Source: a virus. Taken from it: a DNA stretch of 64,000 bases. Shown here piece after piece: positions 1-64,000 of the stretch (within the stretch, counting starts at the first letter, position 1; every line of letters begins with the position of its first letter). The stretch lies in IMG/VR virus record IMGVR_UViG_3300009508_000011, positions 62,001-126,000 of that record; one strand, given 5' to 3'. A program made the position numbers and the translations under genes. Under the pieces are notes generated by a model. It did no database searches. It had not been told where the DNA came from and worked only from the letters and a program-made list of their open reading frames with translations.

Positions 1-402
1 AACCACCTTACTACCAAGGTTATCTACCAAGTACTTAACACCTAAACTTGGATGTCTATCTTGGTACTGCCTGGCTTCATTGGCTATTGTATTAGCACTT
101 ACACGTGAGTCGACGTTAATAAGCGTTGGATGACGTTTAACCAAAGGTGGAACAATAAAGATAACCTCATTGTTCTTAATCACATTAACTGATTCGTAAG
201 CTGTGCCCGAAATATCTAACCATGGAGATAGGTCGACATTCTTTTCCGTAGATACAAACATAGGTAAGTATTTACTACGGAATTCTGATTCAGGGATAGC
301 TCTAACTATATTATCAGTCATTTCTGAGATACTCAACATTGCATCGACTAATTCGCTAGGCATTGTCATCTCATTTGTTTCGTAATCGTCTCTATCTGAC
401 AT
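1..402 (-). CDS. Unknown protein, 3' end beyond the window edge
   Basis: An open frame starts at the ATG ending at 402 and runs off the left edge, giving 134 visible residues with no stop. The protein begins MSDRDDYETNEM, is acidic at its N-terminus, and carries a hydrophobic strand (VIFIVPPLV) near residue 80. The start overlaps the last 11 bases of the upstream gene (392-808), as expected for translational coupling. I recognise no family. Confidence 0.75.
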   Translation of the reverse strand, partial: MSDRDDYETNEMTMPSELVDAMLSISEMTDNIVRAIPESEFRSKYLPMFVSTEKNVDLSPWLDISGTAYESVNVIKNNEVIFIVPPLVKRHPTLINVDSRVSANTIANEARQYQDRHPSLGVKYLVDNLGSKVV

Positions 403-808
403 CTACTGGTTCCCCATTATTAAGTTGGTCAACAACCGTCTCCAAGGAAGAGTTACGTACAGTTAATAGATACTGCATGTCTGCCTTAGAACCATCATTG
501 ATGACCATACCACGAACAACTATGTTTAGTTGTGAACCTTCTTCCTTTATAGTAACGTTAATATCCACTGAGTCAAATTGCTTAGCCAGATATTCATCTA
601 GTAGTTTTTGCATAGAACTTTGTAGTTGTACTAGATTGTTATTATATTCGGAGATGACCCACTGAATACTGGTTATCTTTTCAGAAAAGGTAACCGATTG
701 AGAGAAATCACTTGAGAACGCATAGGCCATAGCAGCATCTAAGCGCTCTGGTACGTCCTCGTTATGTAGCCAACCCTTAGGTGACAGTTTAGGTATCGTT
801 CTTTCCAT
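392..808 (-). CDS. Unknown 138-aa protein
   Basis: Complete frame starting MERTIPKLSPKG, with a GGAG ribosome-binding site about 10 bases before the ATG. The middle (about residues 35-75) is predicted helical and possibly coiled (VQLQSSMQKLLDEYLAKQ), followed by beta-rich sequence (INVTIKEE, LNIVVRGM). It overlaps the downstream gene by 11 bases. The mixture would suit a small virion or baseplate part, but no signature confirms that and the function is unknown. Confidence 0.7.
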   Translation of the reverse strand: MERTIPKLSPKGWLHNEDVPERLDAAMAYAFSSDFSQSVTFSEKITSIQWVISEYNNNLVQLQSSMQKLLDEYLAKQFDSVDINVTIKEEGSQLNIVVRGMVINDGSKADMQYLLTVRNSSLETVVDQLNNGEPVDVR

Positions 809-826
809 TCTGGAATGACTCCATTA

Positions 827-851
827 CAAAAAAGAAAGGGCGAACCCTTTC
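827..851 (-). terminator. Intrinsic terminator
   Basis: Perfect 7-bp stem (834-840 with 845-851) and a 4-base loop, followed on the minus strand by six T. It lies just after the gene ending at 857 and before the next start at 808. Confidence 0.75.
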
Positions 852-856
852 CTCAA

Positions 857-1462
857 TTATAGTCTGTCGTTAAGACGAGACGTTGTGTCTTCACGACCGC
901 GCTTCATCAACATACGTTGAGTTTGCCACGCTGCTTCAATGTCTACTTGCTGTTGGAAAGTTAAAACATCCTCATCAGCTGTGTATGATTCGAAGTAACT
1001 TGTACAACCACCACCATCTTCGTCTTCTATAAAGATTCCGTCAGTGACACGTCGATAATCGTAATGGTCTTCACCAATACGGTCAGGTTCCCAATCATCA
1101 TACTTATCAGAATAACCATCACATAGTTGGTCATTTCTCATTTGTCGTATAACTGGGTCAGCCATTAGCCAACGTTGCATAGTAGTTTTAGCTTGCTGTA
1201 GCCCGCCTAAATCACCAATATACTTAATGTCGTCTGTATCCCACATATGTCGGAACTTACGAGCTAAAGCTTCGGTGCGTCGGAATGCTTCATCACTTGT
1301 GGCACGTTCAACCATTTCTTTCTTTTCTTCGAAAAAGGTTCGTCCCATGTCGGTTAGGTTTTCCCAACCGCGAGAGAACTGTTCTTTGACATAGTCAACG
1401 GTTCCCTGATGTGGCATACCATAGACGGCAGCATCAAAAACGTCTAGCGAATCTATCTGCAT
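857..1462 (-). CDS. Unknown acidic 201-aa protein
   Basis: Starts MQIDSLDVFDAAVYG with an AAAAGGA ribosome-binding site. The first half is helical and charged (FFEEKKEMVERATSDEAFRR). The centre is very acidic with repeated D, Y and W residues (YSDKYDDWEPDRIGEDHYDY at about 115-134). The C-terminus is basic. No catalytic motif was recognised. It is followed by its own terminator. Confidence 0.7.
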   Translation of the reverse strand: MQIDSLDVFDAAVYGMPHQGTVDYVKEQFSRGWENLTDMGRTFFEEKKEMVERATSDEAFRRTEALARKFRHMWDTDDIKYIGDLGGLQQAKTTMQRWLMADPVIRQMRNDQLCDGYSDKYDDWEPDRIGEDHYDYRRVTDGIFIEDEDGGGCTSYFESYTADEDVLTFQQQVDIEAAWQTQRMLMKRGREDTTSRLNDRL

Positions 1463-1520
1463 TCTAGTATCCTTTTATTGATTAAGCCTACCTATAAAGA
1501 TAGGCACTAGTGTAAATTTA

Positions 1521-2687
1521 CTATTTGGTTTTACTTTCTTTCTCTACTTCATCAAAGAACATATCCAATTCTTCCAGACGACGTTCAACGTCATCGTTCA
1601 GATGTGACATAAATTCTTTATTGAAGTGTTGCAGTGGTACAAAGATAATACTACGATGTACCTTTACGATATCATCACCCCACTCACCTTCTAAGTCGTC
1701 AGGTAAGTCACCAGGATAATATATGCCTATACGAGCTTTCATTCGTTCTTTTACGAACTCCATAGTCTCTTTATCTAGGCGGTAGTCACCCTGCTCAATT
1801 GAACATTCTGGATTATACAGCTCTATGTTCTCATTGTAACATAAAGAGTATACCTTAAGTTCATCCTCACTCATTGAACGTGGTGGGCGATGTAGAAAGA
1901 ATGGATTGTTAGGTAGTTGGTCACGTACAGATATAAAATTAGCACCTGCCATTTCCAACTCTTCTTTCTGTACATTAGTTTCTAGATTAGGGTAGTCGAA
2001 GTCTAAAGCAATTGAGTCTAAGTATTGATTCATACTTTCTTCTAAGTCGGTAGCCTGTTGTTTAATGTACACATCAAGCAATTCATTATTAGCAGAAAGG
2101 AAATCGCTAATTTCGCTATCCATCGGGTCATAAATCTTAACGCCCTTGAATTCGGCACATTGCTCATCTAAAGGAATGCCTTCTTCATACGCCCAGACCA
2201 CCTGTACGAAACGGTAAGGTAACATCTGTCCATGGTGAGCCTCTACGTCACATTCTTCACGAATTATAAATGTAGAGTATTCCACAGTACGAGATTGAAC
2301 ATCTTCCAAGAGTGGGTTACGGATAACGTCATCTTCAGGTGTGTTTAATTCAACTTCTGCTACATGTCCAGATTCAGTCTCGCTGAAAATAACTTCAGGG
2401 TCGGTTATGCTAGACAGACTAAGTGTTTTACCACTAGAGTCACTAACCATGGATTCAAATAGCGATGGTGTAACATTAGTAGAACGGTCACCCAAAGGTA
2501 ACCGCATCTTAACATCAAGTAACCCTTGTGCTAATCTATTGTGCGTATGTAATAGTAACTCACTACTAGTTTCGCTTTCCACCGTATGGATAATTGTTTC
2601 TTTAGCCAACAGATGCATTAGTCCAATACTGTTTATGTCATTGACTGTTGGGTTCACTGGTAATGATACTGTAAGTTTATTTGTCAT
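1521..2687 (-). CDS. Unknown 388-aa protein
   Basis: Starts MTNKLTVSLPVNP after a GGGAA ribosome-binding site. The protein is acidic throughout and ends in a charged helical tail (RRLEELDMFFDEVEKE). No membrane segment or metal motif is evident. Its place in a run of medium-sized minus-strand genes without enzyme signatures would fit a virion or assembly role, but this is a guess. Confidence 0.7.
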   Translation of the reverse strand: MTNKLTVSLPVNPTVNDINSIGLMHLLAKETIIHTVESETSSELLLHTHNRLAQGLLDVKMRLPLGDRSTNVTPSLFESMVSDSSGKTLSLSSITDPEVIFSETESGHVAEVELNTPEDDVIRNPLLEDVQSRTVEYSTFIIREECDVEAHHGQMLPYRFVQVVWAYEEGIPLDEQCAEFKGVKIYDPMDSEISDFLSANNELLDVYIKQQATDLEESMNQYLDSIALDFDYPNLETNVQKEELEMAGANFISVRDQLPNNPFFLHRPPRSMSEDELKVYSLCYNENIELYNPECSIEQGDYRLDKETMEFVKERMKARIGIYYPGDLPDDLEGEWGDDIVKVHRSIIFVPLQHFNKEFMSHLNDDVERRLEELDMFFDEVEKESKTK

Positions 2688-2713
2688 TTTACTTATTCCC
2701 GTTTATTAAAGTA

Positions 2714-2745
2714 AATTAAAAAGTTGTGGGTGACCTAAATCACCC
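2714..2745 (-). terminator. Intrinsic terminator overlapping a stop codon
   Basis: 6-bp stem GGGTGA/TCACCC (2728-2733 with 2740-2745) whose arm contains the TGA stop of the gene ending at 2740. A T-rich stretch follows on the minus strand. Confidence 0.6.
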
Positions 2746-3303
2746 TAATATCTTTGGTATATTTTCATTTACTTGGTCATGAGTGTACATACCCACTATA
2801 TCCTTAATGCGCATATACTCATCGGTAATTAAACCACGCATTACCAGTAAGTCACTAATGTTAGTAGACTCAGGCTTATTTATATCCGACCTACCACTAA
2901 GTACGTATGGGTAGTCGGCAAGGAAATCAATAAGTATATCCCTATTAATTAGTTTGGTTCTTTCACGCCAATGTACTACGTCATGGAGGAATATTGTTGG
3001 TGCTTCCATCACTGTGGGATTTCTATCCGTATCGCGATGTAAACCAACCCAACTATCTTCCTCATCTATTATCCTATCCAATCCGCATTTAGCGCGCATT
3101 ACGTAGGGTAATAAGTAGGCTTCTAAATCAGAAGAGTCCCAACGATTGCTAGTAGCTATAGAGAGGAAACGTTCCGCTGCATTAGTTACAACATCATCCA
3201 TTTTGAACAATGTTCTTAGTACTTCCATCTGTCCACCGATTGCCTCTAATAAGGTTTTCTTAAACAGTTCATAGTACCGTACTTCATCTACGCCGTTAGC
3301 CAT
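2740..3303 (-). CDS. Unknown helical 187-aa protein
   Basis: Starts MANGVDEVRYYELFK with an AGGAG ribosome-binding site. Mostly alpha-helical with several W, R and D residues; no recognised domain. Its stop lies inside a terminator hairpin. It is 14 bases downstream of the 241-aa gene, so the two are probably co-transcribed. Confidence 0.7.
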   Translation of the reverse strand: MANGVDEVRYYELFKKTLLEAIGGQMEVLRTLFKMDDVVTNAAERFLSIATSNRWDSSDLEAYLLPYVMRAKCGLDRIIDEEDSWVGLHRDTDRNPTVMEAPTIFLHDVVHWRERTKLINRDILIDFLADYPYVLSGRSDINKPESTNISDLLVMRGLITDEYMRIKDIVGMYTHDQVNENIPKILG

Positions 3304-3317
3304 GGTTAGTTCTCCTG

Positions 3318-4043
3318 TTAGTTAGCCATTAAACGGTCCACCCAATATTTTGTTGTTTGAATTGTTGCATTGACATCCTCTCGAATGTGTTTCAGTGTTG
3401 TAAAGTTAAAATCTTTAAGTGGAATTGCGAAAGTACCTGTGGAGTAGTACCAAGTTTCACCTGGGTATTGTTCCAAAGTATCCATCGCTTCTTCATCGGC
3501 ACAATTAGTATCTACTACTAATATACGTGCTCTGATGTTATCTTCAGCATACGTAAGTAAGCCTTTATCCAAATTGCCAGTTGGTACATCTTTACTTAGT
3601 AAATGACACATACCTAGCGAGTGCAGTTTAGGATTATAACGCTTTGTGTATTTGACTGGGGAGTTAACTATGTCATTATAAGTAGCGTACCACTTACTGA
3701 CCATTTCTGTCGCTAACATTAACCCGTCACGTACTTCAGTCTCAACTAGTTGTTTACTAGCCTCAACATCTATATACAGAGTTAGTCGTACACCATCGAA
3801 GTAAAACTTCCACCATCCAAACTCATGTAACTCGCCTTCCGACATGAATTTAATAATGATGGTTTCTTCGAATCTGTGACATACCCCATAAAGCCATAGA
3901 CGAATGTTCTCCATATTACCATGTACGCTCGGGTGAGGGTGGTTGGAATACAGAGGACTTTTATTGGCGTACTTAGGCTTTATTTTTAATCCATCGATGT
4001 TACTACTGAACTCACCGATGACCTTATTACTACTATTTAACAT
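3318..4043 (-). CDS. Unknown 241-aa protein
   Basis: Starts MLNSSNKVIGEFSSN with an AGGAAA ribosome-binding site. Mixed alpha/beta, with aromatic strands (FGWWKFYFDGVRLTLYIDVE at about 74-93). No signal peptide and no motif I can name. First gene of the unit that also carries the 187-aa gene. Confidence 0.7.
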   Translation of the reverse strand: MLNSSNKVIGEFSSNIDGLKIKPKYANKSPLYSNHPHPSVHGNMENIRLWLYGVCHRFEETIIIKFMSEGELHEFGWWKFYFDGVRLTLYIDVEASKQLVETEVRDGLMLATEMVSKWYATYNDIVNSPVKYTKRYNPKLHSLGMCHLLSKDVPTGNLDKGLLTYAEDNIRARILVVDTNCADEEAMDTLEQYPGETWYYSTGTFAIPLKDFNFTTLKHIREDVNATIQTTKYWVDRLMAN

Positions 4044-4076
4044 TAACTTTAATTTCCTGTTATTTTATTAATGTGT

Positions 4077-4110
4077 TAAAAAAGGGATAGCGAAGCAATA
4101 CAACTATCCC
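4077..4110 (-). terminator. Intrinsic terminator
   Basis: GGGATAG/CTATCCC stem (4084-4090 with 4104-4110) followed on the minus strand by TTTTTT. It ends the unit carrying the 94-aa membrane protein. Confidence 0.75.
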
Positions 4111-4157
4111 ATTAATGATATCTCATTATAAATTATTGGAATCTAATAGAAGAATAA

Positions 4158-4442
4158 CTACTCCGCACGACTTCCAACCAACTCGGATTCATCAGTACCT
4201 GTTTCCACATCGTAAAATAAATCTTCGTTACTATTAACCCGAGCATCAGTTAATACCAATGACATCAATACCAGAAGTACGCCCATTGCACCTAGGGGTA
4301 ATTCACTTATTCTATCCCAAGGTACGCTCACGCCAAAGGCTTCTAGTAAGAAACCAAATTGTAAGCCAACAAAAGACAAAACCACTACTGCAAGTACTAA
4401 TCCAAAGATAACTACTCTTAACTGCTTTAGATAATCATTCAT
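4158..4442 (-). CDS. Small two-span membrane protein
   Basis: 94 residues with two clear hydrophobic segments: about residues 10-31 (VVIFGLVLAVVVLSFVG) and 47-64 (LGAMGVLLVLMSLVL), then a charged acidic tail. It probably sits in the inner membrane. The AGGAG ribosome-binding site lies inside the end of the upstream gene, three bases away, so the two are coupled. Function unknown. Confidence 0.75.
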   Translation of the reverse strand: MNDYLKQLRVVIFGLVLAVVVLSFVGLQFGFLLEAFGVSVPWDRISELPLGAMGVLLVLMSLVLTDARVNSNEDLFYDVETGTDESELVGSRAE

Positions 4443-4445
4443 TTA

Positions 4446-5240
4446 CTACCGTACTCCTACTTTTTCATTTAAGTTAATGTTATTTACTGTTTCCACAATA
4501 AACCTATTTTGATATAGTGCGAATAACTCCTCAGCCATTAGACAATGTGGTTTGTCCTTGAACATATCCACATGTTCTTCTAATCCCTTAATACCAGCCT
4601 TAGGTGTGTACCAATAGGGTACATACTTCATTCCAGCAATAGAGCTAAAGATATTACTTATGGTTAACCCACCTAACCGATGGTTGTTTAGAGGTATCCC
4701 GTATCTGGTAACACCGTCAATGTAAGTTAAGTCATCTATCTTAACGGGTATGTCCCTTTTAGTTAGAATACTCAATTTATTTAAGTCGTCTGTTCTAGTG
4801 AACAAGTTAGGTAACTTAGCACCCATTGCCTTTTGTAAGTTGTAACCAAATGAATCGGCTGTTACTTTTAAGCATTGTATATCGAACGATGTATTCCAGG
4901 TATGTAGGTGTACGTCTTTGTATAACTTCATGTTGTGGAAAAAGGTATCCATCATTTCAACTTCACCATGGAAGTGATAAATACGATGAGCGACCATATC
5001 TTTGAATAGTGAATTATCTTCACCCTCACGTGCTTCCCTGACATACGCCAATATTTTCTGTAGTTCCAGATACGACTCATCAATATCTAGAGGACCCCAA
5101 GGAGTTTCGTCTAGTGTATAGATATGTGTCTCGTTATGTATCATGGCTACAATGGCCTGGGCAGTCATTTCATTGAGGTCTGTTATAGGGGAACCATCCT
5201 CATTTTGCAGTTTAGGAACCACTGTGTAATAAATATTCAT
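4446..5240 (-). CDS. Unknown 264-aa protein, possible separate DNA-polymerase-type 3'-5' exonuclease
   Basis: Starts MNIYYTVVPKLQ with the shared AAATAAAAGGA leader. The segment WNTSFDIQCL (about 124-133) resembles the Exo II motif (NxxxFD) of family B DNA polymerases. HCLMAEELFALYQNR (about 233-247) resembles Exo III (YCLxDAxL), but the catalytic Asp position reads Ala. A loose Exo I candidate (LDET) lies near residue 50. Spacing between the three segments is similar to that in polymerase exonuclease domains. The DNA polymerase gene at 12430 has no visible exonuclease. The assignment is tentative; an inactive relative or chance match is possible. Confidence 0.55.
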   Translation of the reverse strand: MNIYYTVVPKLQNEDGSPITDLNEMTAQAIVAMIHNETHIYTLDETPWGPLDIDESYLELQKILAYVREAREGEDNSLFKDMVAHRIYHFHGEVEMMDTFFHNMKLYKDVHLHTWNTSFDIQCLKVTADSFGYNLQKAMGAKLPNLFTRTDDLNKLSILTKRDIPVKIDDLTYIDGVTRYGIPLNNHRLGGLTISNIFSSIAGMKYVPYWYTPKAGIKGLEEHVDMFKDKPHCLMAEELFALYQNRFIVETVNNINLNEKVGVR

Positions 5241-5266
5241 CTTAACTTTCCTTTTATTTAAAGTTG

Positions 5267-5557
5267 TTAAAATATCAAACTGACAAGTATTAAAGAGACT
5301 CCCAGATTAAACAGTACTCTACCTGAGAATAGTTTAATATCCGTCTTTATAAATCTAGCCAATATTAAGAACAGTCCAACCCAAGTAAAACACATGAGTT
5401 TAAGTTCAGGTTCTGCGTTTAACCATGAATCGTATAACATCCAGACTAACCCGCAGATAAGAAAGAAATACTCAGCTGGCGTACCAGCTTTTATCAACCC
5501 CAATTGTTTCTTGGTTGACCGATTCATTCTGCTTCTTTTATTTGCATTTTGTCCCAT
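5267..5557 (-). CDS. Small membrane protein
   Basis: 96 residues: a basic N-terminus (NKRSRMNRSTKKQ) followed by three hydrophobic segments at about 29-44, 54-67 and 81-96. A GGAG ribosome-binding site lies about 12 bases upstream of the ATG, inside the gene ending at 5524, which it overlaps by 34 bases. Probably inner-membrane; function unknown. Confidence 0.65.
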   Translation of the reverse strand: MGQNANKRSRMNRSTKKQLGLIKAGTPAEYFFLICGLVWMLYDSWLNAEPELKLMCFTWVGLFLILARFIKTDIKLFSGRVLFNLGVSLILVSLIF

Positions 5558-5793
5558 AGTAGTAATAGCTCCTCACTAAGGTTATAGTCGTCCATACAAC
5601 CGCCATCAGGACAGACCGGACAAAGGTGTATTGTATAAGGTGGCATCTCGTGACCATCGTGGTAGTCGTGGTCTGTTTCACATTCACTAACTTTAAACTC
5701 ACCGCCACATGTAGAACATTTACATAAATCTGGTTTTATGTCAGATGATGTTTTTGGTTCAAGTCGCGATAGGTCAACTGTAAGTTCCTGCAT
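5524..5793 (-). CDS. Small zinc-ribbon-like protein
   Basis: 89 residues with clustered cysteines: CKCSTCGG at about 24-31, then CPVCPDGGC at about 58-66, with a His/Asp-rich stretch between (DHDYHDGHE). This suits one or two structural zinc sites. Acidic overall. The gene follows the RNA polymerase gene; a transcription-related role is possible but not shown. Confidence 0.65.
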   Translation of the reverse strand: MQELTVDLSRLEPKTSSDIKPDLCKCSTCGGEFKVSECETDHDYHDGHEMPPYTIHLCPVCPDGGCMDDYNLSEELLLLWDKMQIKEAE

Positions 5794-5811
5794 TCGTTTC
5801 TCCTTTTATTT

Positions 5812-5849
5812 AAACGACATAAATAGGACGACAGCTTTAGCCATCGTCC
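5812..5849 (-). terminator. Hairpin followed by the TTTATGTCGT motif
   Basis: GGACGA/TCGTCC stem (5826-5849). On the minus strand it is followed by TATTTATGTCGT rather than a T-tract, and then by the leader of the zinc-ribbon gene. It lies 12 bases after the RNA polymerase gene. A member of the recurring hairpin-plus-TTATG class. Confidence 0.6.
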
Positions 5850-5860
5850 ACATTAGTTAC

Positions 5861-7342
5861 TTATGCTTCAGCCAATAGGTTTTCATGCTCACTAAAGAAC
5901 GCGCCTAAAGTAGAACAGGTAGGTGCAGGTATATTAACAATACCAGACACACTTCTTGGATTATGTAAATCCTGAATACCTAAATGTGTAGACATGTTAT
6001 AAAACTGCTCGTACAATTTACGGTCAGTGATTAACAACATGTTAAGAGCATCGCCATCAAAGTCAGCGTTCGGGCCTTTCAGTACTAACACCGATAAACC
6101 AATGGTGTTATCTTCTAGGTTATCCGATTTGATTTTGGTAACGTAAAGTAACTGTGCAGATAGTCTATCCAAAGTCGGGTTACGTTGTAGGATAATTGGA
6201 ATACCTTTCATACCGCTACGTAATGTACGATAAGGAGATTCATCAATTAATTCGTTTAGAATGTCAGCCACTTCTTGGTCGAAATGGTTAGCAGCTAAAG
6301 AAAGTTTATGTGAACGCTCACGAGGAGTATAACCACGCTTATCCAGCTTGTTGTTGATATGGATACGCAATAACCCAATAGCCATTGTCCAAGGCATGTG
6401 ACATTCATCGTAGTCATGTGTATTGGAAATAGATGTAATTACACCACGTGCTGTGAACTCTAAGCGAGAACCAAATACATGATGTCGTGACATTCCTTCC
6501 TTACGACCAATGATATCTTTATAGTTAACGTTGTAGTAGTTCGATATCTGTTCATGGAATCGAAACACGCGGTTTTCTATAACACGTTGGGTATGTGTTA
6601 CGTTTTCACCACTTACACTACATACAGCACGGATTGCATCTAAACATTCAACCTGACTAGGGTCAACTACTTTACCGGCAGTTGTAGTCTCAGTAACAAA
6701 TGCAATACGGTTAGGTATTGGTAGATACTTAGTAAATGTAACATCGTAATTATCGACCAACATTTTAAATACTGACTCTCGTCGAATCTGTGTAGTTAGT
6801 TTAGAATCAGCTGCTTTACCATATCCGTTGTTGTGTAGATAAGTAATGATTTCTTTGTAGTTTTCAACAAAGTATTCCCAGCCACGATTAAAGCCAGCAT
6901 TACGCAGGTTATCTATTTGTGGCTGATGGTCAGGGTTATACTTGTAGTCTTTGTTAGCGAACCACGAGATGTAACTTGTATCCGACTTACTGTAGTGCTC
7001 CTGTAGAATACTCCAGATTATTGGATTACAAAGATAACTTACTGATTCTGGTGGACGTATCCAAACTACTGGATTAATGTCACTACCAAAGATGTCTTCC
7101 ACTGGTTGGTTACAGTGGGGACAAATCTTGCCTTTGTTTGCAACTCCACGAGTGGGGTTATCGGTACAGGCACATTTAGGAACTGCCTCTATCGTATCTC
7201 CATCGTACGTTGTTGTTAATAGTCGCGATAGTTCTTCACGACCTTCAATTGTTTCTGGTGAGAAATCATTTACAAATACTGGCGTGTATTGTAACTCATT
7301 AAAGTTCTTTTCGTGGTCGACTACGCCCAGGTAATATCCCAT
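5861..7342 (-). CDS. Phage RNA polymerase beta-prime subunit, N-terminal half
   Basis: 493 residues. The catalytic magnesium-binding loop NADFDGD is at about 425-431, and an N-terminal zinc-binding cluster with CxC-x14-CxxC spacing is at residues 57-77, as in cellular beta-prime subunits. The protein ends about 63 residues after the loop, so the rest of beta-prime must be encoded elsewhere. This is the split organisation known for the phiKZ virion and non-virion polymerases. In phiKZ the non-virion subunit gp55 sits next to the shell gene gp54; here the gene lies four genes downstream of the shell gene, which favours the non-virion enzyme. The ATG at 7342 was chosen because AGGAG lies 10 bases upstream. 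Confidence 0.92.
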   Translation of the reverse strand: MGYYLGVVDHEKNFNELQYTPVFVNDFSPETIEGREELSRLLTTTYDGDTIEAVPKCACTDNPTRGVANKGKICPHCNQPVEDIFGSDINPVVWIRPPESVSYLCNPIIWSILQEHYSKSDTSYISWFANKDYKYNPDHQPQIDNLRNAGFNRGWEYFVENYKEIITYLHNNGYGKAADSKLTTQIRRESVFKMLVDNYDVTFTKYLPIPNRIAFVTETTTAGKVVDPSQVECLDAIRAVCSVSGENVTHTQRVIENRVFRFHEQISNYYNVNYKDIIGRKEGMSRHHVFGSRLEFTARGVITSISNTHDYDECHMPWTMAIGLLRIHINNKLDKRGYTPRERSHKLSLAANHFDQEVADILNELIDESPYRTLRSGMKGIPIILQRNPTLDRLSAQLLYVTKIKSDNLEDNTIGLSVLVLKGPNADFDGDALNMLLITDRKLYEQFYNMSTHLGIQDLHNPRSVSGIVNIPAPTCSTLGAFFSEHENLLAEA

Positions 7343-7393
7343 ATTTGCTGCTCCTGTTATTATATGGTTTAAACTCACTTAGATAATATAGGT

Positions 7394-7432
7394 TTAAAAA
7401 ATAGTAAGAGGAAACATTTAATTCCTCTACTA
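7394..7432 (-). terminator. Intrinsic terminator
   Basis: Stem AGTAGAGGAA/TTTCCTCTTACT with a small mismatch, then ATTTTTT on the minus strand. It lies between the 126-aa gene and the RNA polymerase gene, so the latter may be read by read-through or by its own promoter. Confidence 0.7.
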
Positions 7433-7440
7433 TATATACC

Positions 7441-7821
7441 TTACTTAACCAATTCTACATTCCAACCTTTAACAGTGAATCCAGTAGGGTCTTTTTTGAG
7501 TCTACTGATTACCGTATTTATGGTGCAGTCGCAAACGTGGGCTATTGCTTCAGCAGTACTAACTTCTTCACAATCATCACCTTTGGTTAACTTATACTTA
7601 GCCGATGGCTTTTCATCTACATTATCACATACCGAAATTGTCCAACCGCCACAAGTATGTGATGTGTCTTCTTTAGATTCCATCTGTTTCCTTAAGTCAA
7701 CTACATCGATATCCAAATACCCATTAGTGAGAATGAACATGAAACGAGAACCCTCATCGGCATTCTTAACTGGGAATTTATTCCCACTAGGAGAAGTAAT
7801 AACTACTGCACGTTTTGACAT
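7441..7821 (-). CDS. Small protein related to the 127-aa neighbour, possible NUMOD1-like DNA-binding segment
   Basis: 126 residues. The N-terminal part (VVITSPSGNKFPVKNADEG) and the later GGWTISV align in order with the 127-aa protein encoded at 7927-8310 (VISPTGQEHEL, NGWTVKV). The C-terminal third (STAEAIAHVCDCTINTVISR) has the look of a NUMOD1/helix-turn-helix segment seen in homing endonucleases and phage regulators. No nuclease motif is present. It probably arose by duplication; a regulatory role is inference. Confidence 0.7.
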   Translation of the reverse strand: MSKRAVVITSPSGNKFPVKNADEGSRFMFILTNGYLDIDVVDLRKQMESKEDTSHTCGGWTISVCDNVDEKPSAKYKLTKGDDCEEVSTAEAIAHVCDCTINTVISRLKKDPTGFTVKGWNVELVK

Positions 7822-7889
7822 TTCTTAAAGACCTTATAGTTAGTTTATTATACAGACATAAGAAGACACACTGGCGTATTTTTTGGACT

Positions 7890-7917
7890 AAAAAAAATAA
7901 AGGGAGCACAGGCTCCC
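7890..7917 (-). terminator. Intrinsic terminator
   Basis: GGGAGC-CTGT-GCTCCC (7902-7917), followed on the minus strand by TTTATTTTTTTT. It directly follows the gene ending at 7927. Confidence 0.85.
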
Positions 7918-7926
7918 GATATGTAT

Positions 7927-8310
7927 TTACCATATATCTTTCTTAGCGTATCTAAAACCATTATGTAGGTTATTGAAACCATTTATTAAAGTACGTACCT
8001 TTTGTTGTTTCTCACCCATGGCGAGTGCACATTCTTTAATGGTATCGAACTCAGCTACTTCACCAGTCTCAACCTTGGTCACTATAACACCAACACCTTT
8101 ACGTTTAGCAGTAAGGTCAACTTTAACAGTCCACCCATTCCAAACATAAGTTTTACGTGGGTCAGTTCTGAGTTCATTGATAATCTCATCGAAGTTATCT
8201 TTAGTTAATGTATCACTTAAGATTACAACTACTCTAGCGGCTTCTTCAATACTATCTAACTCATGTTCCTGTCCAGTGGGACTAATTACAATACCTTTAA
8301 GATTCTTCAC
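7927..8310 (-). CDS. Small NUMOD1-like protein
   Basis: 127 residues, GTG start with a GAGAGGG ribosome-binding site, overlapping the end of the upstream gene by 14 bases. The C-terminal region (ETGEVAEFDTIKECALAMGE then KVRTLINGF) follows the NUMOD1 pattern (tGe...f.SikeaAk.lg....i...l.g). The N-terminal half matches the 126-aa neighbour. Likely nucleic-acid binding; no enzyme motif. Confidence 0.72.
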   Translation of the reverse strand: MKNLKGIVISPTGQEHELDSIEEAARVVVILSDTLTKDNFDEIINELRTDPRKTYVWNGWTVKVDLTAKRKGVGVIVTKVETGEVAEFDTIKECALAMGEKQQKVRTLINGFNNLHNGFRYAKKDIW

Positions 8311-9046
8311 TATCTAACCCTCTCAAGAAACCAGCATTGTTTTTAACCATTGCGTTCATAACGTCTTGCGGTTCTGACCCAATCAACTTACACAATATTA
8401 AAAACCTACCCACTGACATTTCAACATCCCCTCTGAGTAAGCCACCAGCTATTATATCATTACAGAGTAAAGCAGATGCTACTGTTTCTGTAGTTATACC
8501 CATAGACTCCAATCTAGTGACCAACATCTCACGAATGTCGCCTTCAATTTTACTAGACCATCTAAGTCCATCGGTGCCTGATGTTCTAACTGGACGCATA
8601 CCGAACATAACCATGCCATTATCAGACGTACTACATTTATGCATAATACGTTCTATTAGGTCATGTGGTGATTCACCTTTAGTTGAACCGTCGTCCATAA
8701 TCATTTTATTGATAGTTAGTCTACACATATCAACGAAATAATCGTTAGGTTTATCCCTATCAGCAGGTAAGATGTTGTGTAATTCAGTTACGTACAAATC
8801 ACTCTTAGCGGATATAACATCTGTATATTGAGCAAGTTCAAAATCTATAGGTAGTTCTAAATCAACCTTTAATGGCCTAGCGTTAATGGAGCTTAACATA
8901 TCTTTACCCGCTTTGGTTAATACGCAAAGACAATGTCCATTGACCATAACATTGACCCATATTATCTTAGCAGGTTCATCATCGCTGGTAAGTACGCCAG
9001 CAGTAGTTTCATCCTTCCAAGTTATTGTACCAATGACAGTTCCCAT
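8297..9046 (-). CDS. Unknown 249-aa protein immediately downstream of the shell gene
   Basis: Starts MGTVIGTITWKDE with an AAAGGA ribosome-binding site. Beta-rich N-terminus, helical C-terminal half. No recognised family. It is separated from the shell gene by a strong terminator and starts its own unit with the two NUMOD1-like proteins. Its position suggests early expression, which is inference. Confidence 0.7.
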   Translation of the reverse strand: MGTVIGTITWKDETTAGVLTSDDEPAKIIWVNVMVNGHCLCVLTKAGKDMLSSINARPLKVDLELPIDFELAQYTDVISAKSDLYVTELHNILPADRDKPNDYFVDMCRLTINKMIMDDGSTKGESPHDLIERIMHKCSTSDNGMVMFGMRPVRTSGTDGLRWSSKIEGDIREMLVTRLESMGITTETVASALLCNDIIAGGLLRGDVEMSVGRFLILCKLIGSEPQDVMNAMVKNNAGFLRGLDSEES

Positions 9047-9087
9047 AATTATTCTTCCTTTTAGTTAATAATATTTTACAGTTCGAT

Positions 9088-9115
9088 AAAAAAATAAAGG
9101 AGGCACTAGGCCTCC
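9088..9115 (-). terminator. Intrinsic terminator of the shell gene
   Basis: GGAGGC-CTAGT-GCCTCC (9099-9115) followed by TTTATTTTTTT on the minus strand. It makes the shell gene a single-gene transcription unit. Confidence 0.88.
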
Positions 9116-9139
9116 GATATTTATATTGCTACTACGCTA

Positions 9140-11035
9140 TTACCATTTGGTACGAGCGTTTTGGTTTGTGTATCCACCACGAGCGCCACCGAATTGGTTT
9201 TGCTGATTGAACATACCAGAGTGTTGGTTGCCTTGGCTTGCAAAACGTTGGTAGTTAGTAGTTGGACGTGTACCAGTAGTCATGTCTTGGTAAACACCTT
9301 CTGGACGTACGTTAGCACCGGCTGCTGCACATGCTTTAGCAAGAGCTAAGATGAAATCACTTGTGAAATCAACACGACGAGAGTAACCAGTAACATGTAC
9401 GTTACCTTCACCAAGTAAACCACGTAAGATGTTAAGACGACGTTGTAGACGCATGTCTTCCGCAACGTTAGTCGCAGTGAATGTATCAACGTAATCGGTA
9501 ACCACTTGTAAATCGCTACCACCTTGTAGGTTAAGCATTGCCAAGTAATCGATTTCACGTAGGTCTTTCTTGTTACCATCTTGGTCGATGTAGTAACCGT
9601 TATGTACACGAGTTACGTCACCAGTGAACAATTGTCCACCTTGGAAGATGTTAGAGAAGTTACCGTTAGTAAGGTTGTCCGCTGCTTCAACTAAAGTTTG
9701 GGCTGCTTTCTGGTTACCACATGCCGCATCAATCATGATGTGTTGTACCCAAGTCATTGGGCCAGCTTCTGCGATATCCATAGAGTATACCAAGTTAGGG
9801 AATACAGCTACGCCAAGTAGTTGTAACAACATTGCAGGAGTGAAGTCTGCTGCTTTGGTGTCAACTTCTACGTCAGCTAATGCTGGACATTCGTACTTAA
9901 CAGCACCAACATCATGCATGTCCGTACCTTTAACATTGTAATTAGGTAAGAACGCACGAGCCCAGTTATGTTCTTCATCAAGGATTGCTGCATTAGCAAG
10001 ACCTTGTAATTGAAGTTCAAGACTAACTGAATCAATACCGTGAGTGATACCAGTCATGATGAAGCGTGGAATGTAACATTGAGTTACTGGTGCTTGTTGA
10101 GCACCCCATGCTTGTGGTTGATTAGCTGGAGCTGATGGCTGACCGAACACGTTTTGTTGTTGTGGTGGTGCAGTGTAAATCAAATCCATGTAACCAGTAG
10201 TTTCAGCAATCATTACTGACTGTTGTCCCCAACCTTCATCTTGACCACCTTGGTTAGCCGTAGCTTTCATTCCGATTTGAATATCAGAACGTACGATTTC
10301 ACCAGTGCCAGATTCAGTGCTAGTCGCCATGAAGTCAAGACGTGCACTTACAGTTTCTTGCTGTGGGTCCCACATTGTTACGCTGTATTTTTCTTCAACG
10401 CCACCAAGAACACGGTCAAGTAAACCAATGTTAGAGTTACTTACGTCGAAAATGATATTGTGTAAACGAGGCTCATCTTCATGGCTAAGGCCACGAGGAA
10501 TTACAACTACACCAGCTTCATGTAATTGTGCGCCTTGCGGGAAGTGACCAGATAATACTTCAGTGATTACATGCCATAACTTATCAGTTTGGATATCACC
10601 TGCAACACGCTCAACTTCAACGTTAACGCCATTGATGTTGTTTTGACGCGGGGCTAATGCTTCACCAGAATCTTCAAGTACGATAGCAGTTACTGCAACT
10701 AAGTCAGCATCTGGTACTTTAGTACATGCAAGAATCATTGAGTAAGGTAAGCCGTAACCATCACGCTCAACAGCAATGAACTTAAGGTCATCAGCTTCTT
10801 GTGCTTCAAGGATTGCTTGGAATGCTTGTACATAAGCAGTTAAGTTCTTACCAGTACCTGTACGGCTGATAGAACGACGTAAACGTGAACTTGCACCAAT
10901 GATACCAGCGCGAGGAGCAGTTTGTTCTGCGGCAGATTGAGTAGCTTGCTCAGTCTGTTCACTAGCACCTGCTTGCTTGAAAGCGTCTTTCATTGCGTTG
11001 TTACCAGGGGCTGCATTTTTGTCTTTGATTGACAT
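9140..11035 (-). CDS. chmA: Chimallin-like phage nucleus shell protein
   Basis: 631 residues (about 69 kDa), matching the roughly 70 kDa size of chimallins, which self-assemble into the protein shell that encloses replicating phage DNA. The N-terminus (DKNAAPGNNAM, later RLRRSISRTGTGKNLTAYVQ) and the flexible Q/N/G-rich C-terminal tail (from about 595) fit my recollection of phiKZ-family shell proteins. The gene is monocistronic, with a strong terminator and a long structured leader. Its base composition is richer in GC than its neighbours, as expected for a heavily expressed gene. An RNA polymerase beta-prime gene lies downstream, as in phiKZ gp54-gp55. Identity rests on memory of the family and synteny; a profile search would settle it. 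Confidence 0.82.
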   Translation of the reverse strand: MSIKDKNAAPGNNAMKDAFKQAGASEQTEQATQSAAEQTAPRAGIIGASSRLRRSISRTGTGKNLTAYVQAFQAILEAQEADDLKFIAVERDGYGLPYSMILACTKVPDADLVAVTAIVLEDSGEALAPRQNNINGVNVEVERVAGDIQTDKLWHVITEVLSGHFPQGAQLHEAGVVVIPRGLSHEDEPRLHNIIFDVSNSNIGLLDRVLGGVEEKYSVTMWDPQQETVSARLDFMATSTESGTGEIVRSDIQIGMKATANQGGQDEGWGQQSVMIAETTGYMDLIYTAPPQQQNVFGQPSAPANQPQAWGAQQAPVTQCYIPRFIMTGITHGIDSVSLELQLQGLANAAILDEEHNWARAFLPNYNVKGTDMHDVGAVKYECPALADVEVDTKAADFTPAMLLQLLGVAVFPNLVYSMDIAEAGPMTWVQHIMIDAACGNQKAAQTLVEAADNLTNGNFSNIFQGGQLFTGDVTRVHNGYYIDQDGNKKDLREIDYLAMLNLQGGSDLQVVTDYVDTFTATNVAEDMRLQRRLNILRGLLGEGNVHVTGYSRRVDFTSDFILALAKACAAAGANVRPEGVYQDMTTGTRPTTNYQRFASQGNQHSGMFNQQNQFGGARGGYTNQNARTKW

Positions 11036-11245
11036 ATCAATTTCCTTTCATTGTTAAATCGATTTAATATTAAAGTTTTCGTTGCAACGTTGCTGTTATT
11101 GCACCTGAATGATATAGATGTGAAAACAGTTTAAATCAACTAGATTAAGTGCGTGAACGCACAGACTTCAGTTATGGACAGCATACTGTCCAGCGAGACC
11201 GAAACAGTCTCTGTACATATAATAGAGAAGAGTGTGTAATTTTTA
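11036..11245 (-). promoter_or_regulatory. Structured leader and promoter-like element of the shell gene
   Basis: About 200 bases precede the shell gene start. On the minus strand a TAAAAATTAC element (11236-11245), similar to the AT-rich TTAC-ending early promoters of phiKZ, is followed by compact stem-loops: 11195-11211, 11176-11191, 11149-11162, and the palindrome 11084-11093. An AAAGGAAA ribosome-binding site precedes the ATG. Leader hairpins could stabilise the mRNA or control its translation; that function is inference. Confidence 0.55.
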
Positions 11246-11361
11246 TTTGAACACAATCTCCACTATTGTATTACTACTATATAAGGTATGTTTATAATAC
11301 CCTCAATGCTTTTCATTCTATTTATGATTCTTAACAAATTTAACTCTGCAAGGATACACAA
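11246..11361 (+). promoter_or_regulatory. Upstream region of the 363-aa gene
   Basis: AT-rich divergent spacer. It holds TACTACTATATAAGG (11271-11285) and TTTATAATAC (11291-11300), either of which could be a promoter for the plus-strand gene. A CAAGGA ribosome-binding site precedes the ATG at 11362. No hairpin of note. Confidence 0.35.
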
Positions 11362-12453
11362 ATGCAAAATCTTATTTTTGGCGATGTGCCAGACTATAAT
11401 GTCTCCAAGGTAGAGTATCCAAAGCTTGATTATGTTTTACGTGGTATGGCCGACAATCTAGAAAAGGTTATAAACTACGAACGCCGTAACAGTAAAGTAG
11501 TTGCAGCTGACCATCCTCTACTAGGGATGCTTACACATGCCGGTCAAGATTTAGATGCAGATATCCGTTTTCAATATTTAGCAGCGATGGACTTAAATGA
11601 CCAATGGTGCGCAGCTAGAGGTATAACTACAGCTAGTAAAACAGCTCCACCAATGTTAGGTGAATTCCTAGGTGGTGGTGATGTAGAGTTCTTAGTTAGT
11701 TCTATTACTAGAATACCTAATAACAAATTCATTAATAACTCATACGCCGACTGGGAATCATTGACTCCTGTTAGAGTAGTTACCAGTAATTACCACGACA
11801 GTTATCCGTGGATACCTGGAGAAGCTCCTGACGATGGTAACCAATGGGCGTTGATAACAATCGATTTACCAATGCTCTCCATAATGTATCGCGAGTGGGT
11901 AAAAAATCTCAAGAAAGAAAATCGTCAAGAAACTCGTTCTGCTTTTATACGTAACTACGTTTTAGCAAATGCAATTAAATCGCATCAACGTGCTAAGCAT
12001 TTAAACAGACTAATACGTTTAAAGTCCGGGTTAGATGTTGACCATGTTCGTTCTAGTTCTGAAATCTCTACAGTCGACTATGAAGGAAGACTTAAGAAAG
12101 AACAGTATAGGATGCTCAAGGACAACTCAATGCGTGACCTTAATTGGATTGAGTTAATGAAGAACACAATAATTGATAAGGAAGAGGACTTAACCTACTT
12201 CTTAGATATTATTAATGCGACAGAAACAAGCCAAAACCGATGGGCTCTGGCATTGTCTCAAGTTCATCTGTGGCGATTCCTTTTACTACACGATAAAGAC
12301 TCTGGTGTTAATCAGCAGTACCGTGAACGTTTACAGAGATTCCTGTATGAGTTAGAGAGAGACCGTGGTGTAAATGGTCTCCGTAACTATCAGGCTGTGA
12401 ACTTAGTAAAGGACGAGTTTAAAAGAGTACTAGACCTGTGTAAGGAAAGGTAA
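11362..12453 (+). CDS. Unknown 363-aa protein
   Basis: Starts MQNLIFGDVPDYNVSK; the ribosome-binding site is AAGGA. Largely helical with many R, K, D and W residues. No metal, nucleotide or membrane signature was seen. It is the only plus-strand gene in the first 22 kb. Its 3' end overlaps the convergent DNA polymerase gene by 24 bases, leaving no room for a terminator between them. Its place beside the shell and polymerase genes suggests a core phage function, but none can be assigned. Confidence 0.75.
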   Translation: MQNLIFGDVPDYNVSKVEYPKLDYVLRGMADNLEKVINYERRNSKVVAADHPLLGMLTHAGQDLDADIRFQYLAAMDLNDQWCAARGITTASKTAPPMLGEFLGGGDVEFLVSSITRIPNNKFINNSYADWESLTPVRVVTSNYHDSYPWIPGEAPDDGNQWALITIDLPMLSIMYREWVKNLKKENRQETRSAFIRNYVLANAIKSHQRAKHLNRLIRLKSGLDVDHVRSSSEISTVDYEGRLKKEQYRMLKDNSMRDLNWIELMKNTIIDKEEDLTYFLDIINATETSQNRWALALSQVHLWRFLLLHDKDSGVNQQYRERLQRFLYELERDRGVNGLRNYQAVNLVKDEFKRVLDLCKER

Positions 12454-14586
12454 ATCTTTTAAGAAGTCCGACGGTAACTTGGAGTTATATTGATTCTTCA
12501 TGAATATACCCATAGACTCCAATACTAGAATATACGGTTCTAACAGAGTGGCACAAACCTTACGGATGTCCTTTGCTAGTAACAGTTCTTCTGGTATACC
12601 AACTTGACTAACAATCTCTATAGGGAGGACTGCAATCTTGTAGTCCTTCTTATTTTGACCGGTTAACCATTGTTCCATACGGTACGCAATATCTTTATCT
12701 TCAATTTTACTTAACCATAACTTAACAGCTGTGGCATTAGGTAAGTCTAAAGATAACTTAACTCCGATGTATGGTGGTGGTGGAGCTTTCCCATATTTAG
12801 GTGCGAATACATAATCCCACATTTCGTAGTGTATGTAAGGAGAACTTTCAGGATTCTTATAAGATTCCTTATCCTTAACAGCAGCGAACTGTAGGTACTC
12901 TGTCTTACCAGTAACCAATGATGTAGTAATTTCATTTTCTACCGCTACAGCTTCTTCTAGGAGCTTCTGTAGTGATAATGTCTTACCAGCCATCACTTCA
13001 TCCATAATCCCCTCAGTAAACTTGTTGAAACGTTTCATGATGTGACTTGGAATCTTAGAGTTCTTAAGTGATACACCTTTATACTCGGGTTCTAACTCAT
13101 CGTAAGCGTTACCTTCACATGCACTTATATAACTAAAGTAATGTTTGGCCTTGGTGGTTAAAGATAACACAGGGAAGAAGAATTCGTTCTTCATTTCCAA
13201 TTTACTAATGTGTTCAGGTACAACACCCATACCGGCAGATAACTGAGCCAATAGATGTACTGTAGTTTGCGATGTAAGATAAACCATTACCGCACCTACT
13301 GAATTAGATACGTCATCGAAACCTAACTCGCCACCATTATACCACTTAACCCAATCTTGTACTGTAAAGATAGTAGAGTCAGTATCGGATACTATTACTG
13401 TCTTACGGATAGACTGTAGGAAGTATGCAACTGATGGTGGTGGATTATCCGTACACCAGAATGAGTTAATCAAAAGAGAGAACTTTTCTAATGTCTCATA
13501 TGTACGTTTAACCTGTGCGCCTAATAAGGCGTATTTATGCGGTGCATCCTTTTCTAAGTCCCACCAAGTAGAACCTTTTAATTCTTCAGCACAAACAATA
13601 CCAATCAATGCTGTAACATCAGCATCCATCTTTTCAATCCATTCTTTAGGATTATCTACAGGTTCAGTAGCCTTAACAGCAAGAGGTGTAATTAGACTAC
13701 GTACTACTTCAGGATTGTATTCGGTTAGATGATACAAATCTTGAGTGTATAAATAAGCAGCACATTGAATTGGTGTTAAGCCTTTAATGTAGTCAGCTAT
13801 GCGTTGAAATCTTTCAGGTGAACGCCAGTATTGGTCAGTAGAACGAGCTACAGCTTTAGTGACTTCATCAGGAGTTGGGTAATGTAGATTGTACGCAGAC
13901 ATAGCAGCTTCAATCTTTTCATAGTTACTAGACTGCACTATGGATACGATGTTATTAATAGCGATGTCAGCATTACGATAATGTCTATTACCCATTAGGT
14001 ATCGTTCGGTGTTAGCATTTGAATATGATGTAGCTGAACGACAGGTAGACGTTAAGGTTGGGTGAGCTGATTTAAGGTATAAAGAATTATGCTCACTTAA
14101 GTGTGCACCTGATATAGAGTTGTTTTTAATTTTGAACGTTGACTGTAGTACGTGCTTAATAGCAGCAGACTCATGGTCACCATTCGCTTTATCTTTTTGT
14201 CCAGCTTTCTTTACCACCTTACGCTTAGCAACGTTACCATCGATGTATTCAGAAAGTATTGAACGTTGTTCATGTGGATTGACATAATTGGTTAACGTTG
14301 GTGCCATTAGATAATTATTATCTTCAATGTCACTTAGGAACTGACTGAACGGGATAGATGCTTTAATGCGTCCTGCCTTTTGGTCACGGTGTAATATTCT
14401 AGTTGATGGGTCATCTAATTCAAATGTACCGCCTTTACCAGTTACTTTCTCAACAAAAGCTAATGCATCTTCTAACGGGATGTCCTCAACTGTTGCAATG
14501 TAATGTGCAGCATCGTTTGTTGCAGCTTTTAAAATATTCAAGTCTCTGCCGTAGTCTTCAGCAGGTTTTACGAAAGGAGAAGTCAT
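12430..14586 (-). CDS. Divergent family B DNA polymerase, polymerase region
   Basis: 718 residues. Motif C, SDTDSTIF, is at about 400-407. A motif B-like segment, FKIKNNSISG, is at about 151-160, preceded by a basic fingers-like helix (AKRKVVKKAGQ). A later TTKAKHYF segment (about 475-482) resembles the K-x-Y motif of this family. Motif A (DxxSLYPS) and the three exonuclease motifs are not visible, so the N-terminal part of the polymerase may be encoded by another gene. Phage replicase role is expected. There is an AAAGGA ribosome-binding site before the ATG, and the 3' end is convergent with the 363-aa gene. Confidence 0.85.
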   Translation of the reverse strand: MTSPFVKPAEDYGRDLNILKAATNDAAHYIATVEDIPLEDALAFVEKVTGKGGTFELDDPSTRILHRDQKAGRIKASIPFSQFLSDIEDNNYLMAPTLTNYVNPHEQRSILSEYIDGNVAKRKVVKKAGQKDKANGDHESAAIKHVLQSTFKIKNNSISGAHLSEHNSLYLKSAHPTLTSTCRSATSYSNANTERYLMGNRHYRNADIAINNIVSIVQSSNYEKIEAAMSAYNLHYPTPDEVTKAVARSTDQYWRSPERFQRIADYIKGLTPIQCAAYLYTQDLYHLTEYNPEVVRSLITPLAVKATEPVDNPKEWIEKMDADVTALIGIVCAEELKGSTWWDLEKDAPHKYALLGAQVKRTYETLEKFSLLINSFWCTDNPPPSVAYFLQSIRKTVIVSDTDSTIFTVQDWVKWYNGGELGFDDVSNSVGAVMVYLTSQTTVHLLAQLSAGMGVVPEHISKLEMKNEFFFPVLSLTTKAKHYFSYISACEGNAYDELEPEYKGVSLKNSKIPSHIMKRFNKFTEGIMDEVMAGKTLSLQKLLEEAVAVENEITTSLVTGKTEYLQFAAVKDKESYKNPESSPYIHYEMWDYVFAPKYGKAPPPPYIGVKLSLDLPNATAVKLWLSKIEDKDIAYRMEQWLTGQNKKDYKIAVLPIEIVSQVGIPEELLLAKDIRKVCATLLEPYILVLESMGIFMKNQYNSKLPSDFLKDLPFLTQV

Positions 14587-14648
14587 CTCTAGTTCCTTTG
14601 GTTATTTACCACTATACCAAAGTGCCTGTCAGTATTTTTTATATTTAA

Positions 14649-14676
14649 CAAAAAAATAAAGGGGTCACGTGACCCC
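14649..14676 (-). terminator. Intrinsic terminator
   Basis: Perfect 16-base palindrome GGGGTCACGTGACCCC (14661-14676) followed by TTTATTTTTTT on the minus strand. It lies after the gene ending at 14683 and before the DNA polymerase gene. Confidence 0.85.
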
Positions 14677-14682
14677 AATACT

Positions 14683-15105
14683 TTAATAGAAATAATGACG
14701 CATTCTACAACGATACCAAACATCAAACATGTCTGAGTCTTTACGAGTTTCCTTAGGACATATAGCTTCCATAATACGTCTACGCATTTCATCAGCCCCT
14801 AATTTCTTCAACTCATCTTCTACCGTACCTTCATTATCGTGAATGATAACTTCCGACCAAACTAAAGCAGAGGCCATATCGTCATCACTTTCTATTGCGT
14901 AATAATGGTCAAAGTTGGATTGGTTTGTTTCAACATTACCGTCCTTAATACGATAACGCATACGGGCAAAGCCCCATACAGTTACTAATCGCCCTGGATG
15001 GTCTTTACTCATTTCTATAGCCTTTCTAAGAACATCGCCCTCAGTAACAAAGACATCTAAGTCATTTGCTGGGTGACCACCAAGACTTACTTGTATATTC
15101 CACAT
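14683..15105 (-). CDS. Unknown 140-aa protein
   Basis: Starts MWNIQVSLGGHPAND with a GGGAG ribosome-binding site; three bases separate it from the upstream zinc-ribbon gene, so the two are co-transcribed. The C-terminal end has Arg, Tyr, Cys and His residues (YRCRMRHYFY). No family recognised. Confidence 0.68.
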   Translation of the reverse strand: MWNIQVSLGGHPANDLDVFVTEGDVLRKAIEMSKDHPGRLVTVWGFARMRYRIKDGNVETNQSNFDHYYAIESDDDMASALVWSEVIIHDNEGTVEDELKKLGADEMRRRIMEAICPKETRKDSDMFDVWYRCRMRHYFY

Positions 15106-15108
15106 TAC

Positions 15109-15381
15109 TTAATACTCCCTGTTAATGTATAAGTAGGTGCCGTGTGCACCGGCTGTTATTTTAGGGTATGTCACACCTTTTGCTAAATAAGTAGTTTCTC
15201 TACATACGGTACATGCATGTGGGGAAACCTTGACGCCTTCTTTAAATACCGTACCTAGGGCAATCTGATGTACTAGGTTACCATTGTTACACTTAGGACA
15301 TTTAGCATTCTCTACAGAGGCATGTATCGGTTCAGATATCACTTCTGCTGGTTGTTCGGGATAATTTATTTCACTATCCAT
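15109..15381 (-). CDS. Small zinc-ribbon protein
   Basis: 90 residues. CPKCNNG at about 28-34 and CTVCRETTYL at about 58-67 form a CxxC-CxxC zinc ribbon of the kind found in many small phage proteins. The leader is TTTATGTCGTTTAAATAAAAGGAG, divided between a terminator-linked motif and the ribosome-binding site, and is nearly identical to that of the zinc-ribbon gene at 5524. Function unknown. Confidence 0.7.
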   Translation of the reverse strand: MDSEINYPEQPAEVISEPIHASVENAKCPKCNNGNLVHQIALGTVFKEGVKVSPHACTVCRETTYLAKGVTYPKITAGAHGTYLYINREY

Positions 15382-15400
15382 TTTTCGTCTCCTTTTATTT

Positions 15401-15432
15401 AAACGACATAAAGGTGAGGAATTGACCCCACC
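15401..15432 (-). terminator. Hairpin followed by the TTTATGTCGT motif
   Basis: Imperfect stem GGTGGGG/CCTCACC (15413-15432), followed on the minus strand by TTTATGTCGTTT. It separates the 76-aa gene from the zinc-ribbon gene. Confidence 0.5.
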
Positions 15433-15434
15433 GT

Positions 15435-15665
15435 TTATAACCTTTTACTCTCGGCAACTGCCATCGACAATAATCTATCTAACTCATCAGTTAACTGAAC
15501 ACGATAATTACATTTAAGATGCATAAAGGTATCTATGATAACAGGACGCACTATTTTAACCATAGCGTAGTCATCAAACTTACTTAGAGTTATCGATATG
15601 TTCGGATACTGCTTAGAGACGTATCTCTTTGTAGTCGTATACGAATACACATCGAACTTATCCAT
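15435..15665 (-). CDS. Unknown 76-aa protein
   Basis: Starts MDKFDVYSYTTTKRY; the ATG lies two bases after the stop of the upstream gene. Basic, beta-rich, with no motif recognised. It is the last gene of a ten-gene minus-strand chain starting at 19291. Confidence 0.6.
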   Translation of the reverse strand: MDKFDVYSYTTTKRYVSKQYPNISITLSKFDDYAMVKIVRPVIIDTFMHLKCNYRVQLTDELDRLLSMAVAESKRL

Positions 15666-15667
15666 GT

Positions 15668-16081
15668 CTATACCATTTTAGCTTCTAATAATGACCAACC
15701 GCCAGCAGCAAGATGGTCTTTCAAACGTACTAACTCAGTAGAACTAATGTTACCAATCATTACTTGCGCAGTGCTGGAATTACGTTTTTCTAGAGTTGTC
15801 AGATTTATCCAAGGTACACCTACCGCAGTATAACGACCGTTAGGAAGTTTAACCTTTAGGTAGAAGTAAGCAAATGGGTCATCTGGACAAGTACCAGGAG
15901 ATAACAGTGGGAAGATGTTACGATGTAATGAATGCGGGTCTATTAAAGACTTCGCTGTATCTGCATCTACCATTGCCACAGCTTGTGCGTTTTCGAACTT
16001 TGTGGGTATGACAGCCTTAACATTTTCAAACACGCTAAAGCTGATTACATCCCCAAGTTTAATACCGGTAAATATTTCCAT
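15668..16081 (-). CDS. Unknown 137-aa protein
   Basis: Starts MEIFTGIKLGDVISF with an AAGG ribosome-binding site. Mixed alpha/beta, no cysteine cluster or membrane span. It is tightly packed between neighbours (2 bases either side), so part of one operon. Function unknown. Confidence 0.65.
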   Translation of the reverse strand: MEIFTGIKLGDVISFSVFENVKAVIPTKFENAQAVAMVDADTAKSLIDPHSLHRNIFPLLSPGTCPDDPFAYFYLKVKLPNGRYTAVGVPWINLTTLEKRNSSTAQVMIGNISSTELVRLKDHLAAGGWSLLEAKMV

Positions 16082-16083
16082 TG

Positions 16084-16365
16084 CTATAAAACCTTAATTA
16101 GTAGGGACTTACATTCGTCAGCTGGTTCTATACCAACCAGTGCGAAGAAATCTAGTTGAACACCATACGATGAAAGAGTTTCTAGGAGTGCTTCCACCAA
16201 ATCAATGAATACCGGATTCATCTCATCAATGGGTTTGTCCATCTCTTTCCTAAACAACACTATAAGTATATCCAGTAAATCAGGAATATCCTCTAGTGAG
16301 TACTCGCTACGTATGCGACTCAAGTGGTGTGACAACCTAAGGGGCTGTACTAAAACTACTTTCAC
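16084..16365 (-). CDS. Unknown 93-aa protein, GTG start, possible member of the local paralogue group
   Basis: GTG start with a GGAGG ribosome-binding site. Helical and acidic. The opening (VVLVQPLRLSHHLSRI then DIPDLLDILIVL) shares a loose pattern with the N-termini of the 140-aa and 122-aa genes next door. The relationship is weak and needs a structural comparison. Confidence 0.62.
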   Translation of the reverse strand: MKVVLVQPLRLSHHLSRIRSEYSLEDIPDLLDILIVLFRKEMDKPIDEMNPVFIDLVEALLETLSSYGVQLDFFALVGIEPADECKSLLIKVL

Positions 16366-16374
16366 GCAACCTCC

Positions 16375-16782
16375 TTAATTTTCAAATTCCACTATAATAT
16401 CACCAGGTACCGTAGTCTCAACCACGAACATGTATGGTAATATTCTATCTGGGTCTGGATTATGTACTTCACCTAAACCAATAGCTATCATTTCCCGATT
16501 AAGCTTTACAGCCAGCCTAGCTAACTCATCAGATAACCCAGGAACCTCATCAATAGATACCTTAGCCATCGTCAACTCATCGTATTCATCTTTCATACCA
16601 AGTAAGGCATTACTTATCGAATCATACGGTTCATAAAAGTTATTAGGTTCAGTTACTGTAGCCGCATCAACCACAATAGATATTAAACTATGGTAATCGA
16701 CTTCCGCTATATCTAGTTCCACCATAGCTTCAGCAATTGCTTGGGTTATGTGCTTTGATGGTAGTATTGCACGTTGTCTCAT
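16375..16782 (-). CDS. Unknown 135-aa protein, paralogue of its neighbour
   Basis: Aligns along its length with the 140-aa product of 16779-17201. Shared points are an initial helix followed by IAEVDYHSL (PEVDLSQL), then NPDPDRILPYM (NTDPANDLPHM) and GDIIVEF (GDMVIEV). Ribosome-binding site AAGGAG. It overlaps the upstream gene by 4 bases. Function unknown. Confidence 0.7.
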   Translation of the reverse strand: MRQRAILPSKHITQAIAEAMVELDIAEVDYHSLISIVVDAATVTEPNNFYEPYDSISNALLGMKDEYDELTMAKVSIDEVPGLSDELARLAVKLNREMIAIGLGEVHNPDPDRILPYMFVVETTVPGDIIVEFEN

Positions 16783-17201
16783 AGTACTATCTCCTTCTGA
16801 TAGACTTCGATAACCATGTCACCGTATTTAGTTACATCTACCAGTGCCATATGCGGTAAATCGTTAGCGGGGTCAGTATTGTACCTATCCACCTCAAGAT
16901 TAATAAGTGTCCTGTAAAGTTTCTGTGATAAATTAACCAAGCCTTTATGTAACTCTGGAATTTCATATAGACCACATCCATCTAAGGACATGTACTCAGT
17001 TTCTTTAGTAAGTACCTTAAGTGCACCGTATGTAACCTCATCAAGTCTAGACCAGTTGGTATCATTAAAAGATAAAGAACCTACAAGGATAACTTTAGCT
17101 AGTTGTGATAAGTCTACCTCCGGAATATTAAACTCACCTATCATATCGGTAATAGTACTAACCAATTCTCTAGTTGGGATAATAACTATAATTCTATCCA
17201 T
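16779..17201 (-). CDS. Unknown 140-aa protein, paralogue of its neighbour
   Basis: Starts MDRIIVIIPTRELV with a TTGGAG ribosome-binding site. Related to the 135-aa gene immediately downstream (see NTDPANDLPHM and GDMVIEVYQ near the C-terminus), so the pair is an old tandem duplication. No catalytic motif. Confidence 0.7.
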   Translation of the reverse strand: MDRIIVIIPTRELVSTITDMIGEFNIPEVDLSQLAKVILVGSLSFNDTNWSRLDEVTYGALKVLTKETEYMSLDGCGLYEIPELHKGLVNLSQKLYRTLINLEVDRYNTDPANDLPHMALVDVTKYGDMVIEVYQKEIVL

Positions 17202-17206
17202 AGTTA

Positions 17207-17575
17207 CTACTCCAAAAGGAAGTGAGCGCTGTCACCTATAATCTCAGAGAAATAAGCATCTCTCCCTGGATATTGTTTAACTGCTACACCTAAATCATTG
17301 GTAATGTATCTAGCTGAATCGTTTATTAAACCAACTAATGCTTGGTAATCATTACCGTCACCAAACTCAAGTGCGTCCGCTATATCATAGGACATTTCAG
17401 CAACCATATCTTTATCGTCAGCGTATGGGGCAATTGCCGCCAATAACTGTAAGACGTCATTAAATGATAGACCGAAGTTAGTATCTGTGGAGAAGATGGG
17501 ACTGTTATGGTGACTCACCTCTCTCCGTAAACGATGGATATTTATAACCACCGCTATTGTTTTATTATTTACCAT
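17207..17575 (-). CDS. Unknown 122-aa protein, possible third member of the paralogue group
   Basis: Starts MVNNKTIAVVINIHR; ribosome-binding site GGAGAT. The N-terminal strand and helix (TIAVVINIHRLRREV then SFNDVLQLLAAI) have the same layout as the 140-aa gene downstream. The rest is acidic and helical. Function unknown. Confidence 0.65.
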   Translation of the reverse strand: MVNNKTIAVVINIHRLRREVSHHNSPIFSTDTNFGLSFNDVLQLLAAIAPYADDKDMVAEMSYDIADALEFGDGNDYQALVGLINDSARYITNDLGVAVKQYPGRDAYFSEIIGDSAHFLLE

Positions 17576-17942
17576 AAATAAAGATATCTCCGTTTATTAA
17601 ATCTATACTTATTTCTCGATTGCAGAATTGCGTGTCTAACCTGTACGTTGATAATAGATATCGAGCATATGTAAAGGAAACGTGGGCTATTAGTTCATCT
17701 TCTTCAGAACTAGCACCCACATCCCAATAGTTGTAACGCTCCATGAAGCGATACCACCACTCTTTAGCTATAGACTCTTCAGTAGCTATAACACTCCAGC
17801 CAATCTCACGTAACATAAATAATGTACCGTGAATAAAGTCTTGTCTTGTTAACTCTTCAAAATCTTCTATTAAAAGGTTAGTACCGCGTAATGCAAACTC
17901 CACGCTATCTCCAGGGATAACACATGCAGTTACATCTACCAT
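17565..17942 (-). CDS. Unknown 125-aa protein
   Basis: The ATG at 17942 (MVDVTACVIPGD) was chosen because AAGG lies eight bases upstream and the start then falls just after the upstream stop. A longer frame from a TTG at 18008 would overlap the neighbour by 56 bases with no good ribosome-binding site. No recognised domain. The stop overlaps the next gene by 11 bases. Confidence 0.62.
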   Translation of the reverse strand: MVDVTACVIPGDSVEFALRGTNLLIEDFEELTRQDFIHGTLFMLREIGWSVIATEESIAKEWWYRFMERYNYWDVGASSEEDELIAHVSFTYARYLLSTYRLDTQFCNREISIDLINGDIFIYGK

Positions 17943-17952
17943 GTTTTGTACC

Positions 17953-18435
17953 TTAATAGTTGTACGAGGTTCTTTGTCGTTCAGGAACGTAACCACCAGA
18001 TTCAGCAAACAGTTCGTCTTCTTTTCTCTGGCGTTCCATTTCTAAGACACGTCTATCGCCCCTATCTACAATCTTCAGATTATAAACAGCACCGCTAGGG
18101 TCACTATCTAAAAACTCAACATCGTATTCATGAAACTCACGCACTGGACCTATCCCTTGTCGAACCATTTCGAGTAACTCCTCTCTCATTACAGATTGAG
18201 CCTTCTCTAACACTTCGGTAGGGAAACCCATATCGCCCATTTGAATGGATAATTCCTCGGATTCATAGACAAGTCCACGGATACTATATGGATTAAGTAT
18301 ATACTTTAATTCTAACTCAATCCATGGACGCCAATTTACTATATCCAAATATAAATTGTTGTTCTTGGGTAAAGCCTTTTTAGTTTGGAGTATGGCGTGA
18401 CTTGCATCGAAAATAGCACCTACTGCTCTTGACAT
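17953..18435 (-). CDS. Unknown 160-aa protein
   Basis: Starts MSRAVGAIFDASHAI with a GGTAGG ribosome-binding site. The C-terminal third is highly charged (RGDRRVLEMERQRKEDEL). No cysteine motif or membrane span. Part of the ten-gene chain. Confidence 0.66.
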   Translation of the reverse strand: MSRAVGAIFDASHAILQTKKALPKNNNLYLDIVNWRPWIELELKYILNPYSIRGLVYESEELSIQMGDMGFPTEVLEKAQSVMREELLEMVRQGIGPVREFHEYDVEFLDSDPSGAVYNLKIVDRGDRRVLEMERQRKEDELFAESGGYVPERQRTSYNY

Positions 18436-18443
18436 ACGTTTAC

Positions 18444-18929
18444 CTACCTATTAAAAAAACCGTGTCCAATTACTGCACAGAACTCTGGTAACTCTTTATT
18501 ACTGCTTAGATAGTTATACAACATGTGGGCATAGTCACCTTGGTAAACTATAAAGAGTCCATCGTTGCGGAAGAATATATCCCATACACCAAATGGATTA
18601 CCTTTAATACATTTACCTAATAACAATTCAACATAATCAGTTACCCATGAGGTAGTACCTGGCCATTTACGGTCATGCATCTTTTCAATCATGTTTATTG
18701 CGTTAGTAGATACGTCATCCCCATAGTCAACCATTACAGTAATGGCATCTTGGAAACTAGCAACTATGAACTCTTCAAGTTTGTCTTCTGGAACGGGAAA
18801 ACCTTCTTCTTCCATAACACGTGCGGCTAACCGCTTGACTTCCAAACCATCTACAACAACATTCCCAGACTGTAGAAATTTATCTATGGCCTGTAAAGGT
18901 TTATAAGTTGGGTATCTAATGTTTAGCAT
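18444..18929 (-). CDS. Unknown 161-aa protein
   Basis: Starts MLNIRYPTYKPLQAI with a TGGAG ribosome-binding site inside the upstream gene, which it overlaps by 7 bases. Helical N-terminus and an aromatic C-terminal half (GVWDIFFRNDGLFIVYQGDY). Function unknown. Confidence 0.66.
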   Translation of the reverse strand: MLNIRYPTYKPLQAIDKFLQSGNVVVDGLEVKRLAARVMEEEGFPVPEDKLEEFIVASFQDAITVMVDYGDDVSTNAINMIEKMHDRKWPGTTSWVTDYVELLLGKCIKGNPFGVWDIFFRNDGLFIVYQGDYAHMLYNYLSSNKELPEFCAVIGHGFFNR

Positions 18930-19291
18930 TCTATCTCCAGTAAAGACTCTCGTACTTTTATTTTAATGTTCATCACATTACATTCACCTAGTTGTGAACG
19001 CATATGACGTTCTCTTCTGTACAGTTCCTTATCGATACGTGAAATCAACTCCGTGGGTACAGAATGGATATATCGGTAAAGCGCGTAAGGGAGTCGAGAA
19101 TTATTGTTAATTTGTCTAGCGGCGAACATTAAGGAAAACTCTTCCAGTCTTGATAGGATTATAAGTTCAATAAAAGAATCACGCATATGTTGGTATTCCA
19201 TAAACTCTGAAATGACCTCATCTACATATTTCCCAACTTCTCTTATTTCCCATAAAGCATCTAGAATAACTAGTCGTCGACTTTCATTCAT
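18923..19291 (-). CDS. Unknown 122-aa protein, first gene of the chain
   Basis: Starts MNESRRLVILDALWE with a GAGAGG ribosome-binding site. All-helical and charged. It begins the chain of small genes running down to 15435. No family recognised. Confidence 0.66.
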   Translation of the reverse strand: MNESRRLVILDALWEIREVGKYVDEVISEFMEYQHMRDSFIELIILSRLEEFSLMFAARQINNNSRLPYALYRYIHSVPTELISRIDKELYRRERHMRSQLGECNVMNIKIKVRESLLEIEC

Positions 19292-19348
19292 ATTGCCTCT
19301 CTCGTTTATTTGAGGATATATACTCCTCCCCTCTATACTAAAAGGGGA

Positions 19349-19507
19349 CTATGTAATTTTTAATGGGCTGTAAGGCATTCTGTAGGGCGTAAACTTTCTC
19401 TTGAATGAAATGTACCCTGCGGCCCTATAAGACTTACGTACGGTCACTACAGGCGTTCTAAGACGGCGTTCTTTCTCCAACTTGAAATCGTAGATTTTAG
19501 CTGTCAT
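19349..19507 (-). CDS. Very basic 52-aa protein
   Basis: Starts MTAKIYDFKLEKERR with a strong AAAAGGAGA ribosome-binding site. About a quarter of its residues are Lys or Arg, with several Tyr and Pro, suggesting nucleic-acid binding. A well-formed promoter-like element lies upstream (19527-19563). No homologue recognised. Confidence 0.6.
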   Translation of the reverse strand: MTAKIYDFKLEKERRLRTPVVTVRKSYRAAGYISFKRKFTPYRMPYSPLKIT

Positions 19508-19526
19508 AATACTCTCCTTTTAATTG

Positions 19527-19563
19527 GTTATCTCAATAGGATAATATAGTTCTGTAATAAAAT
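19527..19563 (-). promoter_or_regulatory. Promoter-like element
   Basis: Minus strand reads ATTTTATTACAGA, then TATATTAT, then CTATTGAG ahead of the 52-aa gene. The same ordered blocks precede the gene starting at 58772 (TTTTTTACAGA, TATATAAT, CTATTGAG), which strongly suggests a shared promoter. Confidence 0.55.
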
Positions 19564-19570
19564 AGCGTAG

Positions 19571-19597
19571 ACGGCATAAGTGACGGCACAGGCCGTC
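19571..19597 (-). terminator. Hairpin followed by CTTATGCCGT
   Basis: GACGGC-CTGT-GCCGTC stem (19582-19597), followed on the minus strand by ACTTATGCCGTC. It closes the gene-free region downstream of phuZ. Confidence 0.6.
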
Positions 19598-20100
19598 GTA
19601 CACACTGAGGTATAACAATCGAAAGTTCTTATGTATTATCGACTCAGGGAGTTTCGCCACTTATGTTTTCTCTTTGCCCTACTAAACTGAATGCCATTAT
19701 GTTATCCACATTAGGGGAATGACTTAGTCAGAGTTCGAAGCAGTGAATCCTTATGGACCACTATTATGTCCCAATTAAGGGATTGTTTTTGTTCGCCAGA
19801 TTGTATTGTTCAGGGTGAGCGATACCGGGTCAAAGGAAGGTGCGTCGATAGCTACCTTTCCTCATCCCCAGCACGGCCCTGCCCCGACGGGTACCACTTG
19901 CCTACTTATGGGATACGTCTACTCTCTTAGGAGGACACCCAGACCGTTAGCGCACGGTTCAAAAAATGGTGATTAGCGAAATTGAATAAACTCTAATCAC
20001 CTTTCAGCTTTTGTGTCCCGTCGAGGCCACCACAGCAACGTCAACGACTCTAAATCCGGAAACCGGAGGGTCGTCTACATACTATAGTGTAAAAGCTGCA
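19598..20100 (-). ncRNA. Gene-free, hairpin-rich region downstream of phuZ
   Basis: About 500 bases without a credible reading frame, with higher GC than the surroundings and many complementary segments: a 9-bp stem with T-tract (19961-20001), ACCGT/ACGGT, CCCGTCGGGG, and nested AATCC...GGATT enclosing GGAC...GTCC. It lies between the phuZ stop and a terminal hairpin. It could be one or more structured RNAs made on the minus strand. I see no match to tmRNA, RNase P, tRNA or group I intron core sequences. RNA class unknown. Confidence 0.4.
19961..20001 (-). terminator. Intrinsic terminator downstream of phuZ
   Basis: Perfect 9-bp stem GGTGATTAG/CTAATCACC (19968-19976 with 19993-20001), followed by ATTTTTT on the minus strand, 100 bases after the phuZ stop. 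Confidence 0.8.
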
Positions 20101-21090
20101 TTAAAGGATAAGGTTTGTAGCCGTATCAACTTTATCATTGCCGCTTAACACTTTACCAGTATTTACATTGCGTGAATCAGTATTGCGCCCGTAGTTATCA
20201 ACTTCATCTTGACGAATCTTAACTAGCTCAGATATACCATCCACAGAAATGATATAATGAACTTCAGTTAGGTCATCTTCAAGACCTTCTTCACGGTAAC
20301 CGATACATGAGTATTCAGGATACAGTTCAGGAGCCGGAGCATCTTTATCAGTCATCAATGAGGCAACTGAAATTGGAGCTTCGATTTCTTTAGCGACAGC
20401 TACAGAATCACACACTTCAAGTAACGACAACTGAGCCGGTACATTAGTAGAGTGATTGTAGAAAGCCCAGTTTTGAACATCGCGTTGGTCAAGCTCATCG
20501 TTCTGTTGAGAACAAAGTGCAGACAATGCATGGATAGTAGCTTTACAGATTGCATCTACTTGACTACGACGTGTATCACGACCGTTGTGTTGGTAGCTTA
20601 TAATAGTAGGCTTGTCCAATTGGTCACCGATAGCCGCAAGCGACTTCAACGTGTTCAATGAGTTTGTAGCAGTGATAGATGATTCAGAAGAACCAACTAC
20701 AATAGCAACAGCTGGGATACCACGATTCAACAATTCTTTCATCAGTAGTGGACCAATAACAGAACCTGAACCACCAGATGCTGAGAATGCAACGATGTTG
20801 AATCCAGCAGGAGGTTGTTTAATAAGACACTGGCGTACTGTATCGTTAATCGCACTTGCGTTATCACGACGTACTTTACCAGAACCTTCACCTTCATCAA
20901 CCGCTAGGAAGAAAGGTAGATTTGCTTGCTTGTGTTTGTCGGTAAGGTTAGATACAGAAGTATCGATTAAGCCTACTTCAATCTCAGAAAAGCCACGAGC
21001 GTTTCCGTCACCAGCGAATGGAGTCACTAGGTTAATACCACAGCCACCACAGCCGTACAAACGAATTGTATTATTAGTTTCGTTTTGCAT
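20101..21090 (-). CDS. phuZ: PhuZ-like tubulin/FtsZ-family GTPase
   Basis: 329 residues. The nucleotide-binding loop GCGGCG is at 13-18 and the tubulin signature loop reads SGGSGS at 105-110 (GGGTGTG in FtsZ), followed by a helix (VIGPLLMKELL). A second glycine-rich stretch, DEGEGSGK, is at 65-72. Length is close to phage PhuZ proteins (about 315-330). PhuZ filaments centre the phage nucleus and carry capsids to it. The C-terminus is acidic then loose, as PhuZ tails are. Ribosome-binding site AAAGGAAA. It lies 20 bases after the methyltransferase gene and is likely co-transcribed with it. Confidence 0.9.
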   Translation of the reverse strand: MQNETNNTIRLYGCGGCGINLVTPFAGDGNARGFSEIEVGLIDTSVSNLTDKHKQANLPFFLAVDEGEGSGKVRRDNASAINDTVRQCLIKQPPAGFNIVAFSASGGSGSVIGPLLMKELLNRGIPAVAIVVGSSESSITATNSLNTLKSLAAIGDQLDKPTIISYQHNGRDTRRSQVDAICKATIHALSALCSQQNDELDQRDVQNWAFYNHSTNVPAQLSLLEVCDSVAVAKEIEAPISVASLMTDKDAPAPELYPEYSCIGYREEGLEDDLTEVHYIISVDGISELVKIRQDEVDNYGRNTDSRNVNTGKVLSGNDKVDTATNLIL

Positions 21091-21110
21091 CAGTTTGTTT
21101 CCTTTAGTTA

Positions 21111-21803
21111 CTAATATTTAGAATAATCGATTTCTGTGTATTGACCGGGACCATGGATAGGATAACGGAATACTACACTTATACGAACTTGATGATTGGC
21201 TCTAGCTTCAGCATTTGAAATCTGTTGACGCCACCAGTCACGGGGTTTAACGCAAACGTGTGCGTTACGACCATCTGGTAAGGTAGTTAATGCAGGACCT
21301 AAATGAATAGATACATGCAATACCTTAGTAGAGAGTTTTAATAACTCATCTAGGAACCATGGGATGTCTTGAGGTGGGATATGTTCTAATACATCAGTAC
21401 ATACTACCATCTCAGCTGGGAAGTCAGGATAATTAGACAACTCCTTGATTCCAGGGTCATACATCTTAATAAACGGTCTGCCCAGATAATCATAAACAGA
21501 AGGCCATTCAGGACTTAGTTTAACGTCATCTACTTCCTTAACAGTTTTCTTGTCAAGGAACTTATGTTTAAAGAATGCATCTGGGTTACCGCAACCAAAA
21601 TTAATTAGTGAGCGGCAATCATTCTTTTCCATCAACTGCTTAATGGTTGGTGCTTCTTTAGCATATTCCCCATTAGCAAACATTTCTTCAGGTGCTAATT
21701 TTCTATCATTAGAAAGAGTAGCGCCCTCAGTTGAATAGAGCAAACGATATTGCTCACCAAGTGATAAGTAATCGTCACTCGGGTTCTGTCTTGTATACTT
21801 CAT
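21111..21803 (-). CDS. Class I SAM-dependent methyltransferase-like protein
   Basis: 230 residues. LINFGCGNPDAFF (about 67-79) is the SAM-binding glycine motif, and VVCTDVLEHIPPQDI (about 133-147) is the post-motif acidic strand with the D-VLEH signature common in this fold. HVSIHLG follows as a further core strand. Substrate unknown; the D-VLEH type usually acts on small molecules, sugars or proteins rather than DNA. Directly upstream of phuZ. Confidence 0.8.
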   Translation of the reverse strand: MKYTRQNPSDDYLSLGEQYRLLYSTEGATLSNDRKLAPEEMFANGEYAKEAPTIKQLMEKNDCRSLINFGCGNPDAFFKHKFLDKKTVKEVDDVKLSPEWPSVYDYLGRPFIKMYDPGIKELSNYPDFPAEMVVCTDVLEHIPPQDIPWFLDELLKLSTKVLHVSIHLGPALTTLPDGRNAHVCVKPRDWWRQQISNAEARANHQVRISVVFRYPIHGPGQYTEIDYSKY

Positions 21804-21867
21804 TTTTTAAAACCCTATGTGTCACGGTTAGACATAAATAACTGATGACGTGTAAATTTTATCTCGT

Positions 21868-21891
21868 CAAAAGAAAGGGGAACTAGTCCCC
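21868..21891 (-). terminator. Intrinsic terminator
   Basis: GGGGA-CTAGT-TCCCC stem (21877-21891) followed by TTTCTTTT on the minus strand, just after the gene ending at 21898. Confidence 0.7.
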
Positions 21892-21897
21892 AGACTT

Positions 21898-22626
21898 TTA
21901 TAACGTACTATAGCTTCTGAACTGTAGGTCAGGAAACACCTTTTCTTCGCTTGTATCAGCAAGATATGTATTCAATACTCTACGGTCATTCATTAACTTA
22001 GCAATCTTAGCGTCTGTAGTCTTCTTAGGTAAGAGACGGTCTTCTTCATTAACAATGAAGCGTTCTTCCAAAAGAATGTCTAACAGGTACTCCTGAATGG
22101 CTTTAAGATAACGCTTGGCTTTACGTTCTTCATCTGATTGTAAAGGTTCAACTTGTAATTCCATCCAAGCCACTTTAGAAGACGGTGGAGGGTTAACAAG
22201 CATGAAGCAACGAGTACGGTCACGGTAGAATGCAAAGTCACCTATCTCAGCATCGTCTAAGTCCTGTAGGTCAGAGACATCATCAATAGGCCATTGGGAT
22301 ACAGATACTGGAATACCTCCAGGAGTCTTACCATCACCAACCCAGAAGCGTCTATCGTCAGCAGTAAATAAAGGCTCACCTAGGTCAGGTACAAAAGAAG
22401 GCCTTGCTTCGTTCAACCCCACTCTTATGCGAATTGGTATATGAACAGTAGACTTCTTAGCTACCTTATCGGCTGCCTTAAGTGGTCCGGGTATGCTCTT
22501 CTTCTGAGATACATCACCATTTTTGTCGCCCTGTTTGATAGCAGCTCTAGGACTCACATTACGGCGCGACCTTCTTTTAGATTTGTTGGATTTATTACCC
22601 GTAGGGTTTTTATCTTCACCAGTCAT
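21898..22626 (-). CDS. Fibre-type protein with GDGxTPGG module and basic N-terminus
   Basis: 242 residues. A Lys/Arg/Ser-rich first 60 residues (KSNKSKRRSRRN) precede the segment RPSFVPDLGEPLFTAD...FWVGDGKTPGG (about 75-105). This matches the N-terminal domain of the major tropism determinant and many tail fibres. The following block (DVSDLQDLDDAEIGDFAFY) has counterparts in the two fibre-like proteins at 44170 and 44774. A virion appendage or adaptor is likely, although it lies 21 kb from them. Divergent from the 271-aa gene. Confidence 0.65.
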   Translation of the reverse strand: MTGEDKNPTGNKSNKSKRRSRRNVSPRAAIKQGDKNGDVSQKKSIPGPLKAADKVAKKSTVHIPIRIRVGLNEARPSFVPDLGEPLFTADDRRFWVGDGKTPGGIPVSVSQWPIDDVSDLQDLDDAEIGDFAFYRDRTRCFMLVNPPPSSKVAWMELQVEPLQSDEERKAKRYLKAIQEYLLDILLEERFIVNEEDRLLPKKTTDAKIAKLMNDRRVLNTYLADTSEEKVFPDLQFRSYSTL

Positions 22627-22657
22627 TTTTCAACGTCCTTTAATTTTTGGAGTTAAC

Positions 22658-23473
22658 ATGGGTGCTATAGAAAAAGCAATCAGTGAGGTCCGTTTTGCAA
22701 TCCCATACGAGATACTTAACGAGACCTTTAAGTTAGAAACTAATTATACCTCAGGGCGTTCGTCCGGTGTAAGAACTTCACTTGAAGCACGCATCAGAGA
22801 AGAAATACTAGAGAATAAAGTTCTAGTAGATTGTAATCTGATGGGCGGTCATGAAGTAGTCGTCCCCTTATCAGGCCTTCAAGTACGGTACAACATTGAT
22901 AGAACCTTTGTAGTTACTATACCTAAGAGCAGAACTGAGGGACAGAGTATTACTTCTGTACTTAGTGTTGCCCAAGCACCAGATGGGTGGTTAGGAAGCG
23001 TTTACGCTGGACCACAAGCTGGTACTGCACACAACAATCAAATGGAAGCCCTTTTCAGTTCAGTTGTATCTGGAAGAGGACAAAGTTTAATTGATGCTCG
23101 TGTACGTTTAATCGGTGACAATATCGTATTTGTTAAATTAGTGGATGAAACCACCAGTGATTTATTCTTAAGATGTCGTGTTGGCTCTGACAGTAATATG
23201 TCTAGATTACCAGCAACCTCTTGGTTAGACTTCTCTGAACTTGTTATACTTGCCTGTAAAGCCCACATCTACAGAGAACTAAGTATCCGTATGGATGAGG
23301 GTCAATTATCAGGTGGTCTAAATCTTGGTAAGTTCAAAGAGATAATTGATGAGTATGCAGATTCTCGTCAACTGTACAATGAGTTCATCCATGAAAAATG
23401 GCCACGTATAGCTGCCATCACTGATGAGGAACGACATAGTAAAGTAATCCAAAGTCAATTCGGAAGATTTTAA
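22658..23473 (+). CDS. Unknown 271-aa protein, possibly a virion component
   Basis: ATG at 22658 chosen for its TTGGAG ribosome-binding site; a longer frame would overlap the divergent gene. Alpha/beta with a helical C-terminus; the centre is Gly/Ala-rich (SVYAGPQAGTAHNNQM). No membrane or metal motif. The even, globular composition suits a head-tail joining or other structural protein, but this is unproven. A plus-strand terminator follows. Confidence 0.7.
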   Translation: MGAIEKAISEVRFAIPYEILNETFKLETNYTSGRSSGVRTSLEARIREEILENKVLVDCNLMGGHEVVVPLSGLQVRYNIDRTFVVTIPKSRTEGQSITSVLSVAQAPDGWLGSVYAGPQAGTAHNNQMEALFSSVVSGRGQSLIDARVRLIGDNIVFVKLVDETTSDLFLRCRVGSDSNMSRLPATSWLDFSELVILACKAHIYRELSIRMDEGQLSGGLNLGKFKEIIDEYADSRQLYNEFIHEKWPRIAAITDEERHSKVIQSQFGRF

Positions 23474-23488
23474 TATATCGTATCAATA

Positions 23489-23517
23489 AGGGAGTCCCTA
23501 GTGGGCTCCCAGTTTTA
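23489..23517 (+). terminator. Hairpin followed by TTTTATG
   Basis: GGGAG...CTCCC stem with a one-base bulge (23490-23510), followed by AGTTTTATGAG on the plus strand. It ends the 271-aa unit. Confidence 0.6.
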
Positions 23518-23667
23518 TGAGGCTTAAAAGAATTAAGCGTACATAAGGCCCTCTCCTCCTAGCGTCGTTTCGTCTAGGTTTACTCACATACGTTCGTAGA
23601 TTCAATTCAACTCTCGTAGACAAGCTACTCGACTTTTTATTCAAATATTAAGTTACTTGAGTAAAAT
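23518..23667. other. Convergent spacer without a gene
   Basis: I find no convincing gene or signal here apart from a weak CGTAG/CTACT pairing near 23615-23630 followed by a T-run on the plus strand. Confidence 0.4.
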
Positions 23668-23955
23668 TTATTTATTGAACTGATGCCAGAATATACGGAG
23701 CTTGCCTATGAAACACGTACTGCGATAACGCCTTAGGATAAAGTCATAACGTTTACCCAACTTATCCATTTCATGTCCTAACTCTTTTTTATTGAGTTCG
23801 GTCATCTTTGGGTTCCTGAATTTAGATACGCAGCGTAGCTTATACTCTAGCAGTAGTATTTGCTCACCTAGCTTCCTTTCAGTAAGTCGGTTAAACCTTT
23901 TGAACAGACTTCCTAATGCAGAGGAGAGTTCCCTGTCGTTTACTTTATGCGACAT
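23668..23955 (-). CDS. Unknown basic 95-aa protein
   Basis: The ATG at 23955 (MSHKVNDRELS) is preferred because GAGGG lies eight bases upstream; an ATG nine codons earlier (23982) lacks a ribosome-binding site. Strongly helical and rich in Lys and Arg (LFKRFNRLTERKLGEQ). Possibly nucleic-acid or protein binding; no family recognised. Confidence 0.6.
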   Translation of the reverse strand: MSHKVNDRELSSALGSLFKRFNRLTERKLGEQILLLEYKLRCVSKFRNPKMTELNKKELGHEMDKLGKRYDFILRRYRSTCFIGKLRIFWHQFNK

Positions 23956-24074
23956 TGGTGGAACCCTCGACTTGTTATTCATAACAAAAGTTTAATTTTA
24001 CATATACTGGTTATTCTAAGATAACGAGTGTGCATTTTTACACCACCATTTTTAATAGAAATTGGAGATAAACG

Positions 24075-24425
24075 ATGAGCGATTTACCATCGACAGAAGA
24101 TTTACCACAGCTAGTAGCGGACATGCAACTACAGTTAAAACAACAGCAACAACAAATTGTTTCATTGCAATCTGGTGCTCGCAACTTAGGTGGTAATTTA
24201 AACTTCCTACGTGACCTTGTAGAAGAAAGTGTACACTTAACTGAGCAAACATCAGGTATAGTTGTAGAACACGTTACAACGCTTGATAGACGCATGGACT
24301 CGGTAGGTACAATCTTCACTGACAAAATTAAACGCACTCTAAAAGAGATGGGTGAAACCAACTTGATGGAACACGTTGTTGGTCAGGTAGAATTAGATGA
24401 GTCGGTAGAATCCGAACAGGAGTAA
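24075..24425 (+). CDS. Unknown 116-aa coiled-coil protein
   Basis: Starts MSDLPSTEDLPQLVADM with a TTGGAGA ribosome-binding site. Residues 15-35 form a Gln-rich helix (LQLKQQQQQIVSLQ), and the remainder is helical and acidic. It heads the operon with the two glycosyltransferase-like genes and may be a small oligomeric partner; function unknown. A TTTTTACACC promoter-like element lies about 40 bases upstream. Confidence 0.7.
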   Translation: MSDLPSTEDLPQLVADMQLQLKQQQQQIVSLQSGARNLGGNLNFLRDLVEESVHLTEQTSGIVVEHVTTLDRRMDSVGTIFTDKIKRTLKEMGETNLMEHVVGQVELDESVESEQE

Positions 24426-24431
24426 GCTATT

Positions 24432-25280
24432 ATGGGATTACTATACGAGAAAACAGTAAAGTTCGATAGTAAGGCCGGTAAGCTAGCTCACTCTGGTTAC
24501 TTGTCTCGTGCAGATGCCATTGCTGAATCTAATAAGGTTTACAAGTATCTGGAAGAACGTTGTAAAGAACTAAAACGTAAATTGTCTTATGACCTATCCT
24601 ACAATGGTTTCCCCAATGACCTAATTGTCACGGAAGCTTTTGGTGGCCACGGTTGTTTGATTATTCATCCAGCTGACGATGACTTTACCATTAAGTTACT
24701 TAAGGGTTGTGGTTCTGGCGATAGGGACTATGGGTTCTTACTTGAGAAGAAAGATAAGTATACCCTGTTCGATGCTGAGCACCCAGCTAAGAAAGTAGTT
24801 GTATTACCCGGTACTAACTTATTGTGTCGTATGTCTAAAAACGTTATGAAAGGTTTAAACAAACCTGACGTTTATTACAAACCTCATCCAATCACTACAG
24901 AATTTTATATACGTGAAATTGAAGTAGCCGTAGGTAAAGATAAAGTAATTAACAAACTTGCCTCTGGTGCTGAAGTGGTTGCCAATGCTGATGAAGTATG
25001 GGTATCTCGTTCTACTGAACTTGGACTATATGCTAAGTTGGATGGTAAGAAAGTCCACACCTATCGCGTTGAGTACCAAAACAAAGGTAGTTACTTTGGT
25101 TTATATGACCAAATAGAACGCATTGAAGAAGTACTATCAACTCCTCGTTCCGGAGTAATCTTCCCAAGTGATGATTATAAAGAACAGATTGATGAATATC
25201 TAGCTTATTACGAAGAGATGGTTAAAGGTTATAAGCCTAAAGCCAAAGCGCGTAAAAAGAATAAGAAGAAGAGGAAGTAA
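24432..25280 (+). CDS. Possible GT-B type transferase with KPHP motif
   Basis: 282 residues, ribosome-binding site AGGAG. In the second half, YYKPHPIT (about 148-155) and ADEVWVSRSTELGLYAKLDG (about 181-200) resemble the KPHP plus ST-GLEA-G signature of capsule-synthesis (KpsC/KpsS) and glycerophosphotransferase families. The C-terminal tail is extremely basic (KAKARKKNKKKRK). The first half shows no clear motif. A GT8-like gene starts four bases downstream, supporting a sugar-transfer role. Kdo is one possible donor because KpsC/KpsS use CMP-Kdo and this phage encodes KdsB, but that is inference. Confidence 0.55.
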   Translation: MGLLYEKTVKFDSKAGKLAHSGYLSRADAIAESNKVYKYLEERCKELKRKLSYDLSYNGFPNDLIVTEAFGGHGCLIIHPADDDFTIKLLKGCGSGDRDYGFLLEKKDKYTLFDAEHPAKKVVVLPGTNLLCRMSKNVMKGLNKPDVYYKPHPITTEFYIREIEVAVGKDKVINKLASGAEVVANADEVWVSRSTELGLYAKLDGKKVHTYRVEYQNKGSYFGLYDQIERIEEVLSTPRSGVIFPSDDYKEQIDEYLAYYEEMVKGYKPKAKARKKNKKKRK

Positions 25281-25283
25281 CCA

Positions 25284-26252
25284 ATGATTGTTTTTACTTG
25301 TGTAAATAAAGAAAGTGAAGACGCAGCGGTTATTTGGGCTGCTTCTTTATCTAAGGCATTGAAAGGTGGTAATGGTGGAGTTAAGACTTACATGTTCCAT
25401 ACCCCAGATGTCAATGTATCACGGTTCACTGACTTCAATGTATTCTGTGTATCCATAGGTGATATGTCTAACCTTACTCGTAAAGAAGTACTGGTTAAAG
25501 TATTGGACATGATGCATGAACGTTCTTTCGGTGAAAAGGTATTCTACACGGATACTGATGTACTATGGCAGAATCATCTTGACGAGTTAAAATCAGCTCC
25601 CTTAAATAGTAAGGTTTGGCTGGCAGCTCGTAACGACTTAGTCTTCTATGACCAAGAACGTAACAAGAAGTTCTACCCTCACTACGACCCTGAGTTTGAA
25701 CGTAAGTTAATGATTCACCCAGATGGCTATCTGAATAGTGATGTATTGTATATCTTCCTTGAAGGTATGTACGCAGCTCTACGTTCTAAGGGATTCACTT
25801 CTATGGATGAATTCTATCAGCAGTGTAAGGCTAAGAACAACTACTCGGTAGAGGATTGTTTCAATCTAATTGCTGGTGAGTATGTTAACTTGTTTGACAG
25901 ATACAATGCCTTCGCTGAAGATGTGTTCGAATTAGACTTTGGTGAGATGTTGGGTAGACGTGCGGATATTCGTAATTCACACCTCATTAACTTTCGTGGT
26001 GTACATAAACCATGGCGTGAATGTAGTGACTTCGATTTACCTGAACTGGCTGGTGCTCAGTACCCTTACGACTTTTACTTAGCAGCTTGTGAAATGTTCC
26101 GTACATATATCACAACAGACTTCCTCGAAAAGGTTAGAGCAAACGCTAAACGCTATAGCCTGATTAATGACTGGGATAGAGAAATTCTAGCTAAGTCAGG
26201 ACCATTGAAGAAGAAGTTATCTGAGTTTAAAGAACAACTTAAGAATCAGTAG
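25284..26252 (+). CDS. GT8-like glycosyltransferase
   Basis: 322 residues. FYTDTD at 87-92 is the metal- and nucleotide-sugar-binding DxD motif; YLNSDVLYI (about 154-162) matches the conserved N-S/A-G block; HLINFRGVHKPW (about 236-247) matches the HFxGxxKPW block near the end of GT8 enzymes. These retaining enzymes transfer glucose or galactose-type sugars, for example onto LPS. Ribosome-binding site GAGGAAG. Last gene of the operon, followed by a bidirectional terminator. Confidence 0.82.
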   Translation: MIVFTCVNKESEDAAVIWAASLSKALKGGNGGVKTYMFHTPDVNVSRFTDFNVFCVSIGDMSNLTRKEVLVKVLDMMHERSFGEKVFYTDTDVLWQNHLDELKSAPLNSKVWLAARNDLVFYDQERNKKFYPHYDPEFERKLMIHPDGYLNSDVLYIFLEGMYAALRSKGFTSMDEFYQQCKAKNNYSVEDCFNLIAGEYVNLFDRYNAFAEDVFELDFGEMLGRRADIRNSHLINFRGVHKPWRECSDFDLPELAGAQYPYDFYLAACEMFRTYITTDFLEKVRANAKRYSLINDWDREILAKSGPLKKKLSEFKEQLKNQ

Positions 26253-26255
26253 ACA

Positions 26256-26292
26256 GCATAAGCAGGGGTTCCTAGGAACCCCTAATTTATGT
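26256..26292. terminator. Bidirectional hairpin flanked by TTATG motifs
   Basis: Perfect 20-base palindrome (26264-26283) between convergent genes. It is followed by AATTTATGTCC on the plus strand and by GCTTATGCTG on the minus strand. There is no T-tract on either side. Confidence 0.7.
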
Positions 26293-26296
26293 CCGA

Positions 26297-26839
26297 TTAA
26301 CGATTAATGGCTTCCACCTCATAGGCAATTGCTACGCGTAGTTTATCAATAATCTTTTCTTCCGGTGCACCTTTCTTAACTTCTTGCGCTACAAGAAACC
26401 AGTCTAGTGACCCATTTTTATTCCCAGAAGAAGCAATCTTTGAGGCCACAGCGCCATTTTCAATCTTTGACTTTATAATGCCAATACTAATACGGATATG
26501 TAAAGGTGTATGTCTCATACCACCCACAGCCATATTAGAGATTATCTGATAGTCTGGACCAGTTAATTTATCAAACCACGGTAGAATAGCCAATACTGAC
26601 TTTGTATCGTGACAGAGGTAACGCTCACATTCTTTTTCCAATGCAGCTTGCCACTGGGCACAATTGATATCCACTGGGTCTTTTAGTTTATCCAATTTCG
26701 CATAAATGTCATCTGCTACGATATCTAATATCTTAGCATTGAAATTCTCTAATTGCATTTCCCAAACGAGAGTAGCCAGTACTCCTTTAATTTTAGCTAT
26801 GGCAACAGCCTTTAAGATTTCATCAGAATCGAGAATCAT
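26297..26839 (-). CDS. Unknown helical 180-aa protein
   Basis: Starts MILDSDEILKAVAIA with an AAAAGGA ribosome-binding site. All-helical, with a block of basic and hydrophobic residues near the middle (HIRISIGIIKSKI). No recognised domain. Confidence 0.68.
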   Translation of the reverse strand: MILDSDEILKAVAIAKIKGVLATLVWEMQLENFNAKILDIVADDIYAKLDKLKDPVDINCAQWQAALEKECERYLCHDTKSVLAILPWFDKLTGPDYQIISNMAVGGMRHTPLHIRISIGIIKSKIENGAVASKIASSGNKNGSLDWFLVAQEVKKGAPEEKIIDKLRVAIAYEVEAINR

Positions 26840-26867
26840 TTTTTATCCTTTTATATTTTCATTGTTT

Positions 26868-26902
26868 AACTAACTTACATACAGCACAGCTATAAGTTAG
26901 TT
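26868..26902. repeat. Long stem-loop between genes
   Basis: AACTAACTTA (26868-26877) pairs with TAAGTTAGTT (26893-26902), a 10-bp perfect stem. It lies between the secreted protein gene and the 180-aa gene and could act as a terminator or processing site. Confidence 0.5.
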
Positions 26903-26907
26903 ATTTA

Positions 26908-27378
26908 TTATTCTAAGTACGAGGCATAACTACGTACTTCACTATACCCTTCAATGAAACCCTTAGAACTAAAAGTAGTTGGTCCTATGTGAACAACAGA
27001 TTTAGTTAGGAACTCATCTATGGCATACTTTATATCACTTTCTTTCTTAGGCCACAGCACTAGATTTCCACCTGCACAATTACCATCATACTTTACTATA
27101 CGTCCATTGATGTCCCAAGTGTTCGGGAGTTTGGTTCCATCAAGTAGGTCACATATGTCACCGTCGGAAGTATCGGAATTAGACAACACCAATTCTATCC
27201 GCATAGTTTTATCGTAATACAATCTTAGTTTGACGATATAGCCAGCAGAGGATACCCTAGTTGGGGATTCAAAGACAATGTCCTTTACCCTTAACCATGT
27301 GGGTGGTTGCGAATTACCTGCCGGTATTACGTAAAGTGGGAATAGTAAAGTTAAAATTACTATAAATGCTTTAAGCAT
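26908..27378 (-). CDS. Exported 156-aa protein
   Basis: Begins with a Sec signal peptide (MLKAFIVILTLLFPLYVIPA, cleavage around residue 20-22). The mature part is beta-rich with cysteines (GDICDLL, DGNCAGG) that could form a disulfide in the periplasm. Similar to small bacterial periplasmic proteins in layout; no family recognised. It is 9 bases downstream of the macro-domain gene. Confidence 0.7.
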   Translation of the reverse strand: MLKAFIVILTLLFPLYVIPAGNSQPPTWLRVKDIVFESPTRVSSAGYIVKLRLYYDKTMRIELVLSNSDTSDGDICDLLDGTKLPNTWDINGRIVKYDGNCAGGNLVLWPKKESDIKYAIDEFLTKSVVHIGPTTFSSKGFIEGYSEVRSYASYLE

Positions 27379-27387
27379 AATTAAGCC

Positions 27388-27837
27388 CTAGTCTGGTTGA
27401 TAAAAGTTAATAGTGACGTTATCTTGGCATAAGTAATGTTCGACCATAGGACGAACTTCATTTATATCCAATCCTCCAGCACCACACCCTAGCGGGGGTA
27501 CGTGAAATTCATCTATAGGAGTCCTAGGTATACAACTACCCAGTTTCTCTAAGTTGTCTTGCACCCATTCTAACTTACTTGAGTTCCGCCATTCATACTT
27601 AGTTGGGAAAAGTAGTATAGCGTAATTATCCTTTATCAAATAAAGTTTTAATGTGTTTATCTTAAAATCACCCTTTCTACAAATAGAACGGTAATCCCTA
27701 AAGATATCGGGGTATCTGTCTTTACATTCCTTTGCTAGACCTAACCCCATTACACCCACGCAATTCACAGGAATAAGGACAATACCGGAATCGTTATCCC
27801 ATATGTCCTCACCAGTCCTTAAAACGAGTCCTGACAT
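27388..27837 (-). CDS. Macro-domain protein, possible ADP-ribose hydrolase
   Basis: 149 residues, a single macro domain. The N-terminal DSGIVLIPVNCVGVMGLGLA (about 16-35) is the N-x-x-G-x-MG-x-G-x-A ADP-ribose-binding pattern, and VPPLGCGAGGLD (about 113-124) is the second conserved loop. Relatives (DarG, Poa1p, TARG1) remove ADP-ribose from DNA or proteins. In a phage this could reverse host ADP-ribosyltransferase defence such as DarT, or salvage ADP-ribose; both are inference. The start lies inside the preceding small gene. Confidence 0.85.
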   Translation of the reverse strand: MSGLVLRTGEDIWDNDSGIVLIPVNCVGVMGLGLAKECKDRYPDIFRDYRSICRKGDFKINTLKLYLIKDNYAILLFPTKYEWRNSSKLEWVQDNLEKLGSCIPRTPIDEFHVPPLGCGAGGLDINEVRPMVEHYLCQDNVTINFYQPD

Positions 27838-27980
27838 TTAACCTCACCGATTGAATCAGCGATAGCCCCAACTATGTTATCGTTGTCTGGAACGTTCATG
27901 GATTTAACCTCAGATTGAAACTTATCTACATCGTAGTTATGTTCAACGAAAGGTACTTCTTTATCATTACAACCATCCAT
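27819..27980 (-). CDS. Acidic 53-aa protein overlapping the macro-domain gene
   Basis: The ATG directly follows the stop of the 273-aa gene (TAAATG), with AGGAG nine bases upstream; the stop lies 19 bases inside the macro-domain gene. Sequence starts MDGCNDKEVPFVEH. Acidic, two Cys. It acts at least as a translational bridge between its neighbours. Confidence 0.55.
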   Translation of the reverse strand: MDGCNDKEVPFVEHNYDVDKFQSEVKSMNVPDNDNIVGAIADSIGEVKCQDSF

Positions 27981-28802
27981 TTAGACCATCTCCTTAGAAC
28001 AGGTTACTCGTAGGGCACGTACTTTAGAATTACGTAAATTCCTTGTTGTAGTTAAACCCTCATGTTGAATCAATGCGGTGGAGTTAAGATAACTATCTCT
28101 ATCGTTATAGATATCGCGTTTATCATAAGTTGTTAATCCACGTTTTACTTCCACTGGTTTGGTTAACTCGGGCACGTCAACTAAAATACCGGCAACTTCA
28201 TTCCATCTGTCAGATTCAATAAATCCAACTATTTTTAAATGTTCTTCTTCAAGTTTACTTATACGGTATACTTTCTTACCTACACGAATAACGCAAGATA
28301 TATAACCACGACCATATATATTTTTTAATTGTCTTTTGAAGTCATTAACACCAGATACTTTATTCCACTTAAGAAGTTTCATCTTCTTAGTATCACCAGG
28401 TAGCCATTCATCACGCTTAATGTCTTCTAGTGTTTGCCAAGGCTCATCATTTTTCTTCAATGGACTAAGTACGAAACCAGCAGCTGAGTGCTGACCCAAC
28501 AATGCTTTCTTGGCACAGATGCCAGATTTATCTGCACCATCCCTTGCCTGACTATGCCAGAGGAATAAATAGGTACCATGTTCTAACCTAGGTGATAAGT
28601 CATTCATTAATTCAACTACCGATGGGTAACAACAACTATATTGCTCACCTTCTATCGTTGCTTCGATACCGTCGAAGTATTTAACTACCTTTAACACTAC
28701 TCCTGATGAGTAAGGTCTAATGGTAACGCCCTTGGATAGGGACGAATCGCTTATGTTACCAAGAACCATATGTTCTCTTTTAAAAGAGTTATCTTTACGC
28801 AT
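27981..28802 (-). CDS. Unknown 273-aa protein
   Basis: Starts MRKDNSFKREHMVL with an AAAAGGAGA ribosome-binding site. Basic, mixed alpha/beta. Segments such as YLFLWHSQARDGADKSGICA (about 98-117) look like an active-site or binding loop, but match no family I can name. First gene of the unit with the macro domain. Confidence 0.68.
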   Translation of the reverse strand: MRKDNSFKREHMVLGNISDSSLSKGVTIRPYSSGVVLKVVKYFDGIEATIEGEQYSCCYPSVVELMNDLSPRLEHGTYLFLWHSQARDGADKSGICAKKALLGQHSAAGFVLSPLKKNDEPWQTLEDIKRDEWLPGDTKKMKLLKWNKVSGVNDFKRQLKNIYGRGYISCVIRVGKKVYRISKLEEEHLKIVGFIESDRWNEVAGILVDVPELTKPVEVKRGLTTYDKRDIYNDRDSYLNSTALIQHEGLTTTRNLRNSKVRALRVTCSKEMV

Positions 28803-28870
28803 TCTTATATTCTCCTTTTATTGTGCGAATTCTAAACCTTTATATATGAACTTCGGATACCTAGATATCC

Positions 28871-28911
28871 AACATGGACTAATCAAATGAAATAGTTAGT
28901 CTATATTTTTT
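28871..28911 (+). promoter_or_regulatory. Inverted repeat in a divergent promoter region
   Basis: GACTAA (28876-28881) pairs with TTAGTC (28896-28901) and is followed by TATATTTTTT on the plus strand. It sits between two divergent start codons, so it could be an operator or a small attenuator ahead of the acetyltransferase gene. Confidence 0.35.
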
Positions 28912-28946
28912 AACATAATAATTAATTTAGATGGGGATGCTTAGAC

Positions 28947-29480
28947 ATGAGTTCATTAAATACAATAGTTTCTGCTAGTGTAGAAAACTACGCTCAAGGC
29001 ATCGTTATCAAAAAAATAACCAATAAAACCCAACTAAAAGATTCCCAGCTGGTGGAAGTTATAGACCTAGCTTTAGGGAATGCGGATTACCACAGAGGTA
29101 TAGATGAAGATGGTTGGTCTGACGTAACTCGTAAATCAGTCACCGAATATGTAAATGGCGTACTAGAGAATCGTAGTGAGTTTATTTTAGTGGCACTTGA
29201 TTCAGACAAAGTCTGTGGTGTCATTATAGGTGGTTGGTACCGCAGGTACAATACCAAATATGTTTCAATATACGACCTATTCATCCCTAAGGAATATCGA
29301 AGACAGGGTATTGCCAAACAACTACTCGATACCGTCACCTTAGAGAAGATAGATGGTAAGCCTTTAATAGTACAGTTGATTGTTTATAATGTAAACGATA
29401 ATGCTATTGAGTTGTATGAAGATTGGGGTATGAAGTCGGTGGTCTCACAGACCAGGCGGATGGAAAGAATTTTTGAATAA
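28947..29480 (+). CDS. GNAT-family N-acetyltransferase
   Basis: 177 residues. The acetyl-CoA-binding motif A is RRQGIAKQLL at about 118-127, preceded by the core strand SIYDLFIP. A later strand and helix (VYNVNDNAIELYEDWGM) are typical of GNAT ends. The substrate cannot be deduced; sugars, amines and ribosomal proteins are all known for the family. It lies 11 bases upstream of the 408-aa gene. Confidence 0.85.
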   Translation: MSSLNTIVSASVENYAQGIVIKKITNKTQLKDSQLVEVIDLALGNADYHRGIDEDGWSDVTRKSVTEYVNGVLENRSEFILVALDSDKVCGVIIGGWYRRYNTKYVSIYDLFIPKEYRRQGIAKQLLDTVTLEKIDGKPLIVQLIVYNVNDNAIELYEDWGMKSVVSQTRRMERIFE

Positions 29481-29491
29481 CAGGAATTAAA

Positions 29492-30718
29492 ATGAAATTG
29501 ACAATCTTTAAAATCTTTGAGGGTGAAGCAAGACATCTCAAAGTGGATAGTAAATTAATTAAAGAGGTAGTGCGTTATGTTGCACGCTTCGTTAATAAAA
29601 ACGACGATACACTCCAGTTCCTTGGTTCTCCTTTAATTGGCGTATATCCTTTCCGATACACTAAGGCAGATGAAAACGAGTGGTTTGATGATGTCTTAGA
29701 AATGGATGACCTTACTTTACAAAGTAATATCCGTGAACATTTCAGTACCCCAGACAATAATCTAGATGCCAGTTGGAAAATATCTTCTAATGTAACTAAC
29801 CTTTCATTTGTTTGGCTAACGCATAGAATACTTACGTCACCTAAGCTTAGAGACCGTGAGAAAGAAGATGGGGCAATGGCCTGTATCAAAATGTTACAAT
29901 ATAAGTTAATCTCATCTCTAGATTACCGCTTCTTTCCATACCCTGCAAATTCTGAAGTAGCGGCCGCTGTATACTCTAGCCTTACTAAGAAGTATCTACT
30001 TAAGAAACATGGTAGCTGGGCTAAGGTTATTGAAGCAAGAGCTGAAGACTTACTCAGTGACGACTCTATCCATAAGGGTGCGTTAAATAAGATGAATGAT
30101 GACCATGATATAGTTTACATGATAAATGATACACAAGGTCGACATAAAGACATCTATAAACGTGTTACTTCATTGTTCTACGAATTCCGTGAACAGGATT
30201 CAAGGATTCAATCTATTTCTGCAACTATTGAACTATCTGGTGAGATGGGTGTTAGGGATAAACAGAACAACTATGGTAAGTATCGTTCAGCAGCGCACGA
30301 CATAGCCTCTACGCCTTCGTCTATGTTACGAGAAAAAGCTCTTAGTGCAATTACCGCAATAGTTCATACAGCTCCACCACAGGCTGTTAAGGAGTCCCTT
30401 GAGTGGATGGCTTCTAACTATGGTGCTCCTCGTACTGGGTACATTAAAGAATTTGTAGAGAAGAATATCACACATGCCTGTGAATACATTCGTAAAAACG
30501 AATTACCTTTAAGTGACCTTGCAACTATCCTAGTGAAACTTCGCGGTATCCATTTAGCGTCTCGTCAATCAGACGATACTGTTTTAGAGATTCGTGACTT
30601 AGGCACTAAGATAACTGACCAGAGTGTTAAGAGTAAGAACCAAGCTGTACATGCATCTGTTCGTGCTGCTGTTACATTGTACTTGGTACTTCGTGTATTA
30701 GCTAAGGATAATCTATAA
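29492..30718 (+). CDS. Unknown 408-aa protein
   Basis: Starts MKLTIFKIFEGEARH, ribosome-binding site AGGAAT. Mostly helical, with many basic residues and a segment HDIVYMINDTQGRHKDI (about 208-224). No recognised nucleotide or metal motif. Co-transcribed with the acetyltransferase; its stop overlaps the next tiny frame by one base. Confidence 0.68.
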   Translation: MKLTIFKIFEGEARHLKVDSKLIKEVVRYVARFVNKNDDTLQFLGSPLIGVYPFRYTKADENEWFDDVLEMDDLTLQSNIREHFSTPDNNLDASWKISSNVTNLSFVWLTHRILTSPKLRDREKEDGAMACIKMLQYKLISSLDYRFFPYPANSEVAAAVYSSLTKKYLLKKHGSWAKVIEARAEDLLSDDSIHKGALNKMNDDHDIVYMINDTQGRHKDIYKRVTSLFYEFREQDSRIQSISATIELSGEMGVRDKQNNYGKYRSAAHDIASTPSSMLREKALSAITAIVHTAPPQAVKESLEWMASNYGAPRTGYIKEFVEKNITHACEYIRKNELPLSDLATILVKLRGIHLASRQSDDTVLEIRDLGTKITDQSVKSKNQAVHASVRAAVTLYLVLRVLAKDNL

Positions 30719-30765
30719 TGGATATTAAACCGCCAATCATAGACAGTCCGTGTTGGGACGTTTAA
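30718..30765 (+). CDS. Possible 15-residue peptide coupled to the gene before it
   Basis: TAATG joins the stop of the 408-aa gene to an ATG, giving MDIKPPIIDSPCWDV and a stop just before a terminator. Such overlaps usually permit re-initiation. It is too short to prove coding. Confidence 0.3.
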   Translation: MDIKPPIIDSPCWDV

Positions 30766-30770
30766 AAGTC

Positions 30771-30805
30771 AAAAAAAAAGAGGGGCGTGAGCTCCTCTCT
30801 TTATG
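30771..30805. terminator. Bidirectional terminator
   Basis: GAGGGGC-GTGA-GCTCCTC stem (30780-30797) between convergent units. The minus strand has nine T; the plus strand has TCTTTATGTTG after the hairpin. Confidence 0.85.
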
Positions 30806-30813
30806 TTGAATAA

Positions 30814-31770
30814 CTATTTAGCTATCCACCATTGTATACGGCAATCTGTTTTGGTAACCATACCACGTACGCCATCTCTGACATACCAATCATTACTAGT
30901 AATGTCAGGAGTAACTATTTGCGGTGTTCCGTATATAAAGTCTTGCATCTTATCGAATGGTAGGCGAATAATGTTATCCTTTACCCCCATGAATCCATTA
31001 ACCATATAAACTAACTCACCGTCAACCGTTGTTGGTGCAGTAACCTCACCAGTTTCAATATTACCTATCATCCCCTTACCCATATAACAAATACCTACGA
31101 GTGAAGGAATAGGTATTATAACGTCTGGTCGATAAGGAGTTTTACCATCTTTGACCATAGCGCTATCCCTCTGTTTGACAAACTTATCTAATTCCTCAAT
31201 ATATTTCCCAGCATCAACATCAAACAAATCCGTAAGGTACGATATACGTGCATGGGTAATATCCTGATATGGTAAACTACTAAGGATGGTATCTGATAAT
31301 AAAGACAGTTTATCTTCAAATCTACTACCCACCTTAAGTTCATTTCCATTCAAATGTATCTTGAAAGATGAATCTGAGCCTACTATAGTTAACTCACCAG
31401 CTCTTGTTTTTATAGGGAATGTTAAAATACCCCTCCTCGTCCAGAGTCTACCTCTTTCTATAAATAATTTCGAAGAGTGATGAGCTAACCGCTCCACTAC
31501 ACCAGGTGGTATTTTCAATGTATACATTAGGTTAGATGACCTATTAGATATTAACATACCCAATAGAATCTCAAAGGTTCTAGAGTTGACTACTACTTCA
31601 CCTTCATCGGTCTCCGAAATAGTAATAAAATTACTTTGAATGTTAGTACCTTCAGTTAGAGCTGTCTTAAGTTTAGTTACGATATCCAAGCTAACTCCAT
31701 TTGGTTTAATCCACAAGTAAGTAGATGACGCATTGGTAGTTATAGTTATTCTTTCTAGTAGATGTTCCAT
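30814..31770 (-). CDS. Unknown 318-aa protein
   Basis: Starts MEHLLERITITTNAS with an AGGAGA ribosome-binding site. Predominantly beta-strand, with Gly-rich turns toward the end (GICYMGKGMIGNIETGE). No signal peptide. Could be structural; not recognised. Confidence 0.68.
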   Translation of the reverse strand: MEHLLERITITTNASSTYLWIKPNGVSLDIVTKLKTALTEGTNIQSNFITISETDEGEVVVNSRTFEILLGMLISNRSSNLMYTLKIPPGVVERLAHHSSKLFIERGRLWTRRGILTFPIKTRAGELTIVGSDSSFKIHLNGNELKVGSRFEDKLSLLSDTILSSLPYQDITHARISYLTDLFDVDAGKYIEELDKFVKQRDSAMVKDGKTPYRPDVIIPIPSLVGICYMGKGMIGNIETGEVTAPTTVDGELVYMVNGFMGVKDNIIRLPFDKMQDFIYGTPQIVTPDITSNDWYVRDGVRGMVTKTDCRIQWWIAK

Positions 31771-31880
31771 AATCTTTCTCCTGTTATTTAAGATTTAGTA
31801 TCTAATTCACTATAGTAATATATGTTTACTGTTTCGTGGAATCTTTATTTATGACCATTAACCAGAGAGAGGAAATACAG

Positions 31881-32144
31881 ATGGATGGTTCTACAGCACT
31901 ACCTGAAGCCATGGGCTTCTGGATGAATTACGGTGGGTTAATCATTGACCTAGGGATTAAATTATTCATTGCCTTGTTTGGTTTATGTTTAGCCTACTTC
32001 GCAATTAACTTTATACAGACTAGAGATAAGAAGCTAGTTGAAATCAGAGAGGAGTGGGGTGATGTGGCTCAAGCTATTTATCGCGGTCTTTGTTTTGTCG
32101 GTATCTGTATCCTCATGGGGCTCCTCCTTTCCTCGCCAGTATGA
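31881..32144 (+). CDS. Holin-like two-span membrane protein
   Basis: 87 residues from the ATG at 31881, chosen because GAGAGGA lies eight bases upstream; longer frames from a GTG (31836) or an ATG (31851) lack one. Two hydrophobic spans (about 19-44 and 66-86) with a charged linker (TRDKKLVEIREEWGD). It overlaps the lytic transglycosylase gene by 83 bases, a typical lysis-cassette arrangement, so a holin role is plausible but unproven. Confidence 0.68.
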   Translation: MDGSTALPEAMGFWMNYGGLIIDLGIKLFIALFGLCLAYFAINFIQTRDKKLVEIREEWGDVAQAIYRGLCFVGICILMGLLLSSPV

Positions 32145-32622
32145 TAAATACTTCATGGCTGCTGAGAAGTACCTACCACCTGGGATGACATGGCAACAGT
32201 TAAAGGCTCAGTGTTATCAAGAGTCTAGGTTAAATCCTAAGGCTATTAGTCCAGTTGGTGCACAGGGTCTTTGTCAGTTCATGCCAGGTACGTGGAAAGA
32301 GATGCAGAAACACGGATTGAATAATCCTTGGAGTGCCAGTCAGTCTATCAGAGCTGCTGCTATATACATGAACTATCAGTTTAGGTTCTGGAGTAGTAAG
32401 AGGCCTTGGTTAGACAAGAGTAAGTTAGCGACAGCTAATTACAATGCTGGCGCTGGTAACATGTTAAAGGCACAACGTAAATGTTTAGATAAAGCCCTGT
32501 ATGATGAGATAGTTGCTTGTCTTCCTGATATTACTGGACGCCACAGTAAGGAAACAATTGATTACGTTTATCTAATACATCATAAATGGTTACCTCAGAT
32601 ATTAGCTGATTATAAACATTAA
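32062..32622 (+). CDS. Exported lytic transglycosylase (SLT domain)
   Basis: 186 residues from the ATG at 32062 (AGGAG upstream). Signal peptide MWLKLFIAVFVLSVSVSSWG, then an SLT domain: catalytic Glu54 in QESRLNPKAIS, the GAQGLCQFMPGTW block (66-78) and ATANYNAGAGNM further on. Cleaves peptidoglycan between MurNAc and GlcNAc; as a Sec-exported enzyme it would act in the periplasm during lysis. An endolysin role is likely given the adjacent holin-like gene. Confidence 0.9.
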   Translation: MWLKLFIAVFVLSVSVSSWGSSFPRQYDKYFMAAEKYLPPGMTWQQLKAQCYQESRLNPKAISPVGAQGLCQFMPGTWKEMQKHGLNNPWSASQSIRAAAIYMNYQFRFWSSKRPWLDKSKLATANYNAGAGNMLKAQRKCLDKALYDEIVACLPDITGRHSKETIDYVYLIHHKWLPQILADYKH

Positions 32623-32623
32623 A

Positions 32624-32664
32624 CAAAAAAATAAAGGGGAGCTTCGGCTCCCTGCTTTATGTCG
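32624..32664. terminator. Bidirectional terminator with UUCG-type loop
   Basis: GGGAGC-TTCG-GCTCCC (32637-32652). The minus strand is followed by CTTTATTTTTTT; the plus strand is followed by CTTTATGTCGTC. It lies between the transglycosylase gene and the convergent 254-aa gene. Confidence 0.88.
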
Positions 32665-32673
32665 TCTAAGGTA

Positions 32674-33438
32674 TTAGGTTACATCGAAACCAGTAGGTTT
32701 CCATAACTTATACGTACGCTTCTTGAACCGATATTCTTCAGGGCCACACCATGCCTGTTTCACTGCGACGCCCTTGTATATCTGAAACTTAGGATGGTTC
32801 TTAAAACGTTCATGCTTAAGGGTTTTACGGTAACCTATTCTAGGATAACCGAACTCTATGGTATCACCTTCGCCAGTAAGTCTGTTATCTGTAGGAGGCT
32901 TACCCAAGTATACTATAGTGTCATGTTTGTCCCTAGCCCTCTTCAACTTAGAGGGATTCTTTATCTTATCGATGTTGTCCACGGTCACATGGAAAGGATA
33001 TAGTTTGTTGCTCTCCACCATGGACATAAAAAGTGCAATTGTGGATAAAGAAGTACGAAACCTATTACCTGACATTTCAGATATACCGACTTCATTAAAT
33101 TTGGTATAGTCGTCACTTTCCGCCACCATAACATCCTTACTATTGGCCTCTAGGAAAAACATGCGCGCCTGAGAACTCTCTGGGTCATAGACGACATACT
33201 GTGTTGCGTCCTGTCTGGCTATAGTAAATGTATTGATGGCTTGTTGTTTTCCATCTTCATACACACCTAAGGACTTATCTAGAGTTATGGTAATCTCCTC
33301 ATCTGGAGATATCGGTAACAACTGTACTGCTTCAACTATAAAACTAGTATCTATTTTATCTCCAGGTTCTCCTAAACTGGCTATATCGTCGGTTACTATG
33401 GTTAAAAATTTGGTTATTTTAGGGGTTGTGAAACTCAT
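32674..33438 (-). CDS. Unknown 254-aa protein
   Basis: Starts MSFTTPKITKFLTIV; ribosome-binding site AAAGGAAA. The C-terminal part is basic (GYRKTLKHERFKNHPKF) and ends with WCGPEEYRFKKRTYKLW, loosely like the C-terminal block of some phage proteins of unknown function. No enzyme motif. Confidence 0.68.
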   Translation of the reverse strand: MSFTTPKITKFLTIVTDDIASLGEPGDKIDTSFIVEAVQLLPISPDEEITITLDKSLGVYEDGKQQAINTFTIARQDATQYVVYDPESSQARMFFLEANSKDVMVAESDDYTKFNEVGISEMSGNRFRTSLSTIALFMSMVESNKLYPFHVTVDNIDKIKNPSKLKRARDKHDTIVYLGKPPTDNRLTGEGDTIEFGYPRIGYRKTLKHERFKNHPKFQIYKGVAVKQAWCGPEEYRFKKRTYKLWKPTGFDVT

Positions 33439-33469
33439 AATCTTTTCCTTTTGTTTAAGATTAAATAGG

Positions 33470-33817
33470 TTACCATTCCATATCTCTAAGAATAGTAACT
33501 TCTGTACCGTCAGTTAATTCAAACTCAGGTACGTTAAGTAAAGCACGATAAATGAATGCACCAGCATCACCTTGATTAGCCAAGTAGCAAAGTAAGGTAT
33601 AGTCAGTATCGACTTCATCCTCATCCACTCTCCAACTAACTAACATGTGTTCACGCATAAACTCAATATCACTAAGTGTTGATATGGGCATCTCGGTATG
33701 TACTGATAGACATTCATCATTACCCCAGAAATGGGCACTATCCCTAAGGTACTCTTCTCTTAACTCCTTAGGTAACATAGACAGTCTTATCAGAACTATC
33801 TTGTTTTCTTTAGACAT
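33470..33817 (-). CDS. Unknown acidic 115-aa protein
   Basis: Starts MSKENKIVLIRLSMLP with an AAAGGAAA ribosome-binding site. Acidic, mixed alpha/beta. No recognised domain. It precedes the 254-aa gene in the same unit. Confidence 0.65.
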   Translation of the reverse strand: MSKENKIVLIRLSMLPKELREEYLRDSAHFWGNDECLSVHTEMPISTLSDIEFMREHMLVSWRVDEDEVDTDYTLLCYLANQGDAGAFIYRALLNVPEFELTDGTEVTILRDMEW

Positions 33818-33876
33818 TATGTATTTCCTTTTATTAATACACTCATTTAATTAAACAGTACTTTATTTTTCCACCC

Positions 33877-33904
33877 GGCATAAAGGAGAGCTCTATGCTC
33901 TCCT
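33877..33904 (-). terminator. Hairpin followed by TTTATGCCGG
   Basis: GGAGAGC-ATAGA-GCTCTCC (33885-33903), followed on the minus strand by TTTATGCCGGG. It lies just after the secreted nuclease gene. Confidence 0.65.
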
Positions 33905-33929
33905 AATTACGTTATATTTAACGAGTGGT

Positions 33930-34670
33930 CTAAGAAGACTTACATCCCAGTCGGGTAGCTATGACAGTACTCTCCTGTAGGGTTGGCCATTTAAAGACAG
34001 TAGCTTCGAAGACTTCACTAAGGGGAACTCGTTTGGAACAGTAAGGTATACCGCTCTCAATATCCTGCTCCATTAGAAACGCAACTCCACCCGTATCATC
34101 ATACACCACTTTGAAAAATGCTGAGGGCATGACGTGAGGTTCATCCGCACTTGGTAAGGGAACCATCTCCTTAGAGTACAGAGGCCCTGCAATTACGTAT
34201 AGAGGACTATCGTACCTTACCGTGTCAGTAACCGCATCTTCTAAGTCTCGCCATATACCACGATTAAGAGTTTGGTGCTGGGGTACTATATTACTCAGGT
34301 AATCCAACTCTTGCCGATGGTGACTTCCAGAGTGTGCCCCTGCTGGTACAAGGTGTCCTTTGTCCGTACCTAAAGTAGCATTGGCCCCTTTATAATCAGA
34401 TACTTCTAAAGTTTGTTCTCTAGGTAAGTCTGGGTCAGAGCGAAAAGCTCTACCAGTTGGTGCACCGAAATTTGAAGGATTGACTTCATAAGCTACCCAA
34501 TTTGCAAATTTAGTATCTGGATTATTGGATAAAGCGTAGACATGGCGATATACCATGGTTGAACCTTCAGGGTTGGTTGGACATCCCTGAGGGCAATGTA
34601 CTGAGATTGTATCTGCCATAACTGGAAGAGACAAGCACAGGAACATTAGTACTGAAACTATAAATTTCAT
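33930..34670 (-). CDS. Secreted DNA/RNA non-specific endonuclease
   Basis: 246 residues. Signal peptide MKFIVSVLMFLCLSLPVMA, then the NUC1/Serratia-nuclease fold: the active-site block reads TDKGHLVPAG (102-111; DRGH in the family, His106 catalytic), followed by NIVPQHQTLNRGIWRDLE (127-144) with the metal-binding Asn136. Cysteines at the mature N-terminus and C-terminus may pair in the periplasm. It probably degrades nucleic acid outside the cytoplasm. The DRGH-to-DKGH change keeps the charge. Confidence 0.88.
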   Translation of the reverse strand: MKFIVSVLMFLCLSLPVMADTISVHCPQGCPTNPEGSTMVYRHVYALSNNPDTKFANWVAYEVNPSNFGAPTGRAFRSDPDLPREQTLEVSDYKGANATLGTDKGHLVPAGAHSGSHHRQELDYLSNIVPQHQTLNRGIWRDLEDAVTDTVRYDSPLYVIAGPLYSKEMVPLPSADEPHVMPSAFFKVVYDDTGGVAFLMEQDIESGIPYCSKRVPLSEVFEATVFKWPTLQESTVIATRLGCKSS

Positions 34671-34715
34671 TACATACTCCCTAAGTTAAAAGAACGTTAT
34701 TGTTCATAAATAGAA

Positions 34716-34741
34716 CAAAAATAAAGGAGTCCGGAGACTCC
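34716..34741 (-). terminator. Intrinsic terminator
   Basis: GGAGTC-TCCG-GACTCC (34726-34741) followed by TTTATTTTTG on the minus strand, after the gene ending at 34758. Confidence 0.85.
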
Positions 34742-34757
34742 AATAATAACTAGGTTT

Positions 34758-35123
34758 CTAAATTGGGGATGTTAATGTCTTACCGACCTGAGACCCTATA
34801 AATAAATTTAGGGCATAAATGAGATTATCTCGATAGGCGTTAATGTCACCTATCAATTTATCACGGTCGTTATTCAACATTACTGGAAGATGATTTAAAA
34901 TACCCATCTCCATACCGTCAGGGATAACGTAGAACACGGGATTACCGAATAGTTTAGGGTAACCTGCATCATCATCACCGTTCCAACGAGAACCTAACTG
35001 TAACGACCCTTCTGGATAAGCTTCACTTATATACCATCCAATAATGATTGAGTGGATACCGTTATCAAATAAGATTCTTACATCTTTCCATTTACTTGCT
35101 TTTACTTCAGTTGCTTGTGGCAT
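34758..35123 (-). CDS. Unknown 121-aa protein
   Basis: Starts MPQATEVKASKWKDV with an AGGAG ribosome-binding site. Beta-rich centre (IHSIIIGWYIS) and helical end. It forms a single-gene unit bounded by two strong terminators. Confidence 0.68.
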   Translation of the reverse strand: MPQATEVKASKWKDVRILFDNGIHSIIIGWYISEAYPEGSLQLGSRWNGDDDAGYPKLFGNPVFYVIPDGMEMGILNHLPVMLNNDRDKLIGDINAYRDNLIYALNLFIGSQVGKTLTSPI

Positions 35124-35193
35124 AATAGACTCCTAAGTCAAATAGCCTAAGAAACATTTTCTTTTATAGTGGACTGTTTCGATTACCCACTTA

Positions 35194-35221
35194 TAAAAAA
35201 ATAAAGGGAGCCGAAGCTCCC
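35194..35221 (-). terminator. Intrinsic terminator with GAAG-type loop
   Basis: GGGAGC-TTCG-GCTCCC on the minus strand (35206-35221), followed by TTTATTTTTTT. It ends the lipoprotein transcript after the three-way-junction element. Confidence 0.88.
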
Positions 35222-35234
35222 GATATTCAATAAA

Positions 35235-35317
35235 TGTAATTAAGCTCACCCAACTTACATAGGTTGGTACCTCGAACTCTGGTTATCCAGAGAACCTTGA
35301 GATAATGCTTAATTACA
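35235..35317 (-). ncRNA. Predicted three-way-junction RNA in the 3' UTR of the lipoprotein gene
   Basis: An 11-bp perfect closing stem (TGTAATTAAGC 35235-35245 with GCTTAATTACA 35307-35317) encloses two arms: 35250-35267 (CCAAC/GTTGG) and 35271-35301 (CTC/GAG outer, CTCTGG/CCAGAG inner, 4-base loop). It begins eight bases after the lipoprotein stop and is followed by a terminator. Being palindromic it can fold from either strand. It is not a tRNA. Its role could be mRNA stability, a 3'-derived small RNA or protein binding; none is shown. Confidence 0.5.
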
Positions 35318-35324
35318 CATTTAC

Positions 35325-36797
35325 TTAACAACCAGTTAGGCTGCCTGTACCACCAGACCAAGTACCACACTGTTTAGAGTATGTGCCATCTGGGTTATAA
35401 GTAGTAACTGTATATTCATCTTGCGAGTTGTGCATATGCACTTCTTGAGTAGCGTTCCAGAACTCTTCAGAGTCGTAACGGTTATCAATACGATACCATG
35501 AATCAGCATCGTAACCGTAGTCATCTTCGAAGCTAAGTGAAATGTGATTAAGGTTACTAGATAACCAACCACCACTAACCTGACTTGTATCCGCGCCAAT
35601 TAGTTCATTGTAACGGAATTCATTGTCTACGCCATAGCTATGGGCAGATTCTGTTTTAACCGTATCGCCATCACTGTAGAAAGTTTTGGTAATGAATTCT
35701 TGACTAAGATTATTTGCAACTCTGTCTACATCTATACATGTATTCCAATCGACGTCCAATGCTCCTGCAATGTTTGCTAGTGCATAACCAACTTCACCAT
35801 CGGATTCAGTATAGTATTCAGCTACTGTACAAACATTATTAACTAGGCTAACCGCCAGTTGAAACTCTAGACCATCGCGTATACTTGTACGTTGTTGATA
35901 CTTAGAAATTAAAGCACCTACCTTTTCCAAGTCGCTACTAACTTCGTTTGTTTGTTCCATCCAGTTACCTTCCGTATGTTTAACGTATTCTAAACGGTTC
36001 CATGTAGTATCTAGATAGTATTCAACATAAGCGTAACTTGCATCAGGATTAGCCTTTTCTACCACTAGAGTCTCCTCGTATGATTTAGCTAAGCCAGGTA
36101 CAAGAGATTGTGCAACACCATGAAGTTCTGTGTTAGCAGTAGATACGAAATCACTGTATAGTTCATCTACAGTAACATTGTAACGTTGTGCAACACGCTT
36201 TTCTTGGTCACGTAATCTTTGGTCTATTACTTTACGAAGTTCCTGCTCCTCTACAATAGAGGCGCACGATAGTTCCTTAGACTGCGCTGCTTGTAGTTCT
36301 TTCTCAACAACATTCCAGATTACTGTAGTAAGTGGCGTAACGTTAATTAAGTCAGTGTCAGTAGCAACGGCAAACGAAGGTGGATAAACTATCGTATAAG
36401 CTTCTTCGATTGGTGTATCAGGGAAATCAAGGTCAATGGCTCCAGCAGGTACATGAACAACCATTGGTACATATTGACCACAGTCTTCATGTTCCACAGG
36501 TACTTCCAACGTCCAGCTAGACGCCAAAGATGGGTCTTGACTATCTGATGGTTCTTTCGTAACTGTATTGGGCTCCCCATCATCCAGTTCACCATTAAAG
36601 TTTAAATCCATAAACATTGTGGCACCAACTAAGTAGCCGTCAATTGCCATACCGTGTATCTTAGTTAGTTCCGTCTTTGGAGGTGTAACAACCGATACTG
36701 GTGGTGTTTCTGTTTTGGTATCACTACCGCCACCGCCACATGCAACTAGAGTAGACATAGCGATAGTTAGTAAACTTGTTTTCATTAAAGATTTCAT
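35325..36797 (-). CDS. Large surface-type lipoprotein
   Basis: 490 residues. The lipobox LVAC, with Cys20 followed by GGGGSD, is typical of outer-membrane or surface lipoproteins in Vibrio, Shewanella and similar bacteria. An EF-hand-like calcium loop (DLNFNGELDDGE, about 64-75) and a Ser/Thr/Asp-rich body follow. It looks like a host gene acquired by the phage. Exposed on the infected cell, it could block receptors against superinfection; that is inference. An upstream AAAGGAA ribosome-binding site supports the ATG at 36797. Confidence 0.85.
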   Translation of the reverse strand: MKSLMKTSLLTIAMSTLVACGGGGSDTKTETPPVSVVTPPKTELTKIHGMAIDGYLVGATMFMDLNFNGELDDGEPNTVTKEPSDSQDPSLASSWTLEVPVEHEDCGQYVPMVVHVPAGAIDLDFPDTPIEEAYTIVYPPSFAVATDTDLINVTPLTTVIWNVVEKELQAAQSKELSCASIVEEQELRKVIDQRLRDQEKRVAQRYNVTVDELYSDFVSTANTELHGVAQSLVPGLAKSYEETLVVEKANPDASYAYVEYYLDTTWNRLEYVKHTEGNWMEQTNEVSSDLEKVGALISKYQQRTSIRDGLEFQLAVSLVNNVCTVAEYYTESDGEVGYALANIAGALDVDWNTCIDVDRVANNLSQEFITKTFYSDGDTVKTESAHSYGVDNEFRYNELIGADTSQVSGGWLSSNLNHISLSFEDDYGYDADSWYRIDNRYDSEEFWNATQEVHMHNSQDEYTVTTYNPDGTYSKQCGTWSGGTGSLTGC

Positions 36798-36911
36798 AAT
36801 CTTATTCCTTTCATTTAAAGAGTTATTAATTCAAAATTGGTTATGTTACTTTACTTAAGTAACTACTTCACCTTTAGAATATAGGTTTGAGTATCTTTGG
36901 AAACGACTTAT
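36798..36911 (-). promoter_or_regulatory. Lipoprotein upstream region
   Basis: AT-rich stretch with an inverted repeat GTTACTT/AAGTAAC (about 36845-36863), which may be an operator or part of a promoter. On the minus strand CTATGCCGTC stands at its upstream edge, after the hairpin of the 51-aa gene. Confidence 0.3.
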
Positions 36912-36946
36912 ATAGACGGCATAGAGGGGAGCCCTTACGGACTCCC
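36912..36946 (-). terminator. Hairpin followed by CTATGCCGTC
   Basis: GGGAG...CTCCC with inner CC/GG pairs (36927-36946), followed on the minus strand by CCTCTATGCCGTC. It lies after the 51-aa gene. Confidence 0.5.
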
Positions 36947-36962
36947 GACTACACGAAGTACA

Positions 36963-37118
36963 TTACTTCTGTTGCTGTCTACCAGCTTTGCCACCGCGAC
37001 CGCCTGAACCACCTTTGCTATTACCTGAGGTTTTAGCATTGGTCTTTCGTTTACGTATCGCGAAAACAACACCGCCGATAACGGCAGCTACGACAATATA
37101 CGGAATATATTGGTCCAT
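36963..37118 (-). CDS. Small single-span membrane protein with Gly-rich basic tail
   Basis: 51 residues with an AGGAG ribosome-binding site. One membrane helix (about 4-21, YIPYIVVAAVIGGVVFAI), then RKRKTNAKTSGNSKGGSGG and a basic end. N-out, C-in orientation would be expected. Function unknown. Confidence 0.68.
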   Translation of the reverse strand: MDQYIPYIVVAAVIGGVVFAIRKRKTNAKTSGNSKGGSGGRGGKAGRQQQK

Positions 37119-37144
37119 GATTTACTCCTAATCGATGGGTATCG

Positions 37145-37166
37145 TAAAAAGACCGAACGGTCTTTC
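37145..37166 (-). terminator. Intrinsic terminator
   Basis: AAAGACC-GTTC-GGTCTTT (37148-37165), T-rich on the minus strand, after the RadC-like gene. Confidence 0.72.
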
Positions 37167-37177
37167 ATACTATCTGT

Positions 37178-37672
37178 CTAAAGAAAGAGTTCTTTAAACC
37201 CTTGGAAACGCATCGAAAGAAAATCTGTACCTACAATATAATGGTCCACTAGAGCTATGTCTAATGGGGCCAGTACTTCCTTAACCTTTACAGTAAGGTC
37301 TATATCGTGTTGTGACGGCTTGGAATGTCTAAATGGGTGTGAGTGCACCAGTGCTATACTTACAGCTTTCTGCCTTAATGCTGACTCCACAATAGGTCTA
37401 CAATAAGCAGTAACTTTATCAACAGTACCGAAGAACAACTCTTCATAACTTATAACACGGTGTCCGTGTCCAAACAATATTACCCCAAATACTTCACGGT
37501 CATGTTTAGTCATTTTATATTCTAGGAACTGTTTGATATACTCAGGACCTTTAAGGTGTTCACCTTGAAGATTACGTACCCAAACTATACTAGCAGCACG
37601 CTCTAGTATTTCTTTGTTGGATAAATCCCGTATACGAAGTTCTGCTTCTTTTTGCTCTTCGGTATTAGACAT
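37178..37672 (-). CDS. RadC-like JAB/MPN-domain protein
   Basis: 164 residues. HSHPFRHSKPSQHD at 110-123 matches the RadC metal site (HxH-x7-S-x2-D) and its HNHPSG-type flanking block. The upstream region (FGVILFGHGHRVISYEELFF) corresponds to the strand before the site. The RadC family is common on mobile elements; its biochemical role is unsettled, with metalloprotease-like or nuclease functions proposed. The ATG lies two bases after the stop of the basic 59-aa gene. Confidence 0.85.
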   Translation of the reverse strand: MSNTEEQKEAELRIRDLSNKEILERAASIVWVRNLQGEHLKGPEYIKQFLEYKMTKHDREVFGVILFGHGHRVISYEELFFGTVDKVTAYCRPIVESALRQKAVSIALVHSHPFRHSKPSQHDIDLTVKVKEVLAPLDIALVDHYIVGTDFLSMRFQGFKELFL

Positions 37673-37674
37673 AA

Positions 37675-37854
37675 CTATTTCTTCTTACGTTGATTTTTCT
37701 TTCTAGCCTTTGCTTGGGCTTTACGCTTCTTACGACTAGCCGGTGTAGAACCAGTAGAACGAACATATTCACTTCTACGTGATTGTGAATTATAAGCATT
37801 GCTTGCAGCTAGACCTTCTGCCATTGCTAACATTAAACCTACATCTTTATTCAT
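37675..37854 (-). CDS. Very basic 59-aa protein
   Basis: Starts MNKDVGLMLAMAEGL with GGGAG upstream, and ends in a long Lys/Arg tail (SRKKRKAQAKARKKNQRKKK). The start overlaps the stop of the 374-aa gene by 8 bases. The tail suggests nucleic-acid binding. Not recognised. Confidence 0.7.
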   Translation of the reverse strand: MNKDVGLMLAMAEGLAASNAYNSQSRRSEYVRSTGSTPASRKKRKAQAKARKKNQRKKK

Positions 37855-38971
37855 TTGGTTCTCCCATTATATCTTTAACTGTATCGCCTTCTTTAACTTC
37901 AATGACATTAGGTGCATCTGGCCCAGTATCCGCAAAGAAGAAATTAGGTTGTGTGAAACCACGACCAATATCCGGCTGTACCTCTTCAGGTAGATTATCT
38001 TGAAAAGGACCAACATCAATGTGGATAAATGCTTTAGTGTTGCCCCTAATTGATATATTCTGTGGCTCAGGTATGTAGGTAGGGAAATACCTAGTCAATA
38101 ACTCTTCATCGGATAGTTGGTTTTCCTTTTCAATTACGAGTTTAGCCTTTGCCGATTCACTAGAGAATAGTTCATGTGCACGTTCCATAGTGGTTATGTC
38201 ATCATTAATCAATTGTCTAGTTTCAGGGTCGAACAGTACAGGCTTAACATCTTTCCAACTTTCTCTTGTGGATTCTTCACCAGCAAACATTGAAGAGTTT
38301 CTACGAGCACGATACTCATCAGACTCTTCCTTAGTTTCTCCACCAGCACGCCAGTTATCTTTAACATCATCATAATCACACAGACGCACTGCAATGACAT
38401 CATATTCAGAATGACAACCGTTCTCATTAGAGAACTTATCAGCATTCGGATAGCACATCTTTTCGATGGTTCCATCTTTCAACATGATATCATAAGCATC
38501 TTTAAAACGCCACGAGTTATACGCAACCCACACACCAAAGTCTTCTGGTCTATGTGTCCAATGGGTTAAGTCTTCCTTACCGCGAGGAGACCAGTCTATA
38601 CCTAACTCAGTTTGCTCACCACGTTTAATTGGTGGTACAAATGGTTTATGTACATACTCTTCTTCGACATTCGGTTTACTAGGTTTAGATTCAGGTGACT
38701 TAACCTTGGTAATTTTACCAATTAAAGCAGATAACCTTTGGTAATCATCAACGGTAACGATACCATCATAGTTATCACCAGCTATGGTCTTGACCTTTAA
38801 TCTGGCTGACCATTTACTATAAGTACCGCAAGACACACATACACAGTGATTACCTGGGATACTTACACATTCGTTAACTCCCTGAACGGTAACGCCCTTT
38901 TTAGTATTGATAATGTGTGGTGATTTACAGGAAGAACATACGTAAGATATTTTACCGCCTTTACTAAGCAT
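37847..38971 (-). CDS. Unknown 374-aa protein with N-terminal zinc ribbon
   Basis: ATG at 38971 chosen for the GGGAG eight bases upstream; a GTG three codons earlier is too close to it. N-terminal cysteines (YVCSSCKSPH near residue 12, and NHCVCVSCGTYSKW near 41-54) form a likely zinc ribbon. The rest is acidic, with no recognised domain. It overlaps the degenerate ATPase gene by 8 bases, so the two are coupled and may work together. Confidence 0.7.
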   Translation of the reverse strand: MLSKGGKISYVCSSCKSPHIINTKKGVTVQGVNECVSIPGNHCVCVSCGTYSKWSARLKVKTIAGDNYDGIVTVDDYQRLSALIGKITKVKSPESKPSKPNVEEEYVHKPFVPPIKRGEQTELGIDWSPRGKEDLTHWTHRPEDFGVWVAYNSWRFKDAYDIMLKDGTIEKMCYPNADKFSNENGCHSEYDVIAVRLCDYDDVKDNWRAGGETKEESDEYRARRNSSMFAGEESTRESWKDVKPVLFDPETRQLINDDITTMERAHELFSSESAKAKLVIEKENQLSDEELLTRYFPTYIPEPQNISIRGNTKAFIHIDVGPFQDNLPEEVQPDIGRGFTQPNFFFADTGPDAPNVIEVKEGDTVKDIMGEPNE

Positions 38972-39566
38972 TGTCTCCACTCCCTGACCATTGGTTTATA
39001 AAATCGGTTTCGGAATCAGGGGCACTTAATGAGGATTCGATTTTGTCCCACTGCTTAGGGTAATCCACCAAAGCCACTACGTTGAAATGGCCACCGTAGG
39101 TAGATATTTTGGATAAAGCCGAACGCTTATCCTTAGACTCTACCAATACAACCCTTACCTTACCATCCTGACGCATACTAGAGATAAGACTCTGACATTT
39201 AAGATGACTGAAGTCTTCGAAGATAACAACATCATACCCATCAACATCTGGTAGTTCACGCTCATGTACTATTTCAAGTCCATGACATCCAGTACGGGCA
39301 GAGCTATTTTCACGACCCATGTCCCTAATTCTCTTATCTCTAGTTACCAGTAACACACGTTGTTTAACAACTTTGTTTAAGAAATCCATAGCGATATGTG
39401 TAGCAGCCGTAAGTCCTGTTTGTCTAGGCGTTACCACTATTACGTTACCACCATTGACAATGGCATTAACTGCCATGTACTGCATCTTACTAGGTAACTT
39501 ATCGATATCGAACACTGTCTTAATTCTTTTATTACCTACGAATTCGTCAGTTTGATAATAAGGCAT
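38964..39566 (-). CDS. Degenerate terminase/helicase-like P-loop protein
   Basis: 200 residues. VIVVTPRQTGLTAATHIA (about 42-59) looks like the Walker A region of large terminases (PRQxGKS), but the essential Lys is Leu. VLLVTRDKRIRDM (about 70-82) follows as expected, and YDVVIFEDFSHL (about 111-122) is Walker B-like. There is no nuclease domain. It may bind nucleic acid or a partner without hydrolysing ATP. The true TerL is at 54138. Confidence 0.6.
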   Translation of the reverse strand: MPYYQTDEFVGNKRIKTVFDIDKLPSKMQYMAVNAIVNGGNVIVVTPRQTGLTAATHIAMDFLNKVVKQRVLLVTRDKRIRDMGRENSSARTGCHGLEIVHERELPDVDGYDVVIFEDFSHLKCQSLISSMRQDGKVRVVLVESKDKRSALSKISTYGGHFNVVALVDYPKQWDKIESSLSAPDSETDFINQWSGSGDNA

Positions 39567-39587
39567 TGTCGGGTTCCTTCTTTTATT

Positions 39588-39716
39588 TTAATAACATACA
39601 GCAAAGCCAATCATTAACATTAGCGATACTAAGAATACTCCAGCTATCTGTGCAGGCACGCACCCAGCTTTAGCATCTACAAAAATTCTACGTGTTCCAT
39701 TAAATAAAGAATACAT
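39588..39716 (-). CDS. Small single-span membrane protein
   Basis: 42 residues, AGGAG ribosome-binding site. Basic N-terminus (MYSLFNGTRRIFVDAKAG), then a membrane helix (about 24-41, AGVFLVSLMLMIGFAVC). Function unknown. Confidence 0.62.
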   Translation of the reverse strand: MYSLFNGTRRIFVDAKAGCVPAQIAGVFLVSLMLMIGFAVCY

Positions 39717-39728
39717 GTAATATTACTC

Positions 39729-40280
39729 CTACCACTTCTGTCCAGCAACGTACATAGCCTGATTGACTATGGTATCCTGTTGTTGGTCGGTATCGTGATT
39801 TATAAATTGTACATAAGGAGTCAGTGCTTGACTATAGTCTCCAGCAAATACTATTTCTCTAGTCTTTACCGAATAGTGTATTTCCCTAAGGGAATAATAA
39901 GGGATATTGCAGAACACTTCATTGAGTAACAGCTCTACCCCATACCACACCTTGTTAACTATATCCTCTACAACCTCACCGGTCAAAAAAGATACAGCCT
40001 TATACTGCACATAACTCCAACCATAGAAATCGTCTCCTACGTTACCCATCGCATCGCGAATTAACATGGAACGTCTAAGACACATTTCTAGTAAAGCTAC
40101 CATAACCTCATCTTCAGTACGGTTGACTGTAATGTGATTACTTAATAAATTCGGCAGAAAGTAAAGCGTCTCAATGACAACTCTCTTGCCATCGGACGCC
40201 TTTGATATTTCTTCCATCGAACCTATTGCTAGTTTCATGTTAGGGTCACTTATCTTGACCCTACAGTTTCTTACTCTCAT
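39729..40280 (-). CDS. Unknown 183-aa protein
   Basis: Starts MRVRNCRVKISDPNM after AGGGGA. Mixed alpha/beta; the centre has several aromatic residues (GDDFYGWSYVQYKAV). No domain recognised. Confidence 0.66.
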   Translation of the reverse strand: MRVRNCRVKISDPNMKLAIGSMEEISKASDGKRVVIETLYFLPNLLSNHITVNRTEDEVMVALLEMCLRRSMLIRDAMGNVGDDFYGWSYVQYKAVSFLTGEVVEDIVNKVWYGVELLLNEVFCNIPYYSLREIHYSVKTREIVFAGDYSQALTPYVQFINHDTDQQQDTIVNQAMYVAGQKW

Positions 40281-40294
40281 AGGTCCCCTAGATA

Positions 40295-41014
40295 CTACGG
40301 GTTATGGTTGGCCTGTAATACAGAGCGTTGAACAAACTTCATTGCTTCTTCTAGAGGCATTGATTCATATTCTTCAGTACTACTCAAATCGGAAGAGTAT
40401 GTCCACCCATCTAAAGCCAAACCAAGTTCAGTGTACTGAACAGCGCCAGTATTCTTATCTGGTTTAGAAGTAGGTATTAGAATAGATGCACCGTTAAGGG
40501 AAGGTTCAGCCCAAGGAAGTTCTGTAAAGTCCTTACGAACAAATACTTTCTTCTGTTGGAATAGCACAAACTCAACTGACTTCTTGTGGTCCCAGCTAGC
40601 AGATGCTTTTGTAATATCAGGCATTTGATAATCGGTAAAGAATTCATAGTTGGTACTAGTCGTCAATGACAACTTAAACACACGTTCGAATACGGGCATA
40701 CCTTGGATTATGTTACCTAGCATGTAACTAACATTTGCGGGTAAGGCTAACTCTTCACCTACTGGACGTAAATCCATGATGTCTTTTAACTCTACTTCCA
40801 CAACCCACATGGTACTGGTTCTATCCGGATGTTGTCCTGGTATATTGACAACTTCATCAAGATAACCAGTTAATACTGTTTTAGAACCGAACGGGTCTTC
40901 TATTCTACACTGCTCTCCTTCGTTACGTTTAAGTAACTCAGCAAAGGCTTTAGTTGTTACGCGGTCAAAGTTAAATAAAACCTTGTCCCCGTTGACTTCG
41001 TAATGGAATGACAT
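40295..41014 (-). CDS. Unknown 239-aa protein
   Basis: Starts MSFHYEVNGDKVLFN with an AAAAGGAG ribosome-binding site. Beta-rich N-terminal half, helical end. It follows the KdsD gene by 20 bases. No enzyme motif. Confidence 0.67.
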   Translation of the reverse strand: MSFHYEVNGDKVLFNFDRVTTKAFAELLKRNEGEQCRIEDPFGSKTVLTGYLDEVVNIPGQHPDRTSTMWVVEVELKDIMDLRPVGEELALPANVSYMLGNIIQGMPVFERVFKLSLTTSTNYEFFTDYQMPDITKASASWDHKKSVEFVLFQQKKVFVRKDFTELPWAEPSLNGASILIPTSKPDKNTGAVQYTELGLALDGWTYSSDLSSTEEYESMPLEEAMKFVQRSVLQANHNP

Positions 41015-41034
41015 AACTGCCCCTTCTCCTTTTA

Positions 41035-42006
41035 TTATTTTTGTACTACACCGACCACCGTATCATTTTCAGTAACGATTAATCGAGTAACTCTATTCGC
41101 TTCCATGATTTCCAAAGCCTCACCAAAGCGAGAACTTTTATCCACCGTTTTAGGGTGGGCCGTCATGAAATCAAATACTTCTGTACTAATGGGTTTACCA
41201 ACATTAGCCTGTAGACAGCGACGTAAGTCACCATCCGTGATGATACCTTCCAATCTATGGCGGTTACCAACCAGAGCCATGCCTAGTCTACCCCTACTAA
41301 TGTGCCACATGACATCAGCGAGTTCCATGTCCTTTGTAACAAAGGGCAAGTCTTCTGAGCGCATAACGTCTTCAACGCGACACAATAGTTTCTTACCAAG
41401 AGACCCACCGGGATGAAATCTTGCGAAGTCTTCCGGTTTAAAATCACGAGCATTCAATAGGGCTACCGTAATAGCGTCACCAAGGGCCATAGCAGCCGTT
41501 GTAGAGCTAGTTGGTGCCAATTGTAAAGGACAGGCCTCTGTAGTAACACCTGCTCTTAAACTGACTGTAGAGGCTTTGGCTAAAGTATTGTCGTGGTTCT
41601 TAGTAATTGAAATGATAACGTTACCATTATCTTCCAAGAAAGAAAGTAACTTAAGTACTTCCTCAGTCTCGCCAGAATTACTCAAGGCGAGAAATACGTC
41701 GTTGGGTTGCACCATACCTAAGTCACCATGAAAGGCTTCTCCGGGATGCATGAAGAACGATGGTGTTCCAGTAGATGCTAAACTAGCAGCTATCTTTTTA
41801 CCAACTATACCAGACTTACCCATACCACAAACAATTACACGGCCGTTTGTTTGTAGTATTTTACTAATAGCGGTAACGAAACTAACGGAGTCTTCACGTA
41901 GATTATCCGCTAATTCATTTAGGCCTTCTATCTCATTATAGATAGCATCTAAGCCATGTTTAACTGACTTAGTTAAATTACCACCCACTACTACTGGATT
42001 TATCAT
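41035..42006 (-). CDS. kdsD: D-arabinose 5-phosphate isomerase, KdsD/KpsF family
   Basis: 323 residues, close to E. coli KdsD (328). N-terminal SIS domain: GMGKSGIVGKKIAASLASTG (61-80), HPGEAFHGDLGM (87-98) with its conserved histidines, and LSNSGETEE (108-116). The FHPGGSLGK block (about 198-206) links to two CBS repeats (about 213-320), as in bacterial enzymes. It converts ribulose 5-phosphate to arabinose 5-phosphate, the first step toward Kdo. The ATG overlaps the KdsB stop by four bases (ATGA), indicating coupling. Confidence 0.93.
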   Translation of the reverse strand: MINPVVVGGNLTKSVKHGLDAIYNEIEGLNELADNLREDSVSFVTAISKILQTNGRVIVCGMGKSGIVGKKIAASLASTGTPSFFMHPGEAFHGDLGMVQPNDVFLALSNSGETEEVLKLLSFLEDNGNVIISITKNHDNTLAKASTVSLRAGVTTEACPLQLAPTSSTTAAMALGDAITVALLNARDFKPEDFARFHPGGSLGKKLLCRVEDVMRSEDLPFVTKDMELADVMWHISRGRLGMALVGNRHRLEGIITDGDLRRCLQANVGKPISTEVFDFMTAHPKTVDKSSRFGEALEIMEANRVTRLIVTENDTVVGVVQK

Positions 42007-42803
42007 TGGTCTAGCCTCATTCGTTTAACGGTCGCTTCGTAGTCAGCTTGTGTATCTACACCATGCTTAGGTTCTATCAGCGCCGTCATAGCTTTTATAG
42101 TCATTCCGTTTTCGAGTGCTCTTAGCTGTTCTAGTCCCTCAGTCTGTTCAAGTACTGATGGTGGTAACTTACTAAATTTCCTCAGGGTTTTTACGGTGTA
42201 CCCATACATACCGACATGTCTGTAATATTTAAAATCTTCTACGGTGTTCCTCACGTAGGGGGCAGAGGCCCTAGTAAATAATAGTGCATGGTCTTTTATA
42301 CCAGTTACTACTTTAACAACATTAACATTATTTAAATCTGAAATATCACTTACCTCAGTCTTTAAAGTAACTATGTCGGCATTACTATACTTAGTAGCTA
42401 TAGCTAACTGCTTTATTAACATAGGGTCTATTTCAGGTTCGTCACCCTGAACATTCAACACTACGGTATCGTCAGATAGTCTTAATTTATCACAAGCCTC
42501 TAATAACCTATCGGTTCCAGAGTTATGAAATGGACTAGTTAGTATAGTAGGAACTCCGTGTTTGGATAGTGCCTTGGTTATAGATTTATGGTCTACTGCA
42601 ACCATAACCTTACCTTTACCTATTCCAGCTTTCTTACAAGCATTATACACATGCCACACAAGTGGCTTACCATTAATAGGTAATAGTACCTTACCCGGTA
42701 ATCTGGTAGAACTTATTCTGGCTGGGATTATAACCACCACACCAGAACTATCTTTCTTGAACCATTTAAACTTACCGAGTATAGCATTAAAAATCTTTCT
42801 CAT
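42003..42803 (-). CDS. kdsB: CMP-Kdo synthetase
   Basis: 266 residues. IPARISSTRLPGK (26-38) is the CTP-binding signature of KdsB; LNVQGDEPEI (about 115-124) is the conserved catalytic Asp block; ASAPYVR and YRHVGMYGY, EQLRALENG and the final GVDTQADYE also match. It has an extra basic, hydrophobic N-terminus of about 20 residues compared with E. coli KdsB (248). It activates Kdo with CTP to form CMP-Kdo, the donor for LPS and capsule Kdo transfer. Ribosome-binding site GGGGA. Operon with kdsD. Confidence 0.94.
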   Translation of the reverse strand: MRKIFNAILGKFKWFKKDSSGVVVIIPARISSTRLPGKVLLPINGKPLVWHVYNACKKAGIGKGKVMVAVDHKSITKALSKHGVPTILTSPFHNSGTDRLLEACDKLRLSDDTVVLNVQGDEPEIDPMLIKQLAIATKYSNADIVTLKTEVSDISDLNNVNVVKVVTGIKDHALLFTRASAPYVRNTVEDFKYYRHVGMYGYTVKTLRKFSKLPPSVLEQTEGLEQLRALENGMTIKAMTALIEPKHGVDTQADYEATVKRMRLDQ

Positions 42804-42839
42804 TTTAAATCCCCAGCAATTTTGACATAGGTTAAGGGT

Positions 42840-42896
42840 AGATAATATTTAAAAACGGCATAAGTAGCAGTCTTAGTGACTGCGGACATTTATGAG
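42840..42896. terminator. Bidirectional hairpin flanked by TTATG motifs
   Basis: GCAGTC...GACTGC stem (42867-42882). Minus strand continues with ACTTATGCCGT; plus strand continues with GGACATTTATGAG. It lies upstream of kdsB, in the spacer before the fibre operon. Confidence 0.55.
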
Positions 42897-42902
42897 AAAA
42901 CT

Positions 42903-42920
42903 AGGGGAGCGGCCTCCCCA
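42903..42920. repeat. GC-rich hairpin
   Basis: GGGGAG-CGGC-CTCCCC palindrome in the spacer before the fibre operon; one of four hairpins within 280 bases. Confidence 0.45.
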
Positions 42921-42989
42921 TCATAGTCCGAGGGTGAAACTTGGAAGGAAACAACCTCTTTTAACGTTTCATGAAATTAGGAGACAACG

Positions 42990-43124
42990 ATGAAGGAATC
43001 AAGTCTACCTATAATAATAGTAACGTTGTGTATTTTTTATTCGGTTTATTTACTTGGGCAAAAAAAAAGAAAGGGGACCAGCCCCCCTTTCTTTTACTCT
43101 TACTCTGAAACGGGAGTAGCTTAA
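42990..43124 (+). CDS. Possible small membrane protein
   Basis: 44-codon frame with a good TAGGAG ribosome-binding site. Residues 5-24 (SLPIIIVTLCIFYSVYLLGQ) form a membrane helix. The second half of the frame runs through a strong terminator hairpin (43061-43095), so it may be chance. Low confidence. Confidence 0.35.
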   Translation: MKESSLPIIIVTLCIFYSVYLLGQKKRKGTSPPFFYSYSETGVA

Positions 43125-43131
43125 GCTCCCT
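43060..43131. terminator. Two tandem hairpins, the first a bidirectional terminator
   Basis: GAAAGGGG/CCCCTTTC (43069-43091), flanked by nine A upstream and TTTT downstream, followed by GGGAG/CTCCC (43112-43130). They separate the spacer from the fibre operon. Confidence 0.75.
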
Positions 43132-43198
43132 ATAATAATAACGGTACTGTGTAATAAAATACTTTTTCTATGATGGCTAACAAATCTGGAGTAGAGGC

Positions 43199-43600
43199 AT
43201 GAACGCGGTCGTTATTGGCAATATAGAGTTAATAGACTTAAAGCGAAAGGTAGACGGTCTACGTCTATTTAAACTAACTAAAGAACACATAGATGATGAT
43301 TTCCCTGACTACCCAGTCCCGGAAGGATTTATTGTTAATGGTGCATCTGTACCTAAGTTCTTACGTGATATAATCTCACCAACTGGTGAGTTGTTTAGGG
43401 CCTCTGTTCCACATGACTATTTTTACTCTAGTAAGGTAGTTAGTAGATGGAAGGCGGATAAAATATTCCGTAAGATAGTTCTAGATGATACCGGTAATCA
43501 TTTCTTAGCATGGGGTGCATGGTCTGGCGTTAGATGCGTTGGTTGGCGCAACTGGAATAAGAAAAGAAATGATATCCAGCAAGTTTATTTAAAAGCATAA
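43199..43600 (+). CDS. DUF1353-family phage protein
   Basis: 133 residues. The block VPEGFIVNGASVPKFLRDII (about 40-59) and SVPHDYFYSSKVV (about 69-81) follow the DUF1353 pattern (GF.tdGASVP...HDylY). The family is found in phages, often near tail or lysis genes, with no known function. First gene of the fibre operon; ribosome-binding site GGAG. Confidence 0.75.
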   Translation: MNAVVIGNIELIDLKRKVDGLRLFKLTKEHIDDDFPDYPVPEGFIVNGASVPKFLRDIISPTGELFRASVPHDYFYSSKVVSRWKADKIFRKIVLDDTGNHFLAWGAWSGVRCVGWRNWNKKRNDIQQVYLKA

Positions 43601-43610
43601 GGAGTCCGTT

Positions 43611-44156
43611 ATGTCGGTAATCAGTGCTGTATGTTACCTAGACGATGATAACAAAGTTGTAGGTATAAAGTACGAAGCAGAAAAGTTTAAAGTGAATGAA
43701 GGTGAGGTTACTGCAAACACAATAGCTTATCCGTACACTAGGGTTTTCCCAATAGAGTTCTTGGTTGTCGACGGTGACCCCTTAGCAGTAAGAGTTCTAA
43801 CATCAGCCGAAGTTGAGTTTTTAGCAGCAGTAGCTGAAGGCGAAGCATGTCGTGATGAGTATATTGAGAAACCAATTATAGTCCATGGTGGTTTATGGAA
43901 AATGGAATCCAAGGATAGGGCTAATATTCAAGATGGCATAGACGAAGCTGATTTAGTTGGTCTACCAGATGACTATGAGCAAGATTGGATTATGGCCGAT
44001 GGTAGTATCTTCAGGGCCACACCACTTAAATTGAAGCAAGTGTTGTCTGCATATCGTCAGCGTAAGCAGGAAATATTCAACCACTACATAACATGGCTTA
44101 GTGGTGGGGCTGTTGATGACTTTGATTGTACTGCTTCCAACACATATACATTTTAA
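43611..44156 (+). CDS. Tail-fibre-associated protein with DUF4376-like C-terminus
   Basis: 181 residues, ribosome-binding site AAGGAG. The C-terminal half (KDRANIQDGIDEADLV then WIMADGSIFRATPLKLKQVL) has the pattern of DUF4376 proteins, which sit at phage fibre or fibre-assembly genes. The N-terminal half is beta-rich (TANTIAYPYTRVFPIEFLVV). A fibre or chaperone role is likely. Confidence 0.6.
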   Translation: MSVISAVCYLDDDNKVVGIKYEAEKFKVNEGEVTANTIAYPYTRVFPIEFLVVDGDPLAVRVLTSAEVEFLAAVAEGEACRDEYIEKPIIVHGGLWKMESKDRANIQDGIDEADLVGLPDDYEQDWIMADGSIFRATPLKLKQVLSAYRQRKQEIFNHYITWLSGGAVDDFDCTASNTYTF

Positions 44157-44169
44157 GGGGCAGTGAATC

Positions 44170-44772
44170 ATGGCTGGAACAGTTATAGTTAAAAATGGCT
44201 TAGAGGCAGATAGACCCAATGTAACGCCTGGAGTAGGGGAATGGATTTACGCTACTGATTCTAAACGTACGTATATGGGTGATGGTTCTACACCCGGTGG
44301 TGTTAGTGTAAGTAGAAAACATTTTGAAGTACCTACCATTGGGGACATACAAAACATTGAATATGTAAGTGATGGGGATACTTGCGACACTGAAGACACC
44401 AGTGATGTATTTATGTATGTCAATGGAACATGGATAAATATACTAGCAAGTGCAGTAGTTACACCCGTGACTGTTGAACCAACTTTAAATAAGGGTTGTG
44501 TAAACTATGGTAGCCCATTTTCAAATATAAGATACTCTAAGGTAAATAACGTAGTATACTTGGAAGGTGGTTGCTCCATAACGAATGGACCACTTAATAT
44601 ATTTACCTTACCTGCGGGCTTTAGACCAGATGGTTATATATTATCTAGTAACTATAGTCAGCGTGGACTTATCAGGGTGGATATTAATACAGCTGGTGAA
44701 GTAAGGGTATACACTAGTAGTTATCTATCGTGGCTACATTTAAATATTCAATTCCTTATTAGTGGTGGTTAA
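44170..44772 (+). CDS. Tail-fibre-like protein with GDGxTPGG module
   Basis: 200 residues. KNGLEADRPNVTPGVGEW (about 8-25) and YMGDGSTPGG (about 36-45) match the N-terminal domain of the major tropism determinant and many fibre proteins. The C-terminal half is beta-rich and Gly/Asn-rich (YLEGGCSITNGPLNI). Short for a full fibre, so it may be a small tip or spike subunit. The same module is in the next gene and in 21898-22626. Confidence 0.72.
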   Translation: MAGTVIVKNGLEADRPNVTPGVGEWIYATDSKRTYMGDGSTPGGVSVSRKHFEVPTIGDIQNIEYVSDGDTCDTEDTSDVFMYVNGTWINILASAVVTPVTVEPTLNKGCVNYGSPFSNIRYSKVNNVVYLEGGCSITNGPLNIFTLPAGFRPDGYILSSNYSQRGLIRVDINTAGEVRVYTSSYLSWLHLNIQFLISGG

Positions 44773-44773
44773 G

Positions 44774-45418
44774 ATGTCAAAAAAATTAGGTAATGTGCTA
44801 AACATTGGACAGGCACTAAGTTACCCTATCTCGGAGAATAGACACGTCATCCTAGACGATGGTATCGTAGTGATAGATGTCCTAACTAAAGAGATTTACG
44901 TTGGGGATGGCGTAACGCCAGGGGGGAATCTACCCAGCGAGGCTATATGGAAAGTTACCAGTTTGGATGAGATGGATAACTTAGTACATATGGTTGGTGA
45001 TTATATATTAGTCGGCGGTGAGGTTTATCATCGGGTTACTAATTCTGGTATTGTACCTTTGGAGTTATTAGCAACGGAAGAGTATGGTAACTTGGATGGG
45101 TGGACTACTTTAGAATTATATACTGGATGGTCTATAAGTCAAGATGCTGTTGGGGATGCTAGGGTACGTAAAGACGGTAACCTAGTAACCATTGATGCAG
45201 TACTTAAAAAGGACAAGAGTTCAGATTGGTCTCCATTCAGACTACCTACTTGGGCAAGGCCTAACAAAACTGTATACCAGACTATTGAAGTTAATACTAG
45301 TCGTGGAGCAGACCCGTTAGTAATATACCCAGATGGGTACCTGTACCCTCGTAAAATCTATACTAAGAAAGTTAGTCGTGTTTCAATACAGATTACATTC
45401 TGGATAGATACTGTGTAG
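44774..45418 (+). CDS. Second tail-fibre-like protein with GDGxTPGG module
   Basis: 214 residues from the ATG at 44774, one base after the upstream stop. ISENRHVILDDGIVVIDV and EIYVGDGVTPGG (about 42-53) repeat the module of the previous gene, followed by a similar middle (SLDEMDNLVHMVGDYILVGG). The C-terminal half is beta-rich and different, which would suit receptor-binding variation. Last gene of the operon. Confidence 0.72.
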   Translation: MSKKLGNVLNIGQALSYPISENRHVILDDGIVVIDVLTKEIYVGDGVTPGGNLPSEAIWKVTSLDEMDNLVHMVGDYILVGGEVYHRVTNSGIVPLELLATEEYGNLDGWTTLELYTGWSISQDAVGDARVRKDGNLVTIDAVLKKDKSSDWSPFRLPTWARPNKTVYQTIEVNTSRGADPLVIYPDGYLYPRKIYTKKVSRVSIQITFWIDTV

Positions 45419-45457
45419 GTAAAAAAAATAAGGAGGGTATTAGCCCTCCTTATTTAT
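45419..45457. terminator. Bidirectional terminator
   Basis: AAGGAGGG-TATTAG-CCCTCCTT (45430-45451). Plus strand continues TATTTATGTCGT; minus strand continues ATTTTTTTT. It separates the fibre operon from the convergent DHFR gene. Confidence 0.88.
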
Positions 45458-45463
45458 GTCGTA

Positions 45464-46351
45464 TCAATAAGTCTTCGATAACTTACCTTGGATGCTAAAG
45501 TTCCAACGGTCGCGAATAATGTGTTCTTCTAGAGAACCTTTTATCTTGTTGGATAACCAGATGTTAAATACCACCGGCTTACCTTTATCGTCGCAATCTT
45601 TAACCATGTGTGTATCTAGGTTATAGTAATTGTCAGCATTAAGAATAGGACCGAATGTATCTGTTGGGTAACTACCGTAGATTATGGTCTCGTAAATTAC
45701 ATCAGCCATTGGTAACCATTGTTGATAACAATAACCGCCGCCAATAACAATTAGGTCGGTATCAGTGTGTTCTTCCAACAACGTAGGTACGTCTGGATAA
45801 TAGAAATCGTCAGTACCCTCAATTGGAGTCTTAACGCTTACGTTAGTGGTTAGTACTGCAAACTTACGGTCAGGTAAAGAAGGTAACCCTTCGTAGGTAT
45901 GTCTACCCACAACTAACAAAGCATCAGGGTTATGTGTAGTTACACCCTTAAACCATTTAAGGTCAGTGGGGTAGTCACGTCCCCATGGTAAGTCACCTTT
46001 ATGCCCAATGCCATGGTTGTATGTTCTAGCCCATATTAAGGCAATGACACCTGAGTGTCCATAGTGGTCACGTAGTCCAGCACGACTAGCATCGATGTTT
46101 GCATTTTGATAAAAGATATTACCCATATCACCCGGTAGGTAAACCTTGTGACCACAACTATTACACACATGTGGGAAGTTTGATTCTTCTGGAGTCTCGC
46201 CCATTTGAATCTCACCTTCTGGGTCTGTTCTATAAGAACCACCGTCACAGTTAGTACACATTACTACATTTACTTGAGCCTTCATTGGTACAAGTACTGT
46301 TTTTACATTATCCGGATTAAGTACCGGTATTTCTTTTTGTTCTTCAGTCAC
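45464..46351 (-). CDS. folA: Dihydrofolate reductase with N-terminal zinc ribbon
   Basis: 295 residues, GTG start with GGAG. Residues 32-66 hold CxxC...CxxC (Cys32, 35, 63, 66), a zinc ribbon not normally found in DHFR. The DHFR domain follows: IALIWA, NHGIGHKGDLPW (112-123), catalytic Asp130 in PTDLKWFK, GRHTYEGLP and IVIGGGYCYQQWLP (NADPH-binding). It reduces dihydrofolate made by thymidylate synthase, encoded 11 bases upstream. About 50 extra C-terminal residues are also present. Confidence 0.9.
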   Translation of the reverse strand: MTEEQKEIPVLNPDNVKTVLVPMKAQVNVVMCTNCDGGSYRTDPEGEIQMGETPEESNFPHVCNSCGHKVYLPGDMGNIFYQNANIDASRAGLRDHYGHSGVIALIWARTYNHGIGHKGDLPWGRDYPTDLKWFKGVTTHNPDALLVVGRHTYEGLPSLPDRKFAVLTTNVSVKTPIEGTDDFYYPDVPTLLEEHTDTDLIVIGGGYCYQQWLPMADVIYETIIYGSYPTDTFGPILNADNYYNLDTHMVKDCDDKGKPVVFNIWLSNKIKGSLEEHIIRDRWNFSIQGKLSKTY

Positions 46352-46362
46352 TTTAATGACTC

Positions 46363-47292
46363 CTATACGCTAAACGGGTATTTGATTGGGTCTTGCGGTA
46401 CATAGTTCTCAACCTTGAAATCGTTTGGCGATAACCAGGTTTCTACGTCTTCAAGAGTATTTAAATTATCAGGTAAAATCAACCTAGGTATCTCAGTGCT
46501 AGGTTCACGCTTCATGTGTTCCTTAAACAATTCTAACTGGTCTTCATACACATGGGCATTAACTATCTTGTGGAAAGCTTTAGCTGGTGTATGTCCTGTT
46601 ATCTTAGCCATGACTGCTAATAATGTAAATACCTGAACTTGATTATAGTTCAGACCTAATGGTACATCGCAAGAACGTTGCGTGGCATGTAGATACAGTT
46701 TACCGTTAACTAATGAGAATTGGTACCCGAACATACAAGGACGTAGGCAACCCATATGTTCTTCACCAGGGTTCCACATCATTAAGATTTCACCACGGTC
46801 ATCAATACCTTTCTTAAGGTTATTGTAAACTTTACGTAGTTGGTCAATTGAATCGTTTTTGACATAGCCAGTTTTATCTTGGAATATCTCAGGTATTCGC
46901 CAGTCTCTTAATTGTGGACCATAACAACGACCCATAAATTTAGGTGCTGGGTAATCAAACGTTTGTGTACCGTGACGTTTGTGCTGATGTGCCTGAAGAC
47001 GAAATGGACTATGTAACCACACTGGTGCAGTTGAGTTAGCATTCCATGACTTAGTACCCAAAGCTTCAAATTTCTCAGCGTCGTCCCAACCACGGAGGTA
47101 TCCAATTAGTTCAGCAATGGCACCTACCCAATTACTATCTCTAGTAGTTGGTAATGGGAATTCACCTTTACCCACATCATACGTCAAATTAGCGTCTATT
47201 AGAACAAGACAGTTCTTACCAGTTCTCTCATTAAAAACTATCTCGCCTTCGTCTAGGATTTTTCTACCTAGTTCAATATATTGCTTAGTCAT
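46363..47292 (-). CDS. thyA: Thymidylate synthase
   Basis: 309 residues. The catalytic Cys186 lies in RPCMFGYQF; the dUMP-binding block is QRSCDVPLGLNYNQ (205-218); GRCYGPQLRDWR (121-132) and NAHVYEDQLELFKEHMKREP, and the C-terminal region, also match. Converts dUMP to dTMP using methylene-tetrahydrofolate. It is 11 bases from the DHFR gene, so the folate cycle is coupled. Start supported by AAGGT. Confidence 0.95.
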   Translation of the reverse strand: MTKQYIELGRKILDEGEIVFNERTGKNCLVLIDANLTYDVGKGEFPLPTTRDSNWVGAIAELIGYLRGWDDAEKFEALGTKSWNANSTAPVWLHSPFRLQAHQHKRHGTQTFDYPAPKFMGRCYGPQLRDWRIPEIFQDKTGYVKNDSIDQLRKVYNNLKKGIDDRGEILMMWNPGEEHMGCLRPCMFGYQFSLVNGKLYLHATQRSCDVPLGLNYNQVQVFTLLAVMAKITGHTPAKAFHKIVNAHVYEDQLELFKEHMKREPSTEIPRLILPDNLNTLEDVETWLSPNDFKVENYVPQDPIKYPFSV

Positions 47293-47305
47293 CTAGTTAC
47301 CTTAC

Positions 47306-47701
47306 CTAACGTCTTGTTACAAAAAAACCAGCAGCCATACCAATCACGATATAGAGCGGTAAATCATCAAAGAATGCCATTTGTTCTTCCATTGGCAATT
47401 CAGATATGTAGTTAATGCCATATACACCTAAGGCACCAAGTACTAAAATAATTACTATTAAGAGACTGTTAAAACCAAGTCCGTACCTATCAGATACACG
47501 ACGAGTGGGTTTACCATCTTTATTAGTTGTCCAATTGTCGCCCTTACGATGACGGTCCGTAGGTATTGGCGCACAGGATGGCCATACCGTTGAGCTATCC
47601 ATACCAGATATAAATGTAGTGTTAGTGAATTTGGACACTTGTTCAGTATCTATCTCATTCCACTTGGTTATCTTTTCAGCATTGTTATTCTGATTGTTCA
47701 T
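47306..47701 (-). CDS. Unknown 131-aa protein with two C-terminal membrane spans
   Basis: Hydrophilic first 75 residues, then two hydrophobic segments (about 78-94, LLIVIILVLGALGVYGI, and 112-128, LPLYIVIGMAAGFFVT) and an Arg end. The ATG overlaps the QueC-like gene's stop by 17 bases. Probably an inner-membrane protein with a cytoplasmic domain. Function unknown. Confidence 0.7.
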   Translation of the reverse strand: MNNQNNNAEKITKWNEIDTEQVSKFTNTTFISGMDSSTVWPSCAPIPTDRHRKGDNWTTNKDGKPTRRVSDRYGLGFNSLLIVIILVLGALGVYGINYISELPMEEQMAFFDDLPLYIVIGMAAGFFVTRR

Positions 47702-48776
47702 TGGTTGCTTCCCCAGTCCGTTGATGAACCAGCTCTATATGGTCATTCAACTCTACGTCATAGTACCCATTGTCTACTAGGTACGTTAATTTACGAGCCT
47801 TGTATTCAGACCCATTTACGATAATACTATCAGATGGCAATTCTTCCATATGTTCAAAGTCAACATCGTTTAATGTTGTTCCTGTACACATACCAAGATA
47901 GATGACCACTATACTATCTATAGTTACCTTTAGTGGGTTACTACCACGGTAGAATGTATCCGTCCCATCACCAAACTCAGCTTCAATAGTAATGTAAAAA
48001 CTATTTACAGATTCTGTTTCTTTAACATATACTAACCTGCGAGCTTTATCCTCAACGGAACTAGTAAGTAAGGAGGCGAAGGCATCTTTACCGTTTTTAC
48101 TATCTGCCCTAGGTTGCAATATACTTAATCCGGCACCATGAGATGCTATGCATGATGGACAAGTACCGCAACCATAGATAACTCCACCAATTTTAGTAGT
48201 CTGTTCACAGAACGACACATAATCGATAATTGGTTTCATTCTATTTGATTCGGTGTATCCATGAATCCATTCCGCAACAGTTGCCTTACTGGTCTTTGTG
48301 AGTGGAAATATTAATTCAGGTAACTTAGCCTTGTCCTTTATATTCCACCCCATTGACTTCCATTGTTTCTTTAGATTGGGAATCATCATGATGTTATCAT
48401 CAGATACGGCACCTATAGCTACGTAGTCTGTATCCATAGGAGTTAATAGAGACGACAGGTAAAGCCACAGTTGTTTCTGTGACCATCTAAAATTATTGGG
48501 CCACGCTAAGAAACCATCTATACTAGGAAACTTAAATGTTTGAAACTTAATCTTGTCGTATAAATCTGAATCTCGTATGGCAGTCTTTATTAGATGTCTG
48601 CTATATTTCTCATGATTAGGGTTGGGCATGTTTTCAGCCTGTATACTAAGTGCAGTTACCTCAGCGCCAGCATCCGCCATCGCCAGTAACAGACCAGTTG
48701 AATCCAATCCACCTGACCAAGGTATAACTACCTTCTTACCCTTAAACTTCTTAAGGTTGGGCATTTTATCAAACAT
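47685..48776 (-). CDS. queC: QueC-like PP-loop ATPase
   Basis: 363 residues; ATG at 48776 preferred (TAGGTAA upstream). VVIPWSGGLDST (16-27) is the PP-loop signature of N-type ATP pyrophosphatases, and a Cys cluster FCEQTTK...YGCGTCPSC (about 207-227) matches the zinc site of QueC. QueC makes preQ0 for queuosine or for 7-deazaguanine DNA modification in phages. The C-terminal 130 residues have no counterpart in QueC (about 230 aa). Other pathway genes (queD, queE, dpdA) are not in this window. A related PP-loop function cannot be excluded. Confidence 0.72.
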   Translation of the reverse strand: MFDKMPNLKKFKGKKVVIPWSGGLDSTGLLLAMADAGAEVTALSIQAENMPNPNHEKYSRHLIKTAIRDSDLYDKIKFQTFKFPSIDGFLAWPNNFRWSQKQLWLYLSSLLTPMDTDYVAIGAVSDDNIMMIPNLKKQWKSMGWNIKDKAKLPELIFPLTKTSKATVAEWIHGYTESNRMKPIIDYVSFCEQTTKIGGVIYGCGTCPSCIASHGAGLSILQPRADSKNGKDAFASLLTSSVEDKARRLVYVKETESVNSFYITIEAEFGDGTDTFYRGSNPLKVTIDSIVVIYLGMCTGTTLNDVDFEHMEELPSDSIIVNGSEYKARKLTYLVDNGYYDVELNDHIELVHQRTGEATNEQSE

Positions 48777-49260
48777 CACTATTACCTACAAATTGACGAC
48801 AAGGTATTTCCTTATCTATTAAAAACTTCTTACCATCATGTTTGGTGTAATCGTTATCATCTGGTAAGCTATCTGGACTACTTAGGAAATCATTTAGATA
48901 CCAGACTTCCTTAATACCAAGAAGATATAAACTTTTAGCACATTCGATACACGGAGCATGGGTTAGGAATACTATACCACCAGTTGCAACTATTCCAGTC
49001 CTAGATAGTTTATCCAGTGAATTACGTTCTGCATGGATTACCTCTGGTCTAGTCTTACCTGCTAATGTAGGATGGTCTAAATCATATTCACATTTATTGG
49101 AAGAACCTGGAGGCATACCGTTCCAACCTACTGAGATTAAACCATTGGTTGTGACCAATACACTACCAACCTTTCTCTTTTCAGCAGCGGACTCCTGAGA
49201 GCACCTAACGGCCATGTCCATGTACAATTGAAAGTACTTGGACTTAAGTGGGTCTATCAT
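48769..49260 (-). CDS. dCMP deaminase-like protein
   Basis: 163 residues. Zinc-binding HAE (76-78) and APCIECAKSLY (102-112) form the cytidine/deoxycytidylate deaminase site; CEYDLDH (57-63) is the additional region typical of dCMP deaminases. It deaminates dCMP to dUMP, feeding thymidylate synthase. Ribosome-binding site AGGAA. Overlaps the QueC-like gene by 8 bases. Confidence 0.88.
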   Translation of the reverse strand: MIDPLKSKYFQLYMDMAVRCSQESAAEKRKVGSVLVTTNGLISVGWNGMPPGSSNKCEYDLDHPTLAGKTRPEVIHAERNSLDKLSRTGIVATGGIVFLTHAPCIECAKSLYLLGIKEVWYLNDFLSSPDSLPDDNDYTKHDGKKFLIDKEIPCRQFVGNSDV

Positions 49261-49289
49261 TTTTTAATTCCTGTTATTCTATAAAGTAA

Positions 49290-49325
49290 TAATAGTTCTA
49301 TATCATAATTACCGACAGTAATTTT
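49290..49325 (-). promoter_or_regulatory. Promoter-like element upstream of dCMP deaminase
   Basis: Minus strand: AAAAATTACTG followed by ATTATGATATAG, 45-65 bases ahead of the start. It resembles the elements upstream of the genes at 11035, 19507 and 58772. Confidence 0.4.
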
Positions 49326-49330
49326 TAGAT

Positions 49331-49394
49331 GGACGGCATAAGTGAGGGGAATGTCCCCTAGGCAAAAAAAAGAGGAGCCCAGAGGCGGCTCCTC
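49331..49394 (-). terminator. T-tract terminator followed by a second hairpin and CTTATGCCGT
   Basis: GAGGAGCC...GGCTCCTC (49372-49394), then eight T, then AGGGG-ACATT-CCCCT (49345-49359) followed by CACTTATGCCGTCC. Two kinds of terminator in tandem, downstream of the gene ending at 49523. Confidence 0.75.
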
Positions 49395-49522
49395 AAATGG
49401 TGAGGGTCGCGAATCCTCTCTTGTGGACGCTCTAGTTGACTTAGAATAAAAAACAGAGAGACGCAAACTACGTTCTCTCCGTAAGGGGAGTGTCCGGGGA
49501 GGAGGCACTCCTGCGCTAATCG
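49395..49522 (-). other. Gene-free hairpin-rich spacer
   Basis: Contains GAGAGA...TCTCTC (about 49455-49480) and GGAGTG...CACTCC (about 49487-49511) ahead of the terminators. It could be a structured 3' UTR or a small RNA. A reading frame crossing it on the minus strand is Arg/Ser/Pro-rich and runs through the terminators, so I do not count it as a gene. Confidence 0.35.
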
Positions 49523-50287
49523 TTAGGTGTCAAATCCCATTTCTTCAAATAGTTCAGCACACTTGAAGTGGAATATGTCGCAAGTAGTAACAACCACTAG
49601 CTCACCAAATTGATTTTCATTTTCAGTTCCCTCTTCGCCATGTGGGTCTGGTTCAAAATGAATACCACACGACACGGGGAAGAATCTAGGTGAATTACGA
49701 TTACCAAACTCCTCTACTTCTAAAGTAGCATATACATGCTCTTCAACATTGTACCTAGACTGACGGTCTACTTTATATTCAGCAGTGACCGAATTAGTAA
49801 TAATGAAACTAATACCGTTATCCAATAATACTTCTTCAAGACCTTTCCATAGTTCTGTTTCGGTTAAACCTTTACCGTTACCTAGAAGGTTCCATAACTC
49901 TGAAACATCGATTAATACGAAACCAACCTCATGGTCAATTACATCAAGGTTATGTTTAAGTAAATCTAAGAAACATTCAGCGGTGGCAAATGCTGCGGTG
50001 GGTGTAGATACTAAATCGAATCGTGTTGGGGATATCTCAGTAGTTAACTGTCTAATCAGTTGACTGAAAACTGTCTCCCCATCAAATACCATGATTGATT
50101 TATTCTCACCCTTTTCGGAGTTATACTCAGCTAGGTTTACCCCTAGTTCACGAGTTAGACGTTTACTTAATAAAGAACGTCCACCTTGATTAAGAGAACC
50201 TACAACGACGCCAACTGAATCGTGGAAATCGTTAATTGTTTCAAATAGAGGGGTCAATTCTTTATCTTTAATTAATTGTTTAAACAT
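49523..50287 (-). CDS. Possible RecA-fold ATPase with degenerate Walker A
   Basis: 254 residues, ATG at 50287 preferred (AAAGGAAA upstream). SVGVVVGSLNQGGRSLLSKR (about 24-43) occupies the Walker A position but reads GGRS in place of GKS/T. EVGFVLIDVSELWNLL (about 120-135) is Walker B-like and SFIITNSV (about 160-167) fits the following strand. The pattern is like RecA/DnaB-type ATPases (recombinases or helicases). Catalysis is doubtful with the altered loop. Role uncertain. Confidence 0.5.
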   Translation of the reverse strand: MFKQLIKDKELTPLFETINDFHDSVGVVVGSLNQGGRSLLSKRLTRELGVNLAEYNSEKGENKSIMVFDGETVFSQLIRQLTTEISPTRFDLVSTPTAAFATAECFLDLLKHNLDVIDHEVGFVLIDVSELWNLLGNGKGLTETELWKGLEEVLLDNGISFIITNSVTAEYKVDRQSRYNVEEHVYATLEVEEFGNRNSPRFFPVSCGIHFEPDPHGEEGTENENQFGELVVVTTCDIFHFKCAELFEEMGFDT

Positions 50288-50339
50288 CAAGTGGTTTCCT
50301 TTTATATTTATACTTGTTAGTTACACTCACTCAAAAGAT

Positions 50340-50366
50340 TACCTGAGTGTGTATTTTTGCACCCAA
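50340..50366 (-). promoter_or_regulatory. Promoter-like element with inverted repeat
   Basis: Minus strand GCAAAAATACACACTCAGG, similar to the shell-gene element AAAAATTACACACTC. The ACTCA here pairs with TGAGT 15 bases downstream. Confidence 0.4.
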
Positions 50367-50384
50367 ACGACGTAAGGAAATAAA

Positions 50385-51443
50385 TCACTCACGGTTACGT
50401 TCCATGCTATTCTCAGACATCTCTACTGGTCTACAGGTTTCGTACATTACGTGACTATCTTGTTGTTCTTTTAACACTTCGATAATGTCATTGTATTCAC
50501 AATCCCAGTATTCCATTTCGATGAGCACCTCACCAAGCTTAAGGTCGGGTTCAAACTTGGTTATTCGATGACACATGTCTTTCTGTATTAGCGTATGGGA
50601 GAATTCAAACACATCACCCTGACACTCTGCACGATATGACATAACGTCTAACTTAGGTAACGTACTCTTATTTGAGTAATATGTCCCTAGGTTATACAGT
50701 TCTAACTTTATAGTACTACCTGACTTAACGACGGCGGGGAGGCTATCGTCCATAATTAAATTACTTATAGTTTCCGTCCCACCATAGAAATCTAACAGGT
50801 CTCTAAGTTCATCCCAAAATGCATCATCCAAGCTATCGCTAGCAACGGCTAACTCAGTTGCCTGTTTGAAGTTATGGAACTTACGAAAAGGTAGGTTTTC
50901 AACACTTAATAGAATGGTTAGCGTTGGTTTAATCTCTATTATATTGGCAGGAATAACAGCACAACGAATAACCTGCTTACCGTCTTTACTGTAATGGTAT
51001 CCATGTAGTTCCTTATATTTACCAGTATAGTTGGGGTCTATATATTCAGATAAGCCTGCACCGAATATATGTACCATACTAGGATACAGTATTACAGTGT
51101 CACCACAAAGAAGTATGGTATCGTGGTAACCTTGTATATCATCATACGTGGTACGGATACTATTATCTTCCTCTTTAGCATTGTGAATCATATACGGCGT
51201 GCTTTGTGAGTCCAAAACATCATATAGGTAACAAACAGACCCGTCACCGTTAAGGGCACGGTCTACATGTTCTTCTATGGGAATGGAATTACGATTGACC
51301 GTGAGGTTGTCAGAATACTTATTAGTAGGTGTTAATCTACGTATTCCGTTTTCATCGAGTGAAGTCTTGTATGCTTTACCATCTACAATAATATCACTCT
51401 TGTCCCTTGCCACTGAGGGAGCTGCTACTTTTAGATAATCCAT
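50385..51443 (-). CDS. Unknown 352-aa protein
   Basis: ATG at 51443 preferred because TTGGAG lies eight bases upstream. Mixed composition, acidic, many Asp and Tyr residues. It overlaps the 62-aa gene by 50 bases. No motif recognised. Confidence 0.67.
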   Translation of the reverse strand: MDYLKVAAPSVARDKSDIIVDGKAYKTSLDENGIRRLTPTNKYSDNLTVNRNSIPIEEHVDRALNGDGSVCYLYDVLDSQSTPYMIHNAKEEDNSIRTTYDDIQGYHDTILLCGDTVILYPSMVHIFGAGLSEYIDPNYTGKYKELHGYHYSKDGKQVIRCAVIPANIIEIKPTLTILLSVENLPFRKFHNFKQATELAVASDSLDDAFWDELRDLLDFYGGTETISNLIMDDSLPAVVKSGSTIKLELYNLGTYYSNKSTLPKLDVMSYRAECQGDVFEFSHTLIQKDMCHRITKFEPDLKLGEVLIEMEYWDCEYNDIIEVLKEQQDSHVMYETCRPVEMSENSMERNRE

Positions 51444-51582
51444 TGTTATCTCCAATTGTACTTCGTAAGTAATAATCTATATCATCAACAATTGATGCAA
51501 CTTCGTCGTTCCTGGGAGTATCTAGTAACGACTTAACTTCAGTCACGGCTGCCAATAACTGTTCATTATTTTCTATGGACAT
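51394..51582 (-). CDS. Unknown 62-aa protein
   Basis: Starts MSIENNEQLLAAVTE, with GGGAGA upstream, in a one-base overlap (TAATG) with the stop of the 187-aa gene. Helical, acidic, with a Ser-rich end. It overlaps the next gene by 50 bases, so the C-terminus is shared coding sequence. Confidence 0.6.
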   Translation of the reverse strand: MSIENNEQLLAAVTEVKSLLDTPRNDEVASIVDDIDYYLRSTIGDNNGLSKSSSSLSGKGQE

Positions 51583-52145
51583 TAGCGTCTTCTCCCACCT
51601 CTACGTCCAGCTTGTTTATTCATAGCGCGCATTTGTTTATGGTTTGGCTGATAACCCTTGTGTTTAGGTAGTCGGTCATGCCCCTTACGGAATAACATGC
51701 TGTCACCATCAAAATCCGATGCTATATCCTCAATAGCCATTGCTGGTGAAGAATCAACAACCGATATGTTGTGTGCCGCTAAAGCTAGTGCCACTTTACG
51801 ACCAAGTCTGCCCACACCACCACAACCAACAATAACAGTCTTAGATTCCCTTTCCTTACTCAAGCGTTCTTGCTCAGCCCTGAATTCGCTCAAAGCTTTC
51901 TTATCAGATTCTGGAGTATAGCAAGTAAAGCTACCGCTACCGTAGTTTTCTTTACAGAACATAATCATTGTCATGGTGTGGTCATCACCAATCCAACCTG
52001 GGTCATTAGTAGCTTCTTCTTCATCGTCTACTAGAATCCAGATAGGTGCATCTTTTTCGCCTGCTTGAATGGCTTCAATGTTAACCTTAATGAATTTCTT
52101 CGTCTCGGTACACTGCATCAACATCCTTAATTTTGGTTCTTTCAT
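51582..52145 (-). CDS. Unknown 187-aa protein with Rossmann-like segment and basic tail
   Basis: KTVIVGCGGVGRLGRKVALA (about 102-121) followed by HNISVVDSS resembles a dinucleotide-binding GxGGxG unit (as in E1-like or NAD-binding proteins), but sits in the middle of the protein. The C-terminus is strongly basic (NKQAGRRGGRRR). The N-terminal half is acidic. No known family. Ribosome-binding site GGAGAG. Confidence 0.6.
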   Translation of the reverse strand: MKEPKLRMLMQCTETKKFIKVNIEAIQAGEKDAPIWILVDDEEEATNDPGWIGDDHTMTMIMFCKENYGSGSFTCYTPESDKKALSEFRAEQERLSKERESKTVIVGCGGVGRLGRKVALALAAHNISVVDSSPAMAIEDIASDFDGDSMLFRKGHDRLPKHKGYQPNHKQMRAMNKQAGRRGGRRR

Positions 52146-52197
52146 TACTTTCTCTCCGTTTATTCAAAAAAAGTATAGCGGCACTAGGCCGCTGTAT

Positions 52198-52560
52198 TTA
52201 AAAGATACTTGTGTATAACATGAACCCACCAGTATAACCGATGATGAAACACATTATCCAAAGTATAACCTTACGTATCCTTTTCCATATTAGTAACCAA
52301 TGTTCTTTATCTAACGTTACAAACATCATGAAGATGTATAACGAAGCTAAACCAATGGGCCATAGGAACCAACCTAGATGGAATAAAACAACTGCGGGTA
52401 CAGGACCTACGGCATATTCCAGTTGTTTGTACATAAACAAGCTATCTTTACCCAATGATAGGTTTATGGCTACCACGCAAGATAGTAACCATATAGACAA
52501 CCCTATTAGAACATTAAGCCAAGTTGGTACATGTTCCATACACCACGTTAACCATTCCAT
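52198..52560 (-). CDS. Multi-span membrane protein
   Basis: 120 residues with four hydrophobic segments (about 14-32, 50-66, 68-84 and 98-118) and little hydrophilic sequence. Probably inner membrane. Ribosome-binding site AGGGGA. No family recognised. Confidence 0.72.
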   Translation of the reverse strand: MEWLTWCMEHVPTWLNVLIGLSIWLLSCVVAINLSLGKDSLFMYKQLEYAVGPVPAVVLFHLGWFLWPIGLASLYIFMMFVTLDKEHWLLIWKRIRKVILWIMCFIIGYTGGFMLYTSIF

Positions 52561-52571
52561 TTACTTGTCCC

Positions 52572-52958
52572 CTATGCTACCTCTGTTTCTATAGCGTCTT
52601 CTACAGCCTGCTTAAGGCGTCTTGCTACATAACGAGTACGTTGCTTTTTGGTTGTACCTGACACCTGAGACATATAGTCCATGGTAGTGCCAACGTATGA
52701 CATGAATGCTAATGCATCCGCGAAGTCTTCTACTGACTTTAATGTCGGTGGATATTCAAGATTGTTTTCTACAACTTCACCGTTCTCGTATACACGACGA
52801 ACATGTCCATTGTAAGATACTACGATATTTGCTTTCGCGTTTTTGAATCTAAAGCGGTTTACTTCAATGTCCGGATTGGTACATTCTACTACTTCAGGTT
52901 TATCCTGTCCAGCGATTTCACAAGCTACATTCCACATAACTTTGTTCCTTTCATTCAC
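52572..52958 (-). CDS. Unknown 128-aa protein
   Basis: Starts MNERNKVMWNVACEIAG with an AAAGGAA ribosome-binding site. Beta-strand centre (KANIVVSYNGHVRRVYENGE) and a basic helix (KKQRTRYVARRLKQAVED) near the end. It is 11 bases upstream of the membrane protein gene. Function unknown. Confidence 0.68.
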   Translation of the reverse strand: MNERNKVMWNVACEIAGQDKPEVVECTNPDIEVNRFRFKNAKANIVVSYNGHVRRVYENGEVVENNLEYPPTLKSVEDFADALAFMSYVGTTMDYMSQVSGTTKKQRTRYVARRLKQAVEDAIETEVA

Positions 52959-52994
52959 AAAATCAGATTCTATTGAATCATTAGTTAATATTAA

Positions 52995-53273
52995 TTAGAA
53001 GACACAAACCTTCTTACCCTCTGGAGTTTCAATAACCCCAGTTACCCAGCCAAAACTATCTTGTTCACCGGGGTAGACTTTGATACCCTTAGGTTCCATT
53101 ACATTAGCTATCGTAGCATAGTTTGGATTACCCTTTGGAGTTATCAAATGTTTTTCTGCTGCCACTGCTATTTCAGCAGGGACTTTATCTTCGACAATGA
53201 AACCGTAATTGTCCACTGGGACATTAACTTTATCAAGGTCGAGTATTCCCGAAACGAACGCTTCAATTTCCAT
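52995..53273 (-). CDS. Unknown 92-aa protein
   Basis: Starts MEIEAFVSGILDLDK with only a weak AGAGA ribosome-binding site. Acidic N-terminus, Gly/Pro-rich end. It overlaps the upstream frame (53168-53680) by 106 bases, which is unusual here; one of the two may have a different end. Confidence 0.55.
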   Translation of the reverse strand: MEIEAFVSGILDLDKVNVPVDNYGFIVEDKVPAEIAVAAEKHLITPKGNPNYATIANVMEPKGIKVYPGEQDSFGWVTGVIETPEGKKVCVF

Positions 53274-53680
53274 ATAGTCTCTCTTCTATCGTTGGTTATT
53301 TCGAATTCGTTAAACACTATATCCACTATAGTCTCTGCACTATAGTCAGGATTAGTTTCGTAGATATTACGTGCCCTACGCATGAAACCCTTAGGTAAAG
53401 GATAACCGCCCACTATAGTAATGTTAGTGAATGTATTTTTCCACCCATCCCTACTGTGTTCGATTTGTACTTCTCTCTTACCTAAATAGGAAACATGTGA
53501 TGCACATGAATCTACTAATACTTCATTGTAAACCCTACGAAGTACTTTTGAAACACCAGTAGTTTTCACCGTTGTATGTTCCAATAGGAGTAGTGGTTCT
53601 ACACCATCTAAGAATGCACGTAGATGTAATAGCAACACTCTCCTAAGTATTTGTTGTTGTTCATCAGCGCTGGTATGCAT
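53168..53680 (-). CDS. Unknown 170-aa protein
   Basis: Starts MHTSADEQQQILRRV with GGGAG. Basic and helical; no motif. The last 35 residues lie inside the next gene's region in another frame, so a frameshift or true overlap is possible. A promoter-like AATTATTTTCACAAATATATT lies upstream. Confidence 0.6.
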   Translation of the reverse strand: MHTSADEQQQILRRVLLLHLRAFLDGVEPLLLLEHTTVKTTGVSKVLRRVYNEVLVDSCASHVSYLGKREVQIEHSRDGWKNTFTNITIVGGYPLPKGFMRRARNIYETNPDYSAETIVDIVFNEFEITNDRRETIWKLKRSFREYSTLIKLMSQWTITVSLSKIKSLLK

Positions 53681-53756
53681 TGCAACTCCCGTTTATTAGT
53701 TACGTTTGTACATATCACCAATATAATATATTTGTGAAAATAATTTCGTTGGATGG

Positions 53757-53796
53757 CAAAAGTAAATAGGGAACCGCCATAGTAGCAGTTCCCTAT
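53757..53796 (-). terminator. Hairpin followed by TTACTTTTGCCATC
   Basis: TAGGGAAC/GTTCCCTA (53767-53774 with 53788-53795), followed on the minus strand by a variant of the ACTTATGCCGTC motif. It lies after the 72-aa gene. Confidence 0.7.
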
Positions 53797-53810
53797 ACAA
53801 ATGTTACCTG

Positions 53811-54029
53811 TTAGTGGAATATAGAATCTTGTTCCTTACTACACCCACAGGAATTGCGCAGCCCTGAAATAAGTTCCTTACTAGGAACAATGACACTCTG
53901 TCCACATTCGCACTCACATTTCCAGTGAGGTTCTTCAGCAACCGCTCCGTGTGGACGGTTACCAACGAATGCTCTTGCAGTAAGAGCCCCAAAACGACCA
54001 TTAGATAGGTCAAGGTTTCCTGTACTCAT
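53811..54029 (-). CDS. Stand-alone zinc-binding domain (CxCxCG...SCGC type)
   Basis: 72 residues. GRFGALTARAFVG, then WKCECECGQSVIV (about 36-48), then LISGLRNSCGC (about 53-63), match a zinc domain usually attached to AP2 or HNH homing endonucleases of phages (F-G-x-L-T, W-x-C-x-C-x-CG, L-x-S-G-x-x-x-SCGC). No nuclease part is present. It could be a DNA-binding protein or the remnant of an endonuclease gene. A hairpin CCATG/CATGG lies just before its ribosome-binding site. Confidence 0.7.
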   Translation of the reverse strand: MSTGNLDLSNGRFGALTARAFVGNRPHGAVAEEPHWKCECECGQSVIVPSKELISGLRNSCGCSKEQDSIFH

Positions 54030-54137
54030 TGTTATATTTTATCTCCATGTTTTAGCATGGGAACTTCACTCCCCATAAAAGTAGAAAGAGGTGTATTTTT
54101 TTATAACTACGAAAAAACAGACCTCACCTATTTAAGG

Positions 54138-56309
54138 TTAACAATAGACCACTTCCGCATCTGGATGACGTTCTAGGAATTTATCCGTAGAAGTCTTCTT
54201 AGAATAGGATGGCTTATTATTAGCCTTGCTCTCTTCGGCGCTTCTAACTAACTCATCGTAAGTTAAAGGTACACCGCCATCGTCCTGACTAATTGCAACG
54301 AGGTACTTCAGAGTCTGCTCTACACGAACTCTTGAGAATGCGTCATTAATTGTACTTAGTTGTTCCTTAAGTCTATCAATCTCATCTCTAAGTTCTTTCT
54401 GTTCCTGCTGTGCCATAACTTGTTGTTCAGTAAGTTTGTTACCATCTTTACCAGCAAGGCGCATACAGTCACGTGGGTCAATTCCGTAGTACTGCAAGTT
54501 CTTACCTTTCATGATAAACCAACCAGCTAATAACCAAGATATAACCATATCATCGTGCCCTGATGAAGTATGGTCTATACGACCGTTCTTAACAACAAGA
54601 GACCTGATTTGGTCAGACAGCACTTTACAATGAACAGAGCCACCGGCGCGTTTTGCAAGTTCAGGTAGAATGTTAACGTATAGTTCCTTACGTGACTCAG
54701 CAGTAGTGACAAAACCAAACTTAGTTTTGATTGCTTCGTAGAAGAAACTAGAGCGAGTAGCTAAAGGAGTATTAAGCATAGCTTGTAACTTCTTATCACC
54801 AGCTGCTTCATTAACCACTGTATTGTAAATACGAGTGAATGGGTCTATACCATGTTTAGGTAACTCTATCAGTAAGGTCTCTAGGAAAGTTATACCAGAT
54901 GACTTACGTTCGATGTTGATAGTGATGTTTCTGTACTTCACCATTAGTTCAACAACGTATAGGGCTAACGTTAGTATATAGGATTCATTCATGGCCGCTG
55001 TGGCCACTACAGACATGTCTGTGATGTCCATTAATACTAAACCTGTATCATCCCTACCTACCAATTCAGATGTATCCATACCTAATACGAAGTTACCATT
55101 GAGCATACGCTCTTCTATTTCTTCTTCTGGAATTAACCAGTTGAATAGATAACCGTCCTTAGATATAGAACTATGTTGATATTCAATTTCCGAATCTTTG
55201 ATAAGGTCATTAAGTTTAGGGGATAGCGGAGAACGTAGTGTACCAGAAGTCCATACGTTGAAGAAATCTCGGTCAGCCTCATCTCCCACGGCATTTGTGT
55301 TTGATAATACATCACGTAACCAAGCATCGTCTTTACCGACCTGTCTATGTGAGAACGTACCATTGATAAGAGGTTTCTTACCCTTAGAGTTCTTACGCAC
55401 GACTTTATGTAGTGTTTTAGTATCAGGTAGGTCAAAGTACATCTCAGACCAGATAGCACCACCGTGTATAAGGTCGTACATGTATTTACCATCACGGTCA
55501 TCTTTCTTACCAGCTGTTGTGGTAAAGATGTTTCCGTAAGGTTGGTTATTTATCTCAGCTTCTTCACGAGCAGCTGTAGTAGATGCAAGCATTGCAGGAA
55601 TGATTGTACCAATGAATTTAATGAATGGACCTTCATCAATATGGATTATAGGTGAAGTAAGTCCACGACCAACATTAAGTGCAGCAGCTTCTGAAGATTG
55701 TGCTACAGATGTGTTGTATTTATTACCACGTTCATTGTAAGTGATTTGTTGCTGGTTATCAGCATCGTTACGGTGAACACGTAAGTACTCTGGTAATAAG
55801 TTGATAATGTTTTTAATACGTTCAACGTTGGCAACACGTAGACCATTATCTTTGGTCAACATGTTAATCTTAGAGTTCCATAGTTTAAATAGTTCTAACC
55901 AAACTATTAATAAATCGGTACCTAGTGATTTACCCAACTGACGAGGCATGATTAAAGCAAAGTCAACGTTATTAAAGAAAGAGAAATATAATGCAACGTT
56001 AGCACGATTTAATCTATACTGATTTGGTTTCATACCGGCTTGTGCAGGTACTCTAGCAATCTCTCTGAAGAAATACCAAGGATTATGTTGAATCTCTTGG
56101 GCCACCATTGTCTTCTGTCGTTCTGTTAGAGTTTTTGAATAGGGGTCTACTCCCTGAAGCTCCGGCTGTAACAACACTAAAGGAAAGTAACAGTTCTCAA
56201 TACCCATTGACCTATAAAGGCCAACTAGATTAAGTGCTGATTGATTTTTAGTCTTAGTGTCTATCATGGCCGAGGGATAACGAGCATAGTCTTGTTTAAA
56301 GAGTATCAT
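54138..56309 (-). CDS. terL: Large terminase subunit (TerL)
   Basis: 723 residues. ATPase: Walker A PRQLGKS at 122-128, Walker B IIHIDE at 221-226, coupling motif TTTAG at 263-267. RNase H-like nuclease: MDTSELVGRD with Asp412, a central acidic residue in NIERKSSG near 465-472, and GHDDMVIS (584-591) with the final Asp pair. A C-terminal coiled coil (about 622-655) is extra and may contact the portal or partners. It cuts and packages the concatemeric phage DNA. Ribosome-binding site AAAAGG. Confidence 0.95.
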   Translation of the reverse strand: MILFKQDYARYPSAMIDTKTKNQSALNLVGLYRSMGIENCYFPLVLLQPELQGVDPYSKTLTERQKTMVAQEIQHNPWYFFREIARVPAQAGMKPNQYRLNRANVALYFSFFNNVDFALIMPRQLGKSLGTDLLIVWLELFKLWNSKINMLTKDNGLRVANVERIKNIINLLPEYLRVHRNDADNQQQITYNERGNKYNTSVAQSSEAAALNVGRGLTSPIIHIDEGPFIKFIGTIIPAMLASTTAAREEAEINNQPYGNIFTTTAGKKDDRDGKYMYDLIHGGAIWSEMYFDLPDTKTLHKVVRKNSKGKKPLINGTFSHRQVGKDDAWLRDVLSNTNAVGDEADRDFFNVWTSGTLRSPLSPKLNDLIKDSEIEYQHSSISKDGYLFNWLIPEEEIEERMLNGNFVLGMDTSELVGRDDTGLVLMDITDMSVVATAAMNESYILTLALYVVELMVKYRNITINIERKSSGITFLETLLIELPKHGIDPFTRIYNTVVNEAAGDKKLQAMLNTPLATRSSFFYEAIKTKFGFVTTAESRKELYVNILPELAKRAGGSVHCKVLSDQIRSLVVKNGRIDHTSSGHDDMVISWLLAGWFIMKGKNLQYYGIDPRDCMRLAGKDGNKLTEQQVMAQQEQKELRDEIDRLKEQLSTINDAFSRVRVEQTLKYLVAISQDDGGVPLTYDELVRSAEESKANNKPSYSKKTSTDKFLERHPDAEVVYC

Positions 56310-56370
56310 TGTTAATGCCTTTTATGGTCCAAAGCCATTCTGTTAAAATGGTATGTAGTTCATATAAAGA

Positions 56371-56398
56371 CAAAAAAATAAAGGGGACAACCGCCCCC
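56371..56398 (-). terminator. Weak intrinsic terminator
   Basis: GGGG/CCCC stem (56383-56397), followed on the minus strand by TTTATTTTTTTG. It lies between the small broken frame and terL, which would then need its own promoter. Confidence 0.6.
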
Positions 56399-56414
56399 GC
56401 TATTTATCTAAAGA

Positions 56415-56544
56415 TTACTGATTCAAGACACCGGCGGCAAAATCATTTGCAGTGGTTACCTGTTCATCACCGATATAGTCGAATGATATAATGTCTAGAT
56501 GCTGGAGTTAGTTCCCAGAAAGATATTAAGTTTTTATTAGACAT
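56415..56544 (-). pseudogene. Small frame broken by an apparent +1 frameshift
   Basis: From the ATG at 56544 the first frame encodes MSNKNLISFWELTPASRHY and stops after 25 residues (56467). A +1 shift near the TCTAGAC would continue into a frame reading LDIISFDYIGDEQVTTANDF and ending at 56415, about 42 residues in all. It may be a decayed gene, a sequencing error or a programmed frameshift. Confidence 0.4.
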
Positions 56545-56558
56545 TGTTCTACCTTTTA

Positions 56559-56903
56559 TTATTGTTGCCAACCAATTAATTGAATTGATAAAGTGGAGAG
56601 GTCTCCAGAGAGATACTCCCACACCTTATCTACATATGCCTTTAAATCAGCTTTAACCAACTGTTCGGCAAATGATACATCAAATTCATGGGGTAGGTTT
56701 TGTACTAACTCTTCCCCTAGAATTATTAAATATACCCTACCATCAAGACTAGCCATGAACGGTAACCTATTATCGGATATATTTTCTTTAAAGAAATATC
56801 CATCTACTGTATATCCGGGAGGATTCAGGGAGTAGACTTCAATTAAATTACCTAACCCCTCCGGATGCTTATCCAGTAGATTAGGTATACCATATCTTGA
56901 CAT
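56559..56903 (-). CDS. Unknown 114-aa protein
   Basis: ATG at 56903 (MSRYGIPNLLDKHP) chosen for the AAGGAAG ribosome-binding site; a longer frame lies inside the upstream gene. Beta-rich with an acidic helical end. Function unknown; it follows the 370-aa gene by 13 bases. Confidence 0.68.
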   Translation of the reverse strand: MSRYGIPNLLDKHPEGLGNLIEVYSLNPPGYTVDGYFFKENISDNRLPFMASLDGRVYLIILGEELVQNLPHEFDVSFAEQLVKADLKAYVDKVWEYLSGDLSTLSIQLIGWQQ

Positions 56904-56916
56904 TGTAACTTCCTTA

Positions 56917-58029
56917 CTAATCCGTGAAGTACTGTGCCTCATCGAACTGTTCATGGTATTCCAGCGCCCAACGTCCAGCTGCAACTTCCATGGCCATATC
57001 GCAAATATACCAGTCTTTCTCGTTGCACAATCTTCGCCATATTTCAGGGTGGAAATTATCATCGCGGTGAGGGCAACCACAAACCATGCCTTCAACCTCA
57101 AATAAATCTATACCTAAATCATTTAGTCCCTTAACCGAACCATCTGGAAACAGTACAAATAGGTCATACCACTTAGTATAGTTCTCAGCTGTAAGTATTG
57201 GTTTATCGGAAGGCGATTGGGATAACAACATGATACCGCGTTTAGATTCGTAAGGTCCAGATTTCTTCTGTGGTACTTCGCCTCCGTTTGGATATTCCAT
57301 ATAGGTAGTTGGCATACTAAGTGAGTTAGGTTGTACATCACGAGCCTTGGCGATTATCATTTCAACATCACCGCCAGACTCTGACGATAGAATGATATCG
57401 TTAGTTACGAGAGACCCATCTGGTGGAACTATGCCATCAACTGGAGCCTTTGCTGTAACTACGGTTATTTCCTTATTACGACACATTTCCTTAATCTTAT
57501 TTAAAGCAGTGTCCATACCATCGGTCGGTAACTCCTTATCGCGTATAACTATAGAGTCATCACCACATAGGTACGCCATGTGTGAGCTTATAAATGAAGT
57601 TATTTGCAATATAGGATTTAAGGCAATATGAATGGTTTCCATGTCGTATTCGTAGTCATTAGGTACCACATCAACAGATATTAATTTATTATCCCGCTTA
57701 CCACAGAGTAACACTATATCCTTAAGTATACCGTTAAGTCTTTGTGCAGTACGGATACCTTCAACTGGTATATCATCCTCTAACACTGGATAACTAAACG
57801 AGTGGTCTTTCTGAAGGAAGTGTGGTACTACTATAGTAACGCCGGTATACGTAGCCATGAGTTGTTTAATGTATTCATAATCGTCGATGTTTTCACAAGG
57901 GTCACGAACCGCAACTACGTGATGTACCAACTTGCCTAGATATGGGTTAAGTTGTTTTCCATGACAAATTAGTTGCACTATACCAGGTTTAGCATTTTCA
58001 ACCTTCTTAATGAATGGTAACTTTTTCAT
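56917..58029 (-). CDS. Unknown 370-aa protein
   Basis: Starts MKKLPFIKKVENAKP with the shared AAATAAAAGGAAAG leader. Mixed alpha/beta with several Cys residues (VCGCPHRDDNFH near 311-322), which may bind metal. No family recognised. Confidence 0.68.
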   Translation of the reverse strand: MKKLPFIKKVENAKPGIVQLICHGKQLNPYLGKLVHHVVAVRDPCENIDDYEYIKQLMATYTGVTIVVPHFLQKDHSFSYPVLEDDIPVEGIRTAQRLNGILKDIVLLCGKRDNKLISVDVVPNDYEYDMETIHIALNPILQITSFISSHMAYLCGDDSIVIRDKELPTDGMDTALNKIKEMCRNKEITVVTAKAPVDGIVPPDGSLVTNDIILSSESGGDVEMIIAKARDVQPNSLSMPTTYMEYPNGGEVPQKKSGPYESKRGIMLLSQSPSDKPILTAENYTKWYDLFVLFPDGSVKGLNDLGIDLFEVEGMVCGCPHRDDNFHPEIWRRLCNEKDWYICDMAMEVAAGRWALEYHEQFDEAQYFTD

Positions 58030-58055
58030 TGTACTTTCCTTTTATTTAAAGTAAT

Positions 58056-58772
58056 TTAATCAGTTAAAGACTTCGAGAAGAACCCTAATATTCTAATGTC
58101 TTCTTCTTTAAGCATAGTCTTATCAAGTTTGATGTTATCGATGGCCCACTCTTCAGGAACATATAGTTCAACAGCGAACTTAATAACATCCCCCTTACTA
58201 TTCTTATCATCGTCAATAGGGATAAAGGCCCATGGATTATCGACAATGAGTTTATGGTAGGCGTTAACGCCTTCCACGGTCATGTCTAACTTAACCAGTG
58301 AAGTATGTTTCTTGCCAATGCACCAAGGATACTTACGCTCTATTATATTCCAGTTGTACCCAGATACGATAGCTTTATAGTCACCCATTTCTACTAACCA
58401 TATCTTACTAGTTCTAGGATTATTCTTACTTACATAGTTGTCCCAAATTTGTTGAGCCTTAAGGGACATGTATAAACAATCCTTAATGTAAGGAGGGAAT
58501 ATCTTTTTAACTTTAACTTCCGCAAGTTTAACTGTTTCGTTAATGTTGACGCATAAATCAATAATGTGGAGGTCTAATTCATTGTTTAACGAATCATCTT
58601 CTAACCACTGTTGCAAACCGTTCTTACCATCGGTATATTCGGTAGTGAAGTAATGGTCTATGAAAGATGTAAAGAACTCTTTCTTTAGCCCTAGGTCATT
58701 ACCTAGATGCGTTAACATAACCCGTCTCGTGAACGAGTCTATATAAATCTTAGGGTTTATCTGTTCAAACAT
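58056..58772 (-). CDS. Unknown 238-aa protein
   Basis: Starts MFEQINPKIYIDSFT with an AAAAGGAAAGG ribosome-binding site. Helical first half, then beta-strands (IWLVEMGDYKAIVSGYNWNI). No motif. Preceded by the clearest promoter-like element in the window. Confidence 0.68.
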   Translation of the reverse strand: MFEQINPKIYIDSFTRRVMLTHLGNDLGLKKEFFTSFIDHYFTTEYTDGKNGLQQWLEDDSLNNELDLHIIDLCVNINETVKLAEVKVKKIFPPYIKDCLYMSLKAQQIWDNYVSKNNPRTSKIWLVEMGDYKAIVSGYNWNIIERKYPWCIGKKHTSLVKLDMTVEGVNAYHKLIVDNPWAFIPIDDDKNSKGDVIKFAVELYVPEEWAIDNIKLDKTMLKEEDIRILGFFSKSLTD

Positions 58773-58792
58773 AGTACCTTTCCTTTTATTTA

Positions 58793-58835
58793 AAGTTGTT
58801 ACTCAATAGTATTATATATGTCTGTAAAAAACTAC
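58793..58835 (-). promoter_or_regulatory. Promoter-like element
   Basis: Minus strand TTTTTTACAGA, TATATAAT and CTATTGAG in order, 30-60 bases ahead of the start at 58772. The same blocks with the same spacing precede the 52-aa gene at 19507. Confidence 0.55.
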
Positions 58836-58837
58836 CC

Positions 58838-58867
58838 TACGGCATAAGTGGACGGTTTCCCGTCCAC
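58838..58867 (-). terminator. Hairpin followed by TTATGCCGT
   Basis: Perfect 8-bp stem GTGGACGG/CCGTCCAC (58848-58867) with a GAAA loop on the minus strand, then TTATGCCGTAGGG. It ends the unit of large proteins and sits just upstream of the promoter-like element. Confidence 0.75.
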
Positions 58868-58879
58868 CCATTAATTAAG

Positions 58880-60526
58880 TTATACTGACTTAACCATGAA
58901 ACCAGATACGCCAAGATATAAGTCTTGATGTTCAGTTTCGATAATCCAGATAACTTTAACCAAAGCACCAGTATGTAAGTTAGTTCCGAAGTTTAATTCT
59001 TCGTTCCAATTGTTAATTGGGTAACGCTTACGCATATTACCAACTACCACATCGAAGTGTGTAGGGTTAGGTGTTGCGGTTTCTACTTCTTTATCGTAGA
59101 GAGGTAGTATAGGTCTAAATACCTTACCAAGCCACTCGTCAGATGAGATACTACCAGAACCTAGTTTAAATGCGTAATCACTTACTGTAACTAAACGTTG
59201 TTCAGCGAATACACTATCACCATAGGCTTGTTCACCGGCATCATCGTAGTGCACCAACCAACTTGCATTATTAGAAATACGTGGTGGTCCAAATACAACT
59301 AACTTAATGCTTTGTACGTGGCGATATGCCGCGTAAGATGCATCCACTTCATCGAGACGTAAAGATACTGTAAACGTTTGCTCCACGCCCCACAGAGTAG
59401 GGTTGAAAGAAGCTACCGCACCATCACCGTAGGTTACTAAGCTAGTGACTTCCATAATCTCACTGCGAGACAAGTTAGCCAAGTAGTAGCGAAGAATCCA
59501 CATGTTACCATCCCAATCTGGGTACACATACAACTTAAGGTTATATTCGTGCTTAGCAGGTAGTGTATGAATACTATACGCTTCAGTGATATGGTTACTA
59601 TCAGTACTAGATTGCTTAGTAGATACTTCATTCTCATTCAAGCGATAGCTTAGAACAAGTGGGTGATTGTAATCTGGTACAGAGGCAACGTAGTTATCTA
59701 AACCGTAAACACTGAACTTAGTACCATCTACAGGATGCTGTACTTTCTGACCGTTGTTGTAGACCACTTCAGCCATTAGACCTAGTGAACTTACCGGTAG
59801 ATTAACAGGAACGTCTAAGACATTACTGTTGTTACGCATCCATGGGGACTTAAGATTAATGCCTGTTACATAACGAGCACTGTTAAGACCCTTATTCGAC
59901 AACGCAGATTCAACACATACCATCTCAGTAGTAGATATCTGTCCGTTCTGTTCATTATAAACAACGGCTGTTACGATATCTCCAGACTTTAACGTGTGTG
60001 TGGTATGTGCTTGCACTGGTACAAACGCAGTGGCTACATTGGGTTCACCAGCCTGTAAAGGTTCTAGCTTAACTTGGTCATTAATGTAGTTACCAGCGCC
60101 ATCGTACTGTTTAGATATAACTTCATCAACTTGCTCATCGCGATAACCAATGTAATACTTAACGTGGTCAGCATCTTTACGATACAGTCTGAGTTTACCA
60201 TCGGGTACAATGGTAGATGGCTGAACTGAATTATCTACGTGTAAAACGTAGTACTCAGTAGGTGAGTGTCCACCATTACCAATGATAACATCTAGACCGC
60301 TTGCATCGATGTTCTGATTAGGAGCCTTAAATGGTTCAAGTACGGAAATACCAGTATCAACATTTAAGTTAATACAACGCATTGGTCCATGAACCCAGCT
60401 CCAGACTAAATCATCAACGTTAGGACAGACCTGACCTTCACCGTCTGGACCTGTCCAAATGTCTTTTTCTGCCCAGACAGAGAAACCCCTGTCCAGTACG
60501 ATTATAGGTCGTCTAACTAAAGTCAT
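58880..60526 (-). CDS. Unknown 548-aa protein, probably virion-associated
   Basis: Starts MTLVRRPIIVLDRGF after GGGGAA. Beta-rich along its length with many Asn, Gly and Ser residues, no catalytic motif, and large size. These are features of phage structural proteins. It follows the 843-aa gene by 5 bases. Position near terL also suits a virion gene, but no family assignment is possible. Confidence 0.7.
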   Translation of the reverse strand: MTLVRRPIIVLDRGFSVWAEKDIWTGPDGEGQVCPNVDDLVWSWVHGPMRCINLNVDTGISVLEPFKAPNQNIDASGLDVIIGNGGHSPTEYYVLHVDNSVQPSTIVPDGKLRLYRKDADHVKYYIGYRDEQVDEVISKQYDGAGNYINDQVKLEPLQAGEPNVATAFVPVQAHTTHTLKSGDIVTAVVYNEQNGQISTTEMVCVESALSNKGLNSARYVTGINLKSPWMRNNSNVLDVPVNLPVSSLGLMAEVVYNNGQKVQHPVDGTKFSVYGLDNYVASVPDYNHPLVLSYRLNENEVSTKQSSTDSNHITEAYSIHTLPAKHEYNLKLYVYPDWDGNMWILRYYLANLSRSEIMEVTSLVTYGDGAVASFNPTLWGVEQTFTVSLRLDEVDASYAAYRHVQSIKLVVFGPPRISNNASWLVHYDDAGEQAYGDSVFAEQRLVTVSDYAFKLGSGSISSDEWLGKVFRPILPLYDKEVETATPNPTHFDVVVGNMRKRYPINNWNEELNFGTNLHTGALVKVIWIIETEHQDLYLGVSGFMVKSV

Positions 60527-60531
60527 TAGTT

Positions 60532-63063
60532 TTATTCCCCGCCTGTGTTAATAATTAAATGTCCAGTCATGTCAACACGCCCATTAAGGTATAGTGTCGA
60601 TATTCTGTCCATAAACGAATAGATTTTTTGCGATACTTCTATTGTAGTATCCTGGGAATGTGGTCTAACTGATGCAAGACCAGCTTCAACCGCACCATCA
60701 ACACCAGTGTACGCTGCATCTACAGGTAACAAATACTCATGGTGCTTAACCATGGCTTTTATTGTACTGTCTAGAATACGAGTATTCGGTATTGTGAGAA
60801 CACCACTAATTAGGTCATCAAGTATACGCGCCGTAAAGACACTATAAAGCTGATGTCTGTATGGGATAGGTGATACGTTAGGTATTGACGGTATAACAGC
60901 ATGTAGGGTCATGTAGTCACTCACAATCTTATCCTTGTTAATAGCATCAGTGCGAAGAGACTTTTCAGCACTAACAGGGATACCAATTGCTTGTAATCTA
61001 GGTTTTACGAAAGTAATGGCATATGGCGCACCATTTCTCATATTACCTTTAACACCAGTTGAGTCCTCATGGTGTTCTACATCAGCACGCATTACATATT
61101 TACCATCAACCACCGGACGGAACAGTTTACCACTATGTAAGTCGTATCTGTCATCCTTGGAAATTAATCCATGGTCTACCCAGCCAATACGGTCAGGTTT
61201 ACCCCAACCTACAGAACCAGTATCATCATCTTCAGGGAACCCATGAGCAATTATACTTACTTCATTATCACCATCGTCGTTTAAGTATCGCTTAGCACTA
61301 ATCCAAATGGACTGACGATATATCTTAAAGTCTATGTCCTGGATAAGTTCATATCCATTCAATCTAACAATGACATGTCTAAAGGGTAACTCAACAGTGC
61401 CGGTATCGTCAATTAAACTAATCTCAGCAACACCTTGACGTAAGGGAGTAGTGAAAGTTCGAGACCATGCCCAATCTGAATAACGTATTACCCATTCATG
61501 GTTAGGACTATTGTAGTTATGCTTAAGGAAGCCATCGCCTTGGTTGGTATATGAAACAGCGTTTGTTATATCATGCCATTCTTGAGTACCTTTCAACCTG
61601 TGGTAAAAGCGATATTCGCGATGTCCGCTAGGAACTACCTCAGTATTGTAGTAATCTGGACAGTTAGATAAGAACTCATCTTGGAAGAACTCAATTAGCT
61701 GAGTAGCATCCTCAGGGTAACTTATACCATCCTCACGACAAGGTTTAATGTCAACCAGTAAACCATCCGCATCATACTCAACCAATGAACCCTTACGGTA
61801 AACTTCAGGGATACTGATACGTCTAACACCAGATGACCCATCGGGGAACATTTGATTATCAGCACCGTAGTAAGCTGCTGCATTATAACCGTAACATCTA
61901 TACAAATCTATTGTAGTAGACGAATCGATTTTGGGTAAACGCATTACTTTTGGGTAGGCTGATTTTTCCAGTGCATCAAGTGTCCATAACTCACACGGAT
62001 TTGATTTACCGGTAATGACCTGATGTCTTTGCTCATGTGGTAGTTTATTCAACTCATGTAAACGAGAGTTCTCGAACACTAGTCGTCTATCCCAGCCAGA
62101 CTTACGGACATACATTCTAATGTGACAGTTACCATCGGCTATATGCTGACGTAGGTATTCAACTTGGTCAACAGATATGGAGTAAGTGGCTGACGCCAAC
62201 ATTCTAACGTTTGCTGGTTGATTGCGGTGTAACAACACACCTTCGATGGAATTACCATCTGCATCCAATTTAACAATACGTATCTCAATATCGTCGTGGT
62301 ACTTAATTACCTCGGATACACCTAGGTCAACTATGTACTTACGAACGTTGTCCATTGTTGAATAGTTATAGTGAAGTTCATCGATGGATATGTCATGTAT
62401 CTCATCTAGAGAATCATCAACTCTAACCTCAATGGTGTCACCAACTAATATTTGAGACGGTGGTAACTTATCTACCAACTTACCGTTATGTAATAATTGT
62501 GGACGTTTACCAATGACCTTAGCAGTGTACCATTTATTGTAAAGAACAAGTACTTCGGGTTCGTTTGTGTTTGTTCTACGAACACTCTCTACCCAGAAGT
62601 CTAATTCAGTACTGGCTCTGCTAGAACCCCAGAAAGCATTAGCATAGTGATGGAACCAAATATCTTCCTCTACCATATTAACACGTGGGTTTTCACGAAT
62701 GGCCAATAATACAGCTTTGTTATCAAGTTGTATAATAAAGCATTCACCTAAGGGTAATAGTACACCCTTACCGTTATAGATATTTATCGTACACTTACTT
62801 GCAGTACTTAACCCATCCAATTTTTTCCATTGGTTGGTTACGCCATTAAGTCCGAATATCGACGGAGGGTAGTGTCCAATTTGGTAAACAATGTAGTTTT
62901 CAGCCGTAGGGACTTTTAATTCATCCCAGCCGATTTTGATACGTTCATAAACCCCACGGACTTTACCGTATCTAACAGGCTTTATAATAGCCTGCTTGTC
63001 TTGTTCTGGGGTACACCATATATTTCTAATGGCATGTTGTTGTAAGAAGTCGGACACGACCAT
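60532..63063 (-). CDS. Unknown 843-aa protein, probably virion-associated
   Basis: Frame from ATG at 63063; AGGAGG directly abuts this ATG, so the GTG two codons later (63057) may be the true start. Beta-rich and Asp/Tyr/Arg-rich, with no nucleotide or metal site. One of the largest proteins in the window. It is likely a tail, baseplate or inner-head component; no family recognised. Confidence 0.7.
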   Translation of the reverse strand: MVVSDFLQQHAIRNIWCTPEQDKQAIIKPVRYGKVRGVYERIKIGWDELKVPTAENYIVYQIGHYPPSIFGLNGVTNQWKKLDGLSTASKCTINIYNGKGVLLPLGECFIIQLDNKAVLLAIRENPRVNMVEEDIWFHHYANAFWGSSRASTELDFWVESVRRTNTNEPEVLVLYNKWYTAKVIGKRPQLLHNGKLVDKLPPSQILVGDTIEVRVDDSLDEIHDISIDELHYNYSTMDNVRKYIVDLGVSEVIKYHDDIEIRIVKLDADGNSIEGVLLHRNQPANVRMLASATYSISVDQVEYLRQHIADGNCHIRMYVRKSGWDRRLVFENSRLHELNKLPHEQRHQVITGKSNPCELWTLDALEKSAYPKVMRLPKIDSSTTIDLYRCYGYNAAAYYGADNQMFPDGSSGVRRISIPEVYRKGSLVEYDADGLLVDIKPCREDGISYPEDATQLIEFFQDEFLSNCPDYYNTEVVPSGHREYRFYHRLKGTQEWHDITNAVSYTNQGDGFLKHNYNSPNHEWVIRYSDWAWSRTFTTPLRQGVAEISLIDDTGTVELPFRHVIVRLNGYELIQDIDFKIYRQSIWISAKRYLNDDGDNEVSIIAHGFPEDDDTGSVGWGKPDRIGWVDHGLISKDDRYDLHSGKLFRPVVDGKYVMRADVEHHEDSTGVKGNMRNGAPYAITFVKPRLQAIGIPVSAEKSLRTDAINKDKIVSDYMTLHAVIPSIPNVSPIPYRHQLYSVFTARILDDLISGVLTIPNTRILDSTIKAMVKHHEYLLPVDAAYTGVDGAVEAGLASVRPHSQDTTIEVSQKIYSFMDRISTLYLNGRVDMTGHLIINTGGE

Positions 63064-63072
63064 CCTCCTATA

Positions 63073-63960
63073 TTAACGTAGAAGACTGAGTATTGCTCGT
63101 TGGAACTGCTGGGCTGAATCACCCTTTGCTGAGCGTTGCAGCAATTTACCTATACGTGAGTTTCTTAAAGCTCTTGAATCAACGGCGTGGTAAATGCAAG
63201 CAATCCATGTGGGTGGCATTTCAAGTGCAACACCCATTACTTCAGAACCGTGCTGGGTAAACCAACCGTTAGCAAGGATGCTGTAGATTAAACCACTATT
63301 CATCTTAGCTAGGCGTGGGTTGTCTAGGTGCTGTGCAATATACATAGCTAGTTCATCAACAGAACTAAAGCGTAGTTGCTCAGGGAACCATTCTAACAAA
63401 CGCTGCGCTGGCACACGAGTAGCACGAGAAACTATAGCTACGTTACGCTGCCACACTTTATCATTTACTTCGCTTTCAATACAGCCAAGGTAGAACATAC
63501 CAGCAACGATAGCTAATTTAGCTTGTGTTTCTGGGTCAACGCCTAAACGATGAGCGATACCTTCAGAGAACCACTTAGTGTAAATCTCTAACGGTAGGTC
63601 AGAAATACTAAGTAAGTTATCGCGGAAGTCGTCATCGTTATTCCAGCTTAGTTCCAAAGCGGCACGTAGAACACGGAAATCGTATTCGGCTTTATCTTTA
63701 ATTCGATAGTCACCATTACTACTAGTAACAGAGATTAAACCACGAACATCGATATAAGCTGTGTCTTCAAAAATAACTGTGTGTCCAAAAACTGGTACTT
63801 CACTGTTCTTATCAATGAGGGTCTTGATAAATCCAAGACCTTTAGATTCCGCATTTCTTAATTGCCCTTGGGCACCAGCTATGCGTAATTCCTTGACAAT
63901 TTTGTCGGTGGAATATGAACGAAGCACCAATGCTTCGTATGGGTTATTATAGGGATACAT
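63073..63960 (-). CDS. Unknown 295-aa protein, probably virion or assembly related
   Basis: ATG at 63960 (MYPYNNPYEALVLRS) chosen because GGAG lies 11 bases upstream; a longer frame has no ribosome-binding site. Helical in the second half, with many Arg residues near the end (RNSRIGKLLQRSAKG). First gene of the unit that includes the 843- and 548-aa proteins. Confidence 0.72.
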   Translation of the reverse strand: MYPYNNPYEALVLRSYSTDKIVKELRIAGAQGQLRNAESKGLGFIKTLIDKNSEVPVFGHTVIFEDTAYIDVRGLISVTSSNGDYRIKDKAEYDFRVLRAALELSWNNDDDFRDNLLSISDLPLEIYTKWFSEGIAHRLGVDPETQAKLAIVAGMFYLGCIESEVNDKVWQRNVAIVSRATRVPAQRLLEWFPEQLRFSSVDELAMYIAQHLDNPRLAKMNSGLIYSILANGWFTQHGSEVMGVALEMPPTWIACIYHAVDSRALRNSRIGKLLQRSAKGDSAQQFQRAILSLLR

Positions 63961-64000
63961 TTTTCTCTCCGCTCCTATTATTAATAGTAGAGTCATAAGA

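Follow-up and report, generated by a model that had tools for sequence, protein, structure and literature searches.

A kdsB-kdsD gene pair conserved in three nucleus-forming phages, with a putative role in CMP-Kdo supply

The bacterial outer membrane depends on the sugar Kdo. KdsD starts the pathway towards it, and the CMP-Kdo synthetase step has been described as rate-limiting for LPS synthesis, the half-life of CMP-Kdo being 34 min (PMC3149649), although this rate-limiting status is disputed by a pathway model that places control elsewhere at substrate excess (PMC4412817). Viral kdsA and kdsB have been reported as auxiliary genes in marine viromes (PMC10653327, PMC9529941). In RB69 and its relatives, a homolog of arabinose 5-phosphate (A5P) isomerase has been speculated to feed UDP-arabinose synthesis, and RB69 arabinosylates its DNA (PMC6024577). 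LPS matters to nucleus-forming phages: infection by one of them, PCH45, is affected by LPS genes, host kdsD among them, and LPS plays a part in its adsorption (PMC11797060). In the literature we found no paper on a phage kdsD-kdsB operon.

The stretch of DNA analysed here (the window, 64,000 nucleotides) covers bases 62001-126000 of a virus record of 206,117 bp. The source genome looks complete because a 123-bp direct terminal repeat lies at the ends of the record. Megablast against annotated phages returned no match for the source genome. The ChmA shell protein that marks the Chimalliviridae is encoded (phrog_4795), and its presence together with PhuZ and a phiKZ-like terminase points to a nucleus-forming jumbo phage (Table 1). 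By gene content, the source phage is nucleus-forming and phiKZ-like; it is well separated from the annotated nucleus-forming phages. The host is taken to be a Gram-negative bacterium.

Table 1. Positions of the features discussed, counted from the first base of the window
Feature	Position	Strand	Evidence or remark
ChmA, nuclear shell protein	9140..11035	-	phrog_4795, 2.6e-93; 126 phage records matched
PhuZ, phage tubulin	20101..21090	-	phrog_4733, 5.6e-87
GT8-like glycosyltransferase candidate, only sugar transferase found	25284..26252	+	PF01501, 18.2 bits, E=0.002; cutoff 24.3
Third gene of putative operon, 239 aa	40295..41014	-	Starts 20 nt past kdsD; retained beside kdsBD in both relatives (41-67% identity)
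kdsD: putative D-arabinose 5-phosphate isomerase (KpsF/GutQ/KdsD type), SIS + CBS pair, 323 aa	41035..42006	-	TIGR00393, SIS, CBS
C-terminal CBS domain of KdsD, cut short ahead of the Asp conserved in the last CBS motif (E. coli D321)	41035..41178	-	
ATGA stop/start overlap, kdsB into kdsD	42003..42006	-	Read from sequence
kdsB: putative 3-deoxy-manno-octulosonate cytidylyltransferase (CMP-Kdo synthetase), 266 aa	42003..42803	-	TIGR00466, PF02348, PDB matches
N-terminal extension of KdsB, ~20 aa, basic and hydrophobic, MRKIFNAILGKFKWFKKDSS	42744..42803	-	~19 aa longer than E. coli KdsB
Palindrome TTTCATGAAA	42967..42976	-	Between promoter-like element and kdsB
Promoter-like element AAAAAATACACAACGTTACTATTATTATAG	43009..43038	-	Upstream of kdsB; element of same kind upstream of kdsB in both relatives
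Terminase large subunit, phiKZ-like	54138..56309	-	41-48% identity to phiKZ-like jumbo phages (PhiPA3, Noxifer, pEa_SNUABM_54, others)

Several other genes on the minus strand of the window were recorded. A QueC-like protein of 364 aa (47685-48779; PF06508 just above cutoff) is clustered with dCMP deaminase, thymidylate synthase and DHFR, and a weak macro-domain match (27388-27837; PF01661, E=7e-4), present in both relatives described below, is possibly tied to ADP-ribose or NAD-based defence. The product of the gene at 33930-34670 matches the DNA/RNA non-specific endonucleases (PF01223, 2e-34), has a signal-peptide-like start and is predicted to be secreted; it shares 66% identity with its counterpart in each relative and, if periplasmic, could destroy the DNA of competing phages. 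A putative lipoprotein of 490 aa (35325-36797), with an LVAC lipobox, a GGGG linker and no Pfam match, is also found in both relatives and is a possible surface exclusion protein.

The kdsD and kdsB genes of the original prediction, with their coordinates and ATGA overlap, were exact and were confirmed by sequence and profile matches. Through this overlap, kdsB and kdsD are predicted to be translationally coupled. Searches of Pfam, PHROGs, PDB sequences and annotated phages found nothing resembling the product of the third gene, and its AlphaFold model was of low confidence (mean pLDDT 55). An element resembling AAAAAATACACAACGTTACTATTATTATAG also sits 182 nt upstream of chmA in the source genome; the promoter function of such elements is putative, because their genome-wide count exceeds shuffles only modestly. 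Each of the three genomes has the palindrome TTTCATGAAA ahead of kdsB, and it is nearly confined to that site, with 1, 2 and 1 occurrences in the respective genomes. Early expression of kdsBD from these shared upstream elements is our guess. An Rfam search of the kdsBD locus returned one chance-level match and nothing more. Further upstream on the same strand (~43065-43150), a promoter-like TTATTATTATAGGGAG precedes a strong terminator hairpin by no more than ~90 nt; this arrangement recurs in one relative (locus L014) and could be a small RNA gene.

To assign the kdsB product, we compared it with profiles, solved structures and cellular proteins. It scored above the cutoff of the equivalog model TIGR00466 (210.1 bits; cutoff 155.2), also passed NF003952 and matched Pfam CTP_transf_3 (PF02348) with 164 bits. 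The best matches among solved structures were KdsB proteins (to 7e-51, PDB sequences), identity to E. coli K-12 KdsB was 41%, and PHROGs held no KdsB family matching the phage protein. When 68 cellular KdsBs were aligned with the three phage proteins, 45 columns were at least 95% conserved in the cellular set; all three phages were identical to the cellular residue in 41 of these columns and carried conservative swaps in the other 4, and catalytic residues had not been lost. The metal-binding Asp121 and Asp250, together with Lys38 and Arg29, were invariant in phage KdsB, and in E. coli K-12 numbering the phage KdsBs keep K19, D100 and D235; K19 and two strictly conserved Asp residues holding Mg-A have been described for KdsB (PMC3149649). 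By family and by its conserved CTP-, metal- and Kdo-site residues, the identification of the phage protein as KdsB, CMP-Kdo synthetase (EC 2.7.7.38), is well supported.

The basic, hydrophobic N-terminal extension claimed for KdsB proved real and was found in all three phages, the relatives carrying extensions similar in kind (MKQLIRKLLGIKPP and MKRLLESILVVLGIKRRA), with a plausible ribosome-binding site preceding the kdsB ATG in each genome. Phage KdsB has 26 residues ahead of the PAR motif, compared with 6-11 in most cellular KdsBs. The hydrophobic moment of the extension (0.53) was reached by 5% of shuffles, and those of the relatives were weaker (10 and 19%). Because this moment is only modestly above shuffles, we regard an amphipathic anchor as a possible function of the extension.

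The kdsD product exceeded the TIGR00393 KpsF/GutQ cutoff (338.2 bits; cutoff 203.7), matched SIS (1e-26) and CBS in Pfam, and found its best solved-structure matches among KdsD-type isomerases (3e-45, PDB sequences). Its NF008141 score of 306.9 bits was below the cutoff of 505, and we therefore describe it as a KdsD-like A5P isomerase, not as the enterobacterial equivalog; identity to E. coli K-12 KdsD was 45%. In an alignment with 41 cellular proteins, 85 columns were at least 90% conserved. All three phage KdsDs carry K64, E116, E157 and H198, corresponding to E. coli K59, E111, E152 and H193, which we take to be SIS active-site residues, and the remaining SIS active-site region is also kept. 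As with KdsB, loss of catalytic residues was not seen, and an A5P isomerase of the KdsD/KpsF/GutQ family with its catalytic residues intact is a well-supported assignment.

Both enzymes had been called complete, which holds for KdsB, and for KdsD except at its C-terminus: all three phage KdsDs end in VVGVV(Q/K)K, about 9 residues short of most cellular KdsDs. The Asp equivalent to D321 is present in 95% of the 41 cellular KdsDs and missing from all three phages, and the Pfam CBS match reaches only position 46 of 57; none of the three has a complete CBS pair, the end of CBS2 being absent. The nearest bacterial KdsDs (L209, L210 and L214) are also rather short, yet they keep the Asp. Because CBS2 concerns regulation and SIS-only A5P isomerases exist, the phage protein stays in the catalytic family despite its short CBS2. 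The terminal Asp of CBS domains commonly binds the ribose of the nucleotide ligand, and PDB 3K2V and 4O9K are presumably KdsD CBS pairs crystallised with CMP-Kdo. The missing CBS2 end may weaken feedback on the phage KdsD.

To assess conservation, we compared the source genome with two collinear complete relatives, IMG/VR 3300020375_000001 (207,748 bp) and 3300002038_000006 (218,099 bp). In both, 190 of 233 ORFs were matched, and the direct terminal repeats of the three genomes measured 123, 77 and 39 bp. In both relatives kdsB-kdsD keeps its order and location, the same third gene comes next, and kdsB and kdsD overlap at the same junction (1 nt in L013, 11 nt in L014). Identity to the source phage was 52 and 62% for KdsB in the two relatives and, in the same order, 72 and 67% for KdsD. 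Between the source phage and L014, codon positions 1, 2 and 3 differed in 0.30, 0.17 and 0.59 of codons in kdsB and in 0.27, 0.16 and 0.53 in kdsD, and this concentration of differences at third positions is the pattern of purifying selection on both genes. Since order, coupling and place are kept in two complete relatives, chance is excluded, and the pair appears as a stable, selected module. Immediately ahead of kdsB, both relatives have two small genes of similar appearance (L013 8185-9003, L014 7979-8758) that are absent from the source genome. A fourth contig of the clade (L258, 73.5 kb) encodes ChmA and no kdsB; by position it stops short of the kdsBD locus and is uninformative on presence. 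An IMG/VR KdsD match (L015/L121) was set aside as partial, at a contig end by a cysteinyl-tRNA synthetase-like gene, and is probably a prophage flank.

This conservation bears on whether the pair could be passive cargo, that is, recently acquired host genes or assembly contamination without function for the phage. 'Stuffer' genes are possible in large phage genomes (a view cited in PMC9529941), but three complete, diverged genomes retain the frames, catalytic residues, coupling and place, with changes mostly at third positions, and there is no close bacterial donor, the best bacterial matches being 58% identical for KdsD and below 50% for KdsB. We consider passive cargo highly unlikely.

Trees of KdsD (by IQ-TREE) and KdsB were then compared. 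The phage KdsDs grouped together (100/100) within the bacterial two-domain KdsDs. Their closest neighbours, at moderate support (89/81), were two gammaproteobacterial KdsDs (58 and 51% identical) whose genes adjoin waaA-like and gmhB-like genes, these adjoining genes being named by eye from sequences. The SIS-only isomerases sampled from viruses other than RB69 (LR756500, L067, L077, L085 and L115) formed a separate, distant clade in this tree. Judging by the tree, the phage KdsD descends from a bacterial two-domain KdsD and not from SIS-only phage isomerases. The phage KdsBs likewise grouped together (100/100); they fell outside the clade of Pseudomonadota KdsBs (98/98) and had no resolved sister in a tree whose bootstrap had not settled. 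On the question of an origin in the host lineage, which the original prediction had proposed to examine with such trees, KdsD shows a moderately supported grouping with gammaproteobacterial KdsDs, and KdsB points to no donor. Given these differing tree positions, kdsB and kdsD may come from different donors, or kdsB may have diverged fast.

The tree also bears on a role in DNA modification, in which the isomerase would make arabinose 5-phosphate for arabinosylation of phage DNA, as proposed for RB69, and the KdsB-like enzyme would activate a pentose. The RB69 precedent speaks for it, as does RB69 ORF055c, which is 36-39% identical to the SIS domain of the phage KdsD. However, the phage KdsD is of the two-domain bacterial type, far from the sampled SIS-only phage proteins, and the positions conserved among cellular KdsBs are retained in phage KdsB. 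By tblastn, the three genomes held no homologs of RB69 ORF003c (candidate arabinosyltransferase), ORF053c/052c or ORF051c, and the absence of ORF003c and ORF053c/052c led us to reject RB69-type arabinosylation on gene content. The only gene found of the thymidylate synthase family looks ordinary; DHFR adjoins it, dCMP deaminase lies nearby, and nothing suggests a dCMP hydroxymethylase. Nucleus-forming phages shield their DNA inside a protein nucleus (PMC11797060). DNA modification is therefore a very improbable role; the two-domain KdsD and the missing rest of the RB69 module favour LPS (or capsule) instead.

To determine whether the phages encode the other steps, we searched the whole source genome and both relatives. 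No match was found in any of the three for KdsA (PF00793), KdsC (TIGR01670), GT2 (PF00535), KpsC/S (PF05159) or WaaA (PF04413), whereas the E. coli controls were positive. The CMP-Kdo pathway is thus incomplete in all three complete genomes, with KdsA and KdsC missing, and the genome-wide search for kdsA, kdsC and a Kdo transferase of the tested families found none. KdsA and KdsC had been placed outside the window, in the host or elsewhere in the phage; their absence from the window stands, but the 206-kb search leaves no place for them elsewhere in the genome. With KdsA, KdsC and every tested Kdo transferase family missing, all three functions must come from the host.

The single GT8-like gene is present in all three phages, 15 kb from kdsBD on the opposite strand. 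Against PF01501 (cutoff 24.3), its ortholog in one relative (G002) scored 31.4 bits and that in the other (G001) gave no match. The protein carries DxD (YTDTDVLW), LNSDV and HKPW motifs, the first Asp of DxD being His in the G001 ortholog. Its one relevant PDB match, to LgtC, was weak, its structure prediction was poor (mean pLDDT 45), and it had no relative among annotated phages. The GT8 family uses UDP-sugars, not CMP-Kdo. The proposal that the pair supplies the phage's own glycosyltransferases accordingly found little support, with no Kdo-transferase or GT2 family found and the family of the lone GT8-like candidate using UDP-sugars.

Two further explanations for the pair can be weighed against this gene content. 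In the first, kdsBD would feed CMP-Kdo to a Kdo-linked host capsule (KpsF/KpsU type) and not to LPS. KpsF is the capsule paralog of KdsD, which counts for this explanation. KpsU is likewise a capsule paralog of KdsB (PMC3149649), and the position of phage KdsB outside the Pseudomonadota clade is in keeping with it. Nevertheless, KpsC/KpsS were not found in the three phage genomes, and the closest KdsDs adjoin waaA-like and gmhB-like genes, i.e. LPS genes, so we hold a capsule role to be unlikely. In the second, a surface change for exclusion, the main purpose would be an envelope altered via Kdo content and/or a hexose added by the GT8-like protein, and not a larger amount of LPS, so that competing phages could no longer bind. 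The GT8-like gene is kept in all three phages, and the conserved genes within ~10 kb of kdsBD include those for an Endonuclease_NS nuclease predicted to be secreted, for a lipoprotein and for a secreted lytic transglycosylase; these neighbours are consistent with an envelope-directed region, but are no proof of one. LPS clusters of jumbo phages have also been proposed to mask receptors from rivals (PMC13282480). Weighing against exclusion are the distance and opposite strand of the GT8-like gene, the His in its DxD motif in one relative and the lack of a Kdo transferase of the tested families in the phages, and we regard it as a tentative possibility.

The reading we prefer, at a probability of about 0.62, is that kdsBD is an auxiliary metabolic operon that would increase the supply of CMP-Kdo to the host's own LPS machinery; the phage thereby probably boosts or alters the host surface during replication. 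The sequences themselves establish what the genes are, that their active sites are intact, that three phages conserve them and that the middle enzymes are missing; from this we infer enzyme activity, an increase in CMP-Kdo, an effect on LPS and a benefit to the phage. KdsD would divert ribulose 5-phosphate from the pentose phosphate pathway to arabinose 5-phosphate, host KdsA and KdsC would turn this into Kdo, and phage KdsB would activate Kdo with CTP to CMP-Kdo, short-lived and spent by the host Kdo transferase on new Kdo-lipid A. Because no Kdo-using phage enzyme was found, the fate of CMP-Kdo would rest on the host. The most likely benefit would be continued or altered outer-membrane (LPS) synthesis through a long infection in which host gene expression has already been taken over; such synthesis would keep the envelope intact and may conceal receptors from rival phages. 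The absence of an evident common donor of KdsB and KdsD and the disputed rate-limiting status of CMP-Kdo synthesis count against the supply reading. If this reading is correct, the phage would contribute the entry reaction together with the reaction regarded as rate-limiting, and leave the middle steps to the host, an economical form of flux control, and would be a case of a nucleus-forming phage investing in the host outer membrane instead of DNA metabolism or defence.

Additionally, the shared loss of the CBS2 end would point to escape from feedback. More speculatively, and doubtful as a combination, the KdsD with its short CBS2 could be freed from feedback by CMP-Kdo while the extension tethers KdsB to the inner membrane, next to the Kdo transferase. 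An unregulated KdsD and a membrane-held KdsB would together give nucleus-forming phages a deregulated CMP-Kdo supply, channelled at the membrane and adapted to their infection.

KdsB relatives are encoded in at least 285 IMG/VR stretches. Loci such as L048-L114 form a large viral-only KdsB clade (28 tree rows, 99/93), apart from cellular and present-phage KdsBs. In L064, L078, L086, L095, L097 and L107, all viral contigs, KdsB forms the C-terminal portion of a longer reading frame; the first ~325 residues of these frames begin with a (K/Q)(I/V)LDCTLRDGGYYT-type motif and are DRE-TIM metallolyase-like, suggesting a viral fusion protein. A viral KdsB of another lineage (L103, IMG/VR 3300020716_000087) has a similar basic, hydrophobic N-terminal extension (MEKLLRILFWGKIRRERK).

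Compared with the known systems, the phage genes share families, domain order and catalytic residues with bacterial kdsD and kdsB of E. coli K-12, but form one coupled pair without kdsA and kdsC, with a KdsD lacking the CBS2 end and a KdsB bearing an N-terminal extension. A direct kdsB-kdsD order occurs in one sampled gammaproteobacterium, as kdsC-kdsB-kdsD (L244). The huge phage LR756500 (462 kb, metagenome) likewise has kdsB directly before an isomerase; it differs in having a KdsA-like gene and GT2-like and pyruvyl transferase-like genes nearby, in an isomerase that is SIS-only behind an unrelated N-terminal domain, and in a KdsB placed among Bacteroidota sequences. Synechococcus phage S-SCSM2R, with an annotated KdsB-KdsA, similarly carries CMP-Kdo genes, whereas its KdsB and those of marine viromes belong to other lineages (the large viral-only clade), usually as kdsB alone or with kdsA, and are not known from nucleus-forming phages. 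RB69-type phages (Mosigvirus and relatives) also encode a protein of the A5P isomerase family, but it is SIS-only, ~210 aa long and next to a nucleotidyltransferase-like gene proposed for DNA arabinosylation, with no KdsB. The phiKZ-like Chimalliviridae have ChmA, PhuZ and TerL in common with the source phage, and differ in that none is among the six annotated-phage records with KdsB. While kds genes are already known from viromes, a huge phage and a cyanophage, and the literature found gives viral kds genes only as virome list entries, what is new here is that nucleus-forming phages carry the kdsB-kdsD pair, that three complete genomes conserve it as an operon and that CBS2 is truncated.
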